This document shows positions 1 through 64,000 of a stretch of DNA of 64,000 nucleotides, one piece after another. Each line of letters begins with the position of its first letter. The stretch's first letter is position 1. Below the pieces are notes generated by a model. It was not told where the DNA came from, searched no databases, and was given only the letters and a program-made list of their open reading frames with translations. The position numbers and the translations under genes were made by a program. Origin of the DNA: Verrucomicrobiota bacterium (GTDB lineage Bacteria; Verrucomicrobiota; Verrucomicrobiia; JABWAM01); contig JAHFSY010000022.1 of NCBI GenBank assembly GCA_023269615.1, positions 1 to 64,000 of the forward strand, read 5' to 3'.

Positions 1-62
1 ACATCCCGAGTGCTTTCCATCCTTGTCTCATTCTTCCCCATTGCGTATCGTGGCGGGCTTCC

Positions 63-3029
63 ATGCTTAACTGGATTCTCAAAAAAATCATTGGCTCCAA
101 AAACCAGCGAGAGATTCGCCGGCTGCAACCGCTCGTCGCGAAAATTAATGAGATCGAGGCCTCTTACCAGAGCCTTTCCGACGACCAGCTCAAGGCCAAG
201 ACCCCCGAGTTCAAGGAGCGCTTGAAGCGCGGTGAAACCCTGGATGACATCCTGCCGGAAGCATTCGCCGTGGTAAAGAACGCCTGCCGCCGTCATGTGG
301 GCATGAAGATCACGGTGTGCGAGCATGAGCTGACGTGGGACATGGTGCCGTTCGACGTGCAGCTCATCGGCGGGATGGTGCTGCACCAGGGCCGTATCGC
401 GGAAATGGCCACGGGCGAGGGCAAGACGCTCGTCGCCACGATGCCGCTTTATCTCAACGCGCTCTCGGGCCAGAACGTGTCACTGGTCACCGTCAACGAT
501 TATCTCGCACGGCGCGACTCCGAGTGGATGGGGACGATTTACAAATTTCTCGGACTCACCGTGGGCTGCATCCAGCACGACCAGCCGCCGCCGTTGCGCC
601 GCCAGCAGTACGAGTGCGACATCACGTACGGCACGAACAGCGAATACGGGTTCGATTACCTGCGCGACAACGGCATGGCCTCGCGCCTGGAGGAACAGGT
701 GCAGCGCGGTCATTTTTTCGCCATCGTGGACGAGGTGGACTCCATCCTCATTGACGAGGCGCGCACGCCGCTCATCATCTCCGGCCCATCGCCTGTGGCA
801 GGGCGTCACCAGTACGACCGTTGGAAGACGCTGGTCCAGGAGCTTTCGCGCAAACAAAATCTGCTTTGCACGACGCTGGCGCAGGAGGCGCGCAAGTTGT
901 TGGATCTCGATCCCCACAGCTTCCCCGCCGGGCGCATGCTCTACCAGGTGAAGCTCGGCCAGCCCAAGCACAAGCTGTTGTTGCGCATGATGGAGAACCC
1001 CGACATCCGCCAGCTCATTGACAAGAGCGAGCTTGAGGTGATGGGCGACACGAAGCGCGAGGAGATGCACCACCTCAAGGAGGAGATGTTCTTCACGATT
1101 GACGAGAAAAGCAACGAGGTGGAGCTGTCGGAAAAAGGCCGCGTCTTCCTGCGTCCCGACGATCCGCATGCGTTCGTCGTGCCCGACCTCGTGGTTGGCT
1201 TCCATGAGATTGACAACAGCACCACGCTTTCTGACGAGGAGAAGGCGAAGCGGCGCCAGGAATTGCAGGAGTCGTACGAGGAAAAGGGCGAGATCCTGCA
1301 CAATATTTCCCAGCTATTCCGCGCCTACTGCCTCTACGAAAGGGATAAGCAGTACGTCGTGCAGGAGGGCAAGGTGATGATCGTGGATGAGTTCACCGGT
1401 CGCCTCATGCCCGGCCGCCGCTGGAGCGACGGGCTTCACCAGGCCGTGGAGGCCAAGGAAAGCGTGGAGATCGAGAAGGAGACGCAGACACTGGCGACCA
1501 TCACGATCCAGAATTATTTCCGCCTGTACAAAAAGCTTGCGGGCATGACGGGCACGGCCGAGACCGAGGCGAACGAATTTCACGACATTTACAAGCTCCC
1601 GGTCAACGTCATCCCCACCAACCGGTCCGTGGCCCGCTCCGATTACAACGACGTGATTTACAAGACCCGTCGCGAGAAGTTCAACCGGATCGTGCGCGAA
1701 ATCCAGGAACGCCACGCGAAGGGGCAGCCGATCCTGGTTGGAACAATCACGGTGGAAACTTCCGAATTGCTCAGCCGCATGCTCAAGCGCGCGAATGTGC
1801 CCCACTCGGTGCTCAACGCAAAATATCACCAGCAGGAGGCGGAGATCGTATCGCGCGCAGGCCAGAACGGCGGCGTGACGATTGCCACGAACATGGCGGG
1901 GCGCGGCACCGACATCAAACTCGGCCCCGGCGTGCCCGACATCGGCGGATTGCACGTGATCGGCACGGAGCGTCACGAGTCGCGGCGCATTGACCGCCAG
2001 TTGCGCGGGCGCTGCGCGCGCCAGGGCGACCCGGGTTCCTCGCAGTTTTTCATTTCGCTCGAAGACGACCTGATGCGTCTCTTCGCATCGGGGCGCATCG
2101 GCCACTGGATGAGCAAGTTTGGGTTTGAGGAAGGGCAGGAGCTCGAGCACCCGTGGCTGAACAAATCAGTGGAGTCGGCGCAGAAACGCGTCGAACAATT
2201 TCATTACGGCCAGCGCAAGCACACGCTCGAGTACGACGACGTGATGAACAAGCAGCGCGAGATCATCTACGGCATCCGCAACAATGCGGTGCATGGGATT
2301 GATGTCCGCGAGCGGATTGACAGCGCGCTCGACGAGGTGATCTTTTCCAAGGCCGACGAGTTCCTGCCGAAAAACAAACCCATGTCCGAGTGGAACGTGG
2401 AGGGCCTGATGAACTGGGCGAACGTGACGTTCCCGATCGCCCTCAAGCCCGACGAGGCAAAGAGGGAGTTCACCGATGCCGACAGCGCCGGCAAGTTCAT
2501 CATCAAGCGGGTGATGGACTTTTATGCACACAAGGAGAAATCGGAGGATGCCGAGGGGCTGCGGCGCATCGAGCGGGCGATCGTGCTTGGCGCAATTGAC
2601 CCCCTCTGGCAGGAGCATCTGTACAACATGGACGGCCTGAGAAAAGGCATCGGGTTGCGCGGTTACGGCCAGAAGGACCCGCTGGTCGAGTACAAGCAGG
2701 AGGCGTACACGATGTTCGAGGCGCTCATGGCGAACATCAATCGCGAGATCGCATCCAATCTTTTTCGCAGCGCGTCGAGCCTCGAGGCGTTTGAGAAATT
2801 CCTCGCGTCGCTCCCGCAGCAACTCATCCACGAGCAACCGCCCTCGGGATTCAGCGAGACAGCCCGGCAGGCCCAGGCGCCCGGGCAGGAAGGCGCAAGC
2901 GAGGCCGTGGACGAGGCCATCAAGAAAATCACCCCCGTCCGCCGCGATGTCCCCAAGGTCGGCCGCAACGAGCCCTGCCCCTGCGGCAGCGGAAAGAAAT
3001 ACAAGGCCTGCCACGGCAAGGCGGGGTGA
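63..3029 (+). CDS. secA: Preprotein translocase ATPase SecA
   Basis: SecA is the motor that pushes unfolded preproteins through SecYEG at the inner membrane. The 988-residue protein has Walker A ATGEGKT at residues 116-122, the [17 protein letters not shown]-type motif near residue 222, and the [12 protein letters not shown] helicase motif near residue 610. It ends in a zinc-binding SEC-C tail ([14 protein letters not shown]). It is longer than the roughly 900 residues of E. coli SecA; the extra length lies mainly between the two nucleotide-binding folds, where a long charged stretch is visible. ATG 63 is chosen because the N-terminus [11 protein letters not shown] matches the family start. 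No clear Shine-Dalgarno site is visible in the 62 upstream bases. Confidence 0.98.
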
Positions 3030-3058
3030 GGCGGATGTGCTATATCGCCCATTCATTT

Positions 3059-3140
3059 TGTAGGAGCCGCTGTTAGCGGCGACCGGGCAGGCGGAATGAT
3101 GGGTCTTGTGCGGAGATCGCCGCTGACAGCGGCTCCTACA
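3059..3140. repeat. REP-like inverted pair (BIME-like)
   Basis: Two copies of a REP-like unit face each other. Each has a conserved head TGTAGGAGCC, a small stem (GCCGCT / AGCGGC) and the tail GGCGA. The left unit is 3059-3087 and the right unit 3111-3140. The same head recurs at 33662-33752 and 37518-37546 in this window, and the bases just before (CCATTCATTTT) are shared with the 37.5 kb copy. The layout resembles the GTAGGAGC REP elements described in gammaproteobacteria; no RAYT transposase is present here. Confidence 0.8.
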
Positions 3141-3217
3141 TTCCGGAAGCCCTGCCTTTCAAGCTTGCCCTCGACGGCTGTTCGTTCTTCAATGTCAAGC
3201 CAGTCAGGAGTTATCCC

Positions 3218-3775
3218 ATGAGTGCATTTTTCATTTATCTGGTTTGTTTTGGAGTCGGGCTTCTCTTCACACTCCTCAGCGCCGCCATGTCGCATGTCTT
3301 TGGAGGACACGACGTGCATGTGGATGTCAACGCCCACGCCGAGGCGGGCTTTGGAACAGACGACATGCCGGGATTTTCAGCACTGAGCCCGACCACGATC
3401 GCCACGTTTGTCACCGCATTCGGCGGATTCGGGATGATCTTCGACAAGATCGAGGCGACCCACAACCCGCTCATCAGCGCCCCGCTTTCGGTGCTGGTTG
3501 GATTCGTCATTGCCGCCGCGCTGGTCTCGCTGCTCCGCACGGTGTTCAATCGCACGCAAAGCTCGAGCGAATCGAAGGTTTCCCAGCTCCCCGGCATTTC
3601 TGCCACGATCATCACTCCGATCCCGCTCAACGGCGTCGGCGAAATCGCCTACATCCATGGTGGCACCCGTTACACCGCGCCCGCCCGTGAGGAAAAGGGC
3701 GCCGCTATCGAGAACGGCAAGACGGTCACGATCACGCGCATCGTCGGCTCGCAATTTTATGTAACCGCTGCCTGA
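3218..3775 (+). CDS. NfeD-like membrane protein upstream of flotillin
   Basis: The 185-residue protein has three hydrophobic segments (about residues 4-22, 56-72 and 85-106) and a C-terminal soluble part (about 115-185) with the spacing of an OB-fold, as in NfeD/YuaF proteins. NfeD-like proteins are typically encoded next to SPFH proteins and are thought to assist flotillin assemblies in the membrane. The start is supported by an AGGAG Shine-Dalgarno at 3206-3210, seven bases before ATG. A flotillin gene follows after 45 bases, so the two are likely co-transcribed. The family call rests on topology, context and weak similarity. Confidence 0.72.
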   Translation: MSAFFIYLVCFGVGLLFTLLSAAMSHVFGGHDVHVDVNAHAEAGFGTDDMPGFSALSPTTIATFVTAFGGFGMIFDKIEATHNPLISAPLSVLVGFVIAAALVSLLRTVFNRTQSSSESKVSQLPGISATIITPIPLNGVGEIAYIHGGTRYTAPAREEKGAAIENGKTVTITRIVGSQFYVTAA

Positions 3776-3820
3776 CGCCTTTCCTTCCGCTTTCCAAAAT
3801 ATTAACTTCATACCATTGCC

Positions 3821-5344
3821 ATGACCACCCTGCCTTTTCTCGCTGACATGTTTACCACCGTCGGACTCGGAGCGCTCGCCATCGTGGGCATCCTGGTCGG
3901 GCTCTTCGTCGTTCTCGCCGTCTGGGCCAGCCGCTACACCAAGGTCGGCCCCAACGAAGTCCTCGTGGTTTCAGGGCGCAAGCATCGTTTCCAGGATCCG
4001 GATGGCACGGCGCGCATTCGCGGGTTCCGCATCGTGAAGGGTGGTGGCACGTTCGTCTTCCCAGTCATCGAAAAAGTGGATGTACTCTCGCTGGAGTTGC
4101 TCACCATTGATGTCCAGACACCCGAGGTTTACACGAGCAAGGGCGTGCCAGTGAAAGTGGATGGAGTGGCGCAGATCAAGGTAAAGGGCGACGACATCTC
4201 GATTGCCACTTCCGCCGAGCAATTTCTCAGCAAGGACACCGAGGACATCAAGAACATCGCCATGCAGACGATGGAGGGTCACCTGCGCGCGATTCTCGGC
4301 ACGATGACCGTCGAGGAAATCTACCAGAACCGCGACGCTTTCGCATCGAGGGTGCAGGAAGTGGCGGCAGGCGACATGGCAAACATGGGGCTTGGCATCA
4401 TCAGCTTCACCATTCGCGACATCAAGGACACCCAGGGCTACCTCGAGGCTCTCGGCAAGCCTCGCATCGCGCAAGTCAAACGCGACGCCGTGATCGCCCA
4501 GGCCGAGGCCGACCGCGATTCCACCATCCGTTCCGCGCAGGCCCAGCAATCGGGGCAGGAGGCTAAATTCGCCGCAGACAGCAAGATCGCCGAGGCGTCG
4601 CGCGATTACCAGGTCAACGTCGCGCAATACGCCGCCTCCGTGAACCAGAGAAAGGCCGAAGCCGATCTCGCGTATGATTTGCAGAAATTCAAGACAGGCC
4701 AGCTCGTCAAGGCGGAGGAAGTGCAGGTCAGCATTGTCGAGAAACAAAAGCAGATCGAGCTGCAGCAGCAGGAAATTCTCCGCAAGCAACGCGCCCTCGA
4801 GGCGGAGGTCCAGAAACCCGCCGACGCGGAACGTTACAAGGTGGAGACGCTCGCCACGGCGCGGCGCTTCCAGCTCGAAACGGAGGCCGCGGGCGCGGCA
4901 AGCGCGACCAAGGCCACCGGCTTCGCCGGCGCCGACGTCACCAAGGCCAACGGCATGGCCGAGGCCGACGCCAACAAGGCGCGCGGCCTTGCCGAGGCGG
5001 CCGTCATCGAGGCGCAGGGCAACGCCACCGCCGCCGCGATGAAGAACAAGGCTGAATCCTTCAAGCAATACAACGAGGCCGCCGTGATCGAGATGATCGT
5101 GCGCATGCTTCCCGAGATCGCTGGCAAAATCAGCGAACCGCTTGCCAAGACCGAAAAGATTGTCATCATCAACAGCGGCAACGGCCCGGGCGGCGGCGCA
5201 AGCAAGCTCACGGGAGACGTCACGCAGATCATCAGCCAGCTCCCGCCTGTTCTTGAAAGCCTCACCGGTGTCAAATTCGAAAAACTCATCGAGCAAGTCC
5301 CCGCCCTGAGGAAAGCCATGGGCAAGGACGACGCAAAATCCTGA
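3821..5344 (+). CDS. floT: Flotillin family SPFH protein
   Basis: The 507-residue protein has an N-terminal hydrophobic segment (about 13-33), then an SPFH domain (about 40-215, with VGPNEVLVVSGRKH and LELLTIDVQTPEVYTSKGVP), then a long Ala/Glu/Lys-rich coiled coil (about 220-430) with the EA-type repeats typical of flotillins. The C-terminal segment has LAKTEKIVIINSG and a glycine linker. Flotillins organise membrane microdomains and oligomerise through the coiled coil. Length and order match Bacillus FloT/YuaG, and the upstream NfeD-like gene matches the usual yuaF-yuaG pairing. The convergent gene downstream is yajQ. Confidence 0.92.
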   Translation: MTTLPFLADMFTTVGLGALAIVGILVGLFVVLAVWASRYTKVGPNEVLVVSGRKHRFQDPDGTARIRGFRIVKGGGTFVFPVIEKVDVLSLELLTIDVQTPEVYTSKGVPVKVDGVAQIKVKGDDISIATSAEQFLSKDTEDIKNIAMQTMEGHLRAILGTMTVEEIYQNRDAFASRVQEVAAGDMANMGLGIISFTIRDIKDTQGYLEALGKPRIAQVKRDAVIAQAEADRDSTIRSAQAQQSGQEAKFAADSKIAEASRDYQVNVAQYAASVNQRKAEADLAYDLQKFKTGQLVKAEEVQVSIVEKQKQIELQQQEILRKQRALEAEVQKPADAERYKVETLATARRFQLETEAAGAASATKATGFAGADVTKANGMAEADANKARGLAEAAVIEAQGNATAAAMKNKAESFKQYNEAAVIEMIVRMLPEIAGKISEPLAKTEKIVIINSGNGPGGGASKLTGDVTQIISQLPPVLESLTGVKFEKLIEQVPALRKAMGKDDAKS

Positions 5345-5356
5345 GCAGAATTGCTT

Positions 5357-5418
5357 GGTAGGGACGGACCGCCGGGCCGTCCGCTGCGCAACGGCGCGCC
5401 CGGCGGTCGCGCCCTACC
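5357..5418. repeat. Imperfect inverted repeat, GGTAGGG...CCCTACC
   Basis: Two 21-base arms (5357-5377 and 5398-5418) pair with three mismatches around a 20-base loop that is itself GC-rich. It sits between the convergent ends of the flotillin gene and yajQ. It could act as a bidirectional terminator, but there is no clear T-tract, so it may only be one of the dispersed palindromes seen in this genome. Confidence 0.6.
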
Positions 5419-5445
5419 CTCGGCAAGAAAAAGAACGGAAACGGT

Positions 5446-5931
5446 TCAATCCCTGAAATTATTGAATGAGAGCGTCAGTCCGAAATCTTTCGCGCGCACA
5501 AGGGCGATCACGGCTTGCAGGTCGTCGCGATTTTTTCCTGTCACGCGGATTTTCTGTTCCTGAATTTGTGATTGCACCTTGATCTTGGAGTCGCGGATCG
5601 CCTGGGTGATGGGCTTGGCCTTTTCCGTCTCGATGCCCTGGATGAGCTTGATTTCCTGGCGCGCCCCCCCCAGCGGGGCGACCTCCACATCGCCGTATTC
5701 GAGATTCTTGAAGCTTACCTGGCGTTTTGCCAGCTTCGTGACGAGAACATCCTTGAGCGCCTCAAGGCGAAACTCCTCCTCGGCGGAAAGCTTGATTGTC
5801 TTGCGGTCCCAATCGATCTGGCACTTGCTGTCCTTGAAATCAAATCGCGTGGCGATTTCCTTGCGCGCCTGGTTGACGGCGTTGTCCACCTCCTGCAGGT
5901 CCACTTCGGAAACAATGTCAAACGATGGCAT
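5446..5931 (-). CDS. yajQ: YajQ family nucleotide-binding protein (UPF0234)
   Basis: The 161-residue protein matches YajQ over its full length: start MPSFDIVSEVDLQEVDNAV, central ARKEIATRFDFKDSKC and end IRVTGKNRDDLQAVIALVR followed by LSFNNFRD. Proteins of this family fold as two ferredoxin-like domains, and some bind cyclic di-GMP (shown for Xanthomonas and Pseudomonas members). Whether this one does cannot be told from sequence. It is the last gene of the leftward run from the gcv operon, separated from moeB by 79 bases, so it may have its own promoter. Confidence 0.95.
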   Translation of the reverse strand: MPSFDIVSEVDLQEVDNAVNQARKEIATRFDFKDSKCQIDWDRKTIKLSAEEEFRLEALKDVLVTKLAKRQVSFKNLEYGDVEVAPLGGARQEIKLIQGIETEKAKPITQAIRDSKIKVQSQIQEQKIRVTGKNRDDLQAVIALVRAKDFGLTLSFNNFRD

Positions 5932-6010
5932 AAGCTGGTTCTATCGTACTCGTATCAGGACGCCAAGCCGCAAAGATTTCAAAAAAGCATCCGTCACAGC
6001 AGGTCGTGAT

Positions 6011-7177
6011 TCAATATCTCGGCACGGACGGGTCGATCTTTTCGCTCCATGCATTGATGCCGCCGTGCAGGCTTTTTACATCGGTAAAGCCGCTCTTTTC
6101 CAAAAGCTGGACGGCTCGCAGGGAACGCACGCCGTGATGGCAATAGACGACGATGGGGTCGCCTTTGGGCACCTCGTCGTATCGCTGATGTAATTCGTGC
6201 AGGGGAATGAGCTTGGGATCGCCGATACGGCAGATTGCAAACTCATCGGGATTCCGCACGTCGAGGAGCATGAGGCGCATTTTTTTGTCGAGGCGTTGCT
6301 TCAACTCTTCGACGGTGATTTCATTTTTAGTCAACATGCGAACGGGTCCTCCCACCGCAAGCTCGTCGGAATCGGGATCCTCGATTCCACAGAACTGCTG
6401 GTAATCAATCAGTTTTGTAATGGTTGGGTTCTTCCCGCAAATCGGGCAGTTGGGATCCTTGCGGACTTTCACCTCGCGAAACTTTGCCTCGAGGGCGTCA
6501 AAAAGCAGCATCCGCCCGATCAATGGCTTTCCCTTGCCCAAAAGAATTTTCAGAGCCTCGGTCGCTTGCATCGAACCGATCACGCCGGGCAGGACGCCCA
6601 GCACCCCTCCCTCGGCGCAACTCGGAACCATGCCGGGCGGCGGCGGCTCGGGAAAATGACAGCGATAGCAAGGCCCTTTCTGCGCGTCGAACACGGACAC
6701 TCGCCCCTCGAATCGAAAAATGCTGCCATACACGTTCGGTTTCTTGAGTAGTACGCAGACGTCGTTCACCAGGTAACGCGTCGGGAAATTATCTGTTCCG
6801 TCAATCACAAGGTCGTAATCGCGCGAGATCTCCATGGCGTTGTCTGCCCTGAAGTGCGTCTCGTATGGGATGAAAGTGACCTCGGGATTGATCTGCTCCA
6901 CCTTTTCCTGCGCGGAAACAATCTTGGGGCGGCCGACGTCCTTCGTGAAGTGGAGAATCTGGCGCTGGAGGTTGCTGAAGTCCACCACGTCGAAATCCAC
7001 CATGCCGATCGTGCCGACGCCGGCGGCGGCAAGATAAAATGCGAGTGGCGAGCCGAGGCCTCCCGAGCCGATGAGCAGCACGCGGCTGGCCTTCAACTTC
7101 TCCTGCCCGGCAATTCCGACCTCGGGAAGGATCAGGTGCCGCGAATAGCGGCGGATTTCTTCATTGGTGAGGGACAT
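6011..7177 (-). CDS. moeB: MoeB/ThiF-type adenylyltransferase with C-terminal rhodanese domain
   Basis: This E1-like enzyme activates the C-terminal glycine of a ubiquitin-like sulfur carrier (MoaD or ThiS type) by adenylation and can then pass sulfur through its rhodanese domain. The ATP loop GSGGLG is at residues 37-42, followed by VDFDVVDFSNLQRQ and DGTDNFPTRYLVND. Two CxxC pairs (CYRC near 170, CPIC near 247) would bind zinc. The rhodanese domain covers about 290-388 with active-site Cys 346 in YCHHGVRS. This is the MoeZ/MOCS3 arrangement, 388 residues. The exact carrier partner is not in the window, so molybdopterin, thiamine or cysteine synthesis remain open. Confidence 0.9.
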   Translation of the reverse strand: MSLTNEEIRRYSRHLILPEVGIAGQEKLKASRVLLIGSGGLGSPLAFYLAAAGVGTIGMVDFDVVDFSNLQRQILHFTKDVGRPKIVSAQEKVEQINPEVTFIPYETHFRADNAMEISRDYDLVIDGTDNFPTRYLVNDVCVLLKKPNVYGSIFRFEGRVSVFDAQKGPCYRCHFPEPPPPGMVPSCAEGGVLGVLPGVIGSMQATEALKILLGKGKPLIGRMLLFDALEAKFREVKVRKDPNCPICGKNPTITKLIDYQQFCGIEDPDSDELAVGGPVRMLTKNEITVEELKQRLDKKMRLMLLDVRNPDEFAICRIGDPKLIPLHELHQRYDEVPKGDPIVVYCHHGVRSLRAVQLLEKSGFTDVKSLHGGINAWSEKIDPSVPRY

Positions 7178-7189
7178 GGGAGGGATTTA

Positions 7190-7212
7190 ACATGGAACAT
7201 GGAGCATGGAGC
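7190..7212. repeat. Short tandem CATGGAR repeat
   Basis: Three consecutive near-copies of CATGGAA/CATGGAG lie in the 76-base gap upstream of moeB. No function is evident; it looks like low-complexity intergenic sequence. Confidence 0.45.
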
Positions 7213-7253
7213 AAGAATGAAGGCGGCGGAGAAATGGCACGCAATGGGGCCAG

Positions 7254-7739
7254 TCATGGAATCCAGGCGGAACCTTCCTCATCAGAATCGCCCGTTGCGG
7301 CCTTCTTCTTTTTCGTGAGCCACTTGCTTTCCGGCCACGCAGCCTTTCCATCCTCGAACCAGCGATAGCATTGGAGCAGCGTCGCGTTGTCAAACGGATC
7401 GCACTCGATGTCGGAATAGGTGCGGCGGTCATTTGGCCCGATGGTCGTTCCGATGATGTACCAGCCGGGATCCGTCGCCTGAAATTCAAGGCTTCTCTCC
7501 GCCGATTGCCAGGCCATCTGGATGAATCCATCCCGTGTGCCCACCGCCATGGGCTCCACGAAACGGGTCACCGATTTCTTGAGCCGGCCGACGCGCTCCA
7601 CCGCCACGAGCAACACCTTCCATTTCAGCGTGCGCTCCTCCTTCGCCAGCAACTCCTCCATCCTGCGGCAAAAGGATTGCGCCAGTGCGCCCTCGGCGCA
7701 AATCTTCTTCAAACGATCGTTGATTGTTTTTTTGTCCAT
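7254..7739 (-). CDS. Unknown protein coupled to gcvP
   Basis: I do not recognise this 161-residue protein. It is soluble, with many Trp, Lys and Arg residues, no signal peptide or membrane segment, and a Lys-rich tail (KKKKAATGDSDEEGSAWIP). An ATG at 7754 lies three bases past the gcvP stop, but the ATG at 7739 (MDKKTINDRL) is preferred because a GGAG Shine-Dalgarno stands nine bases before it. Position directly after gcvP suggests co-expression with the glycine cleavage system; a functional link is inference only. Confidence 0.75.
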   Translation of the reverse strand: MDKKTINDRLKKICAEGALAQSFCRRMEELLAKEERTLKWKVLLVAVERVGRLKKSVTRFVEPMAVGTRDGFIQMAWQSAERSLEFQATDPGWYIIGTTIGPNDRRTYSDIECDPFDNATLLQCYRWFEDGKAAWPESKWLTKKKKAATGDSDEEGSAWIP

Positions 7740-7757
7740 GGCACGTTTCTCCATGCG

Positions 7758-10664
7758 TCAGTGTTCGTAATCTTCGACTGGCGGACACGAACATACAAGG
7801 TTTCGATCGCCGTACACGTTGTCAATGCGCCCCACCGCCGGCCAGAACTTGTGCTCGCGCGTCCATGGGGCGGGATACGCCGCCTGCCCGCGCGTGTAGG
7901 GATGATCCCACTTTTCCTCCAGCAACGATGCCGCGGTGTGCGGGGAGTTCTTCAGCGGATTGTTTGTGCGATCCAACCGCCCATCCTCGATCGCTTTCAT
8001 CTCGGCGTGGATCGCGATCATTGCGTCACAAAAACGATCCATCTCTGCCTTGGATTCGCTCTCGGTCGGCTCCACCATCATCGTGCCGGGCACGGGCCAC
8101 GACATCGTCGGCGCGTGAAATCCAAAATCCATCAGCCGCTTGGCGACATCCTCCACCTCGATGCCCGCGCGCGTTTTCCACGGACGCAGATCAATGATGC
8201 ACTCATGCGCCACGAGCCCGTTCTTGCCCTTGTACAAGACAGGAAAGCAGGCATCGAGACGTCGCGCAATGTAGTTGGCGTTCAGGATCGCGATCTTCGT
8301 CGCCTCGGCAAGTCCCTCGCGCCCCATCATCGCGATGTATACCCACGAGATCGGAAGGATGCTGGCGCTACCCCACGGCGCGGCGGATACCGGCCCGATC
8401 GCCTGCGCCCCGCCCGTCTTCACCACCGGATGCCCCGGCAGAAAAGCTGTGAGATGTTTCGCCACTCCGATGGGTCCCATGCCGGGGCCGCCTCCGCCAT
8501 GCGGGATGCAAAAGGTCTTGTGCAAATTGAGATGGCACACGTCTGCACCGATGTCGCCAGGTCGGCACAATCCCACCTGCGCATTCATGTTCGCGCCATC
8601 CATGTAAACCTGTCCTCCATGCCCATGAACAATCGAGCACACCTCGCGGATCGTTTCCTCAAAAACCCCGTGCGTCGAGGGATACGTCACCATCAATGCC
8701 GCGAGCTGGCCGGCGTGCTCCTTCGCCTTCGCGCGCAGGTCGTTCAAATCCATGTCGCCGTTTGCGCACGCAATCGGGATCACCTTCATGCCGGCCATCA
8801 CCGCGCTCGCGGGATTCGTGCCGTGTGCCGATTGAGGGATGAGGCAGATGTTTCGATTTCCCTGGCCCCGACTCTGGTGATGTTTGCGAATCGCAAGCAG
8901 CCCGGCGTATTCCCCCTGCGAGCCGGCGTTCGGCTGCAGTGACACGGCGGCGAAACCCGTGATCTCCGCCAGCCATGCCTCCAGTTGCTTGAACAACTCC
9001 TGGTAGCCCTGCGCCTGGTTCAAGGGCGCGAAGGGATGCATCTTTCCCACGCGCGGCCATGTCACGGGCGCCATCTCCGCGCTCGCGTTAAGTTTCATCG
9101 TGCACGAGCCCAGCGGAATCATGGAGGTCGTCAGCGACAAATCCTTCGACTCCAGCCTGCGGATGTAACGCAGCATCTCCGTCTCGGTGTGATGCAAATT
9201 GAAAACAGGATGCGTAAGATAACGGCTCTCGCGTGCAAGGGGCGCCGCGACATCCGATGCCAGTTCCCCTGCGGCAAATCCGGGTTTCTCCCCGCCATTG
9301 AAGACCCACAGCAAATCATCCACATCCTGAACCGTCGTCGTCTCGTCCAGTGAAACGCCCAGCGTTCGATCGTTCAACACACGGAGATTGATCTGCTTCG
9401 ACTCGGCAAACTTGACAATCTCCGGCGCGCTTTTTACGCCCACGCGCAGCGTGTCAAAAAACGCCTCCTTGCCCACCGGGCACCCGATCCTCCGCAATCC
9501 TGCCGCAAGAATCGATGCGAGCAGGTGAACGCGCTGCGCAATGTCCTTCAATCCCCTTGGCCCATGATAGACGGCATACATGGAAGCCATCACGGCGAGG
9601 AGGACCTGTGCCGTGCAAATATTGCTCGTGGCCTTGTCGCGTCGGATGTGCTGTTCGCGCGTCTGGAGCGAAAGCCGGAGCGCGGGTTTTCCATGCACGT
9701 CGTGCGACACGCCAATGAGGCGGCCGGGCATGTGACGCTTGTGTTCGTCACGCGTCGCAAAAAACGCAGCATGCGGCCCGCCGTATCCCATCGGCACCCC
9801 AAAGCGTTGCGAGCTGCCCACAACCACATCTGCGCCAAATTCGCCGGGCGGACGCAGCAGCACGAGGCTGAGCAAATCCACCGCGACGACGCACAACGCG
9901 CCGCTCGCATGCCCCTGCTCGATGAACGATTCATAGTCGTGAACCGCCCCATCCGTCGCGGGATATTGCAGCAGCGCACCAAACACTTCCGCGCTCCATG
10001 CGAAGGCGCGATGGTTGCCGACGCACACCTCGATGCCAAGCGGTTCCGCGCGCGCGCGAACCACCTCGACCGTCTGTGGATGGCACCCTTCGGAAATGAA
10101 AAAAATCCGGCCTCTGCCGTGAATCGCACGGCACATTGTCATCGCCTCCGCGGCCGCCGTCGCCTCATCGAGCATCGACGCGTTGGCGATCGCCATCCCC
10201 GTCAGGTCCGAAATCATCGTCTGAAAATTCAGGAGCGCCTCGAGCCGCCCCTGCGCGATCTCTGCCTGGTAAGGCGTGTAGGCCGTGTACCAGCCGGGAT
10301 TTTCGAACACGTTGCGTTGAATGACCCCCGGGGTGATGCAATCCGAATATCCCATGCCAATGTATGAGCGAAAAACCAGGTTCCTTGACATCATGGCTCG
10401 AAACTCCTGCAACACTTCATGCTCGCCGCGAGCCTCGGGAATTTGCAGGGGACGATTCACCCGGATCTGCGGAGGCAGCACCGCGTCCATCAACGCGTCC
10501 AGCGACGCATGCCCCAGCTCCTTCAACATCGCTTCTCTTTCAACGGCGCCCGGCCCGAGGTGACGACGCGCAAACGTGTCGCCGGGCTGGAGCGACGATG
10601 GTGTGGACGAAACGCGCTTCGGTTCGGCGGCCTTTCTTTTTGGAATCGTCCGGGTGGCTGGCAT
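7758..10664 (-). CDS. gcvP: Glycine dehydrogenase (decarboxylating), P protein
   Basis: The P protein decarboxylates glycine with pyridoxal phosphate and transfers the aminomethyl group to the lipoyl arm of the H protein. The 968-residue form is the single-chain type (both halves fused). The PLP-lysine motif is in [21 protein letters not shown] in the C-terminal half, and the N-terminal half has RRHLGPG and YHTPYQAEISQGR-like sequence ([20 protein letters not shown]). It starts 10 bases after the gcvH stop, consistent with one gcvT-gcvH-gcvP transcript. The far N-terminus (about 30 residues, Pro/Lys/Ser-rich) is not conserved in the family, so an internal start is possible. Confidence 0.98.
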
Positions 10665-10674
10665 GGGGCGCCGT

Positions 10675-11055
10675 TTATTTCCCGATCAGCGTCCTGTACG
10701 CGCCGGCCGTTTTGAGATTCTCGATCTCCGAGGGGTTCGAAAGCTTCATCTTGAAAAACCACCCTTTGCCATAGGGATCCGTGTTTACGAGCGCGGGATT
10801 TGCCACCACCTCGTCGTTCACAGCGGTCACCTCCCCGCTGAGGGGCGCGTTCACGTCGGACGCGGCCTTGACGGATTCCACGACGGCGCATCCCTTTCCC
10901 GCCTCAATTTTCTGCCCGACCTTGGGCAATTCAACAAACACCACGTCGGTGAGTTCCGCCTGGGCATGGTCCGTGATTCCAACTGTCGCGGTGTCGCCTT
11001 CCACGAGGGACCATTCGTGGGAGGCTGCATATCGGAGTTGTTCTGGTATGTTCAT
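10675..11055 (-). CDS. gcvH: Glycine cleavage system H protein
   Basis: The 126-residue carrier protein has the lipoylation motif [10 protein letters not shown], with the modified lysine at about residue 63. It begins [15 protein letters not shown], a standard H-protein start, and shows the [19 protein letters not shown] block. Its ATG overlaps the gcvT stop by four bases (ATGA), so translation is probably coupled. It shuttles the aminomethyl and then reduced lipoyl intermediates between the P, T and L proteins. The L protein (dihydrolipoyl dehydrogenase) is not in this window. Confidence 0.97.
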
Positions 11056-12149
11056 GACGTCTTTCGGTAGATGGGTTTTTTTACGATGCTTGCAGGAACG
11101 TATTTGCCGCGAATTTCGATGTCAACGGAGTTTCCAACCGCCGCGTGTGAAGTGTCAACAAGAGCCAGCCCGATGCCCGCCTGCAGCGTCGGGCTGAGCA
11201 CGCCGCTCGTGAGTTTTCCGATCGCCTTTCCATCCCGCAACACGGGATAACCCGCACGCGGCGGGGCGCCGCCCGGTTTCGCGAGCAGCGCCACAGCCTT
11301 GCGCGGAACGCCCGCCGCCTTTTGAGCCATGAGAGCGGCTTTGCCGCGAAAATCGCTTTTCGTGAAATCCACCGCAAAACCAATTCCCGCCTCGAGCGGA
11401 GTGATGTCGGGCCCAAGCTCGTGGCCGTTCAGCGGATAACAGACTTCCATTCGCAGAGTGTCGCGTGCACCAAGCCCGCAAGGCAATAGCCCGGACGATT
11501 CACCAAGCTCAAGCAAGCTGGTCCACATCAATGGCGCAGCCGGGTCAGAGCAAAGAATCTCGAAGCCATCCTCGCCCGTGTACCCCGTACGCGCAATCCA
11601 CGCCGTTCCGAGGTCCCATGGAAACGACTTGATCTGGTGATGTCCGAGCTGCGAGCTGGCGCCCGGAATCCAGCGATCCAGGATGGCGGGGCTCGCTGGC
11701 CCCTGCAAAGCCAGTGCCACCGTTTCACCGCTCTCGTCATCCAATTCCACACGCCCGCGCTTCAGCGATTTCAGCAGCCCGAAATCCTCCTCGATGTGCG
11801 AGGCGTTCACCACGAGCAGAAAATCGTCGTCACTCGTGCGATACACAAACAAATCGTCCACCACACCGCCTTTTTCGTCCAGAAGCATGGAATACTGGCT
11901 TCCATTCACGGCGATTTTTGACGCGTTGTTCGTGAGCGAAGAATTCAAAAACGAAACCGCATCGGGGCCTTTCACGCGAATCTCGCCCATGTGCGAAATG
12001 TCGAAAAGGCCGGCCGCGGTCCGCACCGCCGCATGCTCCTTGAGGATCGAGCTGTACTGGACCGGCATGTCCCATCCGCCAAATTCCACCATGCGCGCCC
12101 CCGCCGCCATGTGCGCGGCATGAAGCGGCGTTGTGCGAAGCGAGGACAT
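11052..12149 (-). CDS. gcvT: Aminomethyltransferase, glycine cleavage T protein
   Basis: The T protein moves the methylene group from the H-protein arm to tetrahydrofolate and releases ammonia. Visible family blocks are TTPLHAAHMAAGARMVEFGGWDMPVQY, GLFDISHMGEIRVKG and RTGYTGEDGFEI, followed by a C-terminal barrel with ALVDTSHAAVGNSVDIEIRGK. The start is placed at ATG 12149 (MSSLRTTPLHAAH), giving 365 residues; an ATG at 12173 would add eight residues not typical of the family. A promoter-like TTGACA-16-TATGGA lies immediately upstream. First gene of the gcv operon. Confidence 0.97.
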   Translation of the reverse strand: MSSLRTTPLHAAHMAAGARMVEFGGWDMPVQYSSILKEHAAVRTAAGLFDISHMGEIRVKGPDAVSFLNSSLTNNASKIAVNGSQYSMLLDEKGGVVDDLFVYRTSDDDFLLVVNASHIEEDFGLLKSLKRGRVELDDESGETVALALQGPASPAILDRWIPGASSQLGHHQIKSFPWDLGTAWIARTGYTGEDGFEILCSDPAAPLMWTSLLELGESSGLLPCGLGARDTLRMEVCYPLNGHELGPDITPLEAGIGFAVDFTKSDFRGKAALMAQKAAGVPRKAVALLAKPGGAPPRAGYPVLRDGKAIGKLTSGVLSPTLQAGIGLALVDTSHAAVGNSVDIEIRGKYVPASIVKKPIYRKTS

Positions 12150-12155
12150 CATCCA

Positions 12156-12183
12156 TCCATAGGCGAGACGCAAGGTTTGTCAA
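12156..12183 (-). promoter_or_regulatory. Candidate sigma-70 promoter for gcvTHP
   Basis: On the minus strand TTGACA (12178-12183) is followed after 16 bases by TATGGA (12156-12161). Transcription would start about seven bases further, near 12149, which is the chosen gcvT ATG, so the message could be leaderless. I looked for and did not find the conserved core of a glycine riboswitch in the short space up to hicA. Confidence 0.4.
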
Positions 12184-12208
12184 ATCAGGAACCACGGACC
12201 ACATGCCC

Positions 12209-12388
12209 TCACTTTTTGGTCAGCTTCTTGATGATATGCCAGGCCAGATGCTCTTTGATTTCATTGTGGCGGGGTACGGGCTGGCAGACCTTTGTCTCCG
12301 GATTTTGATACCAATCATGACGCCCGCCATGCCTGATGAAAACCGCCCCGAGTTCTTCAATTTTTCTGACAAGATCACGCCGCTTCAT
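12209..12388 (-). CDS. hicA: HicA-like type II toxin
   Basis: The 59-residue protein starting MKRRDLVRKIEELG has the HicA signature: a small dsRBD-like fold with the catalytic histidine in GGRHDWYQNP and the conserved end VPRHNEIKEHLAWHIIKKL. HicA toxins cleave mRNA and are neutralised by HicB. The start at 12388 is set by a four-base ATGA overlap with the upstream hicB gene. The pair lies between the gcv operon and unknown genes, in a stretch with lower G+C than its neighbours, fitting an accessory insertion. Confidence 0.88.
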   Translation of the reverse strand: MKRRDLVRKIEELGAVFIRHGGRHDWYQNPETKVCQPVPRHNEIKEHLAWHIIKKLTKK

Positions 12389-12576
12389 GCCAATTCGAGC
12401 TCGGCATGGTGACGAACGCATGGGATCACACCACTCGCGAGATCGGCATGAAGATCAACCAGGTTCTCCTTCAACTCCTCATACGTTTCGCCCTGGGTCA
12501 TGTAATCTGGAAATTCATCCAGATGTCCAAGCCACATTTCACCATCCTGCCAATACGTGAATCCAAGTTTCGTCAT
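12385..12576 (-). CDS. hicB: HicB-like antitoxin
   Basis: The 63-residue product from ATG 12576 (MTKLGFTYWQDGEMWLGHL) has the HicB partial RNase H-like fold: WLGHLDEFPDYMTQGETYEELKENLVDLHADL. The usual DNA-binding tail is absent, as in the short HicB class that precedes hicA. An upstream ATG at 12621 would give 78 residues; it is less likely because the family fold begins at the internal start. The upstream sequence is A/T-rich with TATATATA, a possible promoter. Confidence 0.85.
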   Translation of the reverse strand: MTKLGFTYWQDGEMWLGHLDEFPDYMTQGETYEELKENLVDLHADLASGVIPCVRHHAELELA

Positions 12577-12711
12577 AAAGGAATATATATACCAACCAGC
12601 CTCATTTTCAAATGATTTCATCTGTGACAGATCGCGCAGCCTGGCTGGCGAGCACTCGTGCCGCAGGCGTGGGTGCGAAGCTCGCTCGATCAGATGGTTG
12701 GCCGCTGGGTA

Positions 12712-13314
12712 TCATTTTGCACGGTCGTTAAGCATCTGAATACAAACCTGGATTTTTTCGGCAAATCCATCATCAACTCCGTACTCGCTCATCTTCTTTA
12801 CGGCCCAATGGAATACAGGAATCAACGTGTTGGACTGTGGATCGAGCAGGGCGGACTCCCAATACGGCCAGTCTGGGTACCAGAGAAGTCGAGGGCAAAT
12901 GGATCGCAGGACATAGCCCATCGCAGCCCCAAACTCACAGCAAGTAACGAGGTAGTTGTTGCTGAAATCATCCGGTTGGGAATCTTTAATGACGTCACGG
13001 ATGCGATCGCGATGATAATGCTGATCGATTGCGGATATCCAATTAAGATCCAAATCCCCGGAGACCTTCAAATAGCGTGCCCAATCGCTCTTGGCAGCCT
13101 GAGTCATTGTTTCAATTTGTTTCAGAACGTCTTGGCGCCCCTCTGCCGTCAAGGGGCCAATGTCATCAGGCAAGGTACGGATAATCACATCGCCCTGAAT
13201 CATATCCGGCCTAGTGGCAGGAACCCCCTTCCTCTGTCGATCATCAGCTTCATACCATCGGTCAAAGTACCGAAGGAAAAGCGGATCACATTCTTCAATT
13301 GGTTTCATTGCCAA
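12712..13314 (-). CDS. Unknown 200-residue soluble protein
   Basis: I do not recognise this family. The protein is acidic and rich in Trp, Tyr, Asp and Arg (YFDRWYEADDR, DWARYLKVSGDLDLNWISAIDQHYHRD), has no signal peptide and no membrane segment, and carries two adjacent cysteines (LVTCCEFGAAMGYVLR). It starts seven bases after the DUF71-like gene ends, so it may be the third gene of that transcription unit. Lower G+C than the gcv genes and the neighbouring hicBA unit point to an accessory region. Proteins of this look are sometimes polymorphic-toxin immunity proteins, but nothing here proves that. Confidence 0.7.
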   Translation of the reverse strand: MAMKPIEECDPLFLRYFDRWYEADDRQRKGVPATRPDMIQGDVIIRTLPDDIGPLTAEGRQDVLKQIETMTQAAKSDWARYLKVSGDLDLNWISAIDQHYHRDRIRDVIKDSQPDDFSNNYLVTCCEFGAAMGYVLRSICPRLLWYPDWPYWESALLDPQSNTLIPVFHWAVKKMSEYGVDDGFAEKIQVCIQMLNDRAK

Positions 13315-13321
13315 CGCACTG

Positions 13322-13993
13322 TTAACAGCAGAATTCCAGAAATGTCATTTCGTTTTTAGTCCGCCTCGAACTCAAAACAATACGGAGCCGTCTCTGAAAC
13401 ATCGGCCCATCCAGCGTCAACGTGTGGTACTCGCCATTTTCGCCGCACAGGTCGATTCCATTTTTCTTCCGCAAGTCACGCAGCTCGGCAACAGCCTTCT
13501 CATTGATCAATCGCCCCGCCCAACGCGGGGTGAGCCAGGGCTTCTTCACACATGAGAAAATGATCCGGAATTTCAGCGTGAGCAAACGCTTCAACAGCGC
13601 GAGACGGTCACGCCCCCACAGCGGCGTCAGAACCTCGACTCCCAGCGGCTCGGCGCATTGACGGATCCAGTTTGGCTGCCCGCCCACCTCGGCAATGTCA
13701 CCCGTGATCAGCGTCCCGATGTCATTTTTTTCCATGAGAAGACGAATCCCCTTCTCGTAACCTCTTCGGAACGGTGCACGGACACGGATCACGCGATGCG
13801 GCAAGCCGATGGCGGCGGCCTGTTTACGAATGAAGGGGAGGGGATGTGCCAGAAATGTTTCGTTGGGCGGTGCAAACGTCACGAGCAGCGTGATGTTGCA
13901 TCCCGCGCGCTGCGCCTCGTGCATCGCCAAGGCGGAATCTTTTCCGCCCGTCCAGAGAACCGCTGCATTGCACTTCTTGCCATATTTTCTCAT
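13322..13993 (-). CDS. DUF71/Dph6-like PP-loop ATPase
   Basis: The 223-residue protein has the N-type ATP pyrophosphatase loop LWTGGKDSALAMHEAQ at its start and the family signature CGENGEYHTLTLDGPMF near its end, both diagnostic for DUF71 (COG2102). Eukaryotic and archaeal members amidate diphthine; bacterial members have no diphthamide to make, and a subfamily has been proposed to act in B12 salvage. Start 13993 is supported by a four-base overlap (ATGA) with the upstream membrane-protein gene; an ATG at 14056 would overlap that gene by 67 bases. A second DUF71 protein lies at 16.1-17.0 kb. Confidence 0.85.
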   Translation of the reverse strand: MRKYGKKCNAAVLWTGGKDSALAMHEAQRAGCNITLLVTFAPPNETFLAHPLPFIRKQAAAIGLPHRVIRVRAPFRRGYEKGIRLLMEKNDIGTLITGDIAEVGGQPNWIRQCAEPLGVEVLTPLWGRDRLALLKRLLTLKFRIIFSCVKKPWLTPRWAGRLINEKAVAELRDLRKKNGIDLCGENGEYHTLTLDGPMFQRRLRIVLSSRRTKNEMTFLEFCC

Positions 13994-14643
13994 TCGGAAT
14001 CCAGTTTGGGAGTGTCTCGGAAATCGTTCTTCGCACACTCCAGCACATTTCGCCACTGATCCACATTTCGGACACGAGGAAGATACTCGCTGAGGGCGGC
14101 AAGCGTTTGATGTACTTTTGGGGCATAATCCTTGTACCTTTTGAATTCCGCATCAGGCGGCAACAGAGAGTCAATCAAGCGGAATGTTTCCAGTACGAGA
14201 GGGAGATTCGAGATTCTATGCTCCGCATCAAACGTTGCCTCCACTGCCCGATACCGCCATCGAAAAAAACTGCCTTCTGGAGTGTGTCCGTCGCCTTCTG
14301 ACGGTCTTTCAAACGGAATGTATCGTGAAATGCCCACCCCAACTCCCTTCCGAAACACATGCTGACATGGATGGCCAAAAATGCGCGCGTAGTCGGCAGT
14401 GTGCGAATCTTCCACATGCTCGAGATCCGCGACCTGTCGTGTAGAGATTCCCCCGATGTATTTGTTCTCCTCTACGTGGTTCTTGCTGTAGAGGCATTTC
14501 ACGCAGACCAGTTTGTAGCCATAGGATGTTCTGTAGGTAATCCTCATCTGCCAAGCGAGGATCACAGACGCCACGACCCCGATCAGCAGTACGCAAAAAA
14601 GTCTAGGTATCCACTTCCGAATTTTTGTGAATCGTTGTGACAT
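13990..14643 (-). CDS. Unknown single-pass membrane protein
   Basis: The 217-residue protein from ATG 14643 (MSQRFTKIRKW) has one N-terminal membrane segment (about residues 13-33, LFCVLLIGVVASVILAW) and an otherwise soluble, probably periplasmic, domain with a CVKC pair and several His residues. I do not recognise a family. A four-base overlap couples it to the DUF71-like gene that follows. An alternative ATG at 14676 would add eleven residues. Confidence 0.72.
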   Translation of the reverse strand: MSQRFTKIRKWIPRLFCVLLIGVVASVILAWQMRITYRTSYGYKLVCVKCLYSKNHVEENKYIGGISTRQVADLEHVEDSHTADYARIFGHPCQHVFRKGVGVGISRYIPFERPSEGDGHTPEGSFFRWRYRAVEATFDAEHRISNLPLVLETFRLIDSLLPPDAEFKRYKDYAPKVHQTLAALSEYLPRVRNVDQWRNVLECAKNDFRDTPKLDSE

Positions 14644-14976
14644 GAATAGATTTGCTCCCCATCCCTCCAAACCCAAACCTCGCGCTCATCGCAATCTAAT
14701 TCTCGCTTGGGGGACTGTCAATCGTGCCACGAATTCCCAGCGCATTCAGAGGACGGGTCATCGCCCCGAGGCTTATGCATTTGGAGCGGGTATGGAGTTG
14801 CTGTTGGCAGCCTTGCGCCTTTTGCGCCTCTTCGCGGCCAATCTCTGCGCTTGTTGCAGGGAAATTTTGGCCGCGGAGCGCAAGAATGACGAGCCGCCAT
14901 GCGTTGCCAAATCCAAATGCGTAAGCCCTGGTCATCGCCCCGCCTACAGCTGAAATGCAGAGCACTCGTGGTGTCC
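14644..14976. repeat. Intergenic region with repeats, no gene
   Basis: No credible gene is seen here. A 16-base inverted repeat with one mismatch (14770-14785 and 14912-14927, GGCTTAYGCATTTGGA) is flanked by a 13-base direct repeat GGTCATCGCCCCG (14756-14768 and 14930-14942). Between the arms is a degenerate copy of the GCGCCTTTTGCGCCTCTTCGCGG family, which recurs at 19.3 and 39.9 kb. The structure looks like a small non-coding mobile or composite repeat. Confidence 0.6.
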
Positions 14977-15900
14977 TCAAACCACGCTCCGGCAGGCATT
15001 GGCGGAACCGTTCCATTCGAAATGTTCGGGATGAATCAAATACGCCAGCAACTCAACACCATCCACCAATCTGGGCCCGGGACGCGCAAAATAACTGTTT
15101 CCGTCCACGGCGTACACACGCCCGTTACGAACGGCGGGCAGATCCTTCCAGCCTGAAAGTGTCTTGAGATGCTCCGACTGCTTCAATGCTTTCTCCATGT
15201 CGTAGCCGCATGGCGAAACGACCAGCACCTCCGGTGAGCTCTGGAGAATGTCATCCCATGCGACCCGGACGGAATCTGTTCCATTTCTTGAAACGGGATC
15301 GCTGCCCCCCGCCCATCGGACCATCTCGGGAATCCAATGGCCTCCGCAATACAGCGGGTCCACCCATTCCAGGAAACAGACGCGCGTGGGGGCAGGCAGT
15401 CGTTGCGTGATGCGCGTGATTTGCTCGATCCTGCCCCGCGCTTCCTGAATCCAACGCATGGCTTCAGCCTCTCTTCCCGTGCGTTGACCAAGCTTCAAAA
15501 AATCCTGAAGCACATCCTCAAATGTTTTCGGCGATTGCCAGATGATTTCAGGCGGCGGCTTCATGGCTGCAAGGACCTGCGTGACTTCGTTTCCGGAAGG
15601 AGCGCACACCTGGCACAAGTCCTGGGTGACAATCAGATCGGGCGCGGCCTTTCGCAGAGCTTCCTCGTCCAGTTCGTACAGGCTTTTTCCCTGGCGCAGA
15701 TGATTGCTGACCGCGACATCAATTTCCCGCGTGCTCATTCCCGTCATGTCCACGGCACACCGCACCACCACGGGTTTCACGCGAACCCCGGGTGGATGAT
15801 CGCATTCGTGGGAAATCCCAACCAGTTGATCGCCGAGACCCAGGGCGCAGACCATCTCCGTGCCGGAAGGCAGGAACGAGGCGATGCGAAGATCACTCAT
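14977..15900 (-). CDS. btuF: Cobalamin-binding periplasmic protein, BtuF-like
   Basis: The 307-residue protein begins MSDLRIASFLPSGTEMVCALG, the ASLxPSxTE pattern of the BtuF/helical-backbone binding family, and continues with LVGISHECDHP, PDLIVTQDLCQVCAPSG and the C-terminal NGRVYAVDGNSYFARPGPRLVDGVELL. No cleavable signal peptide is visible at the start, as in the cytosolic-looking members of this family found in bacterial B12 operons. Start 15900 overlaps the DUF1289 stop by ATGA. Context (BtuB-like receptor and cobalamin riboswitch upstream) supports a corrinoid ligand. BtuC and BtuD are not in the window. Confidence 0.88.
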   Translation of the reverse strand: MSDLRIASFLPSGTEMVCALGLGDQLVGISHECDHPPGVRVKPVVVRCAVDMTGMSTREIDVAVSNHLRQGKSLYELDEEALRKAAPDLIVTQDLCQVCAPSGNEVTQVLAAMKPPPEIIWQSPKTFEDVLQDFLKLGQRTGREAEAMRWIQEARGRIEQITRITQRLPAPTRVCFLEWVDPLYCGGHWIPEMVRWAGGSDPVSRNGTDSVRVAWDDILQSSPEVLVVSPCGYDMEKALKQSEHLKTLSGWKDLPAVRNGRVYAVDGNSYFARPGPRLVDGVELLAYLIHPEHFEWNGSANACRSVV

Positions 15901-16076
15901 GGTCTCCGCTCCACGAAATCGCGTCGCTCCTTCAAGAGCGGCCACACCTTGTCTTTTTCGTCGCCAGTCATCCGACTCCACGCGGCGATTTCATGGATGG
16001 TTCGAAAGCATCCCCGGCACAATCCGCTGTCGGGATCCATTTCGCAGACATCCACGCACGGCGATTCCGTCTTCAT
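15897..16076 (-). CDS. DUF1289 small cysteine-rich protein
   Basis: The 59-residue protein MKTESPCVDVCEMDPDSGLC... has four cysteines spaced C-x3-C-x7-C-x2-C and the RTIHEIAAWSRM block, both diagnostic for DUF1289 (YdhL-like). The function of the family is unknown; the cysteines suggest a metal or Fe-S site. It overlaps the upstream DUF71-CWC stop by four bases (start ATG 16076) and the downstream btuF start by four bases, so three genes are coupled in series. Its presence in a B12-riboswitch operon is a useful hint to function. Confidence 0.92.
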   Translation of the reverse strand: MKTESPCVDVCEMDPDSGLCRGCFRTIHEIAAWSRMTGDEKDKVWPLLKERRDFVERRP

Positions 16077-16993
16077 CTTGGAGCGGTACGTTTGGCGACT
16101 TCATCCTTCAGGCATTGGGGGCAAAAACAATCCTTCTCTATGGGCGGAGGCATGAGCGGAACCGTGCTGCACCAGCATTTTTCCCCCGCCACGTTGGCGC
16201 CACACAGAAACGTCACGCCACACTTCGGGCAGACTTTTTCCCTTGGCGATGGCTTTCGATCCTCTTCCGCGACCAGGTCGCAAAACCAGAACCCGAGCGA
16301 CTTTCTTGCGGGTTCGCAATTGTAGGAATTGGAGTCCTTGGTTGCCGCAGGGGCGGGCATTGGGCGGAATACCTTTTCGCCCCGGACGATCCGGAGGCTT
16401 TCCTTGAAAATGGGGCCCTCATAGACGAAGGAATGGAACTCCCCATTTTCGCCGCACGGGTCCACGTCCGGCGGCAGGTGATCCACAAATTCCCGGTCGA
16501 TGTCGCGCCCAACGATTTCCTTTCCAAGATAAGCCTCGTTCACGCAGCAGATGGCGGATTTGAAGCCCAGGCCGATGAATTCATTCGCGAGCTTCCGCGT
16601 GTCCATTTTCCACAGCGGATACACGCCAGTCATTCCCACGGCTGCCAGATTCTTATCGCGCCATGCCCGAAGGTCTTCGAGAAAGATGTCTCCGAAGATC
16701 ACCTTCTCCGCACCGAGCGCCTTGTATTTCAGGAGCATGGCCTCCATGTTGGCCTTGTACTCCTCGTTGCTCGTTCCGAGCACAACGACCTTGTGAAGCG
16801 GAAGTCCGATCGCCGTCACCTGTCGATCGAGGAGCTCCTCGCGGACGCCATGCATGGAAATTCTCCGGAAATTTCCGTTCAGCGTGGTGACGAGCGTCAG
16901 CACGTCGTACTGGCCCGACTGCAAAACCTTGTGCAGCGCCAGGGCGGAATCCTTCCCGCCGCTCCAGCAGAATATGGCTTTTTCCCGGGTCAT
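16073..16993 (-). CDS. DUF71 ATPase fused to a C-terminal cysteine-rich CWC domain
   Basis: The 306-residue protein has the PP-loop CWSGGKDSALALHKVL at residues 9-24 and the DUF71 signature CGENGEFHSFVYEGPIF near 181-197. After about residue 245 comes a second domain with seven cysteines (CPKCGVTFLC, CWCS, CFCPQCL), matching the cysteine-rich CWC family and probably binding metal. A published comparative-genomic analysis of DUF71/COG2102 proposed a B12-salvage role for a bacterial subfamily; the riboswitch and btuB/btuF neighbours here agree. Its reaction is unproven. It follows the receptor gene by 33 bases and overlaps the DUF1289 start. Confidence 0.9.
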   Translation of the reverse strand: MTREKAIFCWSGGKDSALALHKVLQSGQYDVLTLVTTLNGNFRRISMHGVREELLDRQVTAIGLPLHKVVVLGTSNEEYKANMEAMLLKYKALGAEKVIFGDIFLEDLRAWRDKNLAAVGMTGVYPLWKMDTRKLANEFIGLGFKSAICCVNEAYLGKEIVGRDIDREFVDHLPPDVDPCGENGEFHSFVYEGPIFKESLRIVRGEKVFRPMPAPAATKDSNSYNCEPARKSLGFWFCDLVAEEDRKPSPREKVCPKCGVTFLCGANVAGEKCWCSTVPLMPPPIEKDCFCPQCLKDEVAKRTAPR

Positions 16994-17026
16994 GGTTTTA
17001 TTCCACGGTCATCCTATCATCCGATT

Positions 17027-18901
17027 TCAAAACTGCACCTCAAACCCGCCGATGAACGTTCGCCCCAGCGACGGGAAACCGGCCGCCTGCTGATACCGAT
17101 AGCCAATCAGGTTTTCGCCGCGGCCAAACACCTTCAACCATTTCATAGCCTGGTACGAAACGAATAAATCCAGGCGATGATACTCAGCCAGTTTTTGGGT
17201 GTTGGTCGCATTGTCGAAAGCCTGCCCGGTGTAATTCCACACGGGCGAGATTTCCCATTGCTCGTCCGGCTCCCATACGAGGGACAGCGAGGCCGTATGT
17301 CGCGGAATGCGGACGAGATCGTTGCCGCTGAAACGACGGTCCTTCGACGTGGTCGCGTTGATCGTGAATGACCCGCGCGCCGAGAGCCCGTTGATGACTT
17401 TCCATTTCAACGAATTTTCAATCCCCTCCGCCCTCGCCTCGGAAATATTCTGGAATTTGAACGCCGCGTCCGTTGCGATCAGGTTCACGATGTTGTTGTA
17501 AAAATACGTCGTGTCCCATTCGAGGTTGCCATCCAGGATCGGCTGCGTGATGCCGATATCGTAGCCTTCCGAGGTTTCGGGAACGAGGCTGGGATTCGCC
17601 CCTGAAGTCGGGCCGAAAAGATTCTTCAGTTCTGAGATCGCAGGCGCACGGAACGCCGTGCCGAATGACATGTGAACGCGCGTGTCCGTCACCGGCGCCT
17701 TGAACACCTGGCTTGCACGATACGTCCACGCGTCGCGAAATCCCTCGTTGTCATCGAAGCGTCCCGAGAGCGTGATGCCCCACCAGTCCACGACGCGGAT
17801 GCTGTCCGTGGCATACGCGCCCTGGCTCGCACGATTGAAAACATTGTTGCCGCTCGACGCCTCGGTGGTCGTGTGTTCGTTGCGCGCATCAGTTCCCACG
17901 ACCAGCGTGTTCCATTCCGCCGTGTGGATCGTGTTCTGCCAGTTGAGCTGCAAGCTTTCGGAATGATTCACGAATTCCGACGGCGGCGATTCGGAACGCT
18001 GGCCTACGCCAATGTAGCCAAGCGTCAGCTTGCTCTCCCAAGCCTCAAACGGCGTCACGGTGACAGATGGCGACACGAGGAGCATGCGGCGGATCAGCCG
18101 ATTGTCCGGATCGTTGGCGCCAAGGCCGCGCGTGTTGCCCACGGTGCCTGTCGTGAAATCCGAATAACGGCTCGTGAGATCCAGTCGCACTGTTTCGGTC
18201 ACGTCACCACCCAGCCGCATTGCGCCCGCGGTCTGGCGGGTGCCGTTGTTCGGACGCTCGTTAGCCGAGTCGAGCCGTGATGCCTCCACGTTCCAGTCGA
18301 ATTCCTCGTGCTTTCCCTGCGAAAAAACGCGTTCGCGTCGCGTGTCGAAGGTGCCCGTCTCGAAGCTCGTACCATACGTGGGATCGCCCTCGCCGCGTGG
18401 AATGGCAAACGTCACCACGCCGCCCTCGGCTTCCGAGCCATAGAGCGAGCTTTGGGGACCGCGCAGCAGTTCGACGTTTCCCAGGAGCAGCGGCGGGAGA
18501 TCGGCAAAGTTGGCAATGTTATCCACCGGGCGGTTGAAGCGCAGGCCGTCCACCTGGATGAGAGTGCGGCTGAAAGGCATTCCGCGGATGGAAATTTGGC
18601 TCAACCCCGCCGGGATGCTGGTGGGATTGTTGATCGTGACACCCGGCTCGCCGCGCAGAGGGTCGAGAGTCTGGAGCTGGCGGCGGAGCTGGTAAGTCTC
18701 TTGGGGAACAACGGAAATGCTGGACCCCGACTTCCACGATTCCTCCTCGAAGCGCGTGGCGGAGACGACGACCTCCTCCATCTTGGTTGCGGGATGCGCG
18801 GATGCGCGGGAGACCTGGTTGGTATTTTCGGCGAACGTGGTACTGGCAATGAGACTGCAAGCGCACACGAGGATGAGGCGCGATAACGGCTGTGATTTCA
18901 T
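17027..18901 (-). CDS. btuB: TonB-dependent outer-membrane receptor, BtuB-like
   Basis: The 624-residue protein has a signal peptide (about 1-24, ILVCACSLIASTTFA), a TonB-box-like segment MEEVVVSATRFEE, a plug domain (ISIRGMPFSRTLIQVDGLRFNRP, LRGPQSSLYGSEAEGGVVTF) and a 22-strand-type barrel ending GFEVQF with the terminal phenylalanine needed for outer-membrane assembly. Length and plug sequence match BtuB receptors. A cobalamin riboswitch upstream makes vitamin B12 or another corrinoid the likely cargo. Energy would come from TonB-ExbBD, not found here. First gene of the B12 operon. Confidence 0.93.
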   Translation of the reverse strand: MKSQPLSRLILVCACSLIASTTFAENTNQVSRASAHPATKMEEVVVSATRFEEESWKSGSSISVVPQETYQLRRQLQTLDPLRGEPGVTINNPTSIPAGLSQISIRGMPFSRTLIQVDGLRFNRPVDNIANFADLPPLLLGNVELLRGPQSSLYGSEAEGGVVTFAIPRGEGDPTYGTSFETGTFDTRRERVFSQGKHEEFDWNVEASRLDSANERPNNGTRQTAGAMRLGGDVTETVRLDLTSRYSDFTTGTVGNTRGLGANDPDNRLIRRMLLVSPSVTVTPFEAWESKLTLGYIGVGQRSESPPSEFVNHSESLQLNWQNTIHTAEWNTLVVGTDARNEHTTTEASSGNNVFNRASQGAYATDSIRVVDWWGITLSGRFDDNEGFRDAWTYRASQVFKAPVTDTRVHMSFGTAFRAPAISELKNLFGPTSGANPSLVPETSEGYDIGITQPILDGNLEWDTTYFYNNIVNLIATDAAFKFQNISEARAEGIENSLKWKVINGLSARGSFTINATTSKDRRFSGNDLVRIPRHTASLSLVWEPDEQWEISPVWNYTGQAFDNATNTQKLAEYHRLDLFVSYQAMKWLKVFGRGENLIGYRYQQAAGFPSLGRTFIGGFEVQF

Positions 18902-19047
18902 GGCTGGATTCTCTTTCTGGGTGGGATGTGAGAGAACCAGCCGTCAACAACCTTGCGGGATGAAGACGACACGGACTCCCCCAATCTTGTTTTGTTGCGA
19001 ACAAGTTTTTTCGATCCGTCTTCACTTGAAGACAAACCGCATTGAGA

Positions 19048-19192
19048 GCGCCGCAGCCGTTATCCTGACTCCAGGCTTCGAACCTCGCCCCCGCCTTCAC
19101 CTCTCCTTGAGAGGTTGGCCTATGGGGGTTTGTAACCTGATACAGTGGCGCAACCGTTCCCGGTTCTAACGGGATTCCCTGCGCTGCAGCGC
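19048..19192 (-). ncRNA. Cobalamin riboswitch aptamer
   Basis: On the minus strand the leader carries the B12 aptamer hallmarks in order: GGGAATCCCGTTAGAACCGGG, the invariant GCCACTGTAT and the B12 box AGTCAGGATAACGGC. A ten-base P1 stem can be drawn between GCGCTGCAGC (19183-19192) and GCTGCGGCGC (19048-19057) with one G-U pair, which sets the ends. It is followed by about 146 bases of expression platform containing the hairpins GTCTTC-AAGT-GAAGAC and CTTGTT...AACAAG before the receptor ATG at 18901. It should repress the operon when adenosylcobalamin-type corrinoids are plentiful. Confidence 0.93.
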
Positions 19193-19266
19193 CTGCAAAG
19201 AACTGCGGGGAATAAAACGTCCGCCGCAGGAAAAGGCAATCAGAAATTTGGAAGAAAGGGAAAGAG

Positions 19267-19408
19267 TTTCGCGCAAAGACGCCAAGACGCAAAGCCCTTG
19301 AAACCGTGTTCTGTAAAAATAAGTCTGAAAGACATCAAGCCGCGTGAGTGCACGCGGCTTGATGTTCATTGCTCCTCCTGCTTTGCGCCTTTGCGTCTTT
19401 GCGCGAGA
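19267..19408. repeat. Inverted copies of the GCGCAAAGACGCAAAG dispersed repeat
   Basis: A 28-base unit at 19267-19294 and its inverted near-copy at 19381-19408 face each other around a strong hairpin. The right copy lies inside the last codons of the HAD-Nudix gene and encodes its tail SLAQRRKGAK. A third copy is at 39860-39887 and a degenerate one near 14.8 kb. This repeat is common in intergenic DNA of several environmental bacterial phyla. Confidence 0.75.
19332..19365 (-). terminator. Perfect 15-bp hairpin after HAD-Nudix gene
   Basis: Arms 19332-19346 and 19351-19365 (ACATCAAGCCGCGTG and its complement) pair perfectly around a four-base loop, directly beyond the stop codon of the minus-strand gene. 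The T-rich run that follows (TCTTTCAGACTTATTTTTAC) is interrupted, so a rho-independent terminator is likely but not certain. Confidence 0.65.
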
Positions 19409-20451
19409 CTCTCCGTTGCTTCTTTCAGAAAATGCTCCACCAACTTGCGCGTTGGAATATTCAGATCCAACTCACTCGTCTTCCCGGGCGCGATCCATTT
19501 CCATTCCTGGGCTTCATCGTTCAGTTTCACGTCGCCCGATGCGACGTGGGCCACGTAATTGAGCAGCAAAAAATGGGCGCTGCGGTGAAACTCTTTTGAC
19601 TCGATGCAGTCCTGCACCATCGCGAAATGGATGTCCTTCAATTCCAGATTCGTCTCCTCGCGAATCTCGCGGCGCACCGCGTCCTCGGATGTTTCGCCAC
19701 GCTTCACCTTGCCTCCCGGGATTCCCCACTTGTTGCTCCACTTTTTCGTGCGCACCATCAGGCATTCGCCTTTCTTGTTCAAAATCAACGCGCCCACCGT
19801 CGCCACGGGATGGCCGTCCATCCAGCGGTTCTGTGATTCCAGCACGAGACGCAGCTCGCGTAGATCGCGCAGGATGAAATCAGGCTTCCCTTCAGCGAGT
19901 TTTTCCTCGCGGTCATAACCCGTCAACACCGCACAAGCGTGAACCCCTCCGTGTTTCGCTGTCTCCACGTCATGGACCATGTCACCCACAAAAATCGTTT
20001 CCGAGGCGTCGAGCTGGTTCTCCACGAGGATTTGATGAATCACTTTTCGCTTGTCCTCGATCCCCACGTACGCCTTGCGGAGAAAAGGCGACACGCCCAG
20101 GCGGTTCGATTGTCCCCAGAAACTTTTCGAGTCGACGGTGCTGCAAATAAAAATCGGGAGATGATTGGCCCGTGCGAATTCGAGAAATTCCATCGCATGA
20201 GGCAGAATCGGAATGCGCTCCTGCTCGGGAAGCATCACCTCCCAGAATGCCTGGTCAAGGCCTTCGCGCGGAATGTGCGGCAGCCATTGCTTGTAGAAAT
20301 TGATCCATGGCAGACAGAAGCGTTCGCGAAAAATATCGCGGGAAATCGGTTCCGTGCCGAAGCGCGAAAGCACGTGGTTGGTTGCGCGCACCACCGCGTC
20401 CAGGTCGTCCACCACCGTGCCGGACCAGTCGAGGATGAGGTTTTTTAACAT
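19366..20451 (-). CDS. HAD-family phosphatase fused to a Nudix hydrolase
   Basis: The 361-residue protein has an N-terminal HAD domain (about 1-205) with motif I DWSGTVVDD at residues 8-16 and the GDMVHDVETAKHGG motif IV near 155, like phosphoglycolate-type phosphatases. The C-terminal half (about 215-350) is a Nudix domain with box GKVKRGETSEDAVRREIREE near 248-267. The combination could remove a nucleotide diphosphate product and a phosphate in one enzyme, but the substrate is unknown. The last dozen residues are encoded by a dispersed repeat, so the original C-terminus may have been shorter. Confidence 0.88.
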   Translation of the reverse strand: MLKNLILDWSGTVVDDLDAVVRATNHVLSRFGTEPISRDIFRERFCLPWINFYKQWLPHIPREGLDQAFWEVMLPEQERIPILPHAMEFLEFARANHLPIFICSTVDSKSFWGQSNRLGVSPFLRKAYVGIEDKRKVIHQILVENQLDASETIFVGDMVHDVETAKHGGVHACAVLTGYDREEKLAEGKPDFILRDLRELRLVLESQNRWMDGHPVATVGALILNKKGECLMVRTKKWSNKWGIPGGKVKRGETSEDAVRREIREETNLELKDIHFAMVQDCIESKEFHRSAHFLLLNYVAHVASGDVKLNDEAQEWKWIAPGKTSELDLNIPTRKLVEHFLKEATESLAQRRKGAKQEEQ

Positions 20452-20469
20452 GGTCGCGGACTGAAAACT

Positions 20470-22818
20470 TCAAGCCTTCGCCTGCCGAGCCTGATGTTTC
20501 CTTATGGTCTGAAATTCGAACAATTCCAGCAATCCCGCGCGGTCGGCGTGTCCCGCAAAACGGCAGAAACCACGATGAACCATGGCCGATGTCTTGATCT
20601 CGCCGTTGCAAATCTGGCTGATGCCGGCATCCAGCGTGTTTTCAAGAATGACCATGCCAGCCTCCAGGTAGTCATGATCCCCCGTCCGCTCGAACCCCAT
20701 GGCCATCATGTGGGGAACCATTCCATAAAAACTGGGCATCTCGCCGTCATCCATCGAAATCCATGTCTGACGCTTCAATTCTTCGAGCAACTCGAGCAAC
20801 CATTTCTCCGTGTCCTTGCGTCCCGAAACGCGCTGGTAACGGTCCATCGCCTCGACCATCGAGGTGTAGCCGAAGGCGTTGTCTATCATCTGCCGCTCGA
20901 GCGAGCGCCCTGGGCGGCCGTTGGAAAGGTTGACTGCCCCGGTGAATTTAACGCGATCGTATGCCTGAAGGTAGTCGGCCAGGCGGTCGCATTCCTCGCG
21001 AAACCGCGCGATGCCGGTCGTCTCCACCAGCGCCACAAGAAGTAAAAGCCCCCAGCCGATTTCGCGGTTGAAGCCGTACTGGACCTTTCGCAATTCCTCA
21101 TCGTTGAAATTCTCAATGGTCTTGTCACCGAGCGCAATCGCGACTTCCAGCGCATCCCGATCGCCGGTCAGCAGGTAATACTGCAAGAGCCCCTGCGTCC
21201 AGAAATGGCTGGGGTAGGCGCCGGTCGTGTTGTGGTGCGCCGAATGCGCGGGGGTCGCGCGATGATGCCAGCGGTGATCGGAGAAAACGCAGAAATCCAC
21301 ATCGATGTTGTGGCGGGCGCACCATCGCAACGCGGCAAGAAAATCATTCTTACCCGTGCGGCAGATTTCCTGCGCCAGGGCGTGCAGCACGTCGTACTCG
21401 TTGTTGGTCCAGACAGGCTCGATGAATTGAAGCGACGACTGGGGGCAGAGAGCGCCGGCCGGGGTGAATTGCGGGTGAAAATCCGGGGCGCCGGGCAGTT
21501 TTTCCAAACGGTTTGGAATTCCTGCATAATATATGGAATAACTCGCATCCACCGTGTCACCCAGATTCCACTTGTCGCCCACCATCTTCAATTTGCACAG
21601 ATCATGCAGCAACCCATGAATGCGAAGATTTTTTCCGGGAACATGCTTCAACACCTGGGGCATCTCGAAGCGATTGAGCTCGACGAGCATTTCAGTGGAC
21701 GGCTGGGCCCTCCCCTCATGGGCCAGCGGCCCCAGCGCCGGGCGGTTGAGAGCAAAGAAACAGGTTTGCTGAATGCTGCGCCCCTGGGGCCATCGCGTCG
21801 TGTTTCCATCAGGAACCAGGTGAAAACTCAACTCGCTGCCCGCGCTGTCGAGACGGTTGGGACGGGTCGGGGCAAAATCAAGCACCTGCGCGTAAACGGC
21901 CGCCTTGGTTCCCTTGAGGCCAAGCCACGGCTCCGTGTTCACCGTGGGCGGCATCAGGTAAGGGGCATAGGCATGGTCATCCAGCAGCATCGAAGGCTCG
22001 GATACATGGACCCCGTTGCAAGTGAAATCAGAAACAAGCGCGACCTGGTTCGGGTTCACCACTTCGCGGGGAACATAAAAATCGCCGTGATTGCACTGCA
22101 CGAAATGTCGCGCCGCTTTCTCTCCAACTTTCCATACACCGCGCAGCGTAGCCTGCTTCACTTGGATGGCCGGAACTTTGGGAACCTGGTGGCTCAGGCG
22201 ACAATCCACGCGCAACGCATCGAACCCCGCCCACAATTCAACTGTCAGGCGAAAATGAAGCGAAGGCGAACGCTTGTTTCCCATGAGCTGCCCCATGACC
22301 TCCACCTGTCCGCGCAAGGATCCGTTCCGCAGGACGCGAACAGTCCGGGCCGCCGCCCCGATCGAACACGCCGTTCCTTCCTCCGTCACCACTTCGAGCT
22401 CGAGATGCCCCAGGGGCTTCCACGGATCATTTTTGGTTTCGCGCCATTCGATGCTCACCGGGGGATTTTCCGGGCGCGTGTCCACCATGACGCGGAGGCG
22501 CTCGTTTTGAAGCATCGACCCATGGGTAATGGTTTCCACGAGATGAGCACTTGCTGTTGAGCCTTGCAGGAGCGTGACGGCGGCCCGCCCGCCCGCAGTT
22601 GCGTTGAAGGAAAGCTCGATCCACTGCACGCCGCTGGGATCGGGATGATTCAAAATTTCGCATTGCGCCTGGGCCACCGACCCGTCGGCAAACGCCACGC
22701 TCGCGGATGACGGAAGGAACGGCTTGCTCCCAATCTGAAAAGGACACCCGACCACCACGGGAAGACCTTTCGGATGACTGTCGTGAAGAATCAGCGAGGA
22801 GACAGGTGCGGATTTCAT
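20470..22818 (-). CDS. YetA/PcRGLX-like exo-polysaccharide lyase family protein
   Basis: The 782-residue protein from ATG 22818 (MKSAPVSSLILHDSHPKGLP) looks like the three-part YetA/PcRGLX family: an N-terminal RIFT-barrel-like part (about 1-180), a central beta-sandwich (about 190-440), and a C-terminal alpha/alpha toroid with FSDHRWHHRATPAHSAHHNTTGAYPSHFWTQGL. Characterised relatives cleave rhamnogalacturonan. There is no signal peptide, so it would act on imported oligosaccharides. An upstream start would add 82 residues encoded by an inverted repeat element and is rejected. A KDG-kinase-like gene lies just upstream, which fits uronic-acid breakdown. Substrate is inference. Confidence 0.65.
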   Translation of the reverse strand: MKSAPVSSLILHDSHPKGLPVVVGCPFQIGSKPFLPSSASVAFADGSVAQAQCEILNHPDPSGVQWIELSFNATAGGRAAVTLLQGSTASAHLVETITHGSMLQNERLRVMVDTRPENPPVSIEWRETKNDPWKPLGHLELEVVTEEGTACSIGAAARTVRVLRNGSLRGQVEVMGQLMGNKRSPSLHFRLTVELWAGFDALRVDCRLSHQVPKVPAIQVKQATLRGVWKVGEKAARHFVQCNHGDFYVPREVVNPNQVALVSDFTCNGVHVSEPSMLLDDHAYAPYLMPPTVNTEPWLGLKGTKAAVYAQVLDFAPTRPNRLDSAGSELSFHLVPDGNTTRWPQGRSIQQTCFFALNRPALGPLAHEGRAQPSTEMLVELNRFEMPQVLKHVPGKNLRIHGLLHDLCKLKMVGDKWNLGDTVDASYSIYYAGIPNRLEKLPGAPDFHPQFTPAGALCPQSSLQFIEPVWTNNEYDVLHALAQEICRTGKNDFLAALRWCARHNIDVDFCVFSDHRWHHRATPAHSAHHNTTGAYPSHFWTQGLLQYYLLTGDRDALEVAIALGDKTIENFNDEELRKVQYGFNREIGWGLLLLVALVETTGIARFREECDRLADYLQAYDRVKFTGAVNLSNGRPGRSLERQMIDNAFGYTSMVEAMDRYQRVSGRKDTEKWLLELLEELKRQTWISMDDGEMPSFYGMVPHMMAMGFERTGDHDYLEAGMVILENTLDAGISQICNGEIKTSAMVHRGFCRFAGHADRAGLLELFEFQTIRKHQARQAKA

Positions 22819-22898
22819 GAGTTCAACACGTCTGCATAAAACAAAAGGTTTTGCAAGCAGGCCGTTTGATCCGCTTTTGCAAGGCAAGAGGTGAATTG

Positions 22899-23033
22899 GG
22901 CCACAGATTGACACGGATGAAACACGGATGACCAGCCCCTTGATCCCCATACGGAAATCAGCTCGGGCACGACCCAAGCCGATGGGTGTGCCCATCGGCT
23001 CAATCCGTGTTTCATCTGTGTCAATCTGTGGCC
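22899..23033. repeat. 135-bp terminal-inverted-repeat element
   Basis: Arms 22899-22930 and 23003-23033 (GGCCACAGATTGACACGGAT...) are inverted with one mismatch over 31 bases. The interior holds a perfect 10-bp hairpin, AGCCGATGGG-TGTG-CCCATCGGCT (22977-23000). The GGCCACAGATT..ACACGGATG motif is a widespread intergenic repeat in Planctomycetes/Verrucomicrobia genomes from general knowledge. No gene or transposase is inside. It separates the kinase and lyase genes. Confidence 0.8.
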
Positions 23034-23067
23034 AAATCTTCTGTCTGCCGCAAAGTCGCGGCAATTC

Positions 23068-24141
23068 TCACCGCTTGATTCGTGCGCTGCCGCCGCCCAT
23101 CACGTGCTCGACTTCCTCGAGCGTCACCTGCGACGTGTCCCCTCGCGTGGACTGCACGAGAGAGCCGTGCGCGGCTCCCAGCTCGACGGCTTCCTGCGGC
23201 GTCATGCCGTTGAGGAATCCATAAACGATGCCCGCCGAAAATCCGTCGCCGCCACCCACGCGGTCCTCGATCTCCATGCCCTTATAGATGCGTGACTGAA
23301 AAAAATTTCCGTCGTGCCAGAGAATGGCGCTCCAGTTGTTGAGCAATCCCGAGGTGACTTCCCGCAACGTCGTGGCCACGCCTTTCAAGTGCGGATACGC
23401 TTTCACGACTTTCTCGACCATCTTCTTGTACATCGCGGGATCGAGCGACGAATAATCCTCCCCTGTCCCTTCGATCTTGAAGCCAAGCACCTTTTCAAAG
23501 TCCTCCTCGTTGCCAATCAGAAAATCAATGTTCTTCACGATTTCCTTCGTGATCTTCTGGGCCTGCGAGGAACTCCAGAGCTTGCTGCGGAAATTGAGGT
23601 CGTAGCTCACAATCGTGCCGGCATCACGCGCCGCCTGCAGCGCCGTCCGAATCGTGGCCGCGCAGGAATCGGAGAGCGCCGTGAAAATTCCGCCGGTGTG
23701 AAGCCAGCGCACACCTGCGAACACCGACTTCCAGTCCACATCCTCCGGCTTCATGTGCGATGCCGCGGAATGCCCGCGGTCGTAAAGCGTCACGCTCCCG
23801 CGCACACCAATGCCCACCTCGGTAAAATTGAGTCCGATCCGGTCCGCCTTGCCCACGCCGTCGTATTTGGTCATCACAACATTCGAGACGTCCACCCCGC
23901 CGGCGCGCGCGTGCTGGAGGACGATGGCGCCGAGAGGATTGTCCACGAGCCGCGAAATCAATCCCGTGCGAAGTCCGAGCCGTGAAGCCGCATAAGCGAC
24001 ATTGTATTCCCCACCGCCGACATGCGATTCCCAGACATTGGAAAATTCAATGCGTCCGTGTCCCTGGGGTGAAAAACGAATCATGCATTCACCGAGAGAG
24101 ATGAGGTCGAGCTTGGAGGATTTTGCGTCTTTGATTTTCAT
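23068..24141 (-). CDS. kdgK: PfkB-family sugar kinase, 2-dehydro-3-deoxygluconokinase-like
   Basis: The 357-residue protein from ATG 24141 (MKIKDAKSSKLDLISLGECMIRFSPQG) has the two PfkB signatures: GGGEYNVAYAASRLGLRTGLIS near the N-terminus and the anion-hole motif VGGGDGFSAGIVYGF near residue 293, with the catalytic Asp in GGGD. The LGECMIRFSP start is typical of KdgK-type kinases, which phosphorylate 2-keto-3-deoxygluconate in uronic-acid and Entner-Doudoroff metabolism. Another hexose acid cannot be excluded. ATG 24195 would add 18 unconserved residues. The adjacent YetA-like lyase supports a polysaccharide breakdown role. Confidence 0.82.
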   Translation of the reverse strand: MKIKDAKSSKLDLISLGECMIRFSPQGHGRIEFSNVWESHVGGGEYNVAYAASRLGLRTGLISRLVDNPLGAIVLQHARAGGVDVSNVVMTKYDGVGKADRIGLNFTEVGIGVRGSVTLYDRGHSAASHMKPEDVDWKSVFAGVRWLHTGGIFTALSDSCAATIRTALQAARDAGTIVSYDLNFRSKLWSSSQAQKITKEIVKNIDFLIGNEEDFEKVLGFKIEGTGEDYSSLDPAMYKKMVEKVVKAYPHLKGVATTLREVTSGLLNNWSAILWHDGNFFQSRIYKGMEIEDRVGGGDGFSAGIVYGFLNGMTPQEAVELGAAHGSLVQSTRGDTSQVTLEEVEHVMGGGSARIKR

Positions 24142-24230
24142 GGGAGGGGAGAAATGGGAAGGAACGGATAGTATGCGTTCCGCAAAGGCCCTCAATCAGA
24201 AAATGCCATGGTCGCTGTCCACTGCAGGCG

Positions 24231-24689
24231 TTAAAGAGTCTTCAATTTTAGATTCCCCGGAGTGACACTCTCGACAATTTTGAATGATACCTGAAATCGT
24301 AATCCAAACTCCATTTGTCCTCCCTGGCGACGGGCTATTTCATTGGGAGGGGGAATTCCAATCATTCCTCCTGTTTCGTAACCCTTGAGGACATAGACAA
24401 CCCCCTCGTTCAGCGAGTCAATATCATCAAGCTTTATGTCTGCAGGGATCTTCAAAGTTTTTCCGTTTAACTTTTCAACTGACAGCGTGTTGCTGGTCGT
24501 TGCCAGGTTGTCCGTTTTGGACCTCTTACCTTCGATGATGATATACTGGCCAATGGGGATTCCAAAGTGACCGATGATCTTTACACGGTCACCTAAATTG
24601 GAATATTGCACTGCAGATAATTCGTCAGCCGCCTCAACAAAACCGACCATGAAGGCAAATAATAGGAAGCATGAAATATGTGTTTTCAT
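24231..24689 (-). CDS. Unknown small secreted protein
   Basis: The 152-residue protein from ATG 24689 (MKTHISCFLLFAFMVGFVEAADE) has a clear signal peptide with cleavage expected after VEA. The mature part is mostly beta-strand-like, with a GHFGIPIGQYIIIEG segment and no cysteines. I do not recognise a family. Base composition is markedly more A/T-rich than its neighbours, suggesting recent acquisition or relaxed selection. ATG 24749 would place 20 residues before the signal peptide and is not preferred. Confidence 0.68.
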   Translation of the reverse strand: MKTHISCFLLFAFMVGFVEAADELSAVQYSNLGDRVKIIGHFGIPIGQYIIIEGKRSKTDNLATTSNTLSVEKLNGKTLKIPADIKLDDIDSLNEGVVYVLKGYETGGMIGIPPPNEIARRQGGQMEFGLRFQVSFKIVESVTPGNLKLKTL

Positions 24690-24976
24690 AATGAACCTGA
24701 TTTTTTCAACGGGAATTAGATGGGTAAAAATATTGGATATCACACACATTCACCTCATGGAGGCTTGGATGCCAATCAATGCATAGTAGGCTATATGACA
24801 CAACCCGTCATGCTGAGTTGGGTTGTGAGTGCGGTGATGGCAGAGGTTAAGCATTTTGCAATTTTCCACAAGGTAAGCCGGTTCTTATGGATGTCAATCG
24901 AACGAACAGGTCGCCGAATCTGGCTGCATTAATTCTTGTTGGGATTCCACCCTTTTTGGGTGTTAAAGTGAACGGG
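24690..24976. other. Divergent intergenic region, A/T-rich
   Basis: No gene is supported in this gap between the divergent secreted-protein gene and the FAD oxidase. One possible stem, CACAACCC (24799-24806) with GGGTTGTG (24820-24827), is present around a 13-base loop. The region presumably holds both promoters, but no pair of -35 and -10 boxes stands out. Confidence 0.35.
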
Positions 24977-26368
24977 ATGAATTCTACTTCTCCACTTCGC
25001 AGGCTACTTGGCTCGGCTCGAATCCGCACGGATTCCGCAACGCTGGAAAAGCACTCGATTGACGCATGGCTCATGTCGCATCGGCCGGATGCGGTGGTAT
25101 TTGCCGACAGCGCGGAATGCGTCAGCAAGGTGATGAAGTTTGCTTGTCGTCATCGTATTCCCGTGACGGTGAGAGGAGCCGGGGTTGGTTATGTGGGCGG
25201 CTGCGTGCCGTTGCACGGTGGTATTGTGCTTTCGCTGGCACGCATGAAACGCATTTTGCATCTGAATGCGGAGGAGGGCGTCGCCATCGTGGAACCGGGA
25301 GTGATCACCGGCGATTTGCAGGATGCGGCTCGGCGTGTTGGAATGTTTTACCCGCCCGACCCTGCCAGCTTACGCGAGTGTTCCATCGGCGGAAACATCG
25401 CGACCAATGCCGGTGGACCGCGCTGTCTCAAGTATGGCGTGACGCGCCCTTACGTGCTCGGACTCGAAGTCGTGCTACCTACGGGCGAAATCATTCACGT
25501 GGGTGGGCGGACGCACAAGAACAAGACGGGGTTTGATCTCGTCGGGATGTTTGTCGGCTCGGAAGGGTTGCTCGGTACGGTGACGAAAGCCACGCTGCGA
25601 TTGATCCCGCATCCGCCCTCGCGCGCTTGCGTGTCGGCTGGTTTTCGCGATGAGCGAGCCGCGGCGGCAGCCGCGGTAAAGATTTTGAGCAGCGGGTTTC
25701 TGCCGTCCGCACTCGAGATCGCGGATCGCTTCACGCTCGACGCGGCTCGGAAGTCATTTCAATCGCAGGCAGACAAAAAATCCTTCGCCACATTTTTGCA
25801 GGGAAAATCCCATCTGCTGATCGAGCTGGATGGACACACTCGCTCGGTTGCAGGCGAGTCACGTCAGCTCGCGGCGCTGCTGCGCCGCAACGATGCTTTC
25901 TCAATCGAGCTGGCGATCGGTGACCGGGCATGCGAGCAGCTGTGGGGATTACGCCGCGAGTTTTCGTATTCGTTGAAGAAGATGGGCTTGCGGAAAATGA
26001 ACGAGGATATCGCGGTGCCGCGCACCCGCCTGGTGGATTTGTTCGCGTTCACGCGAAAGCTGAGCAAACGCCACAAGCTTCTGGTCGCGAGCTTTGGACA
26101 CGCGGGCGACGGCAACATCCACGTGAACATCATGCTGGATGCCAACGATCCGGCGCAGGTGAAGCGATCCGCGAAAGCCCTGGATGAATTGTTCCGTCAG
26201 GTGGTGAAATGGGGCGGCGCGATCACGGGTGAGCACGGAATCGGAATCGCGAAGAAACGTTGGTGGCCGCTGGCGGTTGGGGTGCGGGAGCGGAGGTTGA
26301 ACGAGCAGTTGAAGGCGATGCTTGATCCGAAAGGGATTTTGAATCCGGGGAAGTTTGTGGGGAGATGA
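24977..26368 (+). CDS. FAD-binding oxidase, GlcD / D-lactate dehydrogenase family
   Basis: The 463-residue protein from ATG 24977 (MNSTSPLRRLLG) has the VAO-type FAD domain: PVTVRGAGVGYVGGC, GGNIATNAGGPRCLKYGVTRPYVLGLEVVLP and GSEGLLGTVTKATLRLIP. The C-terminal cap has FGHAGDGNIHVNIM and ITGEHGIGIAKK. This is the glycolate oxidase subunit GlcD / D-2-hydroxyacid dehydrogenase type; it oxidises a 2-hydroxy acid and passes electrons to an acceptor. No GlcE or GlcF genes are adjacent, so it may be a stand-alone D-lactate or 2-hydroxyglutarate type enzyme. An upstream ATG at 24887 would add 30 unconserved residues. Confidence 0.9.
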   Translation: MNSTSPLRRLLGSARIRTDSATLEKHSIDAWLMSHRPDAVVFADSAECVSKVMKFACRHRIPVTVRGAGVGYVGGCVPLHGGIVLSLARMKRILHLNAEEGVAIVEPGVITGDLQDAARRVGMFYPPDPASLRECSIGGNIATNAGGPRCLKYGVTRPYVLGLEVVLPTGEIIHVGGRTHKNKTGFDLVGMFVGSEGLLGTVTKATLRLIPHPPSRACVSAGFRDERAAAAAAVKILSSGFLPSALEIADRFTLDAARKSFQSQADKKSFATFLQGKSHLLIELDGHTRSVAGESRQLAALLRRNDAFSIELAIGDRACEQLWGLRREFSYSLKKMGLRKMNEDIAVPRTRLVDLFAFTRKLSKRHKLLVASFGHAGDGNIHVNIMLDANDPAQVKRSAKALDELFRQVVKWGGAITGEHGIGIAKKRWWPLAVGVRERRLNEQLKAMLDPKGILNPGKFVGR

Positions 26369-26385
26369 CCGGGAAGCTTGGATGG

Positions 26386-26805
26386 TCAGGGTTGCGGTGC
26401 GGATGTAGTGTGAAAACCCATTTGACGAAAGTGCGCGTCGAACGCAAGCGCGTGCTTCAGTTTCAGCTCCCGCATGACGGCGAAACTGGTGCAGTCGGTG
26501 AATGAAAGTTTTTTGTCCTTCAATTGAAAGAACAGGCTTCTGGCTTTTTCCGCCCTTGCGGCATCCACGGGCTCCCATCGGACGCGCGGACTTCCCTCGA
26601 CCTGGCGCCACCATGCTTCGGAGGCGCGGAGGCCGAGACGGACGCGGAGAAGCGTCAGGGTTTCGTCCATCACGTAATCGGTTGTGACAAGAAAGGCTCC
26701 CTGCTTGAGCCACGAATCACGGATCTTGCGGGCCTGGGTGTGAAATGGATCAGCTTCATCGGCGCATGCCATCCAGCCCGAGGTGTCCACGAACAAACCT
26801 TTCAT
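26386..26805 (-). CDS. vapC: PIN-domain toxin, VapC-like
   Basis: The 139-residue protein has the PIN acidic residues: D in LFVDTSGWMA at the start, E in DYVMDETLTLLR, and the D pair in LSFTDCTSFAVM and LAFDAHFRQMG. Such proteins are Mg-dependent ribonucleases. Its start overlaps the antitoxin stop by four bases (ATGA), the standard toxin-antitoxin layout with the antitoxin first. Confidence 0.9.
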   Translation of the reverse strand: MKGLFVDTSGWMACADEADPFHTQARKIRDSWLKQGAFLVTTDYVMDETLTLLRVRLGLRASEAWWRQVEGSPRVRWEPVDAARAEKARSLFFQLKDKKLSFTDCTSFAVMRELKLKHALAFDAHFRQMGFHTTSAPQP

Positions 26806-27050
26806 GAGCCGTACAGAACCTGGTCATGATCGGCCGAGGATTTTCCGTCCGTGGAACGACCGAGTGCAGCGGAGCGATAAAGCGGATCGTTCTCGAGATC
26901 GGAGGGATTTGAGGTTGGATCATCCACTGGGACGATCTTGAAGGCGGGGCGGCTCCGGTAAAGCACCGTGAAGCGCGAGCCATTGCGCACCTCCGCCACG
27001 ACACCGGGCAGCGAAGCGCGTAATTCCTTGGCATTGATCACACTTTTCAT
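26802..27050 (-). CDS. Phd/YefM-like antitoxin
   Basis: The 82-residue protein MKSVINAKELRASLPGVV... matches the Phd/YefM N-terminal DNA-binding fold (NAKELRASLPGVVAEVRNGSRFTVLYRSRPAFKIVPVDD). The C-terminal half is polar and likely disordered until it wraps the toxin. It is translationally coupled to the PIN toxin. Two short palindromes upstream are candidate operators for autoregulation. Confidence 0.87.
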   Translation of the reverse strand: MKSVINAKELRASLPGVVAEVRNGSRFTVLYRSRPAFKIVPVDDPTSNPSDLENDPLYRSAALGRSTDGKSSADHDQVLYGS

Positions 27051-27056
27051 AAGTTC

Positions 27057-27082
27057 ATCTTAAGATAACCCTGAGATCAGGG
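27057..27082 (-). promoter_or_regulatory. Palindromes upstream of the antitoxin gene
   Basis: ATCTTAAGAT (27057-27066) is a perfect 10-base palindrome and CCCTGA-GA-TCAGGG (27069-27082) a perfect six-base inverted repeat. They lie 7 to 32 bases upstream of the antitoxin ATG. Phd-type antitoxins commonly bind such sites to repress their own operon; binding here is inference. Confidence 0.4.
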
Positions 27083-27111
27083 ATGTCAACAATGGAAAAG
27101 GCGCCAATGAA

Positions 27112-28206
27112 TTACAGAGAAGCAGACTTGAAATTCCCCGGCTCCCACGGCGTCTCGCCGCATTCCTTCGCGATTTCCTGGAAGGCTTCCATCTCGGCCT
27201 TCGTGAAAAGCAGGCCACCATGTTTTTTTGTAGCGGCGGCAGCTTCAGCCTCGATCTGGCCGGGGAGCATGCACTTCTCGTTTCCTTTCCCAAGGATGTC
27301 CGCGATCACGGCTTTCACGTTCTCCGCCTGGTTCCGACCTTTTGCAAACGCGCCGGCGCTCATCACTTCGGGATGGATTGTCTGGAAGAAAAATGCGGTG
27401 GTGTGCTTGTCACCATCATCGGCGTGACGTCCTCGGATCGTCGGGAGCGAACCGCCGATGAAGGCGGCGAGGAGTTCATCGATCAACCCGAGCCCGTAGC
27501 CTTTGTGCGCGCCAAAGGGAAGGAGCGCCACGGCTTTGTGCGGATCAGTCGTGTGATTTCCCTCGGCGTCCACGGCAGAGCCGGGGGGCAGTTGTTTTCC
27601 TTCCCGCTTGAATTGCTGGACGCGTCCCATCGCAACGGTGGACGTGGCCCAGTCAATGACGATTGGATATCCAATGGCCTTCGTCGTGGGAAATCCCCAT
27701 GAGTGCGGATTGGTGCCGAGCGTGGGAGTTTTGCCGCCGAAGGGAACCACTTCCGCGAGCGTCGAGGTGCACGCGGTGTAGGCGATGTAACCTTTTTGCG
27801 CGGCGTCCATCACGTAGCCGCCGCCCCAAAGATAATGAAAACAGTTGTCCACGCTGACAATGCCCACGCCGAATTCGTCGGCAAGCTTCATGCAGGCGTC
27901 CATGGCGCGGTACGCAACAGCCTGTCCGAGCTTTCGTTGTGCGTCCCAAGTTTTGGCCGCCTTGTAGCGTGTGGGAATTTCGCGGATCTTCGCGCCGGGG
28001 ACACATCCTCCGGTGACGCTCCCGAAAAGATGATCGAGGTGAAGCGCCTTGATTGCGTTGTGCGTGCGGATGCCGTGCGTGGCAGCCGCAGCGCAGAAGC
28101 GGGCTCCATCCGCCGCTTCATCCGACGCATAGCCACGATGGCGGTAGGCCTTTTCGACAAGCGTGTTGTGAACTGATTCGGGAACTATGTGGTAAGTCTC
28201 GGACAT
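27112..28206 (-). CDS. Ldh-family (malate/L-lactate/ureidoglycolate type) dehydrogenase
   Basis: The 364-residue protein belongs to the second lactate/malate dehydrogenase family, unrelated to the Rossmann-type enzymes. Blocks include YASDEAADGARFCAAAATHGIRTHN, GIVSVDNCFHYLWGGGYVMDAA, LGTNPHSWGFPT and LLPFGAHKGYGLGLIDELLAAFIGG. These NAD(P)H enzymes reduce 2-oxo acids such as pyruvate, oxaloacetate, ureidoglycolate or 2,3-diketogulonate. The substrate cannot be told. Neighbouring sugar-acid genes suggest a carbohydrate-acid substrate. Confidence 0.88.
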   Translation of the reverse strand: MSETYHIVPESVHNTLVEKAYRHRGYASDEAADGARFCAAAATHGIRTHNAIKALHLDHLFGSVTGGCVPGAKIREIPTRYKAAKTWDAQRKLGQAVAYRAMDACMKLADEFGVGIVSVDNCFHYLWGGGYVMDAAQKGYIAYTACTSTLAEVVPFGGKTPTLGTNPHSWGFPTTKAIGYPIVIDWATSTVAMGRVQQFKREGKQLPPGSAVDAEGNHTTDPHKAVALLPFGAHKGYGLGLIDELLAAFIGGSLPTIRGRHADDGDKHTTAFFFQTIHPEVMSAGAFAKGRNQAENVKAVIADILGKGNEKCMLPGQIEAEAAAATKKHGGLLFTKAEMEAFQEIAKECGETPWEPGNFKSASL

Positions 28207-28268
28207 GGGATGAACGCTTCTTGTTCTGACTCCTGGCTTCTGTCTCCTGTATCCTATCCCCTCTCCCC

Positions 28269-29714
28269 TCAGATATCATGCTGCTTCTTGTCCCCGACCC
28301 AATCGTAGTGGAAGAACTTCCCGGCGGGCTGGTCCACCCGTTCGTACGTGTGCGCGCCGAAATAATCGCGCTGGGCTTGCAGCAGGTTCGCAGGAAGGCG
28401 GGCGCTGCGGTAGCTGTCGAAGTACGCCAGTGACGCGCTGAAGGAGGGAATGGGAATTCCCGCGAGCGCGGCTTGCGAGACGACGGAGCGCCAGTTGTGT
28501 TGCGTGCGTTCGATGATTTCCTTGAAGTAGGGATCGAGCAGCAGGTTGGGAAGTTTTGGATTTTTGTCGAAAGCGTCCTTGATGCGCTGGAGGAAACGGG
28601 CGCGGATGATGCAGCCGCCGCGCCAGATCATTGCGGCGCTTCCAAAATCCAACCCCCATCCCTTTTCCTCGGATGCCGAGCGCATGAGCGCAAAGCCCTG
28701 TGCGTACGAGCAAACTTTCGAGGCGTAGAGCGAATCCTGGATCGCCTGGATGACGGCCTTCTTGTCCTTGCCAAGATCGAAGGCGCCGGTGTTGGCCTTA
28801 AGCAATTTCGAGGCGGAGACGCGTTCCTCTTTTTGCGCGGAGATGCATCGGGCGAAGACGGCTTCGGACATCGTCGAGCACGGGATGCCCATGTCGAGTG
28901 CGGAGATGATTGTCCATTTGCCGGTGCCCTTTTGGCCTGCGCGGTCCATGATCACGTCCACCATCGGCTGGCCTGTGATGGGATCCTTCACCCCGAGAAT
29001 CTTACTGGTGATTTCGATGAGGAAAGAGTCGAGGTCCCCCTGGTTCCATTCAACGAATGTCTTCTGGATTTCGTCGAGAGAGAGTCCGAGTCCGTGGCGG
29101 AGAATGTTGTAGGCTTCGCAAATGAGCTCCATGTCGCCGTACTCGATGCCGTTGTGAACCATCTTTACATAGTGGCCAGCGCCGCCCTTGCCGATGTAGG
29201 CGCAGCAATCGTCCTTGCCCGCCTTGGCGGAAATTTTGCAGAGGATGGGTCCCACCTCGGCGTACGCTTCCTTGCTGCCGCCGGGCATGATGCTTGGTCC
29301 CCAGAGAGCGCCTTCCTCACCGCCCGATACGCCCGTGCCGATGAAGCGGAAGCCCTTCGCCTCCAGCTCTGTGCAGCGCCGCTCGGTGTCGGTGAAAAGA
29401 CTGTTCCCGCCGTCAATGATGATGTCGCCCTTCTCGAGATACGGAAGCATTTCCTGGATGGTATCGTCCACCGGCTTGCCGGCCTTGACCATGATCATAA
29501 ACTTGCGAGGACGCTTGAGCGACGCGACGAATTCCTGGGGCGTATGGGCGCCGAAGAATTTTTTACCCTTCGCGCGTCCATTGAGCAAATTGTCCACCTT
29601 GCTCGTGGTGCGGTTGAAGACGGAGACGGTAAAACCGTTGCGCTCCATGTTGAGGGCGAGGTTCTCGCCCATGACAGCGAGGCCGATGATACCGATGTCG
29701 GAGGTTGGATTCAT
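28269..29714 (-). CDS. gnd: 6-phosphogluconate dehydrogenase, decarboxylating
   Basis: The 481-residue protein spans the whole family: N-terminal NADP fold with [61 protein letters not shown], the catalytic [19 protein letters not shown], and the C-terminal [29 protein letters not shown]. It oxidises and decarboxylates 6-phosphogluconate to ribulose 5-phosphate in the pentose phosphate pathway. Length is that of the long dimeric class. The start at 29714 is preceded by a spaced A/T-rich repeat rather than a clear Shine-Dalgarno. Confidence 0.98.
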
Positions 29715-29720
29715 TTGAGG

Positions 29721-29740
29721 AAAATTAAAAGTTAGAAATT
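29721..29740. repeat. 20-bp A/T-rich direct repeat, copy 1
   Basis: AAAATTAAAAGTTAGAAATT occurs here and identically at 30778-30797, so it brackets the SerA-like gene. Each copy is followed about 25 bp later by a GCATCAAGC core. The family looks like a dispersed intergenic repeat. Confidence 0.7.
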
Positions 29741-29802
29741 AAAAGTTAAAAGCTTGGAGGCAAAGCATCAAGCCGGATGGTGCAGCCCCTCCCGGCAGCT
29801 TC

Positions 29803-30762
29803 TCAAAATGCATTGGCCTGCGCGAGAGCTTTTTCTCCGTTGAAAACACGGATGAGATTTTCGGCGGCCATTTTAGCCTGGCGGGCCACGCTTTCAAATG
29901 TGCGCGAGCCGATGTGCGGGGTGATGATCGCGTTGGGGCAGCTGAAGAGCGGGTGGTTGGCGGGCGGCGGCTCCTCTTCCAGCACATCAGCCCCGTAACC
30001 TCCAAGCTGCCCGCTCTTCAATGCTTCAGCCACGGCGGCGCTGTCCACGAGCTCGCCGCGGGCGCAATTCAACAGGACCGCGCCCTTTTTCATGCGGGTG
30101 ATTTGCCGGGCGTTGACCAGGTTGCGGGTTTCGTCCGTGAGATTCGTGTGCAGGCTGATGATGTCGGACTGTTGGAGGATCTGCTCGATGTTCGCGATGC
30201 GCTGCACCTGGTGCTGTTTCGCAAATGCATCATCCCAGTAAATGTCATAACCCAGCACATTCATCCCAAACGCACGGGAGCGGGTGGCAACCTCCTTGCC
30301 GATGCGCCCCATGCCGAGGATGCCCATCGTTTTGCCCATCAGCTCGTTGCCCGTGATGCGCTTCCATTCACCTTTTTTCACATGGTTGCATTCCGTGACG
30401 ATGTGGCGGTAGATCGCGAGCAGCAGCCCGAACGTGTGCTCCGCGACCGTGGTGTGATTCACGCCGGGGCAGAAGGTGACGGGAATTTTGAGCTCCGTCG
30501 CAGCCTTCACATCAATCTTGTCGAGGCCGATTCCATATTTGCTGATGACCTTGAGGCGGGGAAGCGCCTTTTGGATCACGGCGCGCGTGATGGCGTCATC
30601 GCCGCAAAGAAACCCGTCCACATCCCCGACAAGTTCGAGCATGCGGGCCTCGGCCAGCGGCCCGCGCTCGCGCACGAGTTCGTATCCCTCCCTAGCCAGC
30701 AATTGGTGATGCTCGCCCGGGATATCCTGAAACGACGTGGTGGTGAGAAGTACCCGAAGCAT
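29803..30762 (-). CDS. D-2-hydroxyacid dehydrogenase, SerA-like
   Basis: The 319-residue protein has the D-isomer 2-hydroxyacid dehydrogenase fold: LKVISKYGIGLDKIDVKAA, NAD loop GMGRIGKEVATRSRAFGMNVLGYD, LLNCARGELVDSAAVAEAL and the catalytic-histidine motif ITPHIGSRTFESVARQA. It lacks the regulatory ACT domain of full-length SerA. It could be a phosphoglycerate dehydrogenase or a glyoxylate/hydroxypyruvate or sugar-acid reductase; the neighbours gnd and Ldh suggest central sugar-acid metabolism. Confidence 0.88.
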   Translation of the reverse strand: MLRVLLTTTSFQDIPGEHHQLLAREGYELVRERGPLAEARMLELVGDVDGFLCGDDAITRAVIQKALPRLKVISKYGIGLDKIDVKAATELKIPVTFCPGVNHTTVAEHTFGLLLAIYRHIVTECNHVKKGEWKRITGNELMGKTMGILGMGRIGKEVATRSRAFGMNVLGYDIYWDDAFAKQHQVQRIANIEQILQQSDIISLHTNLTDETRNLVNARQITRMKKGAVLLNCARGELVDSAAVAEALKSGQLGGYGADVLEEEPPPANHPLFSCPNAIITPHIGSRTFESVARQAKMAAENLIRVFNGEKALAQANAF

Positions 30763-30777
30763 GAAAGTTAAAAGTTC

Positions 30778-30797
30778 AAAATTAAAAGTTAGAAATT
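30778..30797. repeat. 20-bp A/T-rich direct repeat, copy 2
   Basis: Identical to 29721-29740 (AAAATTAAAAGTTAGAAATT) and placed just upstream of the SerA-like gene. A related but shorter stretch, AAAGTTAAAAGTT, directly precedes it. Confidence 0.7.
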
Positions 30798-30857
30798 CGG
30801 AGTCAGGGCATCAAGCGTGGAAAGGCGGAGGAAGAAAACTTGCGGAAGTTAAGCGGT

Positions 30858-30873
30858 GCTGTTAGCTAGCAGC
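30858..30873. promoter_or_regulatory. Near-perfect palindrome at the lacI-type start
   Basis: GCTGTTAGCTAGCAGC is a 16-base palindrome with one mismatched pair, ending two bases before the GTG start of the LacI-family gene. It would be suitably placed for autorepression or translational blocking. LacI-family sites usually centre on CG, whereas this one centres on GC, so the assignment is weak. Confidence 0.3.
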
Positions 30874-30875
30874 AA

Positions 30876-31844
30876 GTGATTTCTCAAACCGAGCTCGCCC
30901 GCAGGCTGCGGGTTTCCCAGACCGCCGTTTCCGCGGCGCTGCGTCATCGCGAGAAGGAATTGCGCCTTGATCCCGCGCTTGCGGAACGGATCCGCGCCCT
31001 GGCCCATCGCGTGGGCTACCGTCCCAACATCCTCGCCCGTTCGCTGGCGCAGAGGCGCACGCACACGCTGGGCGTGGTGGTCTCCGACTTCAGCGACCCG
31101 ACGTTCGGCAGCCTGCTCAACCACCTCCAGCGCCAGGCATCGAGATCGGGGCATGAGCTCGTCGTCACGGGTTGCGGGGATGACGTTGCCGAGACGCTCC
31201 GCATCTGGGAACGCCTCTTGCAGCGGCGTGTGGATGCGGCGCTGTGGATTGACCGTCCGCCGCACGTCACGCTGTCGCGATTGAAGCGCCTGTGGAAGTT
31301 GGGCGGGCTGCGCGTGATCGGCATCGGCACCGCGTTTCGCAAGGCGGGGATTCCCGCCGTGGTATTCGACAGCCGTGACGCGGTCCGGCAGCTTGCACGA
31401 ATCATTCCCCCGTTGCGAAAATCACCCATCGTCTTTGTCCGGAGCCATCCTGACGGTGAGTTTTCCGAATGGCGCTGGGAATGCGTGCGTCAGACATGGG
31501 GTGGACAATGTGTTGAAGTCGACTGCAGAAATGGATTGGATTTTCAGCAAATTGCAAGATTGAGAACCTCGGGAGGTCCGCTCCCAATCCTTGGGGACCA
31601 GGATTTAACGAGTCTGAAAATCCTGCATCTTTTGCTGACGAGCGGGTGGCTGCCTCGCCGTGATTTTTTGCTGGGCAGCTTTGATGGTCTGCCATGGCTT
31701 CAGGAGTTGAAGCCCGCGCTGACCTCCGTGGCCCAGCCGCTGGAGATGATGGCAAGGCGTGCGATTCAACTGGCGTTGCAACCAGGATTGAAAAATGAAC
31801 TGTCGTCAGTGTGTGGGAAATTGATCAGAGGAGAAACCATCTGA
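30876..31844 (+). CDS. LacI-family transcriptional regulator
   Basis: The 322-residue protein has an N-terminal helix-turn-helix (SQTELARRLRVSQTAVSAALRH, about 3-24) with the hinge helix region PNILARSLAQRRT, then a periplasmic-binding-protein-like domain (about 60-310; LGVVVSDFSDPTFGSLLNHL). It uses GTG at 30876; an in-frame stop at 30867 rules out any longer start. It is divergent from the SerA-like gene and may control it or the neighbouring sugar-acid genes. The effector is unknown. Confidence 0.88.
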   Translation: MISQTELARRLRVSQTAVSAALRHREKELRLDPALAERIRALAHRVGYRPNILARSLAQRRTHTLGVVVSDFSDPTFGSLLNHLQRQASRSGHELVVTGCGDDVAETLRIWERLLQRRVDAALWIDRPPHVTLSRLKRLWKLGGLRVIGIGTAFRKAGIPAVVFDSRDAVRQLARIIPPLRKSPIVFVRSHPDGEFSEWRWECVRQTWGGQCVEVDCRNGLDFQQIARLRTSGGPLPILGDQDLTSLKILHLLLTSGWLPRRDFLLGSFDGLPWLQELKPALTSVAQPLEMMARRAIQLALQPGLKNELSSVCGKLIRGETI

Positions 31845-31905
31845 GGTTCCGATCTCCTTCCACTTTCCACTTTCATCCTTCAACTTTCCGCCCTTATATC
31901 CCCCC

Positions 31906-33621
31906 ATGCCTTCGCTCTTTACCCGTCTCCCCGCTCCGCCACCCCGCCGATATGTTCCAAAAACACTGGATTGCTCCGACCTGGCGGCGCTCGTGCGGAT
32001 TCATGAGGAACTTCTTTCCCGCCCGCTGCCCACGGAGCATTCGGTGCACTGCTGGATGGATGACGTTCGCGAGATTTCCGTGGCGCTGGGCGAGCATGAC
32101 GCGATCACGTACATCCGCAAGTCCGTCAACACGCGTGACAAGCAGGCCCAGGCTGACTACCTGCATCTCATCCAGAAAATCCAGCCGGGCCTCGCGCCGT
32201 TTCGCGACAAGCTGAACAAGAAACTGCTGGAGCATCCGCTGCGCCGCCGTTTTCCAAGACGATGGGGCCTGATGCTTCGCTCGCGGCAGAACGCCGTGGA
32301 TCTTTTTCGCGAGAAGAACATTCCCATCGACCGCCAGATTGACGAGACCGCGCTCCGTTACTCGCAGCTCACGGGAGGGCTGGAAGTCATGTTCGACGGA
32401 CGGAAACAAACACTCACCCAGATGGGCGTTTACATGGAGCGCACCGACCGCGGCCTGCGCCAGCGCGCATGGGAGACCGTCGCGAAGCGGCGTTACCAGG
32501 TGAAGGATCGGATTGACGCGATTTATGACCGTCTCGTGAAGCTGCGGACGCGCGTGGCCCGCAATGCCGGGTTTTCCAACTTCCGCGACTTCTGCCACCT
32601 CCGTTACGACCGTTTCGACTACACGCCCAAACATTGTTTCACGTTTCATGATTCGGTCGAGGAGGTGGTGATGCCCGCCCTGCGGCGGATGCGCGATCGC
32701 CGCGCGCGGGAAATAGCGCTTGACCCGATCAAGCCATGGGATCTCGCCGTGGATCCATTCGGGCGCCCGCCCCTGAAGCCGTTTCAAAACGGGAAACAGC
32801 TCGCGGGCCTTTCAAAAAAAGTGTTCGACCGCGTGGACCGCGCGCTCGGGCGCCAGTTTGAAACGCTGATCCGTTGCGGCGTGCTCGACCTGGACAACCG
32901 TCCGGGCAAGGAACCCGGCGGATACCAGTGCACGCTGCCCGAGCGGAAGCTGCCCTTTATTTTCATGAACGCGGTGGGGCGCGACACCGACGTGCGGACG
33001 CTGCTGCACGAGGGGGGCCATGCGTTTCACATGCTGGCGGCGAAGGACGAGCCGATTCTTGATTACCGACAGTCGCCGACGGAATTTTGCGAGGTGGCCT
33101 CCATGAGCATGGAGCTTCTCGCCAACCGCCACGTGGATGTCTTTTATCAGAACCGCGAGGATCAGGATCGCAGCACGCGCGTCCTGCTCGAGGGCACGCT
33201 CGATGTGCTGCCCTGGGTGGCGACGATTGATGCGTTCCAGCACTGGGTGTACACGCACCCGCAGCACACACGGGTGGAGCGGCGCACGGCCTGGATGCGT
33301 TTGCGGCGGCGCTTCGGCGATGGCGCGGACTGGAGCGAACATCGCCCCAACGAGGAGGTGTTGTGGCACCGCCAGCTTCATCTCTTCGGAATCCCGTTCT
33401 ACTACATCGAGTACGGCATTGCCCAGCTGGGCGCGCTGATGGTGTGGCATCGTGCGCAGAAAAACCCGTCCGCAGCGCTGGGCGCGTACAAGCGCGCATT
33501 GAAACTCGGCGGCAGCGTCGGCTTGCGGGAACTCTTCAGCGCCGCAGGAGGAAAGCTCGATTTCAGCGCCCGCACAATGAAGCCCCTCGTGGAAACAGTA
33601 ATGGAGCAGCTGGGGTTTTGA
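31906..33621 (+). CDS. pepF: M3-family metallopeptidase, oligoendopeptidase F-like
   Basis: The 571-residue protein carries the zinc site LLHEGGHAFHML (HExxH type, HEGGH) near residue 367 and the downstream glutamate in FCEVASMSMELLA, as in M3 peptidases. The N-terminal helical part with SLxTRDKQAQADYLHL-like sequence is typical of PepF/M3B. No signal peptide, so it acts in the cytoplasm on oligopeptides. The next gene starts only four bases after the stop, suggesting co-translation. Confidence 0.92.
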   Translation: MPSLFTRLPAPPPRRYVPKTLDCSDLAALVRIHEELLSRPLPTEHSVHCWMDDVREISVALGEHDAITYIRKSVNTRDKQAQADYLHLIQKIQPGLAPFRDKLNKKLLEHPLRRRFPRRWGLMLRSRQNAVDLFREKNIPIDRQIDETALRYSQLTGGLEVMFDGRKQTLTQMGVYMERTDRGLRQRAWETVAKRRYQVKDRIDAIYDRLVKLRTRVARNAGFSNFRDFCHLRYDRFDYTPKHCFTFHDSVEEVVMPALRRMRDRRAREIALDPIKPWDLAVDPFGRPPLKPFQNGKQLAGLSKKVFDRVDRALGRQFETLIRCGVLDLDNRPGKEPGGYQCTLPERKLPFIFMNAVGRDTDVRTLLHEGGHAFHMLAAKDEPILDYRQSPTEFCEVASMSMELLANRHVDVFYQNREDQDRSTRVLLEGTLDVLPWVATIDAFQHWVYTHPQHTRVERRTAWMRLRRRFGDGADWSEHRPNEEVLWHRQLHLFGIPFYYIEYGIAQLGALMVWHRAQKNPSAALGAYKRALKLGGSVGLRELFSAAGGKLDFSARTMKPLVETVMEQLGF

Positions 33622-33625
33622 AACG

Positions 33626-36304
33626 ATGCACCTCATGCTCCGCCTTGTCCCCGCTGCGCCTTGTAGGAGCCGAAGCCCTTCGGCGACCGGGATTCAGGGT
33701 TCCCGCCGTTCCTTTCCTGATTCCCGGTCGCGGACAGGCGTCCACTCCTACATCCTGCTGCTGATCGCAGTCATCACATCGGGCGCGTGGGCACAGGCGC
33801 CCAAAAAGGTTCCCACGTTTCAGATCCGCGCGCGGGTGGTTTCGGTCGCCGGAGTGAAGCCGTCGGAAAATGAGTTCACGTATCAATTTGTCGGCTCTCT
33901 AACAAACGTGACGTCCAAGGTGGATGAATGGAGCCCCTGGTTGAAGTATGGGCGTCCGGAAGTGAACTACACCTTGAGCACCTATCCGGCAGTCGCCTCA
34001 AAAAAATTTCCCGTGACGGTCCGGCTCAACGTGGGCGGCGTGGTGGACCCAACCATGGTGGAGGCGGAGCTGAAGCTCGATGAGACCGGTGAACTCGTGA
34101 AGATTTCCGCTGAAATGATGGGGCCGGGACTTGGGATCGTCATGTGGCGTGACAAAAATAAAACACCGCATGCAGCCTCCATGGCAGACTATAACCAGCG
34201 ATATTGGAAGTTTCTGGACGGCGTGAATGTCACCGAAGCGCAGAGGCCGAAACTTTTTCCGATCATCGACGATTTTTACCCGGGAGACGACAATCTCAAG
34301 ACATTCCGCGAGGGGCTTGAAAATCTCGGGCGCGCGGGGTTCGGCACGATCGTTCTCGCTCCGTCCAAGGCATCGCGCGATCTTCTCTTGAAATACGGAT
34401 ATCATTGGAACATCGGGGCGGTCTATGGGCCGCCCGGTTTATCGTCGGATATCATGGACGGGGGCGACGGCAATGGAGTCACGGTTGACAAGCCCGACAC
34501 CAGCGATGCGTGGGCGGCGGCGCTGGTCCAGCCATATCTCGATGCGGGATACAAGCGCGAGGACGTGGTCCTGTTCGGACTTGCCGACGAAACGAGCTGG
34601 TGGTTTCCGCAGTCAACCACCGAGCCGATCCTCAAGTATCTCGTTGCGCTCGAGCGCTTTCGTGATTACCTGAAGTCGCAAAACTTGAAACCGTCCGATG
34701 TCGGTGCCGACGACTGGAAGAAGGTGATGCCGAGCGACCATCGGCAGGAGAAGGGGTTGGCTGGGAGGAAGCTCTTTTACTGGACCATACGATTTTTCTC
34801 ATGGGACTCGGCGCGGCATTTTGCGAAGTACACGGCCGCGCTCGAGGGGGCGTTTTATCCGGGCATGCCGATTTACGCGAATTGGAATTGTTTCAACGGT
34901 CGCTTCTACACGGCGGGGCCTTTCCAAGGCTGCCCCGACCCGAAAAACGTGAATGCGGCTCTCGCCGGTCCGGATTGGTTTGAGTTCGGGCGCATGGGCG
35001 CCATCACGATGCCCTGGGTGGAGGATTGGTTTGCCGACTCGCAGGCATACCAATGGTCGTTCTACAGTTCGAAGCTGCGCTGCGTCTCGGTGAAAAATAA
35101 CGGGCGATTCGGCGGATACATCGTCCCACGATCGGGCGGCGATCGCCGTGACGGCATGATGCAAAAGATTCTTTGCCTCATCGGCAGCGGCGGCAAGGCG
35201 ATCAAGTATTTTGTCTTCGGTCCCGAGTACATGTTCCCCGGAAACTGTTATTCCGAAAACGCAAAAGTGCTTCCCAGCATGGCCGAGGCGCACCAGATGA
35301 TCGGCGCGGCGGAGGATTTACTGTGGCCTGGCGAGCGGATGGCTCCCGAGGTCGCCATCCTGATGCCGCGAAGCTCGCAGGCGTGGGACCTGCGGGACAA
35401 GCCTCACCCCATGGACATCATGGATTGTACGAACACGCGCCTGAACAAGTTGACGGTGGACTACATGGCGGAGGTGTTCGACCTGTACGTCGCCTTGCAG
35501 CACGCCAGCATCCCGGTGGATTTTGTGGATGAGGACAATCTTACGCCCGAGGGTTTGAAGGCATACCGTGTGCTCTACGTGACCGAGCCCGACGTTCCCG
35601 AGGAAGGCCATCGCGGGCTTGCGCAATGGGTGGAGGACGGTGGAACGCTCGTGACCGTGACGGGTGCGGCTACAAACGATCGTTATGGCGATCCCTGCAA
35701 CGTGCTCAGCAAGGCGACCGGCATCGAGGAAAAAGCCCGCAAACGGTTGCTCGTGCCAAAGGTCTCCAGGCTCAAGTCCGTGGGGCACGGAAAAGGAACG
35801 CTGGGGGAATTCACAGCCGTCGGCGCGCGGGGACATCTCACGAGCACACGGGGCGACGTGCTCGCAACGTTCGACGACCGCTCCCAAGCCATCATGAATG
35901 TTTCCGTGGGCAATGGGCGCGTGGTGCACTTCTCTTGGTTTCCCGGAATGTCGTACATGAAATCGGCCACCAAAACGAAGGATGGCCTGCCCGCCGGATT
36001 TTCGGACTCGATCCGCGACTGGATTGTCCAGCCCACGCAACTAGCCGGCGTGCAGCCGCCGGTTGTCCTGGATCACGCGCTGGTGGAAGCGCCGGTGTTG
36101 ATCTCGGAAAAAGGCGCGGCAATCACGATGCTGAACTGGAACGGGGAGCCGCTGAAAAACGTGAACGTCACCGTCCGCCTCCCGTTTGAGGCAAAAAGCG
36201 TGAAAAGCGTAAAACACGGAGACATCCACTTTCAATCATCCAACGAAGGTCTGAAATTTTCCCTGCCGCTCGACTCCGCCGACATCATCATGGTCCGTCC
36301 GTGA
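33626..36304 (+). CDS. Secreted glycosidase-like protein with a trimerisation-type domain
   Basis: The 892-residue product begins 4 bases after pepF. Residues about 44-60 (ILLLIAVITSGAWAQA) form a signal peptide core. Residues about 60-230 look like a beta domain; the middle (about 230-560) is barrel-like with DxxxW and WNCFNGRFY segments; about 570-740 resembles the GATase-like trimerisation domain of GH42 enzymes (VLYVTEPDVPEEGHRGLAQWVEDGGTLV); the end is a beta domain. I cannot name the substrate. Codons 13-43 are a translated REP-like element, and no ATG lies between it and the signal peptide, so either the insertion is translated or the start is unusual. Confidence 0.6.
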   Translation: MHLMLRLVPAAPCRSRSPSATGIQGSRRSFPDSRSRTGVHSYILLLIAVITSGAWAQAPKKVPTFQIRARVVSVAGVKPSENEFTYQFVGSLTNVTSKVDEWSPWLKYGRPEVNYTLSTYPAVASKKFPVTVRLNVGGVVDPTMVEAELKLDETGELVKISAEMMGPGLGIVMWRDKNKTPHAASMADYNQRYWKFLDGVNVTEAQRPKLFPIIDDFYPGDDNLKTFREGLENLGRAGFGTIVLAPSKASRDLLLKYGYHWNIGAVYGPPGLSSDIMDGGDGNGVTVDKPDTSDAWAAALVQPYLDAGYKREDVVLFGLADETSWWFPQSTTEPILKYLVALERFRDYLKSQNLKPSDVGADDWKKVMPSDHRQEKGLAGRKLFYWTIRFFSWDSARHFAKYTAALEGAFYPGMPIYANWNCFNGRFYTAGPFQGCPDPKNVNAALAGPDWFEFGRMGAITMPWVEDWFADSQAYQWSFYSSKLRCVSVKNNGRFGGYIVPRSGGDRRDGMMQKILCLIGSGGKAIKYFVFGPEYMFPGNCYSENAKVLPSMAEAHQMIGAAEDLLWPGERMAPEVAILMPRSSQAWDLRDKPHPMDIMDCTNTRLNKLTVDYMAEVFDLYVALQHASIPVDFVDEDNLTPEGLKAYRVLYVTEPDVPEEGHRGLAQWVEDGGTLVTVTGAATNDRYGDPCNVLSKATGIEEKARKRLLVPKVSRLKSVGHGKGTLGEFTAVGARGHLTSTRGDVLATFDDRSQAIMNVSVGNGRVVHFSWFPGMSYMKSATKTKDGLPAGFSDSIRDWIVQPTQLAGVQPPVVLDHALVEAPVLISEKGAAITMLNWNGEPLKNVNVTVRLPFEAKSVKSVKHGDIHFQSSNEGLKFSLPLDSADIIMVRP
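33662..33752. repeat. REP-like inverted pair inside a coding region
   Basis: The left unit (33662-33691) has TGTAGGAGCC, a GCCGAAG-CC-CTTCGGC stem and GGCGACCGGG. The right unit is an inverted, more divergent copy ending CTCCTACA at 33752. The pair matches the 3059-3140 element. It overlaps codons 13-43 of the secreted protein gene and encodes an Arg/Ser-rich segment (RSRSPSATG) before the signal peptide. Confidence 0.8.
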
Positions 36305-36349
36305 AAATACAGGAGGGCGGGCATCTTGCCCGCGCTCCCGTCCAAAATT

Positions 36350-37411
36350 TCAAACCAAGGGCACACGGATCTTCTTCCCCGTCCTTGCCGCGCAAATGGT
36401 CGCCTCGGTGAGTAGCATGTAACGCATGCCTTCGTTGAAATCGGGCGAGAAAAATGCGGTCCGTTGTTTGGACAGCCGGTTTCTCCCCCCAGCACGGATC
36501 GCCTCGATGAAATCAGCTTCAACCGTCCAGTTCCGGCAGAGGGCTTTCGGGATGCTCATGCGGCGCAATTCTTTTTCTCCAGCGCGCCCCCCCCGCACTT
36601 CATCCGTCGCGAGATCCACCACGAGCGTCCCTCGGTCCCCGTAAATCTCCACGCAATCCTTCGGCGCATGATGCACCGCGCCGCTGAAGGAAAGGTTCAA
36701 TTGGCCGGGATGATCGCGGAGTTGTGCCACCACTTGAAGCTGGTCGGGAACCGTGACGGCGATCCGCTTCCCCCTGGCATCCCGTCTCACGGGCGTGAAA
36801 ATCGTCCCCTTCGCCTGCACCGACTCGACGGGCCCGAACCATTGCAGAAAGCGCTCCATGATGATCCCAAATGAAAGCGTGTTCACGCCGTTGAGCCGTG
36901 TCTGCTGTCTCCAGTGGATCGGAGAGGCGGGATTCGCCAGCCCGGCATTGAGGCTGTGAAACTGGACGAGACGGATTTTTCCAACAAAGCCGTCACGCAA
37001 CAACTTGCCAACGAAGAGGGCGCATTTCATTCCGTACGGCGACGGGCAGATCATGGAAACGCGACGGGGATGCCGTCGCGATTCGCGAAGCATCATCCGA
37101 GCCTCGGCCGCATTGCGCGCCATGCGTGCCTGCGTGAAAACATGTTTCCCCGCCTTGAGCGCCGCACAGCTCAGCGTGTGATGCATGTAGGGCCAGGTGC
37201 CAACCATCACCGCGTCAATGTCCCGCGCCCGAAAGATCTCACCAGCTGTGCGAGCAATCCGTTCAAACTCCCAGTCCCGCGCCACCGCCCGGCTCGAAGC
37301 CTCGGAGCGATTGCAAACCGCGACCAGGCGGACGCCCGGAATTTTCTTCAGCCCGGGAAGATGCCGCGTCCGGGTGATGTCACCCGCACCAATGATGCCG
37401 ATACGAACCAT
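36350..37411 (-). CDS. Gfo/Idh/MocA family oxidoreductase
   Basis: The 353-residue protein from ATG 37411 (MVRIGIIGAGDITRTRHLPGL) has the N-terminal NAD(P) Rossmann fold with GIIGAGDITRTRH and VCNRSEASSRAVAR, and the lysine-containing ALKAGKHVFTQARMARN block (usual EKP replaced by TQA). The C-terminal alpha/beta domain covers about 125-345. Enzymes of this family oxidise or reduce sugars and inositols. The change at the EKP-like motif is notable because its lysine normally contacts substrate. An ATG at 37426 is an alternative start. Confidence 0.85.
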   Translation of the reverse strand: MVRIGIIGAGDITRTRHLPGLKKIPGVRLVAVCNRSEASSRAVARDWEFERIARTAGEIFRARDIDAVMVGTWPYMHHTLSCAALKAGKHVFTQARMARNAAEARMMLRESRRHPRRVSMICPSPYGMKCALFVGKLLRDGFVGKIRLVQFHSLNAGLANPASPIHWRQQTRLNGVNTLSFGIIMERFLQWFGPVESVQAKGTIFTPVRRDARGKRIAVTVPDQLQVVAQLRDHPGQLNLSFSGAVHHAPKDCVEIYGDRGTLVVDLATDEVRGGRAGEKELRRMSIPKALCRNWTVEADFIEAIRAGGRNRLSKQRTAFFSPDFNEGMRYMLLTEATICAARTGKKIRVPLV

Positions 37412-37517
37412 GGAAACAGATTTCATCAAAGCCATCCATATCCCCCGACACCCCAACCTGCAAGACTGGAAAGGCCCACGCATCTGGACGTCAACTCTTC
37501 ATCGACCATTCATTTTT

Positions 37518-37546
37518 TGTAGGAGCCGCTGCCAACGGCGACCGGG
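37518..37546. repeat. Single REP-like unit
   Basis: TGTAGGAGCCGCTGCCAACGGCGACCGGG shares head and tail with the 3.1 and 33.7 kb pairs, and its upstream flank CCATTCATTTT is shared with the 3.1 kb copy. Inside the stem the sequence is slightly degenerate. Confidence 0.75.
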
Positions 37547-37559
37547 AAAGAGGGGGCGG

Positions 37560-37627
37560 GCGGATCATCGATGGGATCGGAGCTGACGACCTTTCATCGC
37601 ATATGCGATAAAAGGTCGCATGCATTT
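37560..37627. repeat. 68-bp direct repeat with 30-bp palindrome, copy 1
   Basis: Matches 37761-37828 with five differences. The core at 37588-37617 is a 30-base palindrome with one mismatched pair, GACCTTTCATCGCATATGCG... Confidence 0.85.
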
Positions 37628-37646
37628 GTGGGATGCTCGACTCGGA

Positions 37647-37675
37647 CTTCAAGCTTCCAATCTGGAAGCTTGAAG
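37647..37675. repeat. Perfect 13-bp hairpin
   Basis: CTTCAAGCTTCCA (37647-37659) pairs perfectly with TGGAAGCTTGAAG (37663-37675) around a three-base loop. No T-tract follows on either strand that would make it an obvious terminator. Confidence 0.7.
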
Positions 37676-37760
37676 CGCGGCCACAACTTCAAATACCTCC
37701 GCATGTCTTCTCCGAGCAAACCTTACCGGATCGTGGCTTGACACGTTTTTAAGGGCTCGT

Positions 37761-37828
37761 GCGGATCGCCGATGGCATCAGAGCTGACGACCTTTCATCG
37801 CATATGCGATGAAAGGTCGCATGCATTT
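37761..37828. repeat. 68-bp direct repeat with perfect 30-bp palindrome, copy 2
   Basis: The core 37789-37818 reads the same on both strands over 30 bases (GACCTTTCATCGCATATGCG continuing to GGTC). It is the longest perfect palindrome noticed in the window. Confidence 0.87.
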
Positions 37829-38023
37829 TCATTCCGGGAAGGACATCCAAGTGCGAGCCTGCCATCATAAGAATTCGTTGCCTGACACTTTTGTCGCAAG
37901 AAGGATCGGATGAAAATAAATGCCTCTTCTTGATAGTGGAGAAGAGGGAAGTAGGGCGCAGCGCTGGGGAATGGTGCAAAAGCAAGAAGAACTGGCCCAA
38001 CACCGGAGCGCCGATCTGATTGA

Positions 38024-38437
38024 CTACTCGTACTTCGTAAAGTCGGTGTCATGCGCTTCAACATATGCGCCTAGTTGATGATCGGTGGCATCGGCTAGCT
38101 CCCACATTTTGCGACTGAAGTCCATGAACTTGGACTTGTTGCTTTTGACATATTGAAGGCGTGCGTCATGATCCACAGAGTTTGGAGGAAATTCTCGAGC
38201 AACCTGCTTCATAATTTGTGCGGCTTCTGGCAGGTTGATTGCTTCGTAGGCGGCAGCAATCCCTTCGATATCCACTTTATGTTGAAAGAGATACTCGAAG
38301 CCTCCGTTGCCAACCAAGCCATGCGTGCTTGCTATGAGTAAAAGAACTTTCTGCGGTGGGGTGAGGTTCTCGAATCCAAGCCTGTCACGACGTCGTTCGG
38401 TATAAATCAGCTCCAGTTCCATGGAAATAGTAGGCAC
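38024..38437 (-). CDS. DUF4375 (DMP19-like) protein
   Basis: The 137-residue protein has the DUF4375 core LTPPQKVLLLIASTHGLVGNGGFEYLFQHK, in which the NGGFxxxF motif is diagnostic, followed by EGIAAAYEAINLPEAAQIMKQVAREFPP. Such proteins are small and acidic; a DMP19-like DNA-mimic role is known for some relatives but not provable here. The start is a GTG at 38437 or ATG at 38422. Its base composition is lower in G+C than most neighbours, suggesting an accessory gene. Confidence 0.78.
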   Translation of the reverse strand: MPTISMELELIYTERRRDRLGFENLTPPQKVLLLIASTHGLVGNGGFEYLFQHKVDIEGIAAAYEAINLPEAAQIMKQVAREFPPNSVDHDARLQYVKSNKSKFMDFSRKMWELADATDHQLGAYVEAHDTDFTKYE

Positions 38438-38465
38438 ACGTGGCTCTCAGCGGTGACCGCCCTGG

Positions 38466-38828
38466 TCATTCGCTGGAGTGCTCGATGTTCTCAATTTGTT
38501 GGTTGATCAGTTCAAGTCTTGAGAGAATAGGAGAGCGATTTTGACGAGCAAACTCAATAATGTCTCTCCGTGATTCGCGATCTTTTGGCGGTCGTTGCCA
38601 TCCATAAAACCAAGGCCGATCGTAAAGAATGGTGCCCATTGCAATCCTGGGCTGCTCATCGTGAAAGATTTCGTATGCTGTGCTGAAGAGCCCCTCATGA
38701 AAACTCTCCGGATAAAAGCGCGGTCCGCAACGATCTCCGATCCGCCACGCTGCAGCAACAATCGGACCCGACAAATACAAAAAAACACCCACTACACAAA
38801 CCGCGATCGTTCTGCGTAAGGATTTCAT
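38466..38828 (-). CDS. Unknown small membrane-anchored protein
   Basis: The 120-residue protein from ATG 38828 (MKSLRRTIAVCVVGVFLYLS) has an N-terminal hydrophobic segment (about 7-27) that could be a signal anchor, then a polar domain with CGPRFYPESFHEG and a Gln/Asn/Glu-rich tail. I do not recognise a family. It lies seven bases after the WalJ-like gene and may be co-transcribed. Using ATG 38846 instead would overlap that gene by 11 bases. Confidence 0.65.
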   Translation of the reverse strand: MKSLRRTIAVCVVGVFLYLSGPIVAAAWRIGDRCGPRFYPESFHEGLFSTAYEIFHDEQPRIAMGTILYDRPWFYGWQRPPKDRESRRDIIEFARQNRSPILSRLELINQQIENIEHSSE

Positions 38829-38835
38829 CACCCGT

Positions 38836-39708
38836 TCATGGCGCAACGGCCTGGCCGAACAGCGGGAGAGTTTCCATTTTCAGAGTTCTCGCAGGTTCCA
38901 GGACTTCCGTGGGACACGGTTTGTGCGGGCTGGCGACTGTCACTCTCACATGGGTGGCTCCAAGCTCTTTCAACTTTTTACGGATGGTGGCTTCGGCGAG
39001 TTGGGGGCGGTTGCAATCCTGGCTCAGGTGGGAGAGATAGACGTGTTTCAACTGGTCGCTCATGATTTCCGCCAGCGCGGCGGCGGCGGCTTCGTTGCTC
39101 AGATGGCCGTGTCGGCCGCCGATCCGCTGCTTCACGGACCACGGACGATGCGGGTCGTCCTGCAGGAGTTTCAAATCGTGGTTGGTTTCGAGGATCAGCG
39201 TGTCGGCCTGCTTCGCCCTGTCGAGCGCAAGATGGGTTGTGTGGCCGAGGTCGGTGAGGAAGACCACGTGACGGTCGCCATGGTGGATGAGGAAACCGAC
39301 GGGATCCGCGGCGTCATGCGGGATGGTGAAAGGTTCCACATCGAAATCGCCCACGGCGAAGCGCTGGCCGGATTCAAAAAGGCGCCAGTCGAGCGCGCCC
39401 GCTTTTCCAGCGGCGGTGGGGCTCTGCAATTCCGCCGTAGCGAGCACGGCTTCACGCGTGGCGCGGTTGGCGAAGATGGGGATGCGGTAGCGCGACGCCA
39501 TCACGCGCAGTCCCTGCACGTGGTCGCTGTGCTCGTGCGTGACGAGGATGCCATTGAAATCCTCGATATTGAGACGGATGGAGGTGAGCCGTTCCTCGAT
39601 CTGCTTGCCGCTGAGACCTGCGTCCACGAGGAGGCGGGTGGTGTCCGTCTCGATGCAGGCGCAATTGCCACTGCTTCCGCTGGCGAGAATAGTGAGACGA
39701 CAAGACAT
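38836..39708 (-). CDS. walJ: WalJ/YycJ-like metallo-beta-lactamase-fold hydrolase
   Basis: The 290-residue protein has the MBL metal motif VTHEHSDHVQGL (THEHSDH) near residue 57 and the further ligands in IPHDAADP, VVFLTDLGHT and YLSHLSQDCNRP. It begins MSCRLTILASGSSGNCACIE, a typical YycJ/WalJ start. WalJ proteins are 5'-to-3' exonuclease-like hydrolases linked to cell-wall regulation in Firmicutes and to double-strand break processing; the role here is inferred from the family. The gene lies downstream of pyrF and the SDR but across a 196-bp gap with repeats. Confidence 0.9.
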   Translation of the reverse strand: MSCRLTILASGSSGNCACIETDTTRLLVDAGLSGKQIEERLTSIRLNIEDFNGILVTHEHSDHVQGLRVMASRYRIPIFANRATREAVLATAELQSPTAAGKAGALDWRLFESGQRFAVGDFDVEPFTIPHDAADPVGFLIHHGDRHVVFLTDLGHTTHLALDRAKQADTLILETNHDLKLLQDDPHRPWSVKQRIGGRHGHLSNEAAAAALAEIMSDQLKHVYLSHLSQDCNRPQLAEATIRKKLKELGATHVRVTVASPHKPCPTEVLEPARTLKMETLPLFGQAVAP

Positions 39709-39804
39709 ATGGGCAACCTAATCCAAAACCGTCCTGAACGCAAAGTGGGATTGAGATTTTTTTGATAAAAAATGGACGGGAAGAAACTCGAAGAAGGATT
39801 GACC

Positions 39805-39887
39805 GAATCGCCTCACACATTGCGGCGTGCCGTAACGTGTGAGGCGATTCTTTTCAGGCCTTTGCGCCTTTGCGTCTTTGCGCGAAA
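39805..39887. repeat. Perfect 14-bp hairpin plus GCGCAAAG repeat
   Basis: GAATCGCCTCACAC (39805-39818) pairs perfectly with GTGTGAGGCGATTC (39837-39850) across an 18-base loop. Eight bases on (39851-39859), a 28-base unit at 39860-39887 repeats the 19267/19381 family. A hairpin beside the same repeat is also seen at 19.3 kb. It may end the SDR transcript. Confidence 0.75.
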
Positions 39888-39904
39888 CTTTCCGAAAACC
39901 CCGG

Positions 39905-40711
39905 CTAAATTGTCTGGCAGAGGAATCCGCCGTCGATACGGATATCAATTCCCGTTACAAAGCTGGAGGCTTTCGGGCTGGCCAGGAAGATGATTGCGCC
40001 AACCAACTCGGAGGGGTCGCCGAAACGTTCCATGGGCGAATGGTCAAGGATGGACTTCGCCCTGGCCGTCGGGGATCCGTCCTCATTGAAAAGCAGGCGG
40101 CGATTTTGTTCGGCGGGGAAAAACCCCGGGGTGATGGTGTTTGCCCTCACGCCCTTCGACGCCCATTCGCGGGCGAGGAACTGGGTGAGGCTGATCACCG
40201 CGGCCTTGGAAGCGGAGTAGGCGACGATGCGCGAAAGCGGCACGTGCGCCGACACGCTGGCGATGTTGATGATGCTTCCCTTCCCGCGTTTCACCATGGC
40301 GGGTCCAAATTCCTGGCAGGGGATCAACGCTCCGCCGACAAGATTCAGGTCGAAACACGCACGCCAGTCCTCGGGTAGGATTTGCTCAAAGGCACGGTCG
40401 GGCGTGACGGTTGCCTTGGGATCATTGCCTCCCGCGCCGTTGATCAGGATGGTGGGTGCGCCGATCTTTTTCTGAATTTCCTCATGCGCGCGGCGCAGGC
40501 TTTCGGGCTGGACGGCGTCGGCGGAAACGAAATCCGCCTTGCCGCCGGCCTCGCGGATTTTTTTCACCCGTTCGTTCCCGCGTTCCGCGTTGCGGCCCAG
40601 GACGGCGACATGCGCGCCGGCCTGCGCCAGGCCATCGGCCATTGCGCCACAGAGCACACCTGTGCCGCCGATTACCACAGCCACTTCACCGGTCAAGTCG
40701 AATAGTTTCAT
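39905..40711 (-). CDS. Short-chain dehydrogenase, D-mannonate oxidoreductase-like
   Basis: The 268-residue protein from ATG 40711 (MKLFDLTGEVAVVIGGTGVLCG) has the SDR cofactor motif GGTGVLCG, NGAGGND, the catalytic Ser in IASVSAH and Tyr/Lys in AYSASKAAV, and a C-terminal GGFLCQTI. Its long NDxxxT-type insert (GNDPKATVTPDRAFEQILPE) and FFPAEQNRRLLF block are typical of the UxuB-like SDRs that reduce fructuronate to mannonate in hexuronate breakdown. It could instead act on a related sugar acid. A longer ATG at 40798 is not conserved. Confidence 0.83.
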   Translation of the reverse strand: MKLFDLTGEVAVVIGGTGVLCGAMADGLAQAGAHVAVLGRNAERGNERVKKIREAGGKADFVSADAVQPESLRRAHEEIQKKIGAPTILINGAGGNDPKATVTPDRAFEQILPEDWRACFDLNLVGGALIPCQEFGPAMVKRGKGSIINIASVSAHVPLSRIVAYSASKAAVISLTQFLAREWASKGVRANTITPGFFPAEQNRRLLFNEDGSPTARAKSILDHSPMERFGDPSELVGAIIFLASPKASSFVTGIDIRIDGGFLCQTI

Positions 40712-40742
40712 GGGAATTACTTGGTCATGTCTCGTAAATAAG

Positions 40743-41462
40743 TCAACGCCCGATCTCTGCGAGAACATCCTGCAGCATTTTCTGGGGGTCGGGGGCATCG
40801 AGAAGGCTGCGCCCCATCACGAGGAAATCGCTTCCTTCCTTCATCGCCTGCGAGGGCGTCATCACGCGTTTCTGGTCCTGCACGTTGCCACTGGCGGGAC
40901 GCACTCCCGGGGTGACGATCACAAAATGACGATCATGCTCCGACCTTAACAAGGCGACCTCCTGCGGTGATGCGACAAGTCCATCCATCCCGGCTGAGCG
41001 GGCTACGCGGGAAAGATTCAGCACCTGGCCTGCGACGGAATGATCCACCCCGATCTGCCGCAGGTCCGAGTCGTCGAGACTCGTCAGCACCGTGACAGCA
41101 AGGAGTCGTGTCGTGACGCGCTCGTTTCCGGCGCGGATTTTTTTAAGAGACCCGGCCGCGGCTTGCATCATCTCCTCACCGCCCGAAGCGTGGAGCGTGA
41201 TGAATTCCACGCCCGGTTTTGCGAGTGCTTCCACCGCATGCGACACCGTGTTGGGAATATCGTGCAGTTTCAAATCGACGAAAACCTTCTTCCCCCCGGC
41301 AATGATGGCATCCACCACGGGGAATCCCTCGCGCGAAAAAAGCTGCAGGCCCACCTTGAAAACATCCACGTTGGCTCCGAGGCGATCCACGCATTTCAGC
41401 GCGTCGGCCTTGGTGTCAACGTCCAGGGCCACGATGATGGGGCGGAGGGTGGGGGAGGTCAT
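40743..41462 (-). CDS. pyrF: Orotidine 5'-phosphate decarboxylase
   Basis: The 239-residue enzyme catalyses the last step of UMP synthesis. It has the catalytic D-x-K-x-x-D motif in KVFVDLKLHDIPNTV, IIVALDVDT at the N-terminus, and VTPGVRPA near the phosphate site, in group I (eubacterial) style. ATG 41462 (MTSPTLRPIIVALDVDT) is preferred over an ATG at 41483 whose extension is Asp/Ser/Met-rich and overlaps a small repeat. The SDR follows after 31 bases and may be co-transcribed. Confidence 0.96.
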   Translation of the reverse strand: MTSPTLRPIIVALDVDTKADALKCVDRLGANVDVFKVGLQLFSREGFPVVDAIIAGGKKVFVDLKLHDIPNTVSHAVEALAKPGVEFITLHASGGEEMMQAAAGSLKKIRAGNERVTTRLLAVTVLTSLDDSDLRQIGVDHSVAGQVLNLSRVARSAGMDGLVASPQEVALLRSEHDRHFVIVTPGVRPASGNVQDQKRVMTPSQAMKEGSDFLVMGRSLLDAPDPQKMLQDVLAEIGR

Positions 41463-41525
41463 CGAGCCCATTGAATCATCCAATGATTCGATGATTCAAT
41501 GATTTTCTTGATTTCCGACGATTAA

Positions 41526-41678
41526 ACGGAGGGACACGCTCCGTCGTGTCCGCCCGCGTCACAAATGGATTTTCAAACCATGATTTTTTGAGAGCGACGA
41601 AATCACGTGGTCCTGCTTCACGGCTTGGACAGTTGCAGATCCATCCACCAGTGGACACGACGGAGCGTGTCCCTCCGT
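41526..41678. repeat. 153-bp element with perfect 26-bp inverted ends
   Basis: Arms 41526-41551 and 41653-41678 (ACGGAGGGACACGCTCCGTC...) are perfect inverted copies. Each arm is itself a hairpin (GGACACG / CGTGTCC). The 101-bp interior has no gene. The GGACACGCTCCGTCGTGTCC motif is a known kind of dispersed palindrome in some Verrucomicrobia genomes from general experience. No clear target-site duplication flanks it. Confidence 0.85.
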
Positions 41679-41709
41679 CACCCAGCGACCTGCATCACAA
41701 ACTGAAAAT

Positions 41710-43125
41710 TCAAATCTTCTCCCCGGTGGTTTCCTCGGGCTTGGGGCGTGGAGGGTGTTCCCTGTCGTGGCCGCCTTCTTCGTGCTGTTTGCGCTCCATG
41801 CGCTGGCGGAATTCCTCGCGTTCCTCGGGTTTCATCTTCTGCCAGCGCTCATAATTTTTCATGACCTTCTCGCGTTGTTCGGGGGGCATCTGCTGGAATT
41901 TCTGAAAACGTTTCTTGAGCGCGTCCTTCTGCTCCTGCGGCATGTCGCGGAAAAATGGAATCTTTTGCATCGCCTGCTGGCGCTCCTCGGGAGACATGCT
42001 CTTTGAATTCTTTCGGAATTCCTGGAGTTGCTGCTTTTCCTCGGGGCTCAACTTCTCGAAGCGCTCCTTCATGGCGTGGTGACGACGCTCCTTCTCCTGG
42101 TCGTCTCCGTCACCGCCGGATCCGCCCGGGCTTCCGTGCTTGCCTGGCTCGCCGGGGCCGCCTTGCTGGTCGGGACGTTTTCGCATCATGTCGCGCATGA
42201 ACGGCATCTTTTGCATTGCCTGCTGGCGTTCCTCGGGCGTCATGTCCTTTGCCTTTTCATGGAATTCCTCGAGCTGCTGCTTTTGCTCGGGGGTCAACTT
42301 CTCGAAGTTCTTGCGCATTTCTCCCCGGCGTTGATCCGGATCTCCGTCGCCCTTGCCGTCGGGACCATTCGGGGAACCCGGCCCGCCCTGTTCTCCGGGT
42401 TTTCCATTGCCTCCGGGCCCGCTGCGCTGCGCCATGCGTTTCATCATCTCCTTCTGCTCGGGCGGCATGTCGCGGAAGAATGGGATCTTCTGCATGGCCT
42501 CTTCGCGTTCCTCCGGGCTCATGTTTTTGGCGCTCTTTCGAAAATCCTCAACCTGTTGTTTTTCCTCGGGGCTGAGTTTTTCAACCTTTTCGCGCATTTC
42601 CTTCATCCGCTTCTGCATCTCGGGATCCATGCCGCCCTTGCCGCCGGGGCCGCCTTGTTGGGAGAGGCGTTTGCCCATCATCTCACGTTGTTCGGGCGAC
42701 ATGTCCTTGAACATCGGCAGCTTGTCCATCGCTTCCTGGCGTTGCTCGGGGGACATGTCCTTCGCCTTTTCGCGGAATTCCTGAAGCTGCTTCCTTTCTT
42801 CGGGGCTGAGTTTCTCGAGGCGTTTGCGAAGTTGCTGCTGACGCTCCCCGCCTTCGGAATCTCCCTTGCGCTCACCGGGCCTGCCCGGATGATCCGGACG
42901 CGGACCATCTTCTTCGCCCGGGGGTGGGCCTGGCGGCGGCGGAAAAGGAGGTTGCTCGGCGGGTGGCGGAGGCGAGGGTGGCTCGTCGGAAAACCCCTGC
43001 GCGCCGAGCGGGAGGGGTGGGAGCGGGAAAATCAATCCACACGCCACACCCAATACCAGAGCCCATCGCCTTCCATCGGGAAGGCGGAGAAAGGCGTCAG
43101 ACGGGTGTTGGGGCGTTTGCTTCAT
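41710..43125 (-). CDS. Exported DUF3106-type repeat protein
   Basis: The 471-residue protein from ATG 43125 has a signal peptide (about 1-43, WALVLGVACGLIFPLPPLPLGAQG), a Pro-rich spacer (about 49-70), then four ~65-residue units from about residue 100. Each unit reads LSPEERKQLQEFREKAKDMS, then PEQRQEAMxKxPFFRDMxPEQKE, separated by Gly/Pro linkers (GPGGNGKPGEQGG). A fifth, shorter unit ends the protein. The helical PEExxQ repeats recall the LTxxQ periplasmic sensors (CpxP, Spy, ZraP). It is the last gene of an operon with an ECF sigma factor and a membrane anti-sigma candidate. A GTG at 43146 is an alternative start overlapping the upstream stop. Confidence 0.82.
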   Translation of the reverse strand: MKQTPQHPSDAFLRLPDGRRWALVLGVACGLIFPLPPLPLGAQGFSDEPPSPPPPAEQPPFPPPPGPPPGEEDGPRPDHPGRPGERKGDSEGGERQQQLRKRLEKLSPEERKQLQEFREKAKDMSPEQRQEAMDKLPMFKDMSPEQREMMGKRLSQQGGPGGKGGMDPEMQKRMKEMREKVEKLSPEEKQQVEDFRKSAKNMSPEEREEAMQKIPFFRDMPPEQKEMMKRMAQRSGPGGNGKPGEQGGPGSPNGPDGKGDGDPDQRRGEMRKNFEKLTPEQKQQLEEFHEKAKDMTPEERQQAMQKMPFMRDMMRKRPDQQGGPGEPGKHGSPGGSGGDGDDQEKERRHHAMKERFEKLSPEEKQQLQEFRKNSKSMSPEERQQAMQKIPFFRDMPQEQKDALKKRFQKFQQMPPEQREKVMKNYERWQKMKPEEREEFRQRMERKQHEEGGHDREHPPRPKPEETTGEKI

Positions 43126-43142
43126 GGGATGCAGCAAGCGGA

Positions 43143-43526
43143 TCACAGCTCATCCAGATGCTCGATCACATCCAGGTCCTGGATGAGCTCGACATGTGGC
43201 GCGACCTGGGTGAAATCCTCAGTGTCGTTTGAAGCGACAGTGATGGGTTTGACCGCGGAAGTTTTCTGGGCGGGTTGTGGTCCAAGGAAGACGAGCAACA
43301 TCACGCAGGCGGCGATGGCGGAGAGACCGAACGTGAATCCCTGGAAGGGCGATGCCTTCAACCAGGCGAAGGGCGAGAAGCGGGCGCGCTTTGTCGTGGC
43401 GGGAGCGGCGTCCAGTTGCTTGCGCACCATGTAGGCAAAGTTCGAGGGCGGCCGTTGCGAGGGTGTCTTGCCCAGCACGTCCCACAGCTTGCGGTCGTCG
43501 TTCCAATCAGGGGGGAGGGTGTTCAT
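43143..43526 (-). CDS. Putative membrane anti-sigma factor
   Basis: The 127-residue protein has a polar N-terminal domain (MNTLPPDWNDDRKLWDVLG... with YMVRKQLDAAP), one membrane segment near residues 66-84 (FTFGLSAIAACVMLLVFLG) and a short acidic periplasmic tail (NDTEDFTQVAPHVELIQDLD). It sits directly after the ECF sigma gene (36 bases) and directly before the exported repeat protein. This position and topology are those of an anti-sigma factor; the zinc-finger HxxxCxxC motif of classic ASD factors is missing, so the call is inference. Confidence 0.7.
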   Translation of the reverse strand: MNTLPPDWNDDRKLWDVLGKTPSQRPPSNFAYMVRKQLDAAPATTKRARFSPFAWLKASPFQGFTFGLSAIAACVMLLVFLGPQPAQKTSAVKPITVASNDTEDFTQVAPHVELIQDLDVIEHLDEL

Positions 43527-43563
43527 GATTTGTTCCTTGAAAGATTAATAACCGAAAAGGCGA

Positions 43564-44157
43564 TCAGGTTTCTCGCAAAAATTCGCGAAGTTCGAGCTTG
43601 AGCGTTTCGCGGGCGCGGTGGAGGAGCGACTTGGTGGCGCTGACGCTGGTTTCGAGCACCCGTGCGATTTCCTCGTAGGGCAGCCCCTCGAAGCGGCAGA
43701 GGAGGATGGCGGTGCGCTGGTTCTCGGGAAGCCGGTGGATGGCGGCGAGCACGTGGCGCTGCAGTTCCTTTTCCGAGGTTTCGAGCGCGGGCGAGCGGGC
43801 GGAAAGATCGGCGAACTGTGCAGGTTCGGCCTCGGGGTCATCCGACATCGTATCCTGGAGGGACTGGAGGGGATGGCGCTGGCGGCGGCGGAATTCGTTG
43901 AGGCAGAGGTTGCGGGCTATGGTGAAAAGCCAGGTGGTGAACTTGGCGCTGGCCTCGTAGCGCGCGGCGCTGCGGGCGACCTGGACGAAGACATTCTGCG
44001 CGATGTCCTCGGCCTCGGGCACATTGCCGACCTGGCGGCAGATGAAATTGTAGACGGGCCCCTTGAATTTTTCGACCAGGCCGTCGAAGGCGGACTCGTC
44101 GCCATTCCGAAAACGGACCATCAACGCAGCATCCGCATCGTCAGGAAGGGGAGGCAT
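43564..44157 (-). CDS. ECF-type RNA polymerase sigma factor
   Basis: The 197-residue protein from ATG 44157 (MPPLPDDADAALMVRFRNGD) has sigma region 2 (about 20-95, with AEDIAQNVFVQVARSAARYE and FTTWLFTIARNLCLNEFRRR) and region 4 (about 135-190, LPENQRTAILLCRFEGLPYEEIARVLETSVSATKSLLHRARE). Upstream codons belong to a dispersed repeat (FRVPRSAFRV) and are rejected. It heads an operon with a putative anti-sigma factor and the DUF3106 repeat protein, suggesting an envelope or metal stress response. Confidence 0.94.
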   Translation of the reverse strand: MPPLPDDADAALMVRFRNGDESAFDGLVEKFKGPVYNFICRQVGNVPEAEDIAQNVFVQVARSAARYEASAKFTTWLFTIARNLCLNEFRRRQRHPLQSLQDTMSDDPEAEPAQFADLSARSPALETSEKELQRHVLAAIHRLPENQRTAILLCRFEGLPYEEIARVLETSVSATKSLLHRARETLKLELREFLRET

Positions 44158-44166
44158 GTCAGGGGA

Positions 44167-44313
44167 AACGCGGAACGCGGAGCGCGGAACGCGGAAATTC
44201 AAAATGTCGGGTGGAAAACAGGTTCCCCGTCAGCAAACTCACAAATAAATGCAGTTGGGCACGGTTGGGAAATTCAAGAAAAATTCCGTGTTCCGCGTTC
44301 CGCGTCCCGCGTT
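44167..44313. repeat. Inverted GGAACGCGG-type repeats
   Basis: AACGCGGAACGCGGAGCGCGG... at 44167-44200 is mirrored by TTCCGCGTTCCGCGTCCCGC at about 44282-44313. When read through, the left copy would encode the FRVPRSAFRV peptide that is rejected as the sigma-factor N-terminus. The region separates the sigma gene from gmd. Confidence 0.7.
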
Positions 44314-44366
44314 TTTTTTCTTGGAAATGCATGCTTAAACGGGAAAACACCCGGATGGTCCCGAAG

Positions 44367-45347
44367 TTACGCGTCATCTTGCAACTCGGCTTCCACCATG
44401 ATGCGGACGAGCTCTTGAAAGCGGGTCTTGGGTTCCCATCCCAGCGATTTGCGGGCCTTCGAGGCGTCGCCCACGATCAGGCCGACTTCAGCGGGGCGCA
44501 TCTGGGATGGATCGGTTTCGACATGGGCGTGCCAGTCGAGCCCCGCAATCTGGAATGCAGTCTCGACAAATTCCTGCACGCTGTGCGCCTCGCCGGTGGC
44601 GATCACGAAATCGTCGGCCTTGTCCTGCTGCAGCATCTGCCACATGGCGGCCACAAACTCCGGCGCATAACCCCAGTCCTTGCGCGCGTCCGTGTTGCCG
44701 AGCTTCAGAATTTTCTCGCGCCCCTGCTTGATGGCCGCCACGCCGCGCGCGATTTTTCGCGTGACGAAATTCTCCCCGCGCCGCGGCGATTCATGGTTGA
44801 AAAGAATGCCGTTGCAGGCAAACAAACCGTAGCTGTCACGGTAACATGATGTCAGGTAATGGCTTGCGGCCTTTGAGCACGCGTAGGGGCTCACGGGGCG
44901 GAAGGGGGTGTTTTCGTTTTGCGGCGAAGTCTCGGGGCGCCCAAACATCTCGCACGTGGAGGCGTGGTAGAAGCGCACGGGCTGGCCGCAATCGCGGATG
45001 CATTCGAGGAGGCGGGCCGTGCCCGAGGCATTGATGTCGAAGGTGTACTCGGGAGACTCGAAGCTCACGCGCACATGGCTCTGGCCGCCGAGATGGTACA
45101 CTTCGTCGGGCTTGATTTTATGGAAGAGCCGCACGAGCGCACTCGACTCGCCCAGGTCGCCGTAATGCAGAAAAACCTGGTCCTTGCGCTGTGCCGGCGA
45201 AAGCACCAGGCCGTCGAGCCGCCCCCGCTGCATCGAACTCGTGCGGCGGACAAGGCCATGCACCTCGTAGCCCTTTTGTACAAGCAGCTCCGTGAGGTAG
45301 GAACCATCCTGTCCCGTGATCCCCGTGATGAAAGCGCGCTTTGGCAT
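44367..45347 (-). CDS. gmd: GDP-mannose 4,6-dehydratase
   Basis: The 326-residue SDR-type enzyme starts MPKRAFITGITGQDGSYLTELL, carries the catalytic Tyr and Lys in SPYACSKAASHYLT, and has YRDSYGLFACNGILFNHESPRRGENFV, all diagnostic for Gmd. It converts GDP-mannose to GDP-4-dehydro-6-deoxymannose for fucose, rhamnose or perosamine-type sugars in surface polysaccharide. It is divergent from sppA, with 127 bases between the start codons. The partner reductase is not adjacent. Confidence 0.95.
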   Translation of the reverse strand: MPKRAFITGITGQDGSYLTELLVQKGYEVHGLVRRTSSMQRGRLDGLVLSPAQRKDQVFLHYGDLGESSALVRLFHKIKPDEVYHLGGQSHVRVSFESPEYTFDINASGTARLLECIRDCGQPVRFYHASTCEMFGRPETSPQNENTPFRPVSPYACSKAASHYLTSCYRDSYGLFACNGILFNHESPRRGENFVTRKIARGVAAIKQGREKILKLGNTDARKDWGYAPEFVAAMWQMLQQDKADDFVIATGEAHSVQEFVETAFQIAGLDWHAHVETDPSQMRPAEVGLIVGDASKARKSLGWEPKTRFQELVRIMVEAELQDDA

Positions 45348-45474
45348 GGGGACAGGCTACATGCAACCAGATGAACGGGACAAGGAATTATCTCCCTTGC
45401 AGAACACCCCGAAATGCGACGCCCGCGAAAAAATGCAGTTGCCAGTCCCCGCGAGCCAACCTTTAATTGCGGAC

Positions 45475-46530
45475 ATGAGCAATCCACTCCCGCCCCCGCT
45501 GTCCGAAGAAATGTCACCCATGATGAGGGAAAATCCGCCGCCCCGGCGACGCGGGCGCAAATGGCTCTGGATTCTCCTGTTCGTCAGCCTCTTTGCCAAT
45601 GCCGTGCTCGCCATCTGGGTGCGTCTCCAATCCGCCGGGAAGCCCGATGAAAACAGCTCGCCTTTCATGGAACACTACCTTTCGGGCAACCGCACCTCCG
45701 ACGACAAGATCGCTGTCATCCGCGTGGAGGGATTCATCGGGACGCATGGCAAAAGCCAGGTCGGCCAGGACGGCATGGTCGGCGACATTCGCGAACAACT
45801 CCGGGTTGCGCAGGAGGATGCGGGCGTCAAGGCCATCGTCCTGCGCGTGGATTCTCCGGGGGGCGAAGTGCTGGCCTCCGATGAAATCTATCGCGCCGTG
45901 AAGGAGGTGCGGGATGTGCACAAGAAGCCCGTCATCTGCAGCATGGGTTCCCTCGCGGCCAGCGGCGGTTACTATTCGGCGATGGGCGCCAGCTACATCA
46001 TCGCCGATGAACTCACGATCACCGGCTCCATCGGCGTCATCATGGAAACCTTCAACTACAAGGGTCTCTTCGAAAAAATCGGTGTCAAGACGCTCGTGTT
46101 CAAAAGCGGCAAGTTCAAGGATCTCCTCAACGGAGACCGCGACGCCGCGCCGGAAGAAATTGAACTGGTGCAAAATCTGGTCAATGAAACGTACGAGAAG
46201 TTTCTCCGTATCGTGGCCAGGGAGCGGAAGCTGGATCCTGATTCGCTCCGCAACGGAATCGCCGACGGGCGCATCTTCTCCGGAAAGCAGGCGCTCGCCA
46301 TCAAGCTCGTGGACGAAAACGGCACTTTCCAGGACGCCATCAAGAAGGCGGAGAAGATGGGCGGGGTCACCAATGCGAAGGTGATGGACTACGTGGTCCC
46401 CAGCTCGCTGCTCAGTTTTCTCGAAATGTTCGCCGAGTCGCGCTCGCCAAAAATCGAACTGAACGTGACACCCGAGCGCATGCAGCTCCAGAAGGGGAAG
46501 CTCTATTACCTCTCGCTCCACCTGTTTTGA
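45475..46530 (+). CDS. sppA: Signal peptide peptidase SppA-type S49 protease
   Basis: The 351-residue protein from ATG 45475 has a cytoplasmic Arg/Pro-rich head, a membrane anchor (about 30-48, WLWILLFVSLFANAVLAIW), and one S49 domain. The catalytic serine lies in SMGSLAASGGYYSAMGA and the lysine in FKSGKFKDLLNG. It is the single-domain (short) SppA class that clears remnant signal peptides in the inner membrane. A longer in-frame start at 45316 would overlap the divergent gmd gene and is not preferred. proC follows after 27 bases. Confidence 0.93.
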   Translation: MSNPLPPPLSEEMSPMMRENPPPRRRGRKWLWILLFVSLFANAVLAIWVRLQSAGKPDENSSPFMEHYLSGNRTSDDKIAVIRVEGFIGTHGKSQVGQDGMVGDIREQLRVAQEDAGVKAIVLRVDSPGGEVLASDEIYRAVKEVRDVHKKPVICSMGSLAASGGYYSAMGASYIIADELTITGSIGVIMETFNYKGLFEKIGVKTLVFKSGKFKDLLNGDRDAAPEEIELVQNLVNETYEKFLRIVARERKLDPDSLRNGIADGRIFSGKQALAIKLVDENGTFQDAIKKAEKMGGVTNAKVMDYVVPSSLLSFLEMFAESRSPKIELNVTPERMQLQKGKLYYLSLHLF

Positions 46531-46557
46531 AATGCCGCGGCGGGCAATTTTTCCTCC

Positions 46558-47373
46558 ATGGCCAACCTGAACCAAAAGATCGGATTCCTCGGCGCCGGCA
46601 AGATGGCGACCGCACTTGCCAGGGGCATTCTCGAAGCCGGCCTCTTCCGCGCCGACCAGTTGTTCGCCAGCGACGTGGATGAAGGCCAGCGCAAACGCTT
46701 CGAAAAGGAAACGGGCGCAAAAACCATGGAGCGCAACGAGGACATCGCCGCAGCCTGTGACCTGGCCATTCTCGCCGTCAAACCCAACCACGTCATCGAA
46801 GTGCTCGCTTCCATACGCCAACCCTTCGCCCATCGCCTCCTCATTTCCATTGCCGCGGGCGTCTCGATCTCGGCGCTCGAAAAGGGACTTGATGAAAAGG
46901 CGCGCGTCATCCGCGTGATGCCCAACACGCCGGCGCTCGTGCGCTGCGGCGCGTCCGCCTGCGCCGCCGGCCAGTGCGCCACGGACGCGGACCTTGCGCT
47001 GTGCGACGCAATTTTTGGAGCGGTCGGACTTTCGTTCCGGCTTCCGGAGAACATGCTCGATGCCGTGACGGGCCTGAGCGGCAGCGGGCCCGCCTACGTG
47101 TTCCTGATGCTCGAGGCGCTTTCCGATGGCGGAGTGGAAATGGGGCTGCCGCGCGATGTCTCCACCCGCCTCGCCATACAAACAGTGTACGGCGCGGCCA
47201 AGCTTGCGCTTGAGACCGGCAAGCATCCCGGCGAATTGAGGGAGATGGTGACTTCCCCGGGTGGAACGACGATCGAGGCGCTTCAGGTCCTTGAGCGGAA
47301 GGGCGTGCGTGCCGCGTTCAAGGACGCAGTGCGCGCCGCCACTGAAAAATCCCGCCTTCTCGGAAAAAAATAA
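46558..47373 (+). CDS. proC: Pyrroline-5-carboxylate reductase
   Basis: The 271-residue enzyme makes proline from pyrroline-5-carboxylate with NAD(P)H. It has the dinucleotide fold KIGFLGAGKMATALARGILEAGL, LAVKPNHVIEVL, VMPNTPALVRCGASA and the C-terminal GSGPAYVFLMLEALSDGGVEMGLPRDVST and TSPGGTTIEAL. It is read in the same direction as sppA and meets the convergent wecB gene with no gap, so the two messages would overlap unless ended early. Confidence 0.97.
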   Translation: MANLNQKIGFLGAGKMATALARGILEAGLFRADQLFASDVDEGQRKRFEKETGAKTMERNEDIAAACDLAILAVKPNHVIEVLASIRQPFAHRLLISIAAGVSISALEKGLDEKARVIRVMPNTPALVRCGASACAAGQCATDADLALCDAIFGAVGLSFRLPENMLDAVTGLSGSGPAYVFLMLEALSDGGVEMGLPRDVSTRLAIQTVYGAAKLALETGKHPGELREMVTSPGGTTIEALQVLERKGVRAAFKDAVRAATEKSRLLGKK

Positions 47374-48492
47374 TCAGCGCAGGTCGTGTTCGAGGATGGA
47401 GACGATGCGCCTTGCAGCCCGGCCATCGCCGAATATCTTGGAGGCTTTCGCCATGTTGCGGTAAGCGGCCGCGTCGCGCAACAGGCGGCGCGCCGCGCGC
47501 AGGATTCGGGCTTTGTTCGTGCCGGTGAGCTGGAGCGCCCCGGCCTTGATGCCTTCCGTCCTCTCCGTAACTTCGCGAAGGACGAGCACCGGTTTGCCGA
47601 GCGCGGTGGCCTCCTCCTGCACGCCGCCGGAATCGGAGAGCACGAGCCACGCGCGTCGCAGGCATGCGAGGAAATCACTGTAATTCAACGGCTCACAGAC
47701 GCTCACGTTGGGACACGGTTTCAAGATGGGCATCATCGCCTCGCGGACGGCGGGATTGGGATGAATGGGAAACAGCACGACGAGACCTGGATTCTCGCGG
47801 GCCAGCGTGGCGATCGCCCCGGCCACCGCGACCATCGGAGCGCCCAGGCTTTCGCGGCGATGACAGGTGACGAGGACTAATTTCGTTGAGCGCGAAAGTT
47901 TTCCAACAAGACGCCGCAACGGTGCATCATTCACGCGGCGGATCATCCATTGAAGCGCATCCACCACCGTGTTGCCCGTCATGTGAATGCGTCGGGCGGG
48001 AACGCCTTCGCGACGGAGATTTGCCGCCGCGCGGGCGGTGGGCGCAAAATTCCATGTGGCGACGCGCCCCAACAAACTGCGGTTCATTTCCTCGGGAAAC
48101 GGGGAATAGATGTCGCCCGAGCGCAGCCCTGCCTCCACATGTCCGACGGGAATCTTGTGATAAAACGCGCAAAGCCCGCCGAAAAAAGCCGACGTGGTGT
48201 CGCCCTGCACCAAAACAGCATCCACACGGTCGTGCCCGAAGAAGTTTCCAAGTGAAAGAGCGAGGCGCGAGGAAAGCTCCGACAAAGTCTGCCGTGGCCG
48301 CATCACGTCGAGGTCAGCGTCAGCCCGCACCCCAAAGTCGTGAAAAATCTGCCTCACCATCTGCTTGTGCTGTGAGGTGGAGATGGTGAGGGGTTGAAGC
48401 CGTCGCGAGCGTTGCAGTTCGCGGATCACCGGCGCGAGCTTGATGGCCTCGGGCCGGGTGCCCACGATGACAGCGATGCGTGCAGGTTTCAT
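47374..48492 (-). CDS. wecB: UDP-N-acetylglucosamine 2-epimerase (non-hydrolysing)
   Basis: The 372-residue protein from ATG 48492 (MKPARIAVIVGTRPEAIKLAPVI) has the family signatures GTRPEAIKLAPV, QGDTTSAFFGGLCAFYHKIPVGHVEAGLRSGD, FPEEMNRSLLG, VLVTCHRRES and LSDSGGVQEEATALGKPVLVLREVTERTEG. It makes UDP-ManNAc for surface polysaccharides. An ATG at 48504 adds four residues. It abuts the convergent proC stop. Confidence 0.96.
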   Translation of the reverse strand: MKPARIAVIVGTRPEAIKLAPVIRELQRSRRLQPLTISTSQHKQMVRQIFHDFGVRADADLDVMRPRQTLSELSSRLALSLGNFFGHDRVDAVLVQGDTTSAFFGGLCAFYHKIPVGHVEAGLRSGDIYSPFPEEMNRSLLGRVATWNFAPTARAAANLRREGVPARRIHMTGNTVVDALQWMIRRVNDAPLRRLVGKLSRSTKLVLVTCHRRESLGAPMVAVAGAIATLARENPGLVVLFPIHPNPAVREAMMPILKPCPNVSVCEPLNYSDFLACLRRAWLVLSDSGGVQEEATALGKPVLVLREVTERTEGIKAGALQLTGTNKARILRAARRLLRDAAAYRNMAKASKIFGDGRAARRIVSILEHDLR

Positions 48493-48513
48493 TGGACTGC
48501 CCATTCATTCGGG

Positions 48514-49467
48514 CTAAAATTTCCATGACAAGCGGACGTTGGCGCCGGTATTGAAGACGGTGTAGGTGCGGTTGGCATTGCCGATCGAGTCATTATCGGT
48601 GTAACCGACGAAGCAACCCAGGGTGAGCCATTCGTAGGGTGTGTAGGCCAGGCTGGTGCTCATGGAGTTGTTGAAATCGCGGCGGTCGCTGTTCTGGTAT
48701 TTCTGGTACTGCCAGCGGTAGAAGGTTTGCAGTACCAGCTGGGGGTTGACCTGGTAGAAAAATCCAGCGTAAGGCGAGAGTTCGACCTTGTCGAAATCCT
48801 TCGGGCTCGCGATGCGCAAGTCGGTCTGGTAGCCGACGAACACCCCGGAACGGTCGCGGAGCCAGTCGGCGAAATTAAGCGGGAAAACCTTGCTTGCGCC
48901 GATGTTCATGTCGCCTTCCTCGTACACCGTGTCGCGAATGGGGCGACTGTAGATGGAGGTCCATTGCCCGCCGGAATAGAGGTTGATGTCGAGCGGCAGG
49001 TTGTAGTTCAGGCTGATCCCCGCATTGTGCGCATCGAAATTCTGGACGATCACCCGGTTGTAGCGATAGACGGAGTAACGGTAGTTGAGGCTCGCGGTGA
49101 ACTTGTCGGTGAACTGGTAGCTGAAGACCGCCGCGTCATTGTGCGTGATGGCGAAATCCGACTGTTTGCCCCGGTCGGCGAGCAGCACGTTGGAGGTCCA
49201 CATTTCTCCGATGTCGCTGGAAAGCGTGAGCGACCACGGCTTGGGCTTTCGCTGCACCAGGATTTGAGCGCCGAGGTCGGTTTCATCCGATGGCTGTCCG
49301 GGGGCTTCCAACTCGCGTAACTGGACCTCCATCTGGCGCCGCAACAGGTCGCGGGCCGACTGGGCGTTTTGAGTGCGCGACTGTGCCTCTTGAGCGCGGA
49401 GCGCCCCGGGAACGAAGCAAAGCCCGTACAACAGCAATGCCATCCATTTGAACGTACGGCCAGACAT
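48514..49467 (-). CDS. Outer-membrane beta-barrel protein of unknown type
   Basis: The 317-residue protein from ATG 49467 (MSGRTFKWMALLLYGLCFVPGALRAQ) has a signal peptide cleaved near residue 26, a short helical stretch (QNAQSARDLLRRQMEVQLREL) and then alternating amphipathic strands rich in Tyr, Asn and Asp (YQFTDKFTASLNYRYSVYRYNR) ending NVRLSWKF. The terminal Phe and strand pattern fit an outer-membrane barrel of perhaps 14-16 strands. No family is recognised. It is divergent from a FecR-domain surface protein, with 198 bases between starts. Confidence 0.78.
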   Translation of the reverse strand: MSGRTFKWMALLLYGLCFVPGALRAQEAQSRTQNAQSARDLLRRQMEVQLRELEAPGQPSDETDLGAQILVQRKPKPWSLTLSSDIGEMWTSNVLLADRGKQSDFAITHNDAAVFSYQFTDKFTASLNYRYSVYRYNRVIVQNFDAHNAGISLNYNLPLDINLYSGGQWTSIYSRPIRDTVYEEGDMNIGASKVFPLNFADWLRDRSGVFVGYQTDLRIASPKDFDKVELSPYAGFFYQVNPQLVLQTFYRWQYQKYQNSDRRDFNNSMSTSLAYTPYEWLTLGCFVGYTDNDSIGNANRTYTVFNTGANVRLSWKF

Positions 49468-49665
49468 AGACGTTTTATGCAAGCAGCCGGCAAAGGGATT
49501 GTCAACGCGGATCATCGGGCCATGGTCGCGAAGATCTCGTTGCAAGATGGTGATGATCAGTATGTTGCAAGCGCCGCCATGGGGCTTGAGATGTTTCATC
49601 AACGCCGCCAAAGGACGTCTGTAATCTTGACTTTTCGAAATTATAGTATAAGGGTTGTAAGTACT

Positions 49666-51957
49666 ATGCGTCTCATCGTTGCCCTGCTGGCTTTCGTTTT
49701 CACATTATCCACCGGCCCGCTTCTCGTTTCGTCTGAGACAGCGCCTCCCCTCAAGCATGCGCGGGTGGACGAGGTGGCGGGAGACGTGTCGTTGCGGAAA
49801 ACCGGCGACAAGGTGGAAAAGAAAGCCGCCCTCAACGATCAGGTCACGGGCGCCGACATCATTCGAACGGGGAAGAAATCCCGGGCGGAGCTTGAGTTTG
49901 CCGACAAATCCATCTGCCGCCTGGGGTCCAACACGATTTTCAGTTTTGATCCGAACTCGCGCGACATGGCGTTTGCCCGGGGCATCGCCGTGGTGCATGT
50001 GCCTCCCGGCAAGGGTGGTGCCCGGATTGCAACGCCTGCTGCCACCGCCGCGATCCAAGGCGATACCCTGGTGGTCCGCGCCGTGGTGTTGCCCGATGGC
50101 AAGGAGGCGACCCAGTTTACCGCCCTCTCTCCGAAGGGTGGCCCGACGGATGGCAACATCATCATCACTCTCAACGGTAATCCGAATGTTTCGTTTCGTC
50201 TCGACGGCGGTCATTTTGCCGTGGTGCCCAAGGATGCCACGGCGCTCTCCCAGGTCCCGCGGGCGGAGATTGACCTTGGGACGTTCTCCAAGACCTCGCC
50301 GATCCTGCAGGGATTGCCCCAGTCGGCCAAAGCGGAGATGAAAATGGTGACAGACAGTCAATTTCAGGCGTTTGATTCGGGATCGGCGAAGCGCACGGAC
50401 ATGGCCATCGTGGGCACGCAAGTGGTGAGGGATGATGGCAGCGGGACTTTTGGCCTGCCGCCCCCCGGTTCGCCACCGCCACCCACGGGATCCACACCGC
50501 CACCCCCGACGGACGGGACGGCTCCCCTGTTGACTTCGGGTGGCACCTTTGATGCCCAGCTTGGGGGAACACCGCCTCCGCCGGGACCGAATCCGTTTGC
50601 ACCCGCCGGGTCCTTGCCTCCTCCCGGCACGCAGTCATTCACGCAAATCATTGGCAACAGCTTGATGCCACCACCTCCCCCAGGTGGAATGCAGGTGCCC
50701 ACTTGTATTGTTGCCATCTTCAACCCGCTTACGCTGAGCGGCGCCGTCACCATTGACACATCGCTTGGCACCATCACGGGTGCACTGGCGAACCAGTTTG
50801 ACTTCCAGCAGGGGTCGGGCATCGGTATGTTCTGCTTCGATCGTGTCACGTTCAATGGCGCGAACATCCTGGTGCAGGGATCTAATCAGCTGTACCTTCA
50901 TGGCGAAGCCAATAGCGGCGCGCCGGGCATCGGAAATTCCATCACCTTCAGCGGTGCCACCACCACGTTCAATTTTGGCGGTGGCACCCCGCGTCGCGTT
51001 GAGTTCGATGCCGAAAGGGGCGATGTTGCCATCGGCGCCAACGTGACGGCGAATGGGGCGGATTTGAACATTGTTTCACGTCAGGGAACGGTGCTTCAGA
51101 CGGCCGGGACCATTGACACTTCGGTGGCGACCAGCGTGAGCAATGGCGGCCGGGTCGGCATTACCTCCGCAGGTAATGCGAACGTGAGCAGCATCGCGAC
51201 CAGTGGCGGCGCCGGCTTCGGCGGCAATGTGAACGCCAGCAATGGAGGCGACATCGCAATTCAAAGCAACACGGGAACCGTCAACCTGGGTGGAGGTTTA
51301 TATCTCAATGCCGACGGAGGTGCGACCGCAATGGCCGGCGGCTCGGGTGGGGCGGGCGGCCACGTGAACATCGTTGGCAATGCCATCTCACCCTCCACTG
51401 GATCCATTTCAGCCAACGGCGGTGGTGTGGGCGCGGGAGGCGTCAATGCGGGCATGGCCGGAACGATTGATGTGAGGTCGAACGGGCCCGGCACAACGAC
51501 GTTTGTCGGCGGGTTGACCGCGACCGCCAACGGAGGCAATTCAAACTCGGCAACCATCGCAGGAGCCTTGGGCGGCACGGTCAGTGTGACATCTGCGGCC
51601 ATCAATATTCCCACGGGGGTGCTCCTTGCGGCCAAGGGAGGTGGTAATGCGGCGCTCGGCGGGTCGGGCTCGGGCGGCAATGTCATTTTGGTTGCGAACG
51701 GGGCCGCAGGGACCACAACAGTCACGGGAAGTGGAATTCCTGTTCTCAGCGCCAACGCGGGACTCACCGGTGGCGCGCAGGGCAACGGTGGAACCGTCGG
51801 GCTTGGTGCGCCAGCTGGTCCCAATGTATTTGTTACAGGCTCGGGCACGGTCGTCAGTGCCACAGGTGGAGCCCCGGGGATCGTGAAGGTTACCGATGCC
51901 ACCAACGTGGGTGGCGGTCTCACCAATCCCACGCCAACGGTTGGTCCAGTTCCCTGA
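49666..51957 (+). CDS. FecR-domain, beta-helix-type surface protein
   Basis: The 763-residue protein from ATG 49666 (MRLIVALLAFVFTLSTGPLL) has a signal peptide, then a FecR-like beta domain (about 25-150; VAGDVSLRKTGDKVEKKAALND, TGKKSRAELEFADKSICRLG). After about residue 265 comes a Pro/Gly-rich linker, then about 400 residues of Gly/Asn/Thr-rich repeats (SNGGRVGITSAGNANVSS, NGGDIAIQSNTGTVNLGG) typical of beta-helix adhesins. It lacks the cytoplasmic/TM half of signalling FecR, so the FecR domain here is likely a structural module. There is no PEP-CTERM or autotransporter end. Confidence 0.82.
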   Translation: MRLIVALLAFVFTLSTGPLLVSSETAPPLKHARVDEVAGDVSLRKTGDKVEKKAALNDQVTGADIIRTGKKSRAELEFADKSICRLGSNTIFSFDPNSRDMAFARGIAVVHVPPGKGGARIATPAATAAIQGDTLVVRAVVLPDGKEATQFTALSPKGGPTDGNIIITLNGNPNVSFRLDGGHFAVVPKDATALSQVPRAEIDLGTFSKTSPILQGLPQSAKAEMKMVTDSQFQAFDSGSAKRTDMAIVGTQVVRDDGSGTFGLPPPGSPPPPTGSTPPPPTDGTAPLLTSGGTFDAQLGGTPPPPGPNPFAPAGSLPPPGTQSFTQIIGNSLMPPPPPGGMQVPTCIVAIFNPLTLSGAVTIDTSLGTITGALANQFDFQQGSGIGMFCFDRVTFNGANILVQGSNQLYLHGEANSGAPGIGNSITFSGATTTFNFGGGTPRRVEFDAERGDVAIGANVTANGADLNIVSRQGTVLQTAGTIDTSVATSVSNGGRVGITSAGNANVSSIATSGGAGFGGNVNASNGGDIAIQSNTGTVNLGGGLYLNADGGATAMAGGSGGAGGHVNIVGNAISPSTGSISANGGGVGAGGVNAGMAGTIDVRSNGPGTTTFVGGLTATANGGNSNSATIAGALGGTVSVTSAAINIPTGVLLAAKGGGNAALGGSGSGGNVILVANGAAGTTTVTGSGIPVLSANAGLTGGAQGNGGTVGLGAPAGPNVFVTGSGTVVSATGGAPGIVKVTDATNVGGGLTNPTPTVGPVP

Positions 51958-52049
51958 GGCCACTCTGGTTTGAGGTTTTTGACATTTCAATTCCGCCCAA
52001 AGGCGGTGTTGCGTCCAACTCTCCCCTGCGCCAGTCTCACCCGCTTTCC

Positions 52050-53219
52050 ATGGATGCTTCAACGACCAGCCCTTTGATCCAACCGATCGCCACCGCCGAA
52101 CTTCTCGTCCCCTTGATCGAAGCGGTCCGTTCCGCAACGGAAGTCTGCCTCGATACCGAGGCCGACAGCCTCCACCACTATCACGAAAAAGTCTGCCTCC
52201 TGCAGTTCACCCTGACCGCACCGGATGGCGGCGCATCCAATTTCCTCGTGGACACGCTGGCCGGCCTCGATCTCCAGCCGCTTTTCACGACCCTCAAGGA
52301 CAAACCTCTCATTCTGCACGGGGCCGATTACGACCTGCGCATGCTCAAGGGCGACTTCGGGTTCACGCCCTGTTCCATTTTTGACACCATGCTTGCCGCA
52401 CGCATTGCGGGACAGACGGGGCTTGGGCTCGATGCACTTGTCGGGCGTTATGCCGGGCGGCAGCTCGATCATGGCGCCCAGAAAGCCGACTGGTCGCAAC
52501 GACCGCTCCCGCCGCGCCTCCTGAGTTATGCCGTGGAGGACACGAGTCATCTTCCGTTGATCTCCGGAAAATTACGCGAGGAGCTTGCCGCCCTCGGGCG
52601 CACCGAATGGCATCGCCAGCAATGCGCCCAGCTCATCGAGCTTTGTTCCGTCGTGCGCGAGCGAAATCCTGACGAAGTCTGGCGCGTCAAGGGATCGTTC
52701 AACCTCGACGGCCAGCGTCTCGCCATCCTGCGCGAACTCTGGACATGGCGCGACAAGGAGGCATCCGACTGGGACCGCCCGCCCTACATGGTGTTCAACA
52801 ATGACAAGCTGCTGGAACTGGCCGACTGGGCCGCAAAAAATCCGCGCGGCGACCTGAACCAGGGCCCGGTGCTTCCCAAGCGCTGGCCGCCACGAAGATT
52901 TCGCACGCTGCACGAGGCTCTTCAGAAAGCCAGGGCCTTGCCCGAATCCGAATGGCCCCAGCCCCCGCCGCGCCCCAAGCGTCCACCCTTCAATCCTCAT
53001 TTCGCGCCGCGCATGACAAGGCTTCGCGCCGCGCGCGACGCGATTGCGAAGGAACTCAAACTCGATGCCTCGATTCTTGCGCCCAACGCGCAACTCGAAA
53101 CCATCGCCGGCCTTAGCCCGGGTCAGTCGGAGAATTTCAAAGCCGTGGAGCGCTGGCTCCCCTGGCAAAGCGATGTGTTGGGACGCGCCCTCTTGGCTGC
53201 TTTGCAAAATCCCTCATGA
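52050..53219 (+). CDS. rnd: Ribonuclease D
   Basis: The 389-residue protein has the DEDDy exonuclease motifs: VCLDTEADSLHHY, LHGADYDLRMLKGDFGF and YAVEDTSHLPLI, followed by one HRDC domain (about 220-300) and a second, degenerate C-terminal helical region (about 320-385). RNase D trims the 3' ends of tRNAs and other small RNAs. No clear Shine-Dalgarno precedes ATG 52050. It ends six bases before the convergent pseudopilin gene. Confidence 0.95.
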   Translation: MDASTTSPLIQPIATAELLVPLIEAVRSATEVCLDTEADSLHHYHEKVCLLQFTLTAPDGGASNFLVDTLAGLDLQPLFTTLKDKPLILHGADYDLRMLKGDFGFTPCSIFDTMLAARIAGQTGLGLDALVGRYAGRQLDHGAQKADWSQRPLPPRLLSYAVEDTSHLPLISGKLREELAALGRTEWHRQQCAQLIELCSVVRERNPDEVWRVKGSFNLDGQRLAILRELWTWRDKEASDWDRPPYMVFNNDKLLELADWAAKNPRGDLNQGPVLPKRWPPRRFRTLHEALQKARALPESEWPQPPPRPKRPPFNPHFAPRMTRLRAARDAIAKELKLDASILAPNAQLETIAGLSPGQSENFKAVERWLPWQSDVLGRALLAALQNPS

Positions 53220-53225
53220 GGGGTT

Positions 53226-54017
53226 TCATGGATAAGGGGCATTCGCGGCGCCAGCACCCGTGTCCGGATAACCCCAGAAGCCTTTGTGGGTCCAGGGATA
53301 TTTTGTATCCGTGCTGAAGGTGGCATAGGCTGGGCGTGAGCGCCAGAACATGGCGTGTCCGTCGAGATAGCCGATCGGGAGTCCTTTGCCACCATGCCCC
53401 GGCGAGGCCTGGCCGGGCGTGGGATCTCCAAACCAACCATTGTCCCTCCAAAAGTCGTGATACAGCACGACGGTATATTGTGAGTTTTCAGTGAAAGCCA
53501 TGACATCGGCTGGAGAAATAAAATCGTTGATCCTTCTGGCTCTGCCTGTTCCATTCCACATGCCGTCGCGATCGCGCAGGTCTTCGTTCATGGCGTAGGT
53601 CCACTTCCCAGGCGCACCCATCCCGGCACCGGTACCTGGGATTGGACAGTAAAATACGGAGGTGTATGGGACGTTGTTTGTTTTGACGCCGACATACTGG
53701 GCCATTTCCCTGATCCACCCATCGGGGGCAAGAGGATTGGTCGGTCCACCCCAGCCATCATTATTCTCCTTCGGCAGGTATCCGTCATTGTCATTCGTAT
53801 AAAGGTTCATCGCAACATAGAGCTGGTGAACATTGTTGATGCACACCGTTGCCTGGGCCTGCTCTTTCGCTTTTCTCAAGGCTGGCAGAAGAAGGGCGGC
53901 GAGGATGGAGATGATGGCCAGGACAACGAGGAGCTCGACCAGGGTAAAACCTTTTTTACGTTCTCTTGCAAGACTGCCACTTTTCGGTTTGTAAAAACAG
54001 GATGCTTTTGATGTCAT
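53226..54017 (-). CDS. Type II secretion/type IV pilin-like pseudopilin
   Basis: The 263-residue protein from ATG 54017 has the prepilin leader end KKGFTLVELLVVLAIISILAALLLPALRKAKEQAQ (residues about 20-54; cleavage before Phe). The globular part has YTNDNDGYLPKE and the C-terminal GLPIGYLDGHAMFW, matching the pseudopilin family abundant in Planctomycetes and Verrucomicrobia. ATG 54017 has a GAAAGG Shine-Dalgarno that overlaps the LacI stop, so it is coupled to the regulator gene. Its role (surface fibre, secretion or signal) is unknown. Confidence 0.9.
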   Translation of the reverse strand: MTSKASCFYKPKSGSLARERKKGFTLVELLVVLAIISILAALLLPALRKAKEQAQATVCINNVHQLYVAMNLYTNDNDGYLPKENNDGWGGPTNPLAPDGWIREMAQYVGVKTNNVPYTSVFYCPIPGTGAGMGAPGKWTYAMNEDLRDRDGMWNGTGRARRINDFISPADVMAFTENSQYTVVLYHDFWRDNGWFGDPTPGQASPGHGGKGLPIGYLDGHAMFWRSRPAYATFSTDTKYPWTHKGFWGYPDTGAGAANAPYP

Positions 54018-54018
54018 T

Positions 54019-55074
54019 TTACCTTTCATTGCATGCCTCCAGCGGACGGCCACAGGTAAGCCCGTGCTTGAATGTGGGCATGACGCGGATATCGCGTTCT
54101 CTTGTCCCAGGTTTTACCACGATTTCCCTCAGAAGGCCGGCGGCCACGCGGCCCACTTCCTGATAGGGAAAAACAATCTGGGTGATGGTTGGAACTGGGG
54201 AGAAATTTAAATCGAGTTCGCATGCAACAAGGCTCATCTCATCCGGCACATGAAATTTTATCCTTTCGATATGACTCATCACAAGCTGGGCAAGCCCGGG
54301 CTCGATAAGTACCAGGGCCGTTGGAGCCGGCTTCAATGAGAGCAGGCCTGACAAGAGTTCCGGGATCTCGAGATTTTGAACGTGGCTCAGAGGCTCGTCA
54401 TCATCGAGGCCTAATTCCTTGACTGCGGATCGAAATCCATCGCGCAGGTCCCTTTGATACTGATAGTTCAGGGTGGTCCCGGCGAGGGCAATTCTTCGGT
54501 GCCCGAGATTGGCGAGATGTTGAACAGCCATTCGCGCGGCCTCCTTGTAGTTCAAGTCCACGTGCGGAAGGGGATCGGTGGCATCGTGCGCGCCCAGGAC
54601 GAGAAATGGGCGACCCCATTCCGTTACTCTCCGGATGGCCTGTTCCGTCATTTCGCCCGCCAGCAGCCAGCCATCGATGATCCCGCTCCCTGCAATACGG
54701 GAGGCTCTTTCCCAGTGGCTCTCATCCGCCACATGAAGGAAGACCATGCTGGCGTTGGATTCGGCAAGGCCCATTTCGATCCCTTGCATGAGCGAAATAA
54801 GATAATTTTCCCGCAAGGCAATTCCACCCTTCCGAAGAAGAAGGAATCCTACCTGGTCAAAATGCGTATTGGCTTGGTTGGATCGCGCGCGAATCAAGCG
54901 CTGTGCCGCGTTGTTAGGCACATAACCCATTCTCCTCGCTGTGGCTTGGACGCGATGACAGGTTTCCAGCTTCAGTCGCGAACTCAGCCTTTCGTTCAAC
55001 GCGAACGAAACCGTTTGCCGTGAGACCCCGCTTTCACGAGCAACATCAGCTTGATTTACATATTTTTTAAGCAC
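54019..55074 (-). CDS. LacI-family transcriptional regulator
   Basis: The 351-residue protein starts at GTG 55074 with a helix-turn-helix (NQADVARESGVSRQTVSFALN, about 7-27) and hinge VPNNAAQRLIRARSNQ, then a ligand-binding domain (about 70-330; HRRIALAGTTLNYQYQRDLRDGF). It precedes the pseudopilin gene by one base and stands upstream of an enolase-family gene, so it may regulate that cluster. The start codon lies inside the palindrome AGCACGTGCT, a candidate autoregulatory site with a central CG. Confidence 0.9.
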   Translation of the reverse strand: MLKKYVNQADVARESGVSRQTVSFALNERLSSRLKLETCHRVQATARRMGYVPNNAAQRLIRARSNQANTHFDQVGFLLLRKGGIALRENYLISLMQGIEMGLAESNASMVFLHVADESHWERASRIAGSGIIDGWLLAGEMTEQAIRRVTEWGRPFLVLGAHDATDPLPHVDLNYKEAARMAVQHLANLGHRRIALAGTTLNYQYQRDLRDGFRSAVKELGLDDDEPLSHVQNLEIPELLSGLLSLKPAPTALVLIEPGLAQLVMSHIERIKFHVPDEMSLVACELDLNFSPVPTITQIVFPYQEVGRVAAGLLREIVVKPGTRERDIRVMPTFKHGLTCGRPLEACNER

Positions 55075-55079
55075 GTGCT
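55070..55079 (-). promoter_or_regulatory. AGCACGTGCT palindrome over the lacI-type start codon
   Basis: The 10-base palindrome spans the GTG start at 55072-55074 and centres on CG, as LacI-family operators do. Binding there would block both transcription elongation and start-codon access. No second copy was found by eye in the 84-base gap to the enolase gene. Confidence 0.35.
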
Positions 55080-55158
55080 AATTAATCAAGAAAATTGTTT
55101 GACTGCAAGAAAATAATTTCGAAATAATTTACGATGTAGAGCTCTTTCTCCCCATGAT

Positions 55159-56301
55159 CTACGCCGAACAAGCTTCGCCTGAAATCAAATCGCTGGAAGT
55201 CCCTACAGCAGGGTTCACGCCGAAGCCGGCGCCTTGCGGCACGCCTACGCGTCCATCATGAAAAGCAATGGGTGAGGTGATCGCGGAGTGTTGAAAGAGC
55301 GTGGCGGCGGGCAGGTCGCAGGCGATTTGCTCGATCGGAAATGAGGAGTGATTCGCCGCAAGGCATGCCATCGAGGCCTGGCCCAGGTCGGTCTCGAGGT
55401 TGCATCCCAAGGAACACGCCTTGCCCGCCTTGAGCAGCGTGTCCGCCATGTCCACGGAGTGGGTGAATCCGCCATTTTTACCCGGGGAAAGCGCCACGAT
55501 GTCGATGGCATCGCAATCCAGCGCTTCGGCCAGCTGATCGGGCGAGAAGACGCTTTCGTCGGCCATGACCGGGATGTCCACCCGCCGCCTCACCTCGGCC
55601 ATCATCCGGATACGGTCACGTGGCGTGGGCTGCTCGACGAGGGCAATTCCGAAGGGCATGAGCGCCTCGATGGCGGCCACCGCCTTGTCGGCCGTGGGAT
55701 AGGCGCAATTGGCGTCGAGGGTGAACACGGGCTCGTTTCCAAGCTCATCGCGCACGGCACGCAGGCGCGCGACGTCGCCGAATGGAGGCGAGCCGATCTT
55801 GAATTTTAGAGTACGAATTCCCTGCTTCCAAAATGCGCGCGCCATCCGGATGGTTTGTGCGACCGAGCCGGGAACCAGTGCGGCACGGGTGGGAATGGAC
55901 GCTGCGGGTTTGCGGTTGCGAAAAAATTCCGCGGCGGAAACGTTCTGCAGGCGGGACCACAAATCCCAGATGGCGGTGTCCACCGCTCCCTTCACAAATG
56001 GGTTTCCGTACAGGGTGGTGTCCATGATGGCCAGGGCTTCGCGGGGATGATCGAACGTGGGGCCGACCAGGCGCGGCGCAAAAAGATGATCCACGATCCA
56101 TTGCGCGATCTCGGGTTTCTCGCCGCTCCAGGTGAGGGTGACAGCGCCCTCACCATGGCCCCGGCATCCATTCTTCGCATGGACCGTCACCCACAGGTGC
56201 CGCACCCCGCCCCGCAACTTTCCCCCATAGAGCTTCAGCAGATTCTTATGGAACATATGCTCCACAACGCGGGTTTGAATTCTGGAAATGCGAAAGCTCA
56301 T
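55159..56301 (-). CDS. Enolase-superfamily enzyme, muconate-lactonizing (MLE) subgroup
   Basis: The 380-residue protein from ATG 56301 has the enolase-superfamily barrel with KFKIG (the KxK base pair of the MLE subgroup), metal ligands in LDANCAYPT, LVEQPTPRD and VMADESVF, and a second lysine in LSPGKNGGF. The MR-subgroup His-Asp pair is not seen, so epimerase, cycloisomerase or proline-type dehydratase chemistry fits better than a mandelate-type sugar-acid dehydratase. It is divergent from an SDR and lactonase, which may act in the same pathway. Confidence 0.85.
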   Translation of the reverse strand: MSFRISRIQTRVVEHMFHKNLLKLYGGKLRGGVRHLWVTVHAKNGCRGHGEGAVTLTWSGEKPEIAQWIVDHLFAPRLVGPTFDHPREALAIMDTTLYGNPFVKGAVDTAIWDLWSRLQNVSAAEFFRNRKPAASIPTRAALVPGSVAQTIRMARAFWKQGIRTLKFKIGSPPFGDVARLRAVRDELGNEPVFTLDANCAYPTADKAVAAIEALMPFGIALVEQPTPRDRIRMMAEVRRRVDIPVMADESVFSPDQLAEALDCDAIDIVALSPGKNGGFTHSVDMADTLLKAGKACSLGCNLETDLGQASMACLAANHSSFPIEQIACDLPAATLFQHSAITSPIAFHDGRVGVPQGAGFGVNPAVGTSSDLISGEACSA

Positions 56302-56307
56302 GCCTCT

Positions 56308-56335
56308 ACCCGGTATAATTGAGCAAAAACCGGGT
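56308..56335. promoter_or_regulatory. Inverted repeat and TATAAT between divergent genes
   Basis: In the 80-base gap between the enolase and SDR starts, ACCCGG (56308-56313) and CCGGGT (56330-56335) form an inverted pair around TATAAT (56314-56319). It could be an operator or promoter core; no -35 box is convincing on either strand. Confidence 0.3.
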
Positions 56336-56381
56336 CGCAATCAAAATGGCTTGGTGTATAGGAAATGAACGACCAACCACC

Positions 56382-57227
56382 ATGAACCCCGCGCTTGAAC
56401 AAACCCTTGATGGAATGGTGGCGATCATCACCGGCTCCGCCGGCGGGGTGGGACGCGCGTCGGCGGTGGAATTCGCGCGACGCGGCGCCCGCATCTGCGT
56501 GGCGGACCTGGACGAGAACGGGGGACGGGAAACGGCGGAACGTGTTGTCTCGGACGGAGGCAAAGCCTTTTTCCAGCCCACGGATGTTTCGCTGTCCACG
56601 TCCGTGGAATCCATGGTGCGCGCGACGGTGGAGCGTTACGGCGGGCTGCACATCCTTTACAACAATGCGGCGGCGACGCGGCTCTGCAACAAGGACGATC
56701 GGCCCGTCACGGAACTGCCGGAATGGGTGTGGGACAAGATGATCGCCGTCTGCCTGAAAAGCGTTTATCTCTGCTGCAAGTTTGGGATTCCCGAAATCAA
56801 AAAGGCCGGCGGCGGTTGCGTGATCAACACCTCCACGGTGGATGCCATGATTGGCTCGCCGGGTTACGACGCCTACACGGCGGCCAAGGGCGGCGTCATC
56901 GCCATCACGCGCTCAATGGCCGTGGAATATGCCAGGGACAGGATCCGTGTGAACTGCATCGCTCCCGGCAATGTGGAATCGGACCATGCGGACATGGGGT
57001 TCACCAGCCCGGACGCGCGAAAGATTTCGGAATCGCTTCACCTGACACGCCTGGGTCGTCCCTCCGACATCGCCCGCTTCGCCGCGTTCCTGGCCAGCCC
57101 GCAATCCGAATACATCACGGGTGGCATATTCAACATTGATGGAGGCTACACGGCATTCAAGGCCGGGGAGGAAACCATCTACGCGGCATACAAGCCGCTG
57201 GACGCGATGGGAAAACAGGGCCGCTGA
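56382..57227 (+). CDS. Short-chain dehydrogenase/reductase
   Basis: The 281-residue protein from ATG 56382 has the SDR cofactor motif TGSAGGVG (residues 18-25), NNAA, the catalytic Ser in INTSTVDA, and YTAAK (Tyr/Lys) at about 160. The C-terminal ITGGIFNIDGG is typical of glucose-1-dehydrogenase/3-oxoacyl-type SDRs that oxidise sugars or alcohols. The lactonase gene follows by four bases, so a sugar-to-lactone-to-acid sequence is likely; the enolase gene is divergent. Substrate unknown. Confidence 0.9.
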   Translation: MNPALEQTLDGMVAIITGSAGGVGRASAVEFARRGARICVADLDENGGRETAERVVSDGGKAFFQPTDVSLSTSVESMVRATVERYGGLHILYNNAAATRLCNKDDRPVTELPEWVWDKMIAVCLKSVYLCCKFGIPEIKKAGGGCVINTSTVDAMIGSPGYDAYTAAKGGVIAITRSMAVEYARDRIRVNCIAPGNVESDHADMGFTSPDARKISESLHLTRLGRPSDIARFAAFLASPQSEYITGGIFNIDGGYTAFKAGEETIYAAYKPLDAMGKQGR

Positions 57228-57231
57228 GTTT

Positions 57232-58320
57232 ATGAAAAGATCCACCATGACGACACACGTGTACGTTTGCAGCGCCATTGGCGAGAAGACCGATGGCATT
57301 CTTTTATATGCCCTGGACCCGGATAAAGGTGGCCTGACGCTGGAAAGCAAATGCCAGGACGGCGTGAGCTATCCCTTTTATGCCGTCACGGACCCGAAAC
57401 AGAAGTTTCTTTTTGCGACCGATCTCGTCGAAACGTGCGACGGCAGGCCGGGCGGTGCGGTTTGCACCTACGCGATTGATCCCGCAACCGGGGCGTTGAC
57501 TTTCCTGAACCGGAAATCATCGGAAGGAACCACACCCTGTTATGTCAGCGTGACCGCGAACGGACGCTTTGTGCTGGTCGCCAACTATGGCGACGGCGTG
57601 GTGGCCGTTTTTCGCGTGGAAGCCGATGGACGGCTGGGAGAAACGGTGGCCATGGAGCGTCCGGTCTTTCCTTCCGGCGACACAAAGCGCGAGGCGCACG
57701 CCCACTCGATCGTGCTGGATGCGGCCAACCGTTTTGCGCTCGTCGCCGAGCTTGGGCTGGACCAGGTGATCACCCATCGGTTTGACGACAAGACGGGAAA
57801 ATTGACGCGGGTTGGCAAGTGGTCGGCCCCCCGCGGTGCCGGGCCGCGTCATTTCGTTTTTCATCCCGACGGCCGCCACGCGTATGTGATCAACGAATTG
57901 AACAACACCGTGGTTGCATTCGCGTATGACGCGGGCTCCGGCAAACTGGAGGAATTGCAGACCCTTCCGGCATTGCCCAAGGGTTTTCAGGGCGAGAATT
58001 ACACGGCGGATCTGCGCGTTCATCCCAACGGACGATTCCTCTACGGATCGAACCGGGGCCATGAGAGCGTCGTCATGTTCACCATTGATCCCAAAACGGG
58101 ACGCTTGAAGCTGGTCGGACATGAACCCACCCAGGGAAAATTTCCCAACGGCCTTGGCATGGATCCATCGGGAACCTGCCTGCTGGCCGGCAACCAAAAA
58201 AGTGACCGGATTGTCTCGTTCCGCATTGATCAAAAAAGTGGCGTCCTGACTCCGACCGGCTCGACGATGCAGATGCGCTCGCCCGCCTGCTTCACCTTCC
58301 TTCAACGGAAATCCTCTTAG
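57232..58320 (+). CDS. Beta-propeller lactonase (COG2706)
   Basis: The 362-residue protein belongs to the seven-bladed propeller lactonase family (6-phosphogluconolactonase/3-carboxymuconate cyclase type): GAGPRHFVFHPDGRHAYVINELNNTVVAF and LRVHPNGRFLYGSNRGHESVVMF are typical blades. Such enzymes hydrolyse sugar or muconate lactones. It starts within four bases of the SDR stop (ATG 57232; ATG 57247 possible), so the pair is co-expressed. With the SDR it could turn an aldose into its acid. Confidence 0.87.
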   Translation: MKRSTMTTHVYVCSAIGEKTDGILLYALDPDKGGLTLESKCQDGVSYPFYAVTDPKQKFLFATDLVETCDGRPGGAVCTYAIDPATGALTFLNRKSSEGTTPCYVSVTANGRFVLVANYGDGVVAVFRVEADGRLGETVAMERPVFPSGDTKREAHAHSIVLDAANRFALVAELGLDQVITHRFDDKTGKLTRVGKWSAPRGAGPRHFVFHPDGRHAYVINELNNTVVAFAYDAGSGKLEELQTLPALPKGFQGENYTADLRVHPNGRFLYGSNRGHESVVMFTIDPKTGRLKLVGHEPTQGKFPNGLGMDPSGTCLLAGNQKSDRIVSFRIDQKSGVLTPTGSTMQMRSPACFTFLQRKSS

Positions 58321-58328
58321 GTTCCGCC

Positions 58329-59180
58329 ATGGGCCTTGCGCTAAGAACAATGGAAGTCACCGATCTCGGATTTGCCGGTTCGCTGAGCGTCCTCGTGGGC
58401 TGGAACCAGACTGCTCGGGACTGGGAACGGCTCCTCGCCGTCGAGCCCGAGGGTTGTTTCATTGCCGAGTGGGATGGAAAGCGTGCCGGCACTGCGACCA
58501 CCACCTGTTATGGAACCGACCTTGCGTGGATCGGCATGATCCTTGTGCATCCGGATTTTCGGCGCCACGGGATCGGCCGCTCGCTCATGGGCCATTGCCT
58601 CGATTTTCTCAAGGGGCGTGCCATCCGATGCGTTAAGCTCGATGCCACGCCGCTCGGAAAAACCTTGTACGACCAGCTTGGATTTCGCGACGAATGGACG
58701 CTGGCGCGATGGGAAGCGGAGAAGTTGCAAATTCTCGCGACCGCGCACTCGGGACCCATCCGCCCCATTCGGGAAGCCGACTGTCCGCGGATTTTTGACC
58801 TGGACGCGCGGGCGTTTGGCGTGTCCCGTCGTAAATTGATCGGACAACTTGCGCGCCAGGGACAGGGCTTGGTGATGGAAAGCGGTGGGCGATTGGAGGG
58901 TTACGGCATGATGCGGAGCGGGATGCGCGCGGATTATCTTGGCCCCGTCGTGGCTTCCTCGCCCGAAGCGGGGATCGCTCTTTCGCGAGCCTTGTTGTCA
59001 GGCGCCTGCGGAAAACCCATCTTCTGGGACATTCCCGACCAGGCGAAGGAAGCGGTGGCCCTGGCCCAAACACTGGGCTTCATCCAGCAACGCCAGTTGA
59101 TCCGCATGCATCGGGGGGAGAACCTCGACCCGGGCGAACCCCATCTTCAGTTTGCCATCGCGGATCCGGCCACCGGCTGA
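58329..59180 (+). CDS. GNAT acetyltransferase with C-terminal second domain
   Basis: The 283-residue protein has an N-terminal GNAT domain with the acetyl-CoA loop RRHGIGRSLMGHCLDFL near residue 78 and a C-terminal partial GNAT-like half (about 165-270) with LEGYGMMRSG. This two-part layout resembles the YitH/Acetyltransf_18 group. Substrate is unknown. It starts eight bases after the lactonase and precedes the cyclic-nucleotide-binding gene by 48 bases. Confidence 0.85.
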   Translation: MGLALRTMEVTDLGFAGSLSVLVGWNQTARDWERLLAVEPEGCFIAEWDGKRAGTATTTCYGTDLAWIGMILVHPDFRRHGIGRSLMGHCLDFLKGRAIRCVKLDATPLGKTLYDQLGFRDEWTLARWEAEKLQILATAHSGPIRPIREADCPRIFDLDARAFGVSRRKLIGQLARQGQGLVMESGGRLEGYGMMRSGMRADYLGPVVASSPEAGIALSRALLSGACGKPIFWDIPDQAKEAVALAQTLGFIQQRQLIRMHRGENLDPGEPHLQFAIADPATG

Positions 59181-59228
59181 ATCGCTGGAGGCTTGACTCC
59201 GCGCCGCCATCCTGACGAGGATGGGCGG

Positions 59229-59768
59229 ATGTCCACCGAATCGCTTCCAGAAGGCACGGCGCGGGTGCTTGCCGCGGCGCGCAACTTGCCCGTGCTCTCG
59301 ATGGTGTTTCGACGGCTCGACCCACGCCAGCAGGAGATCATCTCCATGCTTCGGCGCACGATGATTTTCTCCGACCTTTCCGTGTCGGAGCTGATCGAGC
59401 TGATGCACCTGCTGCACGAGCGGATCTTTGCGCCGGGCGAGACGATTTTTAACGAGGGCGAGCCGGGGCTCGGTCTTTACGTCGTGTTTCGCGGCGAAGT
59501 GGAGATTGGCAAGGCGATGAAGGATGGAAAGGGGCGGGTGGCCCGCCTCGGCCCGGGCGAGGTTTTTGGGGAGGTAAGCTTCGTCGATGGAAGCGGCCGT
59601 TCCGCCACGGCCACCTCGGGCGCGAAGACGGAGCTCATCGGGTTCTATCGCACCGAGCTCTTCGACCTCTGCAAGCGAAAGCCCGCGCTGGCGTCGAAAA
59701 TCCTGCTCGCGCTCGCGCGGCAGATGGGCACGCGCATGCGCGCGATGCTTCAAATGCTGCCCCAATGA
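59229..59768 (+). CDS. Cyclic-nucleotide-binding domain protein
   Basis: The 179-residue protein from ATG 59229 (MSTESLPEGTARVLAAARN) has one CNBD (about 55-165) with the phosphate-binding cassette FGEVSFVDGSGRSATATSG and beta-roll glycines. No DNA-binding domain follows, so it is not a CRP-type activator. GAGGA eight bases upstream supports the start. It overlaps the transporter start by four bases (ATGA). It may sense cAMP or another nucleotide and act on the transporter or GNAT; that is inference. Confidence 0.85.
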   Translation: MSTESLPEGTARVLAAARNLPVLSMVFRRLDPRQQEIISMLRRTMIFSDLSVSELIELMHLLHERIFAPGETIFNEGEPGLGLYVVFRGEVEIGKAMKDGKGRVARLGPGEVFGEVSFVDGSGRSATATSGAKTELIGFYRTELFDLCKRKPALASKILLALARQMGTRMRAMLQMLPQ

Positions 59769-60973
59769 GCCATCCCGTCCCCGTCTCGTTCAACCAGCGG
59801 CGGCATTTCAGCCGCTGGGTTCGCTTCGGCGTGCCTTCCATCGGCCTCTTCCTCCTGTGGCTGATGTATCACGAAGTGCCGCTGCTCTTCAGCTCGATGA
59901 TGATCTCGTGGGGGCTTTATTACATCCTGAACCCGGCGGTGGATTTCCTCGAGGCCCGCTCGATCCGGCGCACGGTGGCGAGCGGAATCGTATTGTTGGG
60001 TGTCATCGCCGTGATCTACATGGCATGGCTGCGCTTCCTCGATTTCAGCGCCGAATTTCGCAGCAAGCTTGATCTCGACGCGTTTCAGAAAAACCTCGTC
60101 CGCACCACGCATCAGCTGATCGTCTGGAGCGAGGGCGAGGCTCCCGTCCTCAAGCGGTTCTTCGAGCCGGAAACACACGCGCCTTCTCCCCCGCAGAATT
60201 CCCATGGAAAGCACGAAACCGATCCCTCGAAAAAAGTCGCCGCGACGCTGGTGGGGGTTGCGGTGGCACTGACGCTCGAGGAACGGATCAATGCTTTTTA
60301 TGAGGAGAAGGTGGCGGAATGGGTGGGGCCGCTGACGGTCAAAGTCATCAACCTGCTCCCCAACCTGATCCTGATCCCGTACTTCACATTTTTCTTTCTC
60401 AAGGATGGCCGGGAATTTCGCAAGACGCTCATCGGGTGGATTCCCAACAAGTATTTCGAGCCGGCGATGAAATTTTTTTATGAGCTGGACCGCCGTTTGC
60501 GATCGTACCTGCTGACGATGCTGTTGGATTGCATGCTCGTGGGGACACTGGTGGGCGTGGGCAGTGCGATCGTGGGTGCGCCAAACCCCGTGGTCTTTGG
60601 TCTCATCGCCTTCCTGCTCAACACCATCCCGCTCCTTGGTCCTCTCCTGTATGGATTGATCTGCCTGCTGATCACCATCGGGTCGGGCAAGCCCCCCGAG
60701 GTGATTCTCGGATTCGTCGGCGTCTTCCTGCTGAGCCGCCTGTGCGACGATCTGATTTTTGTTCCGACGATCTATGGCAAGAGCAACCACATTCATCCCA
60801 TCGTGGTGGTGTGCGCCGTGTTGCTCGGCGAAACCGTGGCCGGCGTCTGGGGCATGTTCCTCGCGATCCCGATCGTGTCCGTTCTCTTCCTCGGCATGGG
60901 CATCATCCGCGAAATTTCCATGGGCGAGGAGGTCGAGGAACTCCCCCCATCGGCCTTTGCGCCCTTTGCCTGA
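59765..60973 (+). CDS. AI-2E family (PerM/YdiK-type) transporter
   Basis: The 402-residue inner-membrane protein has an N-terminal pair of membrane helices, a soluble insert (about 85-190), and a C-terminal bundle of five to six helices with PYFTFFFLKDG and NTIPLLGPLLYGLICLLI, the conserved family core. Family members export autoinducer-2 or act as Na/H antiporters or permeases; the cargo here is unknown. It overlaps the cyclic-nucleotide-binding gene and is followed by a GT9 gene after 18 bases. Confidence 0.9.
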   Translation: MSHPVPVSFNQRRHFSRWVRFGVPSIGLFLLWLMYHEVPLLFSSMMISWGLYYILNPAVDFLEARSIRRTVASGIVLLGVIAVIYMAWLRFLDFSAEFRSKLDLDAFQKNLVRTTHQLIVWSEGEAPVLKRFFEPETHAPSPPQNSHGKHETDPSKKVAATLVGVAVALTLEERINAFYEEKVAEWVGPLTVKVINLLPNLILIPYFTFFFLKDGREFRKTLIGWIPNKYFEPAMKFFYELDRRLRSYLLTMLLDCMLVGTLVGVGSAIVGAPNPVVFGLIAFLLNTIPLLGPLLYGLICLLITIGSGKPPEVILGFVGVFLLSRLCDDLIFVPTIYGKSNHIHPIVVVCAVLLGETVAGVWGMFLAIPIVSVLFLGMGIIREISMGEEVEELPPSAFAPFA

Positions 60974-60991
60974 TCCAATTCGGCGTCGTTC

Positions 60992-62026
60992 ATGCGCATT
61001 GCGATCGTCAAGCTTTTCAACATCGGCGATGCGCTTCTGCTGACGCCGACCCTCACCGGCCTGCGTCAGGCTTACCCCGGAGCGGAGATCACCGTGGTGA
61101 CCCGCGAAACCAATCTGGGCATCCTGGAGGGATGTCCCGCCATCAATCACCTGGTGGGGATGAGCGACCCCCGGTTGCACAAGCCAGGCGCCATGGCACG
61201 GGATATCCGCGCAATCTGGAATTTGCGCCGCAACCGATTTGATTGTTTATTTGAGCTGGGCGGGCGTCATCGGGGACGCAACCTCGCCGCACTATGCCGC
61301 GCGAAGCGCGCCTACTCTGTCAGGACGGCTGTGCCGCTGGGCATCTTGCGTCGCCTTCAATTCAATGGGATGGCCACGCATGATGGGCGGCGCGGGCATG
61401 CGGTGGAGCGGGATTATTTTACCGTGAGTGAATTCCTTCCCCTGCCTCCTCCTCCCATTCCACCCCTGGTGTTTTGCGTTGAAAGCGCGAAGCCATGGCG
61501 TGGGGCCGCGGGGCTTGATGCCTTTGCCATTCTGCACGTGGGCTCACGGGAGGGTTTTAAGAGATGGCATGCAGAAGGCTGGCGGCAGGTGGCCGGCCAT
61601 CTCTTGAAGCGACTGGCCAAAGTTGTTGTCACAACCGGCCCCGAGCCCGAAGAGGTTTCGGAAGCCGAAACGTTGCAGGCGCATTTCGGCTCCCGCGTCG
61701 TCCTCACCCGCGGAGCAACCACGTGGGCCGAACTGGCAGATCTTTTGTATCGCGCCAGCCTGTACGTCGGGCTTGATACCAGCGTGATGCATCTGGCGGC
61801 CGCCTGCCAGTGTCCGATTGTGGCTCTGTGGGGGCCGACTGAGGAAGAGCATTGGGCGCCTTGGCGTGCCTTGCACCGGATTGTGACTGAGAATTCCAGT
61901 CTTCCCGAAAAGGAGCGTCGGATGAGCCAGGTTCGTTCCGAGGATGTCATGGCCGCTTGCGATGAGATGCTCGCATCGCAGACCCGTCTGCGGAATCCAC
62001 GCTCTGGCGAGCGTGGCTGCGTTTGA
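60992..62026 (+). CDS. Glycosyltransferase family 9 (heptosyltransferase-like)
   Basis: The 344-residue protein begins MRIAIVKLFNIGDALLLTPTL and has the family pattern LRQAYPGAEITVV, FDCLFELGGRHRGRN, LHVGSREGFKRWHAEGWR and VGLDTSVMHLAAACQCPIVALWGPT. These enzymes transfer heptose or related sugars onto lipid A core or lipopolysaccharide, so an LPS-type outer membrane is implied. It converges with the MMPL gene, with five bases between stops. Confidence 0.93.
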   Translation: MRIAIVKLFNIGDALLLTPTLTGLRQAYPGAEITVVTRETNLGILEGCPAINHLVGMSDPRLHKPGAMARDIRAIWNLRRNRFDCLFELGGRHRGRNLAALCRAKRAYSVRTAVPLGILRRLQFNGMATHDGRRGHAVERDYFTVSEFLPLPPPPIPPLVFCVESAKPWRGAAGLDAFAILHVGSREGFKRWHAEGWRQVAGHLLKRLAKVVVTTGPEPEEVSEAETLQAHFGSRVVLTRGATTWAELADLLYRASLYVGLDTSVMHLAAACQCPIVALWGPTEEEHWAPWRALHRIVTENSSLPEKERRMSQVRSEDVMAACDEMLASQTRLRNPRSGERGCV

Positions 62027-62031
62027 AATGG

Positions 62032-64000
62032 CTAATGCGACGATGAGGGGCGGTGGGAATCGTGGTCGGTGGCGGACTTCTTTCGGAATGGCCACCACCA
62101 GTTCAGGCGTCCCATCAGGAGCATGGAGGAGGGGAAAATCAGGAGGCGGATGATGGTGGCGTCGAAGGCGATGGCGGCGGCCATGCCGGTTCCGAACTGC
62201 CGGGTTTCGAGCACGGAGACGAATGCAAACGAAAGGAAGATCGAGATCATGATCAAGGCTGCGCCGGTCACCACCTTGCCCGTGAGTTCGATGCCCTGGC
62301 GCACGGCGAGTTTGTTGTTGTGGGAGTGACGCCACTCCTCGTGGATGCGGCCGAGGAGAAAGACCTGGTAATCCATTGAAAGCCCGAAGAGGGCGCAGAA
62401 GAGGAGGAGCACGATGATGGAGTTGATGCCGGTGGAACCCACGAGCAGGCTCGGCGCGATTTTCGCGCCCAGGCCTTTCTGGAACCACATCACTGAAAAT
62501 CCATAGGCGGCGGACACCGAGAGCAGGTTCATCATGATCGCCTGCAGCGGGATGAAGATGGAGCGGTACATCCACGCCAGGCAGATGAAGGTGGTCGTGA
62601 GGCAGAAGATCACGGTGCGCAACAGGTAAATGCGGATCGTGCCGTCGATGTCGAGCGTGTTTGCCACGACTCCACCGACCAGGCTCTTGTAGCCCGAGTC
62701 GCCCGCCCACGCCTCGCGTCCCATGCCGCGCACTTCCTCCACCCACTGGCGACCGCCCGGCGACATGGGATTGCCGTCGAACATGGCCAGGATGAGGTGA
62801 TAGCGTCCGCTTTTCGAATTGAAGAAGTCCGGTGGAATTTCGATGCTGAAACCCTCGTCGTGAGCGGATGTAAGATCGCTTGCCCCCACGGCATCGAATG
62901 TGGATGGCATCCCGCGCAGGCGGCGAATGAAGGATCGCTCGCGCTTGAGGTAATCCTCCTCGCTGACGGCATCGTCTTTCCTGACGAGGATCACGGCGGG
63001 CATGAGCCAGCCGGCTCCAAACCCCTGCTTGCAGGTGCTGTATCCCTTTTGCGATTCGAGGTGAATGGGAAGCGCATCGGGGTTGAGCGATACCATCCGC
63101 AGGTCGAGGATGGGCGACGCGATAAAGATCATCATTGCCAGCCCAAAGGTGAGGCACAGGACAGGGTGCTCCACGACGAAATGCGTCCATCGTTTCCAGA
63201 ATGGTGTGCGCGCCTCGACGGGTTTGTTCCACGGGATCCAGTGGCACGTGACCTTCAGGAGTGGGGGGGCGATCACGAAGATGCAGACGAGTGAGCTGAG
63301 GATGACGACGATGCCAGCGATACCCATTGCGCGGAAGAGCATCACGGGGGTGCACACGAGGGCGGAAAATCCGATGGCCACGGTGAAGCCGGATCCAAGG
63401 AGGGTGGGGGCCGTGAGTTGCATTGCCCTCATGATGGCCTCGTCGGTATTTGGGTGGCGGGCCACGCATTCGCGAAAGCGTGAGACGAGGATGAGCATGT
63501 AATCGACGCTCACGCCGAGCCCGATCATGGAGAGGACGCTGGGCACGAACATCGAGATCTCGATGTACTTGCCCACCTTGCTCATCACGGCCGAGCCCGT
63601 GGACAGGGCCACCAGTGCAACGACGATGGGCAGCAGCGCTGCCATTGGCGAGCCAAAGACCCACCATAGGAGCAGGAAGCAGATCGGCACTCCGATCCAT
63701 TCCGCCTTCCTCAATGCGCTCACAGCCTCGCGGTTCAAATCGTAAAGAAGCGCGGGCAGTCCCGTCACCCACACGCGCGAGCCTATCGGCAGTTCGAGGT
63801 CATGCAGTCCCTTTTGCAACCCGGCGGTCAGCGTCTCTGCTTCCTGGTAGGAGTGGACGTCGGCCTCGACCATGGCAAAATTCCTCCGTTTGTAGCGGGT
63901 GACGGTGAGTTCCGTTGTTGACCCCTCGGGCAGTTGCATGCGGGCGATGTTTTTCTCGATCATTTTGCGGCGCGCCTCGCCTTCCTTGAAGGAACGAACG
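62032..64000 (-). CDS. MMPL/RND-family exporter, partial at window end
   Basis: The frame is open to the window end; the visible 656 residues include the C-terminal part. It has two clusters of membrane helices, the first with VSVDYMLILVSRFRE and the second with LFGLSMDYQVFLLGRIHEEW, each carrying the Asp-Tyr pair of the proton-relay helix in MMPL transporters, and a large periplasmic loop between them (about 300-430). Substrates of this family are lipids or hopanoid-type molecules. The ATG at 63963 is internal (reading continues upstream with SFKEGEARRK), so the true start lies outside. Confidence 0.9.
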   Translation of the reverse strand, partial: VRSFKEGEARRKMIEKNIARMQLPEGSTTELTVTRYKRRNFAMVEADVHSYQEAETLTAGLQKGLHDLELPIGSRVWVTGLPALLYDLNREAVSALRKAEWIGVPICFLLLWWVFGSPMAALLPIVVALVALSTGSAVMSKVGKYIEISMFVPSVLSMIGLGVSVDYMLILVSRFRECVARHPNTDEAIMRAMQLTAPTLLGSGFTVAIGFSALVCTPVMLFRAMGIAGIVVILSSLVCIFVIAPPLLKVTCHWIPWNKPVEARTPFWKRWTHFVVEHPVLCLTFGLAMMIFIASPILDLRMVSLNPDALPIHLESQKGYSTCKQGFGAGWLMPAVILVRKDDAVSEEDYLKRERSFIRRLRGMPSTFDAVGASDLTSAHDEGFSIEIPPDFFNSKSGRYHLILAMFDGNPMSPGGRQWVEEVRGMGREAWAGDSGYKSLVGGVVANTLDIDGTIRIYLLRTVIFCLTTTFICLAWMYRSIFIPLQAIMMNLLSVSAAYGFSVMWFQKGLGAKIAPSLLVGSTGINSIIVLLLFCALFGLSMDYQVFLLGRIHEEWRHSHNNKLAVRQGIELTGKVVTGAALIMISIFLSFAFVSVLETRQFGTGMAAAIAFDATIIRLLIFPSSMLLMGRLNWWWPFRKKSATDHDSHRPSSSH

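What the first reader, a model, noticed from the sequence alone, without database searches (positions are those of the whole stretch)
14977..19192. Riboswitch-controlled B12 operon with a DUF71-CWC fusion and a DUF1289 protein
A cobalamin riboswitch leads btuB-like receptor, DUF71 ATPase fused to a cysteine-rich CWC domain, a 59-residue DUF1289 protein and a btuF-like gene. The last three are joined by four-base overlaps, so equal expression is likely. Seen directly: order, overlaps, motifs. From the literature: DUF71/COG2102 has been proposed for B12 salvage in bacteria. Inference: the ATPase, with two extra Cys-rich modules, repairs or remodels incoming corrinoid side chains (for example amide restoration), and DUF1289 is a metal-site partner. 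DUF1289 in a B12 operon is a fresh clue to an unknown family.
Basis: partly seen in the sequence, partly recalled or inferred. Interest (0 to 1): 0.8.

Follow-up and report, generated by a model that had tools for sequence, protein, structure and literature searches.

The report
B12 uptake operon with cobalt-linked DUF1289
A vitamin-B12-sensing RNA sits in front of genes that would take up B12 and are predicted to mend it inside the cell, and one of them, a tiny cysteine-rich protein of unknown function (DUF1289), turns up repeatedly beside cobalt and B12 genes in unrelated bacteria, so it is likely a cobalt- or B12-handling protein.

Summary
In detail: on the minus strand a cobalamin riboswitch, a BtuB-like receptor, DUF71 fused to CWC, a 59-aa DUF1289 protein and a BtuF-like gene follow one another, the last three joined by ATGA overlaps. 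Corrections: the BtuF-like protein shows no signal peptide, so it is probably cytoplasmic; a second DUF71 paralog lies 0.9 kb downstream. DUF71 in B12 salvage is already published. New here: (1) a CWC-type cysteine module accompanies DUF71-B12 elsewhere, fused at either end or as a nearby small gene (12 of 80 loci); (2) in a lake Verrucomicrobium a DUF1289-CWC fusion directly follows DUF71; (3) DUF1289 sits in cobalamin operons in 3 of the 7 Verrucomicrobiota genomes found to have it, and beside cobS, cobB, a cobalamin riboswitch or Co/Ni-type efflux genes in 13 of 29 proteobacterial regions viewed (not a random sample). The host has MetH but no detectable CbiB or CobS, which argues against the published CbiZ-like role in this host; other DUF71 genomes do have them. 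Re-amidation is my best, untested guess. DUF1289 is absent from 44 of 47 DUF71 genomes tested. Listings of three DUF1289/COG3313 literature searches show no link to cobalt.

The parts
19039..19221 (-). Cobalamin riboswitch aptamer (RF00174), full model 1-189
   Evidence: 56.7 bits, E 2.1e-11; only Rfam hit above a gathering score in the window
17027..18901 (-). BtuB-like TonB-dependent outer-membrane receptor, 624 aa, with signal peptide-like N-terminus
16073..16993 (-). DUF71-B12 PP-loop ATPase (residues 5-207) fused to CWC module; motifs WSGGKDSA and ENGEFH
   Evidence: AF2 model pLDDT 85.7, nearest solved folds 2d13 and 3rjz/3rk1
16106..16231 (-). Eight-cysteine CWC module (residues 255-296 of the DUF71 protein)
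15897..16076 (-). DUF1289 protein, 59 aa; four conserved Cys (C7, C11, C20, C23) plus R25, E29, W33
   Evidence: ATGA overlap with the gene before and after
14977..15900 (-). Leaderless BtuF-like protein (PF01497); the fold starts about 6 residues from the initiator Met
13322..14056 (-). Second DUF71 paralog, no CWC, motif ENGEYH; 30% identical; outside the overlapped operon, role open

Best explanation
A cobalamin riboswitch heads an operon that would bring corrinoids in through a BtuB-like receptor and is predicted to handle and repair them in the cytoplasm, with the DUF71-CWC ATPase likely re-amidating damaged side chains, the leaderless BtuF-like protein likely holding the corrinoid, and DUF1289 likely binding cobalt or another metal through its four cysteines. 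Shown here: the gene order, the overlaps, the riboswitch, the domains, the missing leader, the absence of detectable CbiB and CobS and the presence of MetH in the host draft genome, and cobalt/cobalamin neighbourhoods of DUF1289 elsewhere. Inferred: co-transcription, receptor specificity, cytoplasmic location of the BtuF-like protein, the amidation reaction (from Dph6, the ligase branch of the same family) and metal binding by CWC and DUF1289.
For: Riboswitch and domains. B12-type DUF71 motif ENGEFH, the subgroup signature of PMC3541065. DUF71 loci elsewhere: cobalamin riboswitch within the stretch in 12 of 21 loci scanned, picked by length or rank; BtuB homologue within the stretch in 23 of 81 loci (many weak). 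CWC-type modules with DUF71: C-terminal fusion (window; P0038), N-terminal fusion (P0063, 19.0 bits, below the cut-off of 24), and a small CWC-type gene next to DUF71 or one gene away in 12 of 80 loci; of 10 of these 12 scored against Pfam, 5 pass the CWC cut-off, 3 fall below it and 2 give no CWC match. L028: BtuB, DUF6580, DUF71, then a DUF1289-CWC fusion with ATGA overlap. BtuF-like protein leaderless here and in L010, L012, L017, L031, L066, whereas L035 has a leader. CbiB absent in 6 of 8 and CobS absent in 5 of 8 DUF71 genomes tested, MetH in 8 of 8; G000 lacks the first two. DUF1289 contexts.
Against: No reaction, substrate or metal was tested. Only 3 of 47 DUF71 genomes have DUF1289, so DUF71 does not need it in general. 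G363, the other genome with the DUF71/DUF1289 pairing, has both CbiB and CobS, and so has G355, so a CbiZ-like role is not excluded there. The relative G005 has riboswitch, BtuB and DUF71 without CWC, DUF1289 or BtuF-like. Stand-alone CWC genes in Verrucomicrobiota were not seen near B12 genes (by eye, 9 of 12 regions displayed). 12 of 29 DUF1289 plasmid regions show no cobalt or B12 gene, and 4 more only a repressor of the FrmR/RcnR type. The host genome is a 94.8% complete draft (G005: 88%), so absences are not certain. The related PP-loop folds also include tRNA thiolases, so sulfur chemistry cannot be excluded.
Confidence: 0.37

Rival explanations
1. DUF71-CWC is a CbiZ-like amidohydrolase that cleaves pseudo-B12 to cobyric acid for rebuilding, as PMC3541065 proposed for the subgroup.
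For: Published bacterial anti-correlation of DUF71-B12 with CbiZ; some relatives sit in cobU-cobT-cobS-cobC clusters; G363 and G355 have both CbiB and CobS.
Against: No CbiB and no CobS found in G000, G005, G359, G360 and G365, so cobyric acid could not be rebuilt there; G349 has CobS but no CbiB. PP-loop enzymes usually form rather than cut amides (reviewer comment in PMC3541065).
Confidence: 0.11
2. The operon handles the cobalt or its axial ligands (for example decyanation, dealkylation or thiolate protection of the incoming corrinoid), with the CWC and DUF1289 cysteines as ligands and DUF71 giving the energy.
For: DUF1289 lies beside Co/Ni efflux genes and cobalamin genes; CWC and DUF1289 are cysteine modules; both are fused to each other in L028 and L239.
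Against: No such role is known to me for any PP-loop ATPase; no redox domain was recognised in the operon.
Confidence: 0.22
3. CWC and DUF1289 are structural zinc knuckles or stress-response proteins, and the cobalt neighbourhoods reflect metal toxicity (cobalt damages zinc and thiol sites) rather than cobalt handling.
For: E. coli ydhL (DUF1289) overexpression raised H2O2 and HOCl resistance in a genome-wide screen (PMC8228696, passages seen); chromate genes and formaldehyde/metal-type repressor genes also flank DUF1289.
Against: Does not explain placement behind cobalamin riboswitches (L202, L136, window) or after cobS and cobB.
Confidence: 0.22
4. DUF1289 is a chance passenger in this operon.
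For: Absent from 44 of 47 DUF71 genomes tested.
Against: ATGA overlaps on both sides; DUF71/DUF1289 pairing also in L028; 3 of 7 Verrucomicrobiota genomes with DUF1289 have it in a cobalamin operon (rough binomial estimate 5e-8 to 6e-6, assuming 3,500 genes of which 4 to 20 lie in such operons; it ignores kinship).
Confidence: 0.06

Closest known systems
DUF71-B12 subgroup of DUF71/COG2102 (PMC3541065)
   Same: PP-loop ATPase with ENGEFH motif beside B12 uptake genes
   Different: CWC fusion, DUF1289 and riboswitch are not mentioned in the main text of that paper (0 occurrences each); host lacks detectable CbiB
Dph6 diphthine-ammonia ligase and relatives (PF0828, 3rk1; PH1257, 2d13)
   Same: Fold and ATP site; TM-score by target about 0.8
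   Different: TIGR03679 91.5 bits against cut-off 197.3; EGGE/DxE motif replaced by ENGEFH; bacteria lack diphthamide (PMC3541065)
BtuF periplasmic B12-binding protein
   Same: Peripla_BP_2 fold; PDB 5ysc vitamin B12-binding protein E 7.6e-10, though the best sequence match is 4m7o, called iron-binding protein, E 3.2e-14
   Different: No recognisable signal peptide. The host also has an FecCD-type ABC importer with a leader-bearing binding protein of the same Pfam family; the models do not tell whether it carries B12, haem or siderophore
DUF1289 (PF06945; E. coli YdhL)
   Same: Same domain, 76.8 bits, same Cys4-R-E-W pattern
   Different: Sits in a cobalamin-riboswitch operon; the plasmid relatives with a metal-efflux context lie in dmeF, rcnA-like or CDF operons
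CobS-DUF1289 (Hyphomicrobiales) and DmeF-DUF1289 gene pairs
   Same: DUF1289 directly beside cobalamin or cobalt genes
   Different: No DUF71; in the 29 stretches a cobalamin riboswitch was found only in Cereibacter L202 and Caballeronia L240

Membership tests
DUF71-B12 subgroup | PF01902 domain | tested here: met
   144.2 bits, cut-off 23.2
DUF71-B12 subgroup | ENGE[FY]H in place of EGGE/DxE | tested here: met
   ENGEFH in the window protein; 76 of 80 related loci carry ENGE[FY]H
DUF71-B12 subgroup | gene neighbourhood with B12 transport genes | tested here: met
   riboswitch and BtuB-like gene directly upstream
DUF71-B12 subgroup | proposed CbiZ-like role: CbiB present to use the product (a need of the role, not of membership) | tested here: not met
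   PF03186 no match in G000, absent in 6 of 8 DUF71 genomes, present in G363 and G355; draft genome 94.8% complete
DUF71-B12 subgroup | enzymatic activity on a corrinoid | not testable with these tools
   no biochemical data
Dph6 | curated Dph6 model score | tested here: not met
   TIGR03679 91.5 of 197.3 bits
BtuF (periplasmic) | PF01497 fold | tested here: met
   83.6 bits, cut-off 27.5
BtuF (periplasmic) | signal peptide | tested here: not met
   Pfam match begins about 6 residues after the start; no leader by eye and hydropathy, no dedicated predictor was run; five of the six closest relatives found likewise begin at the fold, the sixth (L022) lies in a merged frame
BtuB | plug and barrel domains | tested here: met
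BtuB | curated TonB-B12 model score | tested here: inconclusive
   best NCBIfam match but 205.6 of 599.7 bits
DUF1289 | PF06945 domain with four conserved Cys | tested here: met
   76.8 bits; C11, C20, C23 invariant in 28 sequences, C7 in at least 90% (the L201 row starts after it)
Cys_rich_CWC | PF14375 domain, eight Cys | tested here: met
   30.7 bits, cut-off 24; eight Cys
Cobalamin riboswitch | RF00174 above gathering score | tested here: met
   56.7 of 31.5 bits

The most novel reading that the evidence does not exclude
DUF1289 is a cobalt-handling protein family: a Cys4 mini-protein that passes, buffers or guards cobalt both in Co/Ni efflux operons (dmeF, rcnA) and in cobalamin operons (after cobS, cobB, behind cobalamin riboswitches, and with DUF71-CWC), and together with the CWC cysteine module it forms the metal-binding half of a cytoplasmic corrinoid-repair complex built on DUF71 and a leaderless BtuF-like carrier.
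Probability: 0.4. Interest if true: 0.78.

Novelty: new variant of a known kind. Interest (0 to 1): 0.62.

Why it matters
DUF1289 has no known function in its Pfam entry; four papers in the searched library hold the name, and none of their titles or abstract starts concerns cobalt. The operon and the neighbourhoods found here give a concrete, testable hypothesis (cobalt or corrinoid binding). The CWC link and the absence of detectable CbiB and CobS in several hosts narrow what the long-open DUF71-B12 enzyme can do there. The leaderless BtuF-like protein suggests that some genes annotated as BtuF are cytoplasmic corrinoid proteins.

Tried and rejected
Protein searches: the CWC tail alone (residues 205-306) found nothing at E 1e-3, and DUF1289 found only itself, so relatives were gathered through genome searches and tblastn on plasmids. 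PDB sequence search with DUF1289: no match at E 1; fold search of its model (pLDDT 85.2): one match with E 9.5, meaningless. 'CWC is B12-specific' was rejected: stand-alone CWC genes in Verrucomicrobiota were not near B12 genes in the 9 of 12 regions displayed (L145, L149 and L151 gave no display). The 12 small CWC-type genes near DUF71 were joined by single-linkage BLAST clustering: against Pfam, L012, L016, L066, L083 and L085 pass the CWC cut-off, L010, L023 and L024 fall below it, L017 and L058 give no CWC match although the Cys pattern is visible, L072 and L082 were not scored. MeaB as a DUF71 neighbour in Chryseobacterium was not pursued (50-76 bits). My first wording called the host's other importer a BtuFCD; the models fit haem and siderophore transporters as well, so I withdrew that. 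An FecBCD-type transporter before DUF1289 in L208 was not counted as B12: its best NCBIfam matches are siderophore (EitA) and F420 transporter models, all below cut-off. The MTTB-type gene near DUF1289 in L196 was not counted either. Microvirga L237 was counted as Co/Ni-type efflux on a cation-efflux gene plus a DmeR-like repressor, though its metal is not known.

How the 29 DUF1289 regions were picked: from the listed rows (at most 60 rows a call; 76, 56 and 85 records matched in the last three), mostly one per species; H101 was taken knowing its nickel/cobalt label, and H66 and H115 knowing that they resemble the cobS-linked copy, so 13 of 29 is not a random sample. L195 repeats the protein of L192, and L207 (cut at the record's end) the downstream genes of L208. 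No matched control family was run.
Full report
What is there. The window lies in a 4.48-Mb draft genome (G000, 94.8% complete). Its class includes G205, which shares an order with G363, the genome of a record titled Verrucomicrobia bacterium, so I take the host for a member of the Verrucomicrobiota. On the minus strand a cobalamin riboswitch (19221-19039, 56.7 bits) is followed by a BtuB-like receptor (18901-17027), a DUF71-CWC fusion (16993-16073), a 59-residue DUF1289 protein (16076-15897) and a BtuF-like gene (15900-14977). Both of the last junctions read ATGA. A second DUF71 gene (14056-13322, ENGEYH) lies beyond; the draft genome shows only these two DUF71 genes.

The BtuF-like protein. 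Its Pfam domain starts about six residues after the initiator, leaving no room for a signal peptide, and the next earlier in-frame start would add 27 mostly hydrophilic residues. Related genes beside DUF71 in L010, L012, L017, L031 and L066 also begin at the fold; L022 lies in a merged reading frame and cannot be judged; L035 has a clear leader. No dedicated signal-peptide predictor was run. Elsewhere in the host genome (contig C107) a leader-bearing binding protein of the same Pfam family (75.7 bits, 24% identical to the operon's) precedes a fused ATPase-FecCD permease, without a riboswitch in the 13 kb taken; whether that importer carries B12, haem or a siderophore cannot be told. So the operon's gene probably encodes a cytoplasmic corrinoid-binding protein; I did not find this described (search listings only).

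DUF71 and CWC. PMC3541065 (sections 12 and 13 read) already assigns bacterial DUF71 with ENGE[FY]H to B12 salvage and suggests a CbiZ-like reaction. Among 80 related loci fetched (the best 80 of 583 matches, itself a capped list), 76 carry ENGE[FY]H. In 21 loci scanned (20 of the 80 and L139), 12 have a cobalamin riboswitch in the stretch. A small CWC-type cysteine gene lies directly before DUF71 (6 loci) or with cobU between (6 loci) in 12 of the 80; of 10 scored, 5 pass the Pfam CWC cut-off and 5 do not. The window and P0038 (named as a Kryptoniota MAG) have the module fused at the C-terminus and P0063 at the N-terminus (the last below the Pfam cut-off). Four of the separate ones (L012, L023, L024, L058) also carry DUF5522 above its cut-off. 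This pairing in different arrangements links CWC with DUF71-B12. CWC alone is not B12-specific.

What DUF71 can do here. PF03186 (CbiB) is missing in 6 of 8 DUF71 genomes tested and PF02654 (CobS) in 5 of 8, both missing in G000; PF02965 (MetH) is present in 8 of 8. G363 and G355 have both. G360 is the genome of the isolate Cytophaga aurantiaca DSM 3654 (locus L023) and lacks both. In such hosts cobyric acid could not be turned back into a cobamide, so the CbiZ-like role does not fit them, and the enzyme more likely works on complete imported corrinoids. The model of the fusion (pLDDT 85.7, CWC part lower) matches the Dph6-like ATPases 2d13 and 3rk1 (TM-score by target about 0.8); weaker matches include tRNA thiolases. 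Since Dph6 forms an amide, re-amidation of side-chain carboxylates is my preferred reaction; it is an inference.

DUF1289 beside DUF71. DUF1289 is rare in this phylum: 4 of 318 genomes over the cut-off, and 4 of 177 in the order of G363, one of which (G720) has the same contig position and size as G205. Of the seven distinct genomes, three have DUF1289 in a cobalamin setting: G000; G363 (L028), where a DUF1289-CWC fusion (60.9 and 21.5 bits, the latter under its cut-off of 24) follows DUF71 with an ATGA overlap (the contig ends inside btuB, so a riboswitch could not be seen); and G010 (L136), where it is the third gene after a 77.3-bit cobalamin riboswitch, behind a predicted secreted protein without a Pfam match and a pseudopilin-like protein, while no DUF71 match is listed for that genome. 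The other four (G205, G227, G641, G792) show no such context. Against a general partnership: only 3 of 47 DUF71 genomes tested carry DUF1289 (G000 and the genomes of 46 of the 80 loci, four of which lack a recognised ENGE[FY]H); in the third (G371) it is on another contig than the DUF71 locus.

DUF1289 elsewhere. In 29 plasmid or chromid regions viewed, all Pseudomonadota, DUF1289 lies with cobalamin genes or a cobalamin riboswitch in 5 (L188, L235, L236 after cobS; L240 after cobB with a four-base overlap; L202 as a DUF1289-DUF6925 fusion, second gene behind a 128.6-bit riboswitch), with Co/Ni or CDF efflux genes in 8 (L193, L194, L197, L199, L200, L205 dmeF; L210 nickel/cobalt efflux; L237 CDF plus DmeR-like repressor), with only an FrmR/RcnR-type repressor, with or without a P-type ATPase, in 4 (L198, L204, L206, L209), and with none of these in 12 (L187, L189, L191, L192, L195, L196, L201, L203, L207, L208, L238, L239). 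L239 (Vibrio) is a second DUF1289-CWC fusion (61.7 and 36.0 bits) with no B12 gene recognised near. Four further listed records (two Sphingobium xenophagum, two Xanthomonas hortorum) have DUF1289 overlapping dmeF by label. DmeF occurs in 88 of 72,556 plasmid records; of the 60 listed, 23 also have a listed DUF1289, 19 within 1 kb. About 0.07 shared records would be expected if the two were independent, an estimate that ignores shared ancestry and the metal-resistance bias of plasmids.

Reading. The four cysteines of DUF1289, its company and its fusion to CWC make a cobalt or corrinoid role likely; a general thiol or zinc role is possible (E. coli ydhL raised resistance to H2O2 and HOCl when overexpressed, PMC8228696, passages seen). 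Searches for DUF1289 (4 papers), COG3313 (1 paper) and DUF1289 with cobalamin riboswitch (0 papers) list no report linking the family to cobalt; of these five papers I saw passages of one and listings of the rest.

Verdict. A real, riboswitch-led B12 operon of a published kind (DUF71-B12 salvage) with two extra cysteine modules and a leaderless BtuF-like protein. On re-checking, the best explanation went from 0.38 to 0.37 and the CbiZ-like rival from 0.10 to 0.11, because G363 has CbiB and CobS, and the passenger rival from 0.05 to 0.06, because of the 44 of 47 genomes without DUF1289.

Noticed in passing
window 13322-14056 (-): Second DUF71 paralog with ENGEYH motif, no CWC, no B12 gene recognised next to it.
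   Followed up: partly
window 12209-12621 (-): HicA-like toxin gene (PF07927, 40 bits) and an overlapping gene with a weak UPF0150-like match (19.2 bits, below cut-off), as in HicAB pairs.
   Followed up: no
window 19366-20451 (-): HAD hydrolase fused to a NUDIX domain, immediately upstream of the operon.
   Followed up: no
L228 (G000 contig C107), 4748-6628: ABC ATPase and FecCD-type permease fused in one 626-aa protein behind a leader-bearing Peripla_BP_2 gene; substrate (B12, haem or siderophore) not told by the models.
   Followed up: partly
L202 1990-3897: Cereibacter plasmid: two divergent cobalamin riboswitches; one precedes a small ORF and a DUF1289-DUF6925 fusion protein.
   Followed up: partly
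L239 3989-4306: Vibrio chromid: DUF1289-CWC fusion of 105 aa without recognised B12 genes nearby.
   Followed up: no
L024 231-611, L012, L023, L058: CWC-type protein with a C-terminal DUF5522 domain beside DUF71, in three of them with cobU between.
   Followed up: partly
L010 6933-7502 and others: DUF6580 membrane protein recurs near btuB and DUF71 (12 of 81 loci); possibly a corrinoid transporter.
   Followed up: no
L201 3194-3273; L206: DUF1289 also next to chromate resistance genes; L201 has a chrB-a RNA element right after DUF1289.
   Followed up: no
L196 581-5726: DUF1289 between a GcvT-like oxidoreductase and betaine/trimethylamine methyltransferase genes (MTTB 588 bits); MTTB-type enzymes often use corrinoid proteins (recalled).
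   Followed up: no
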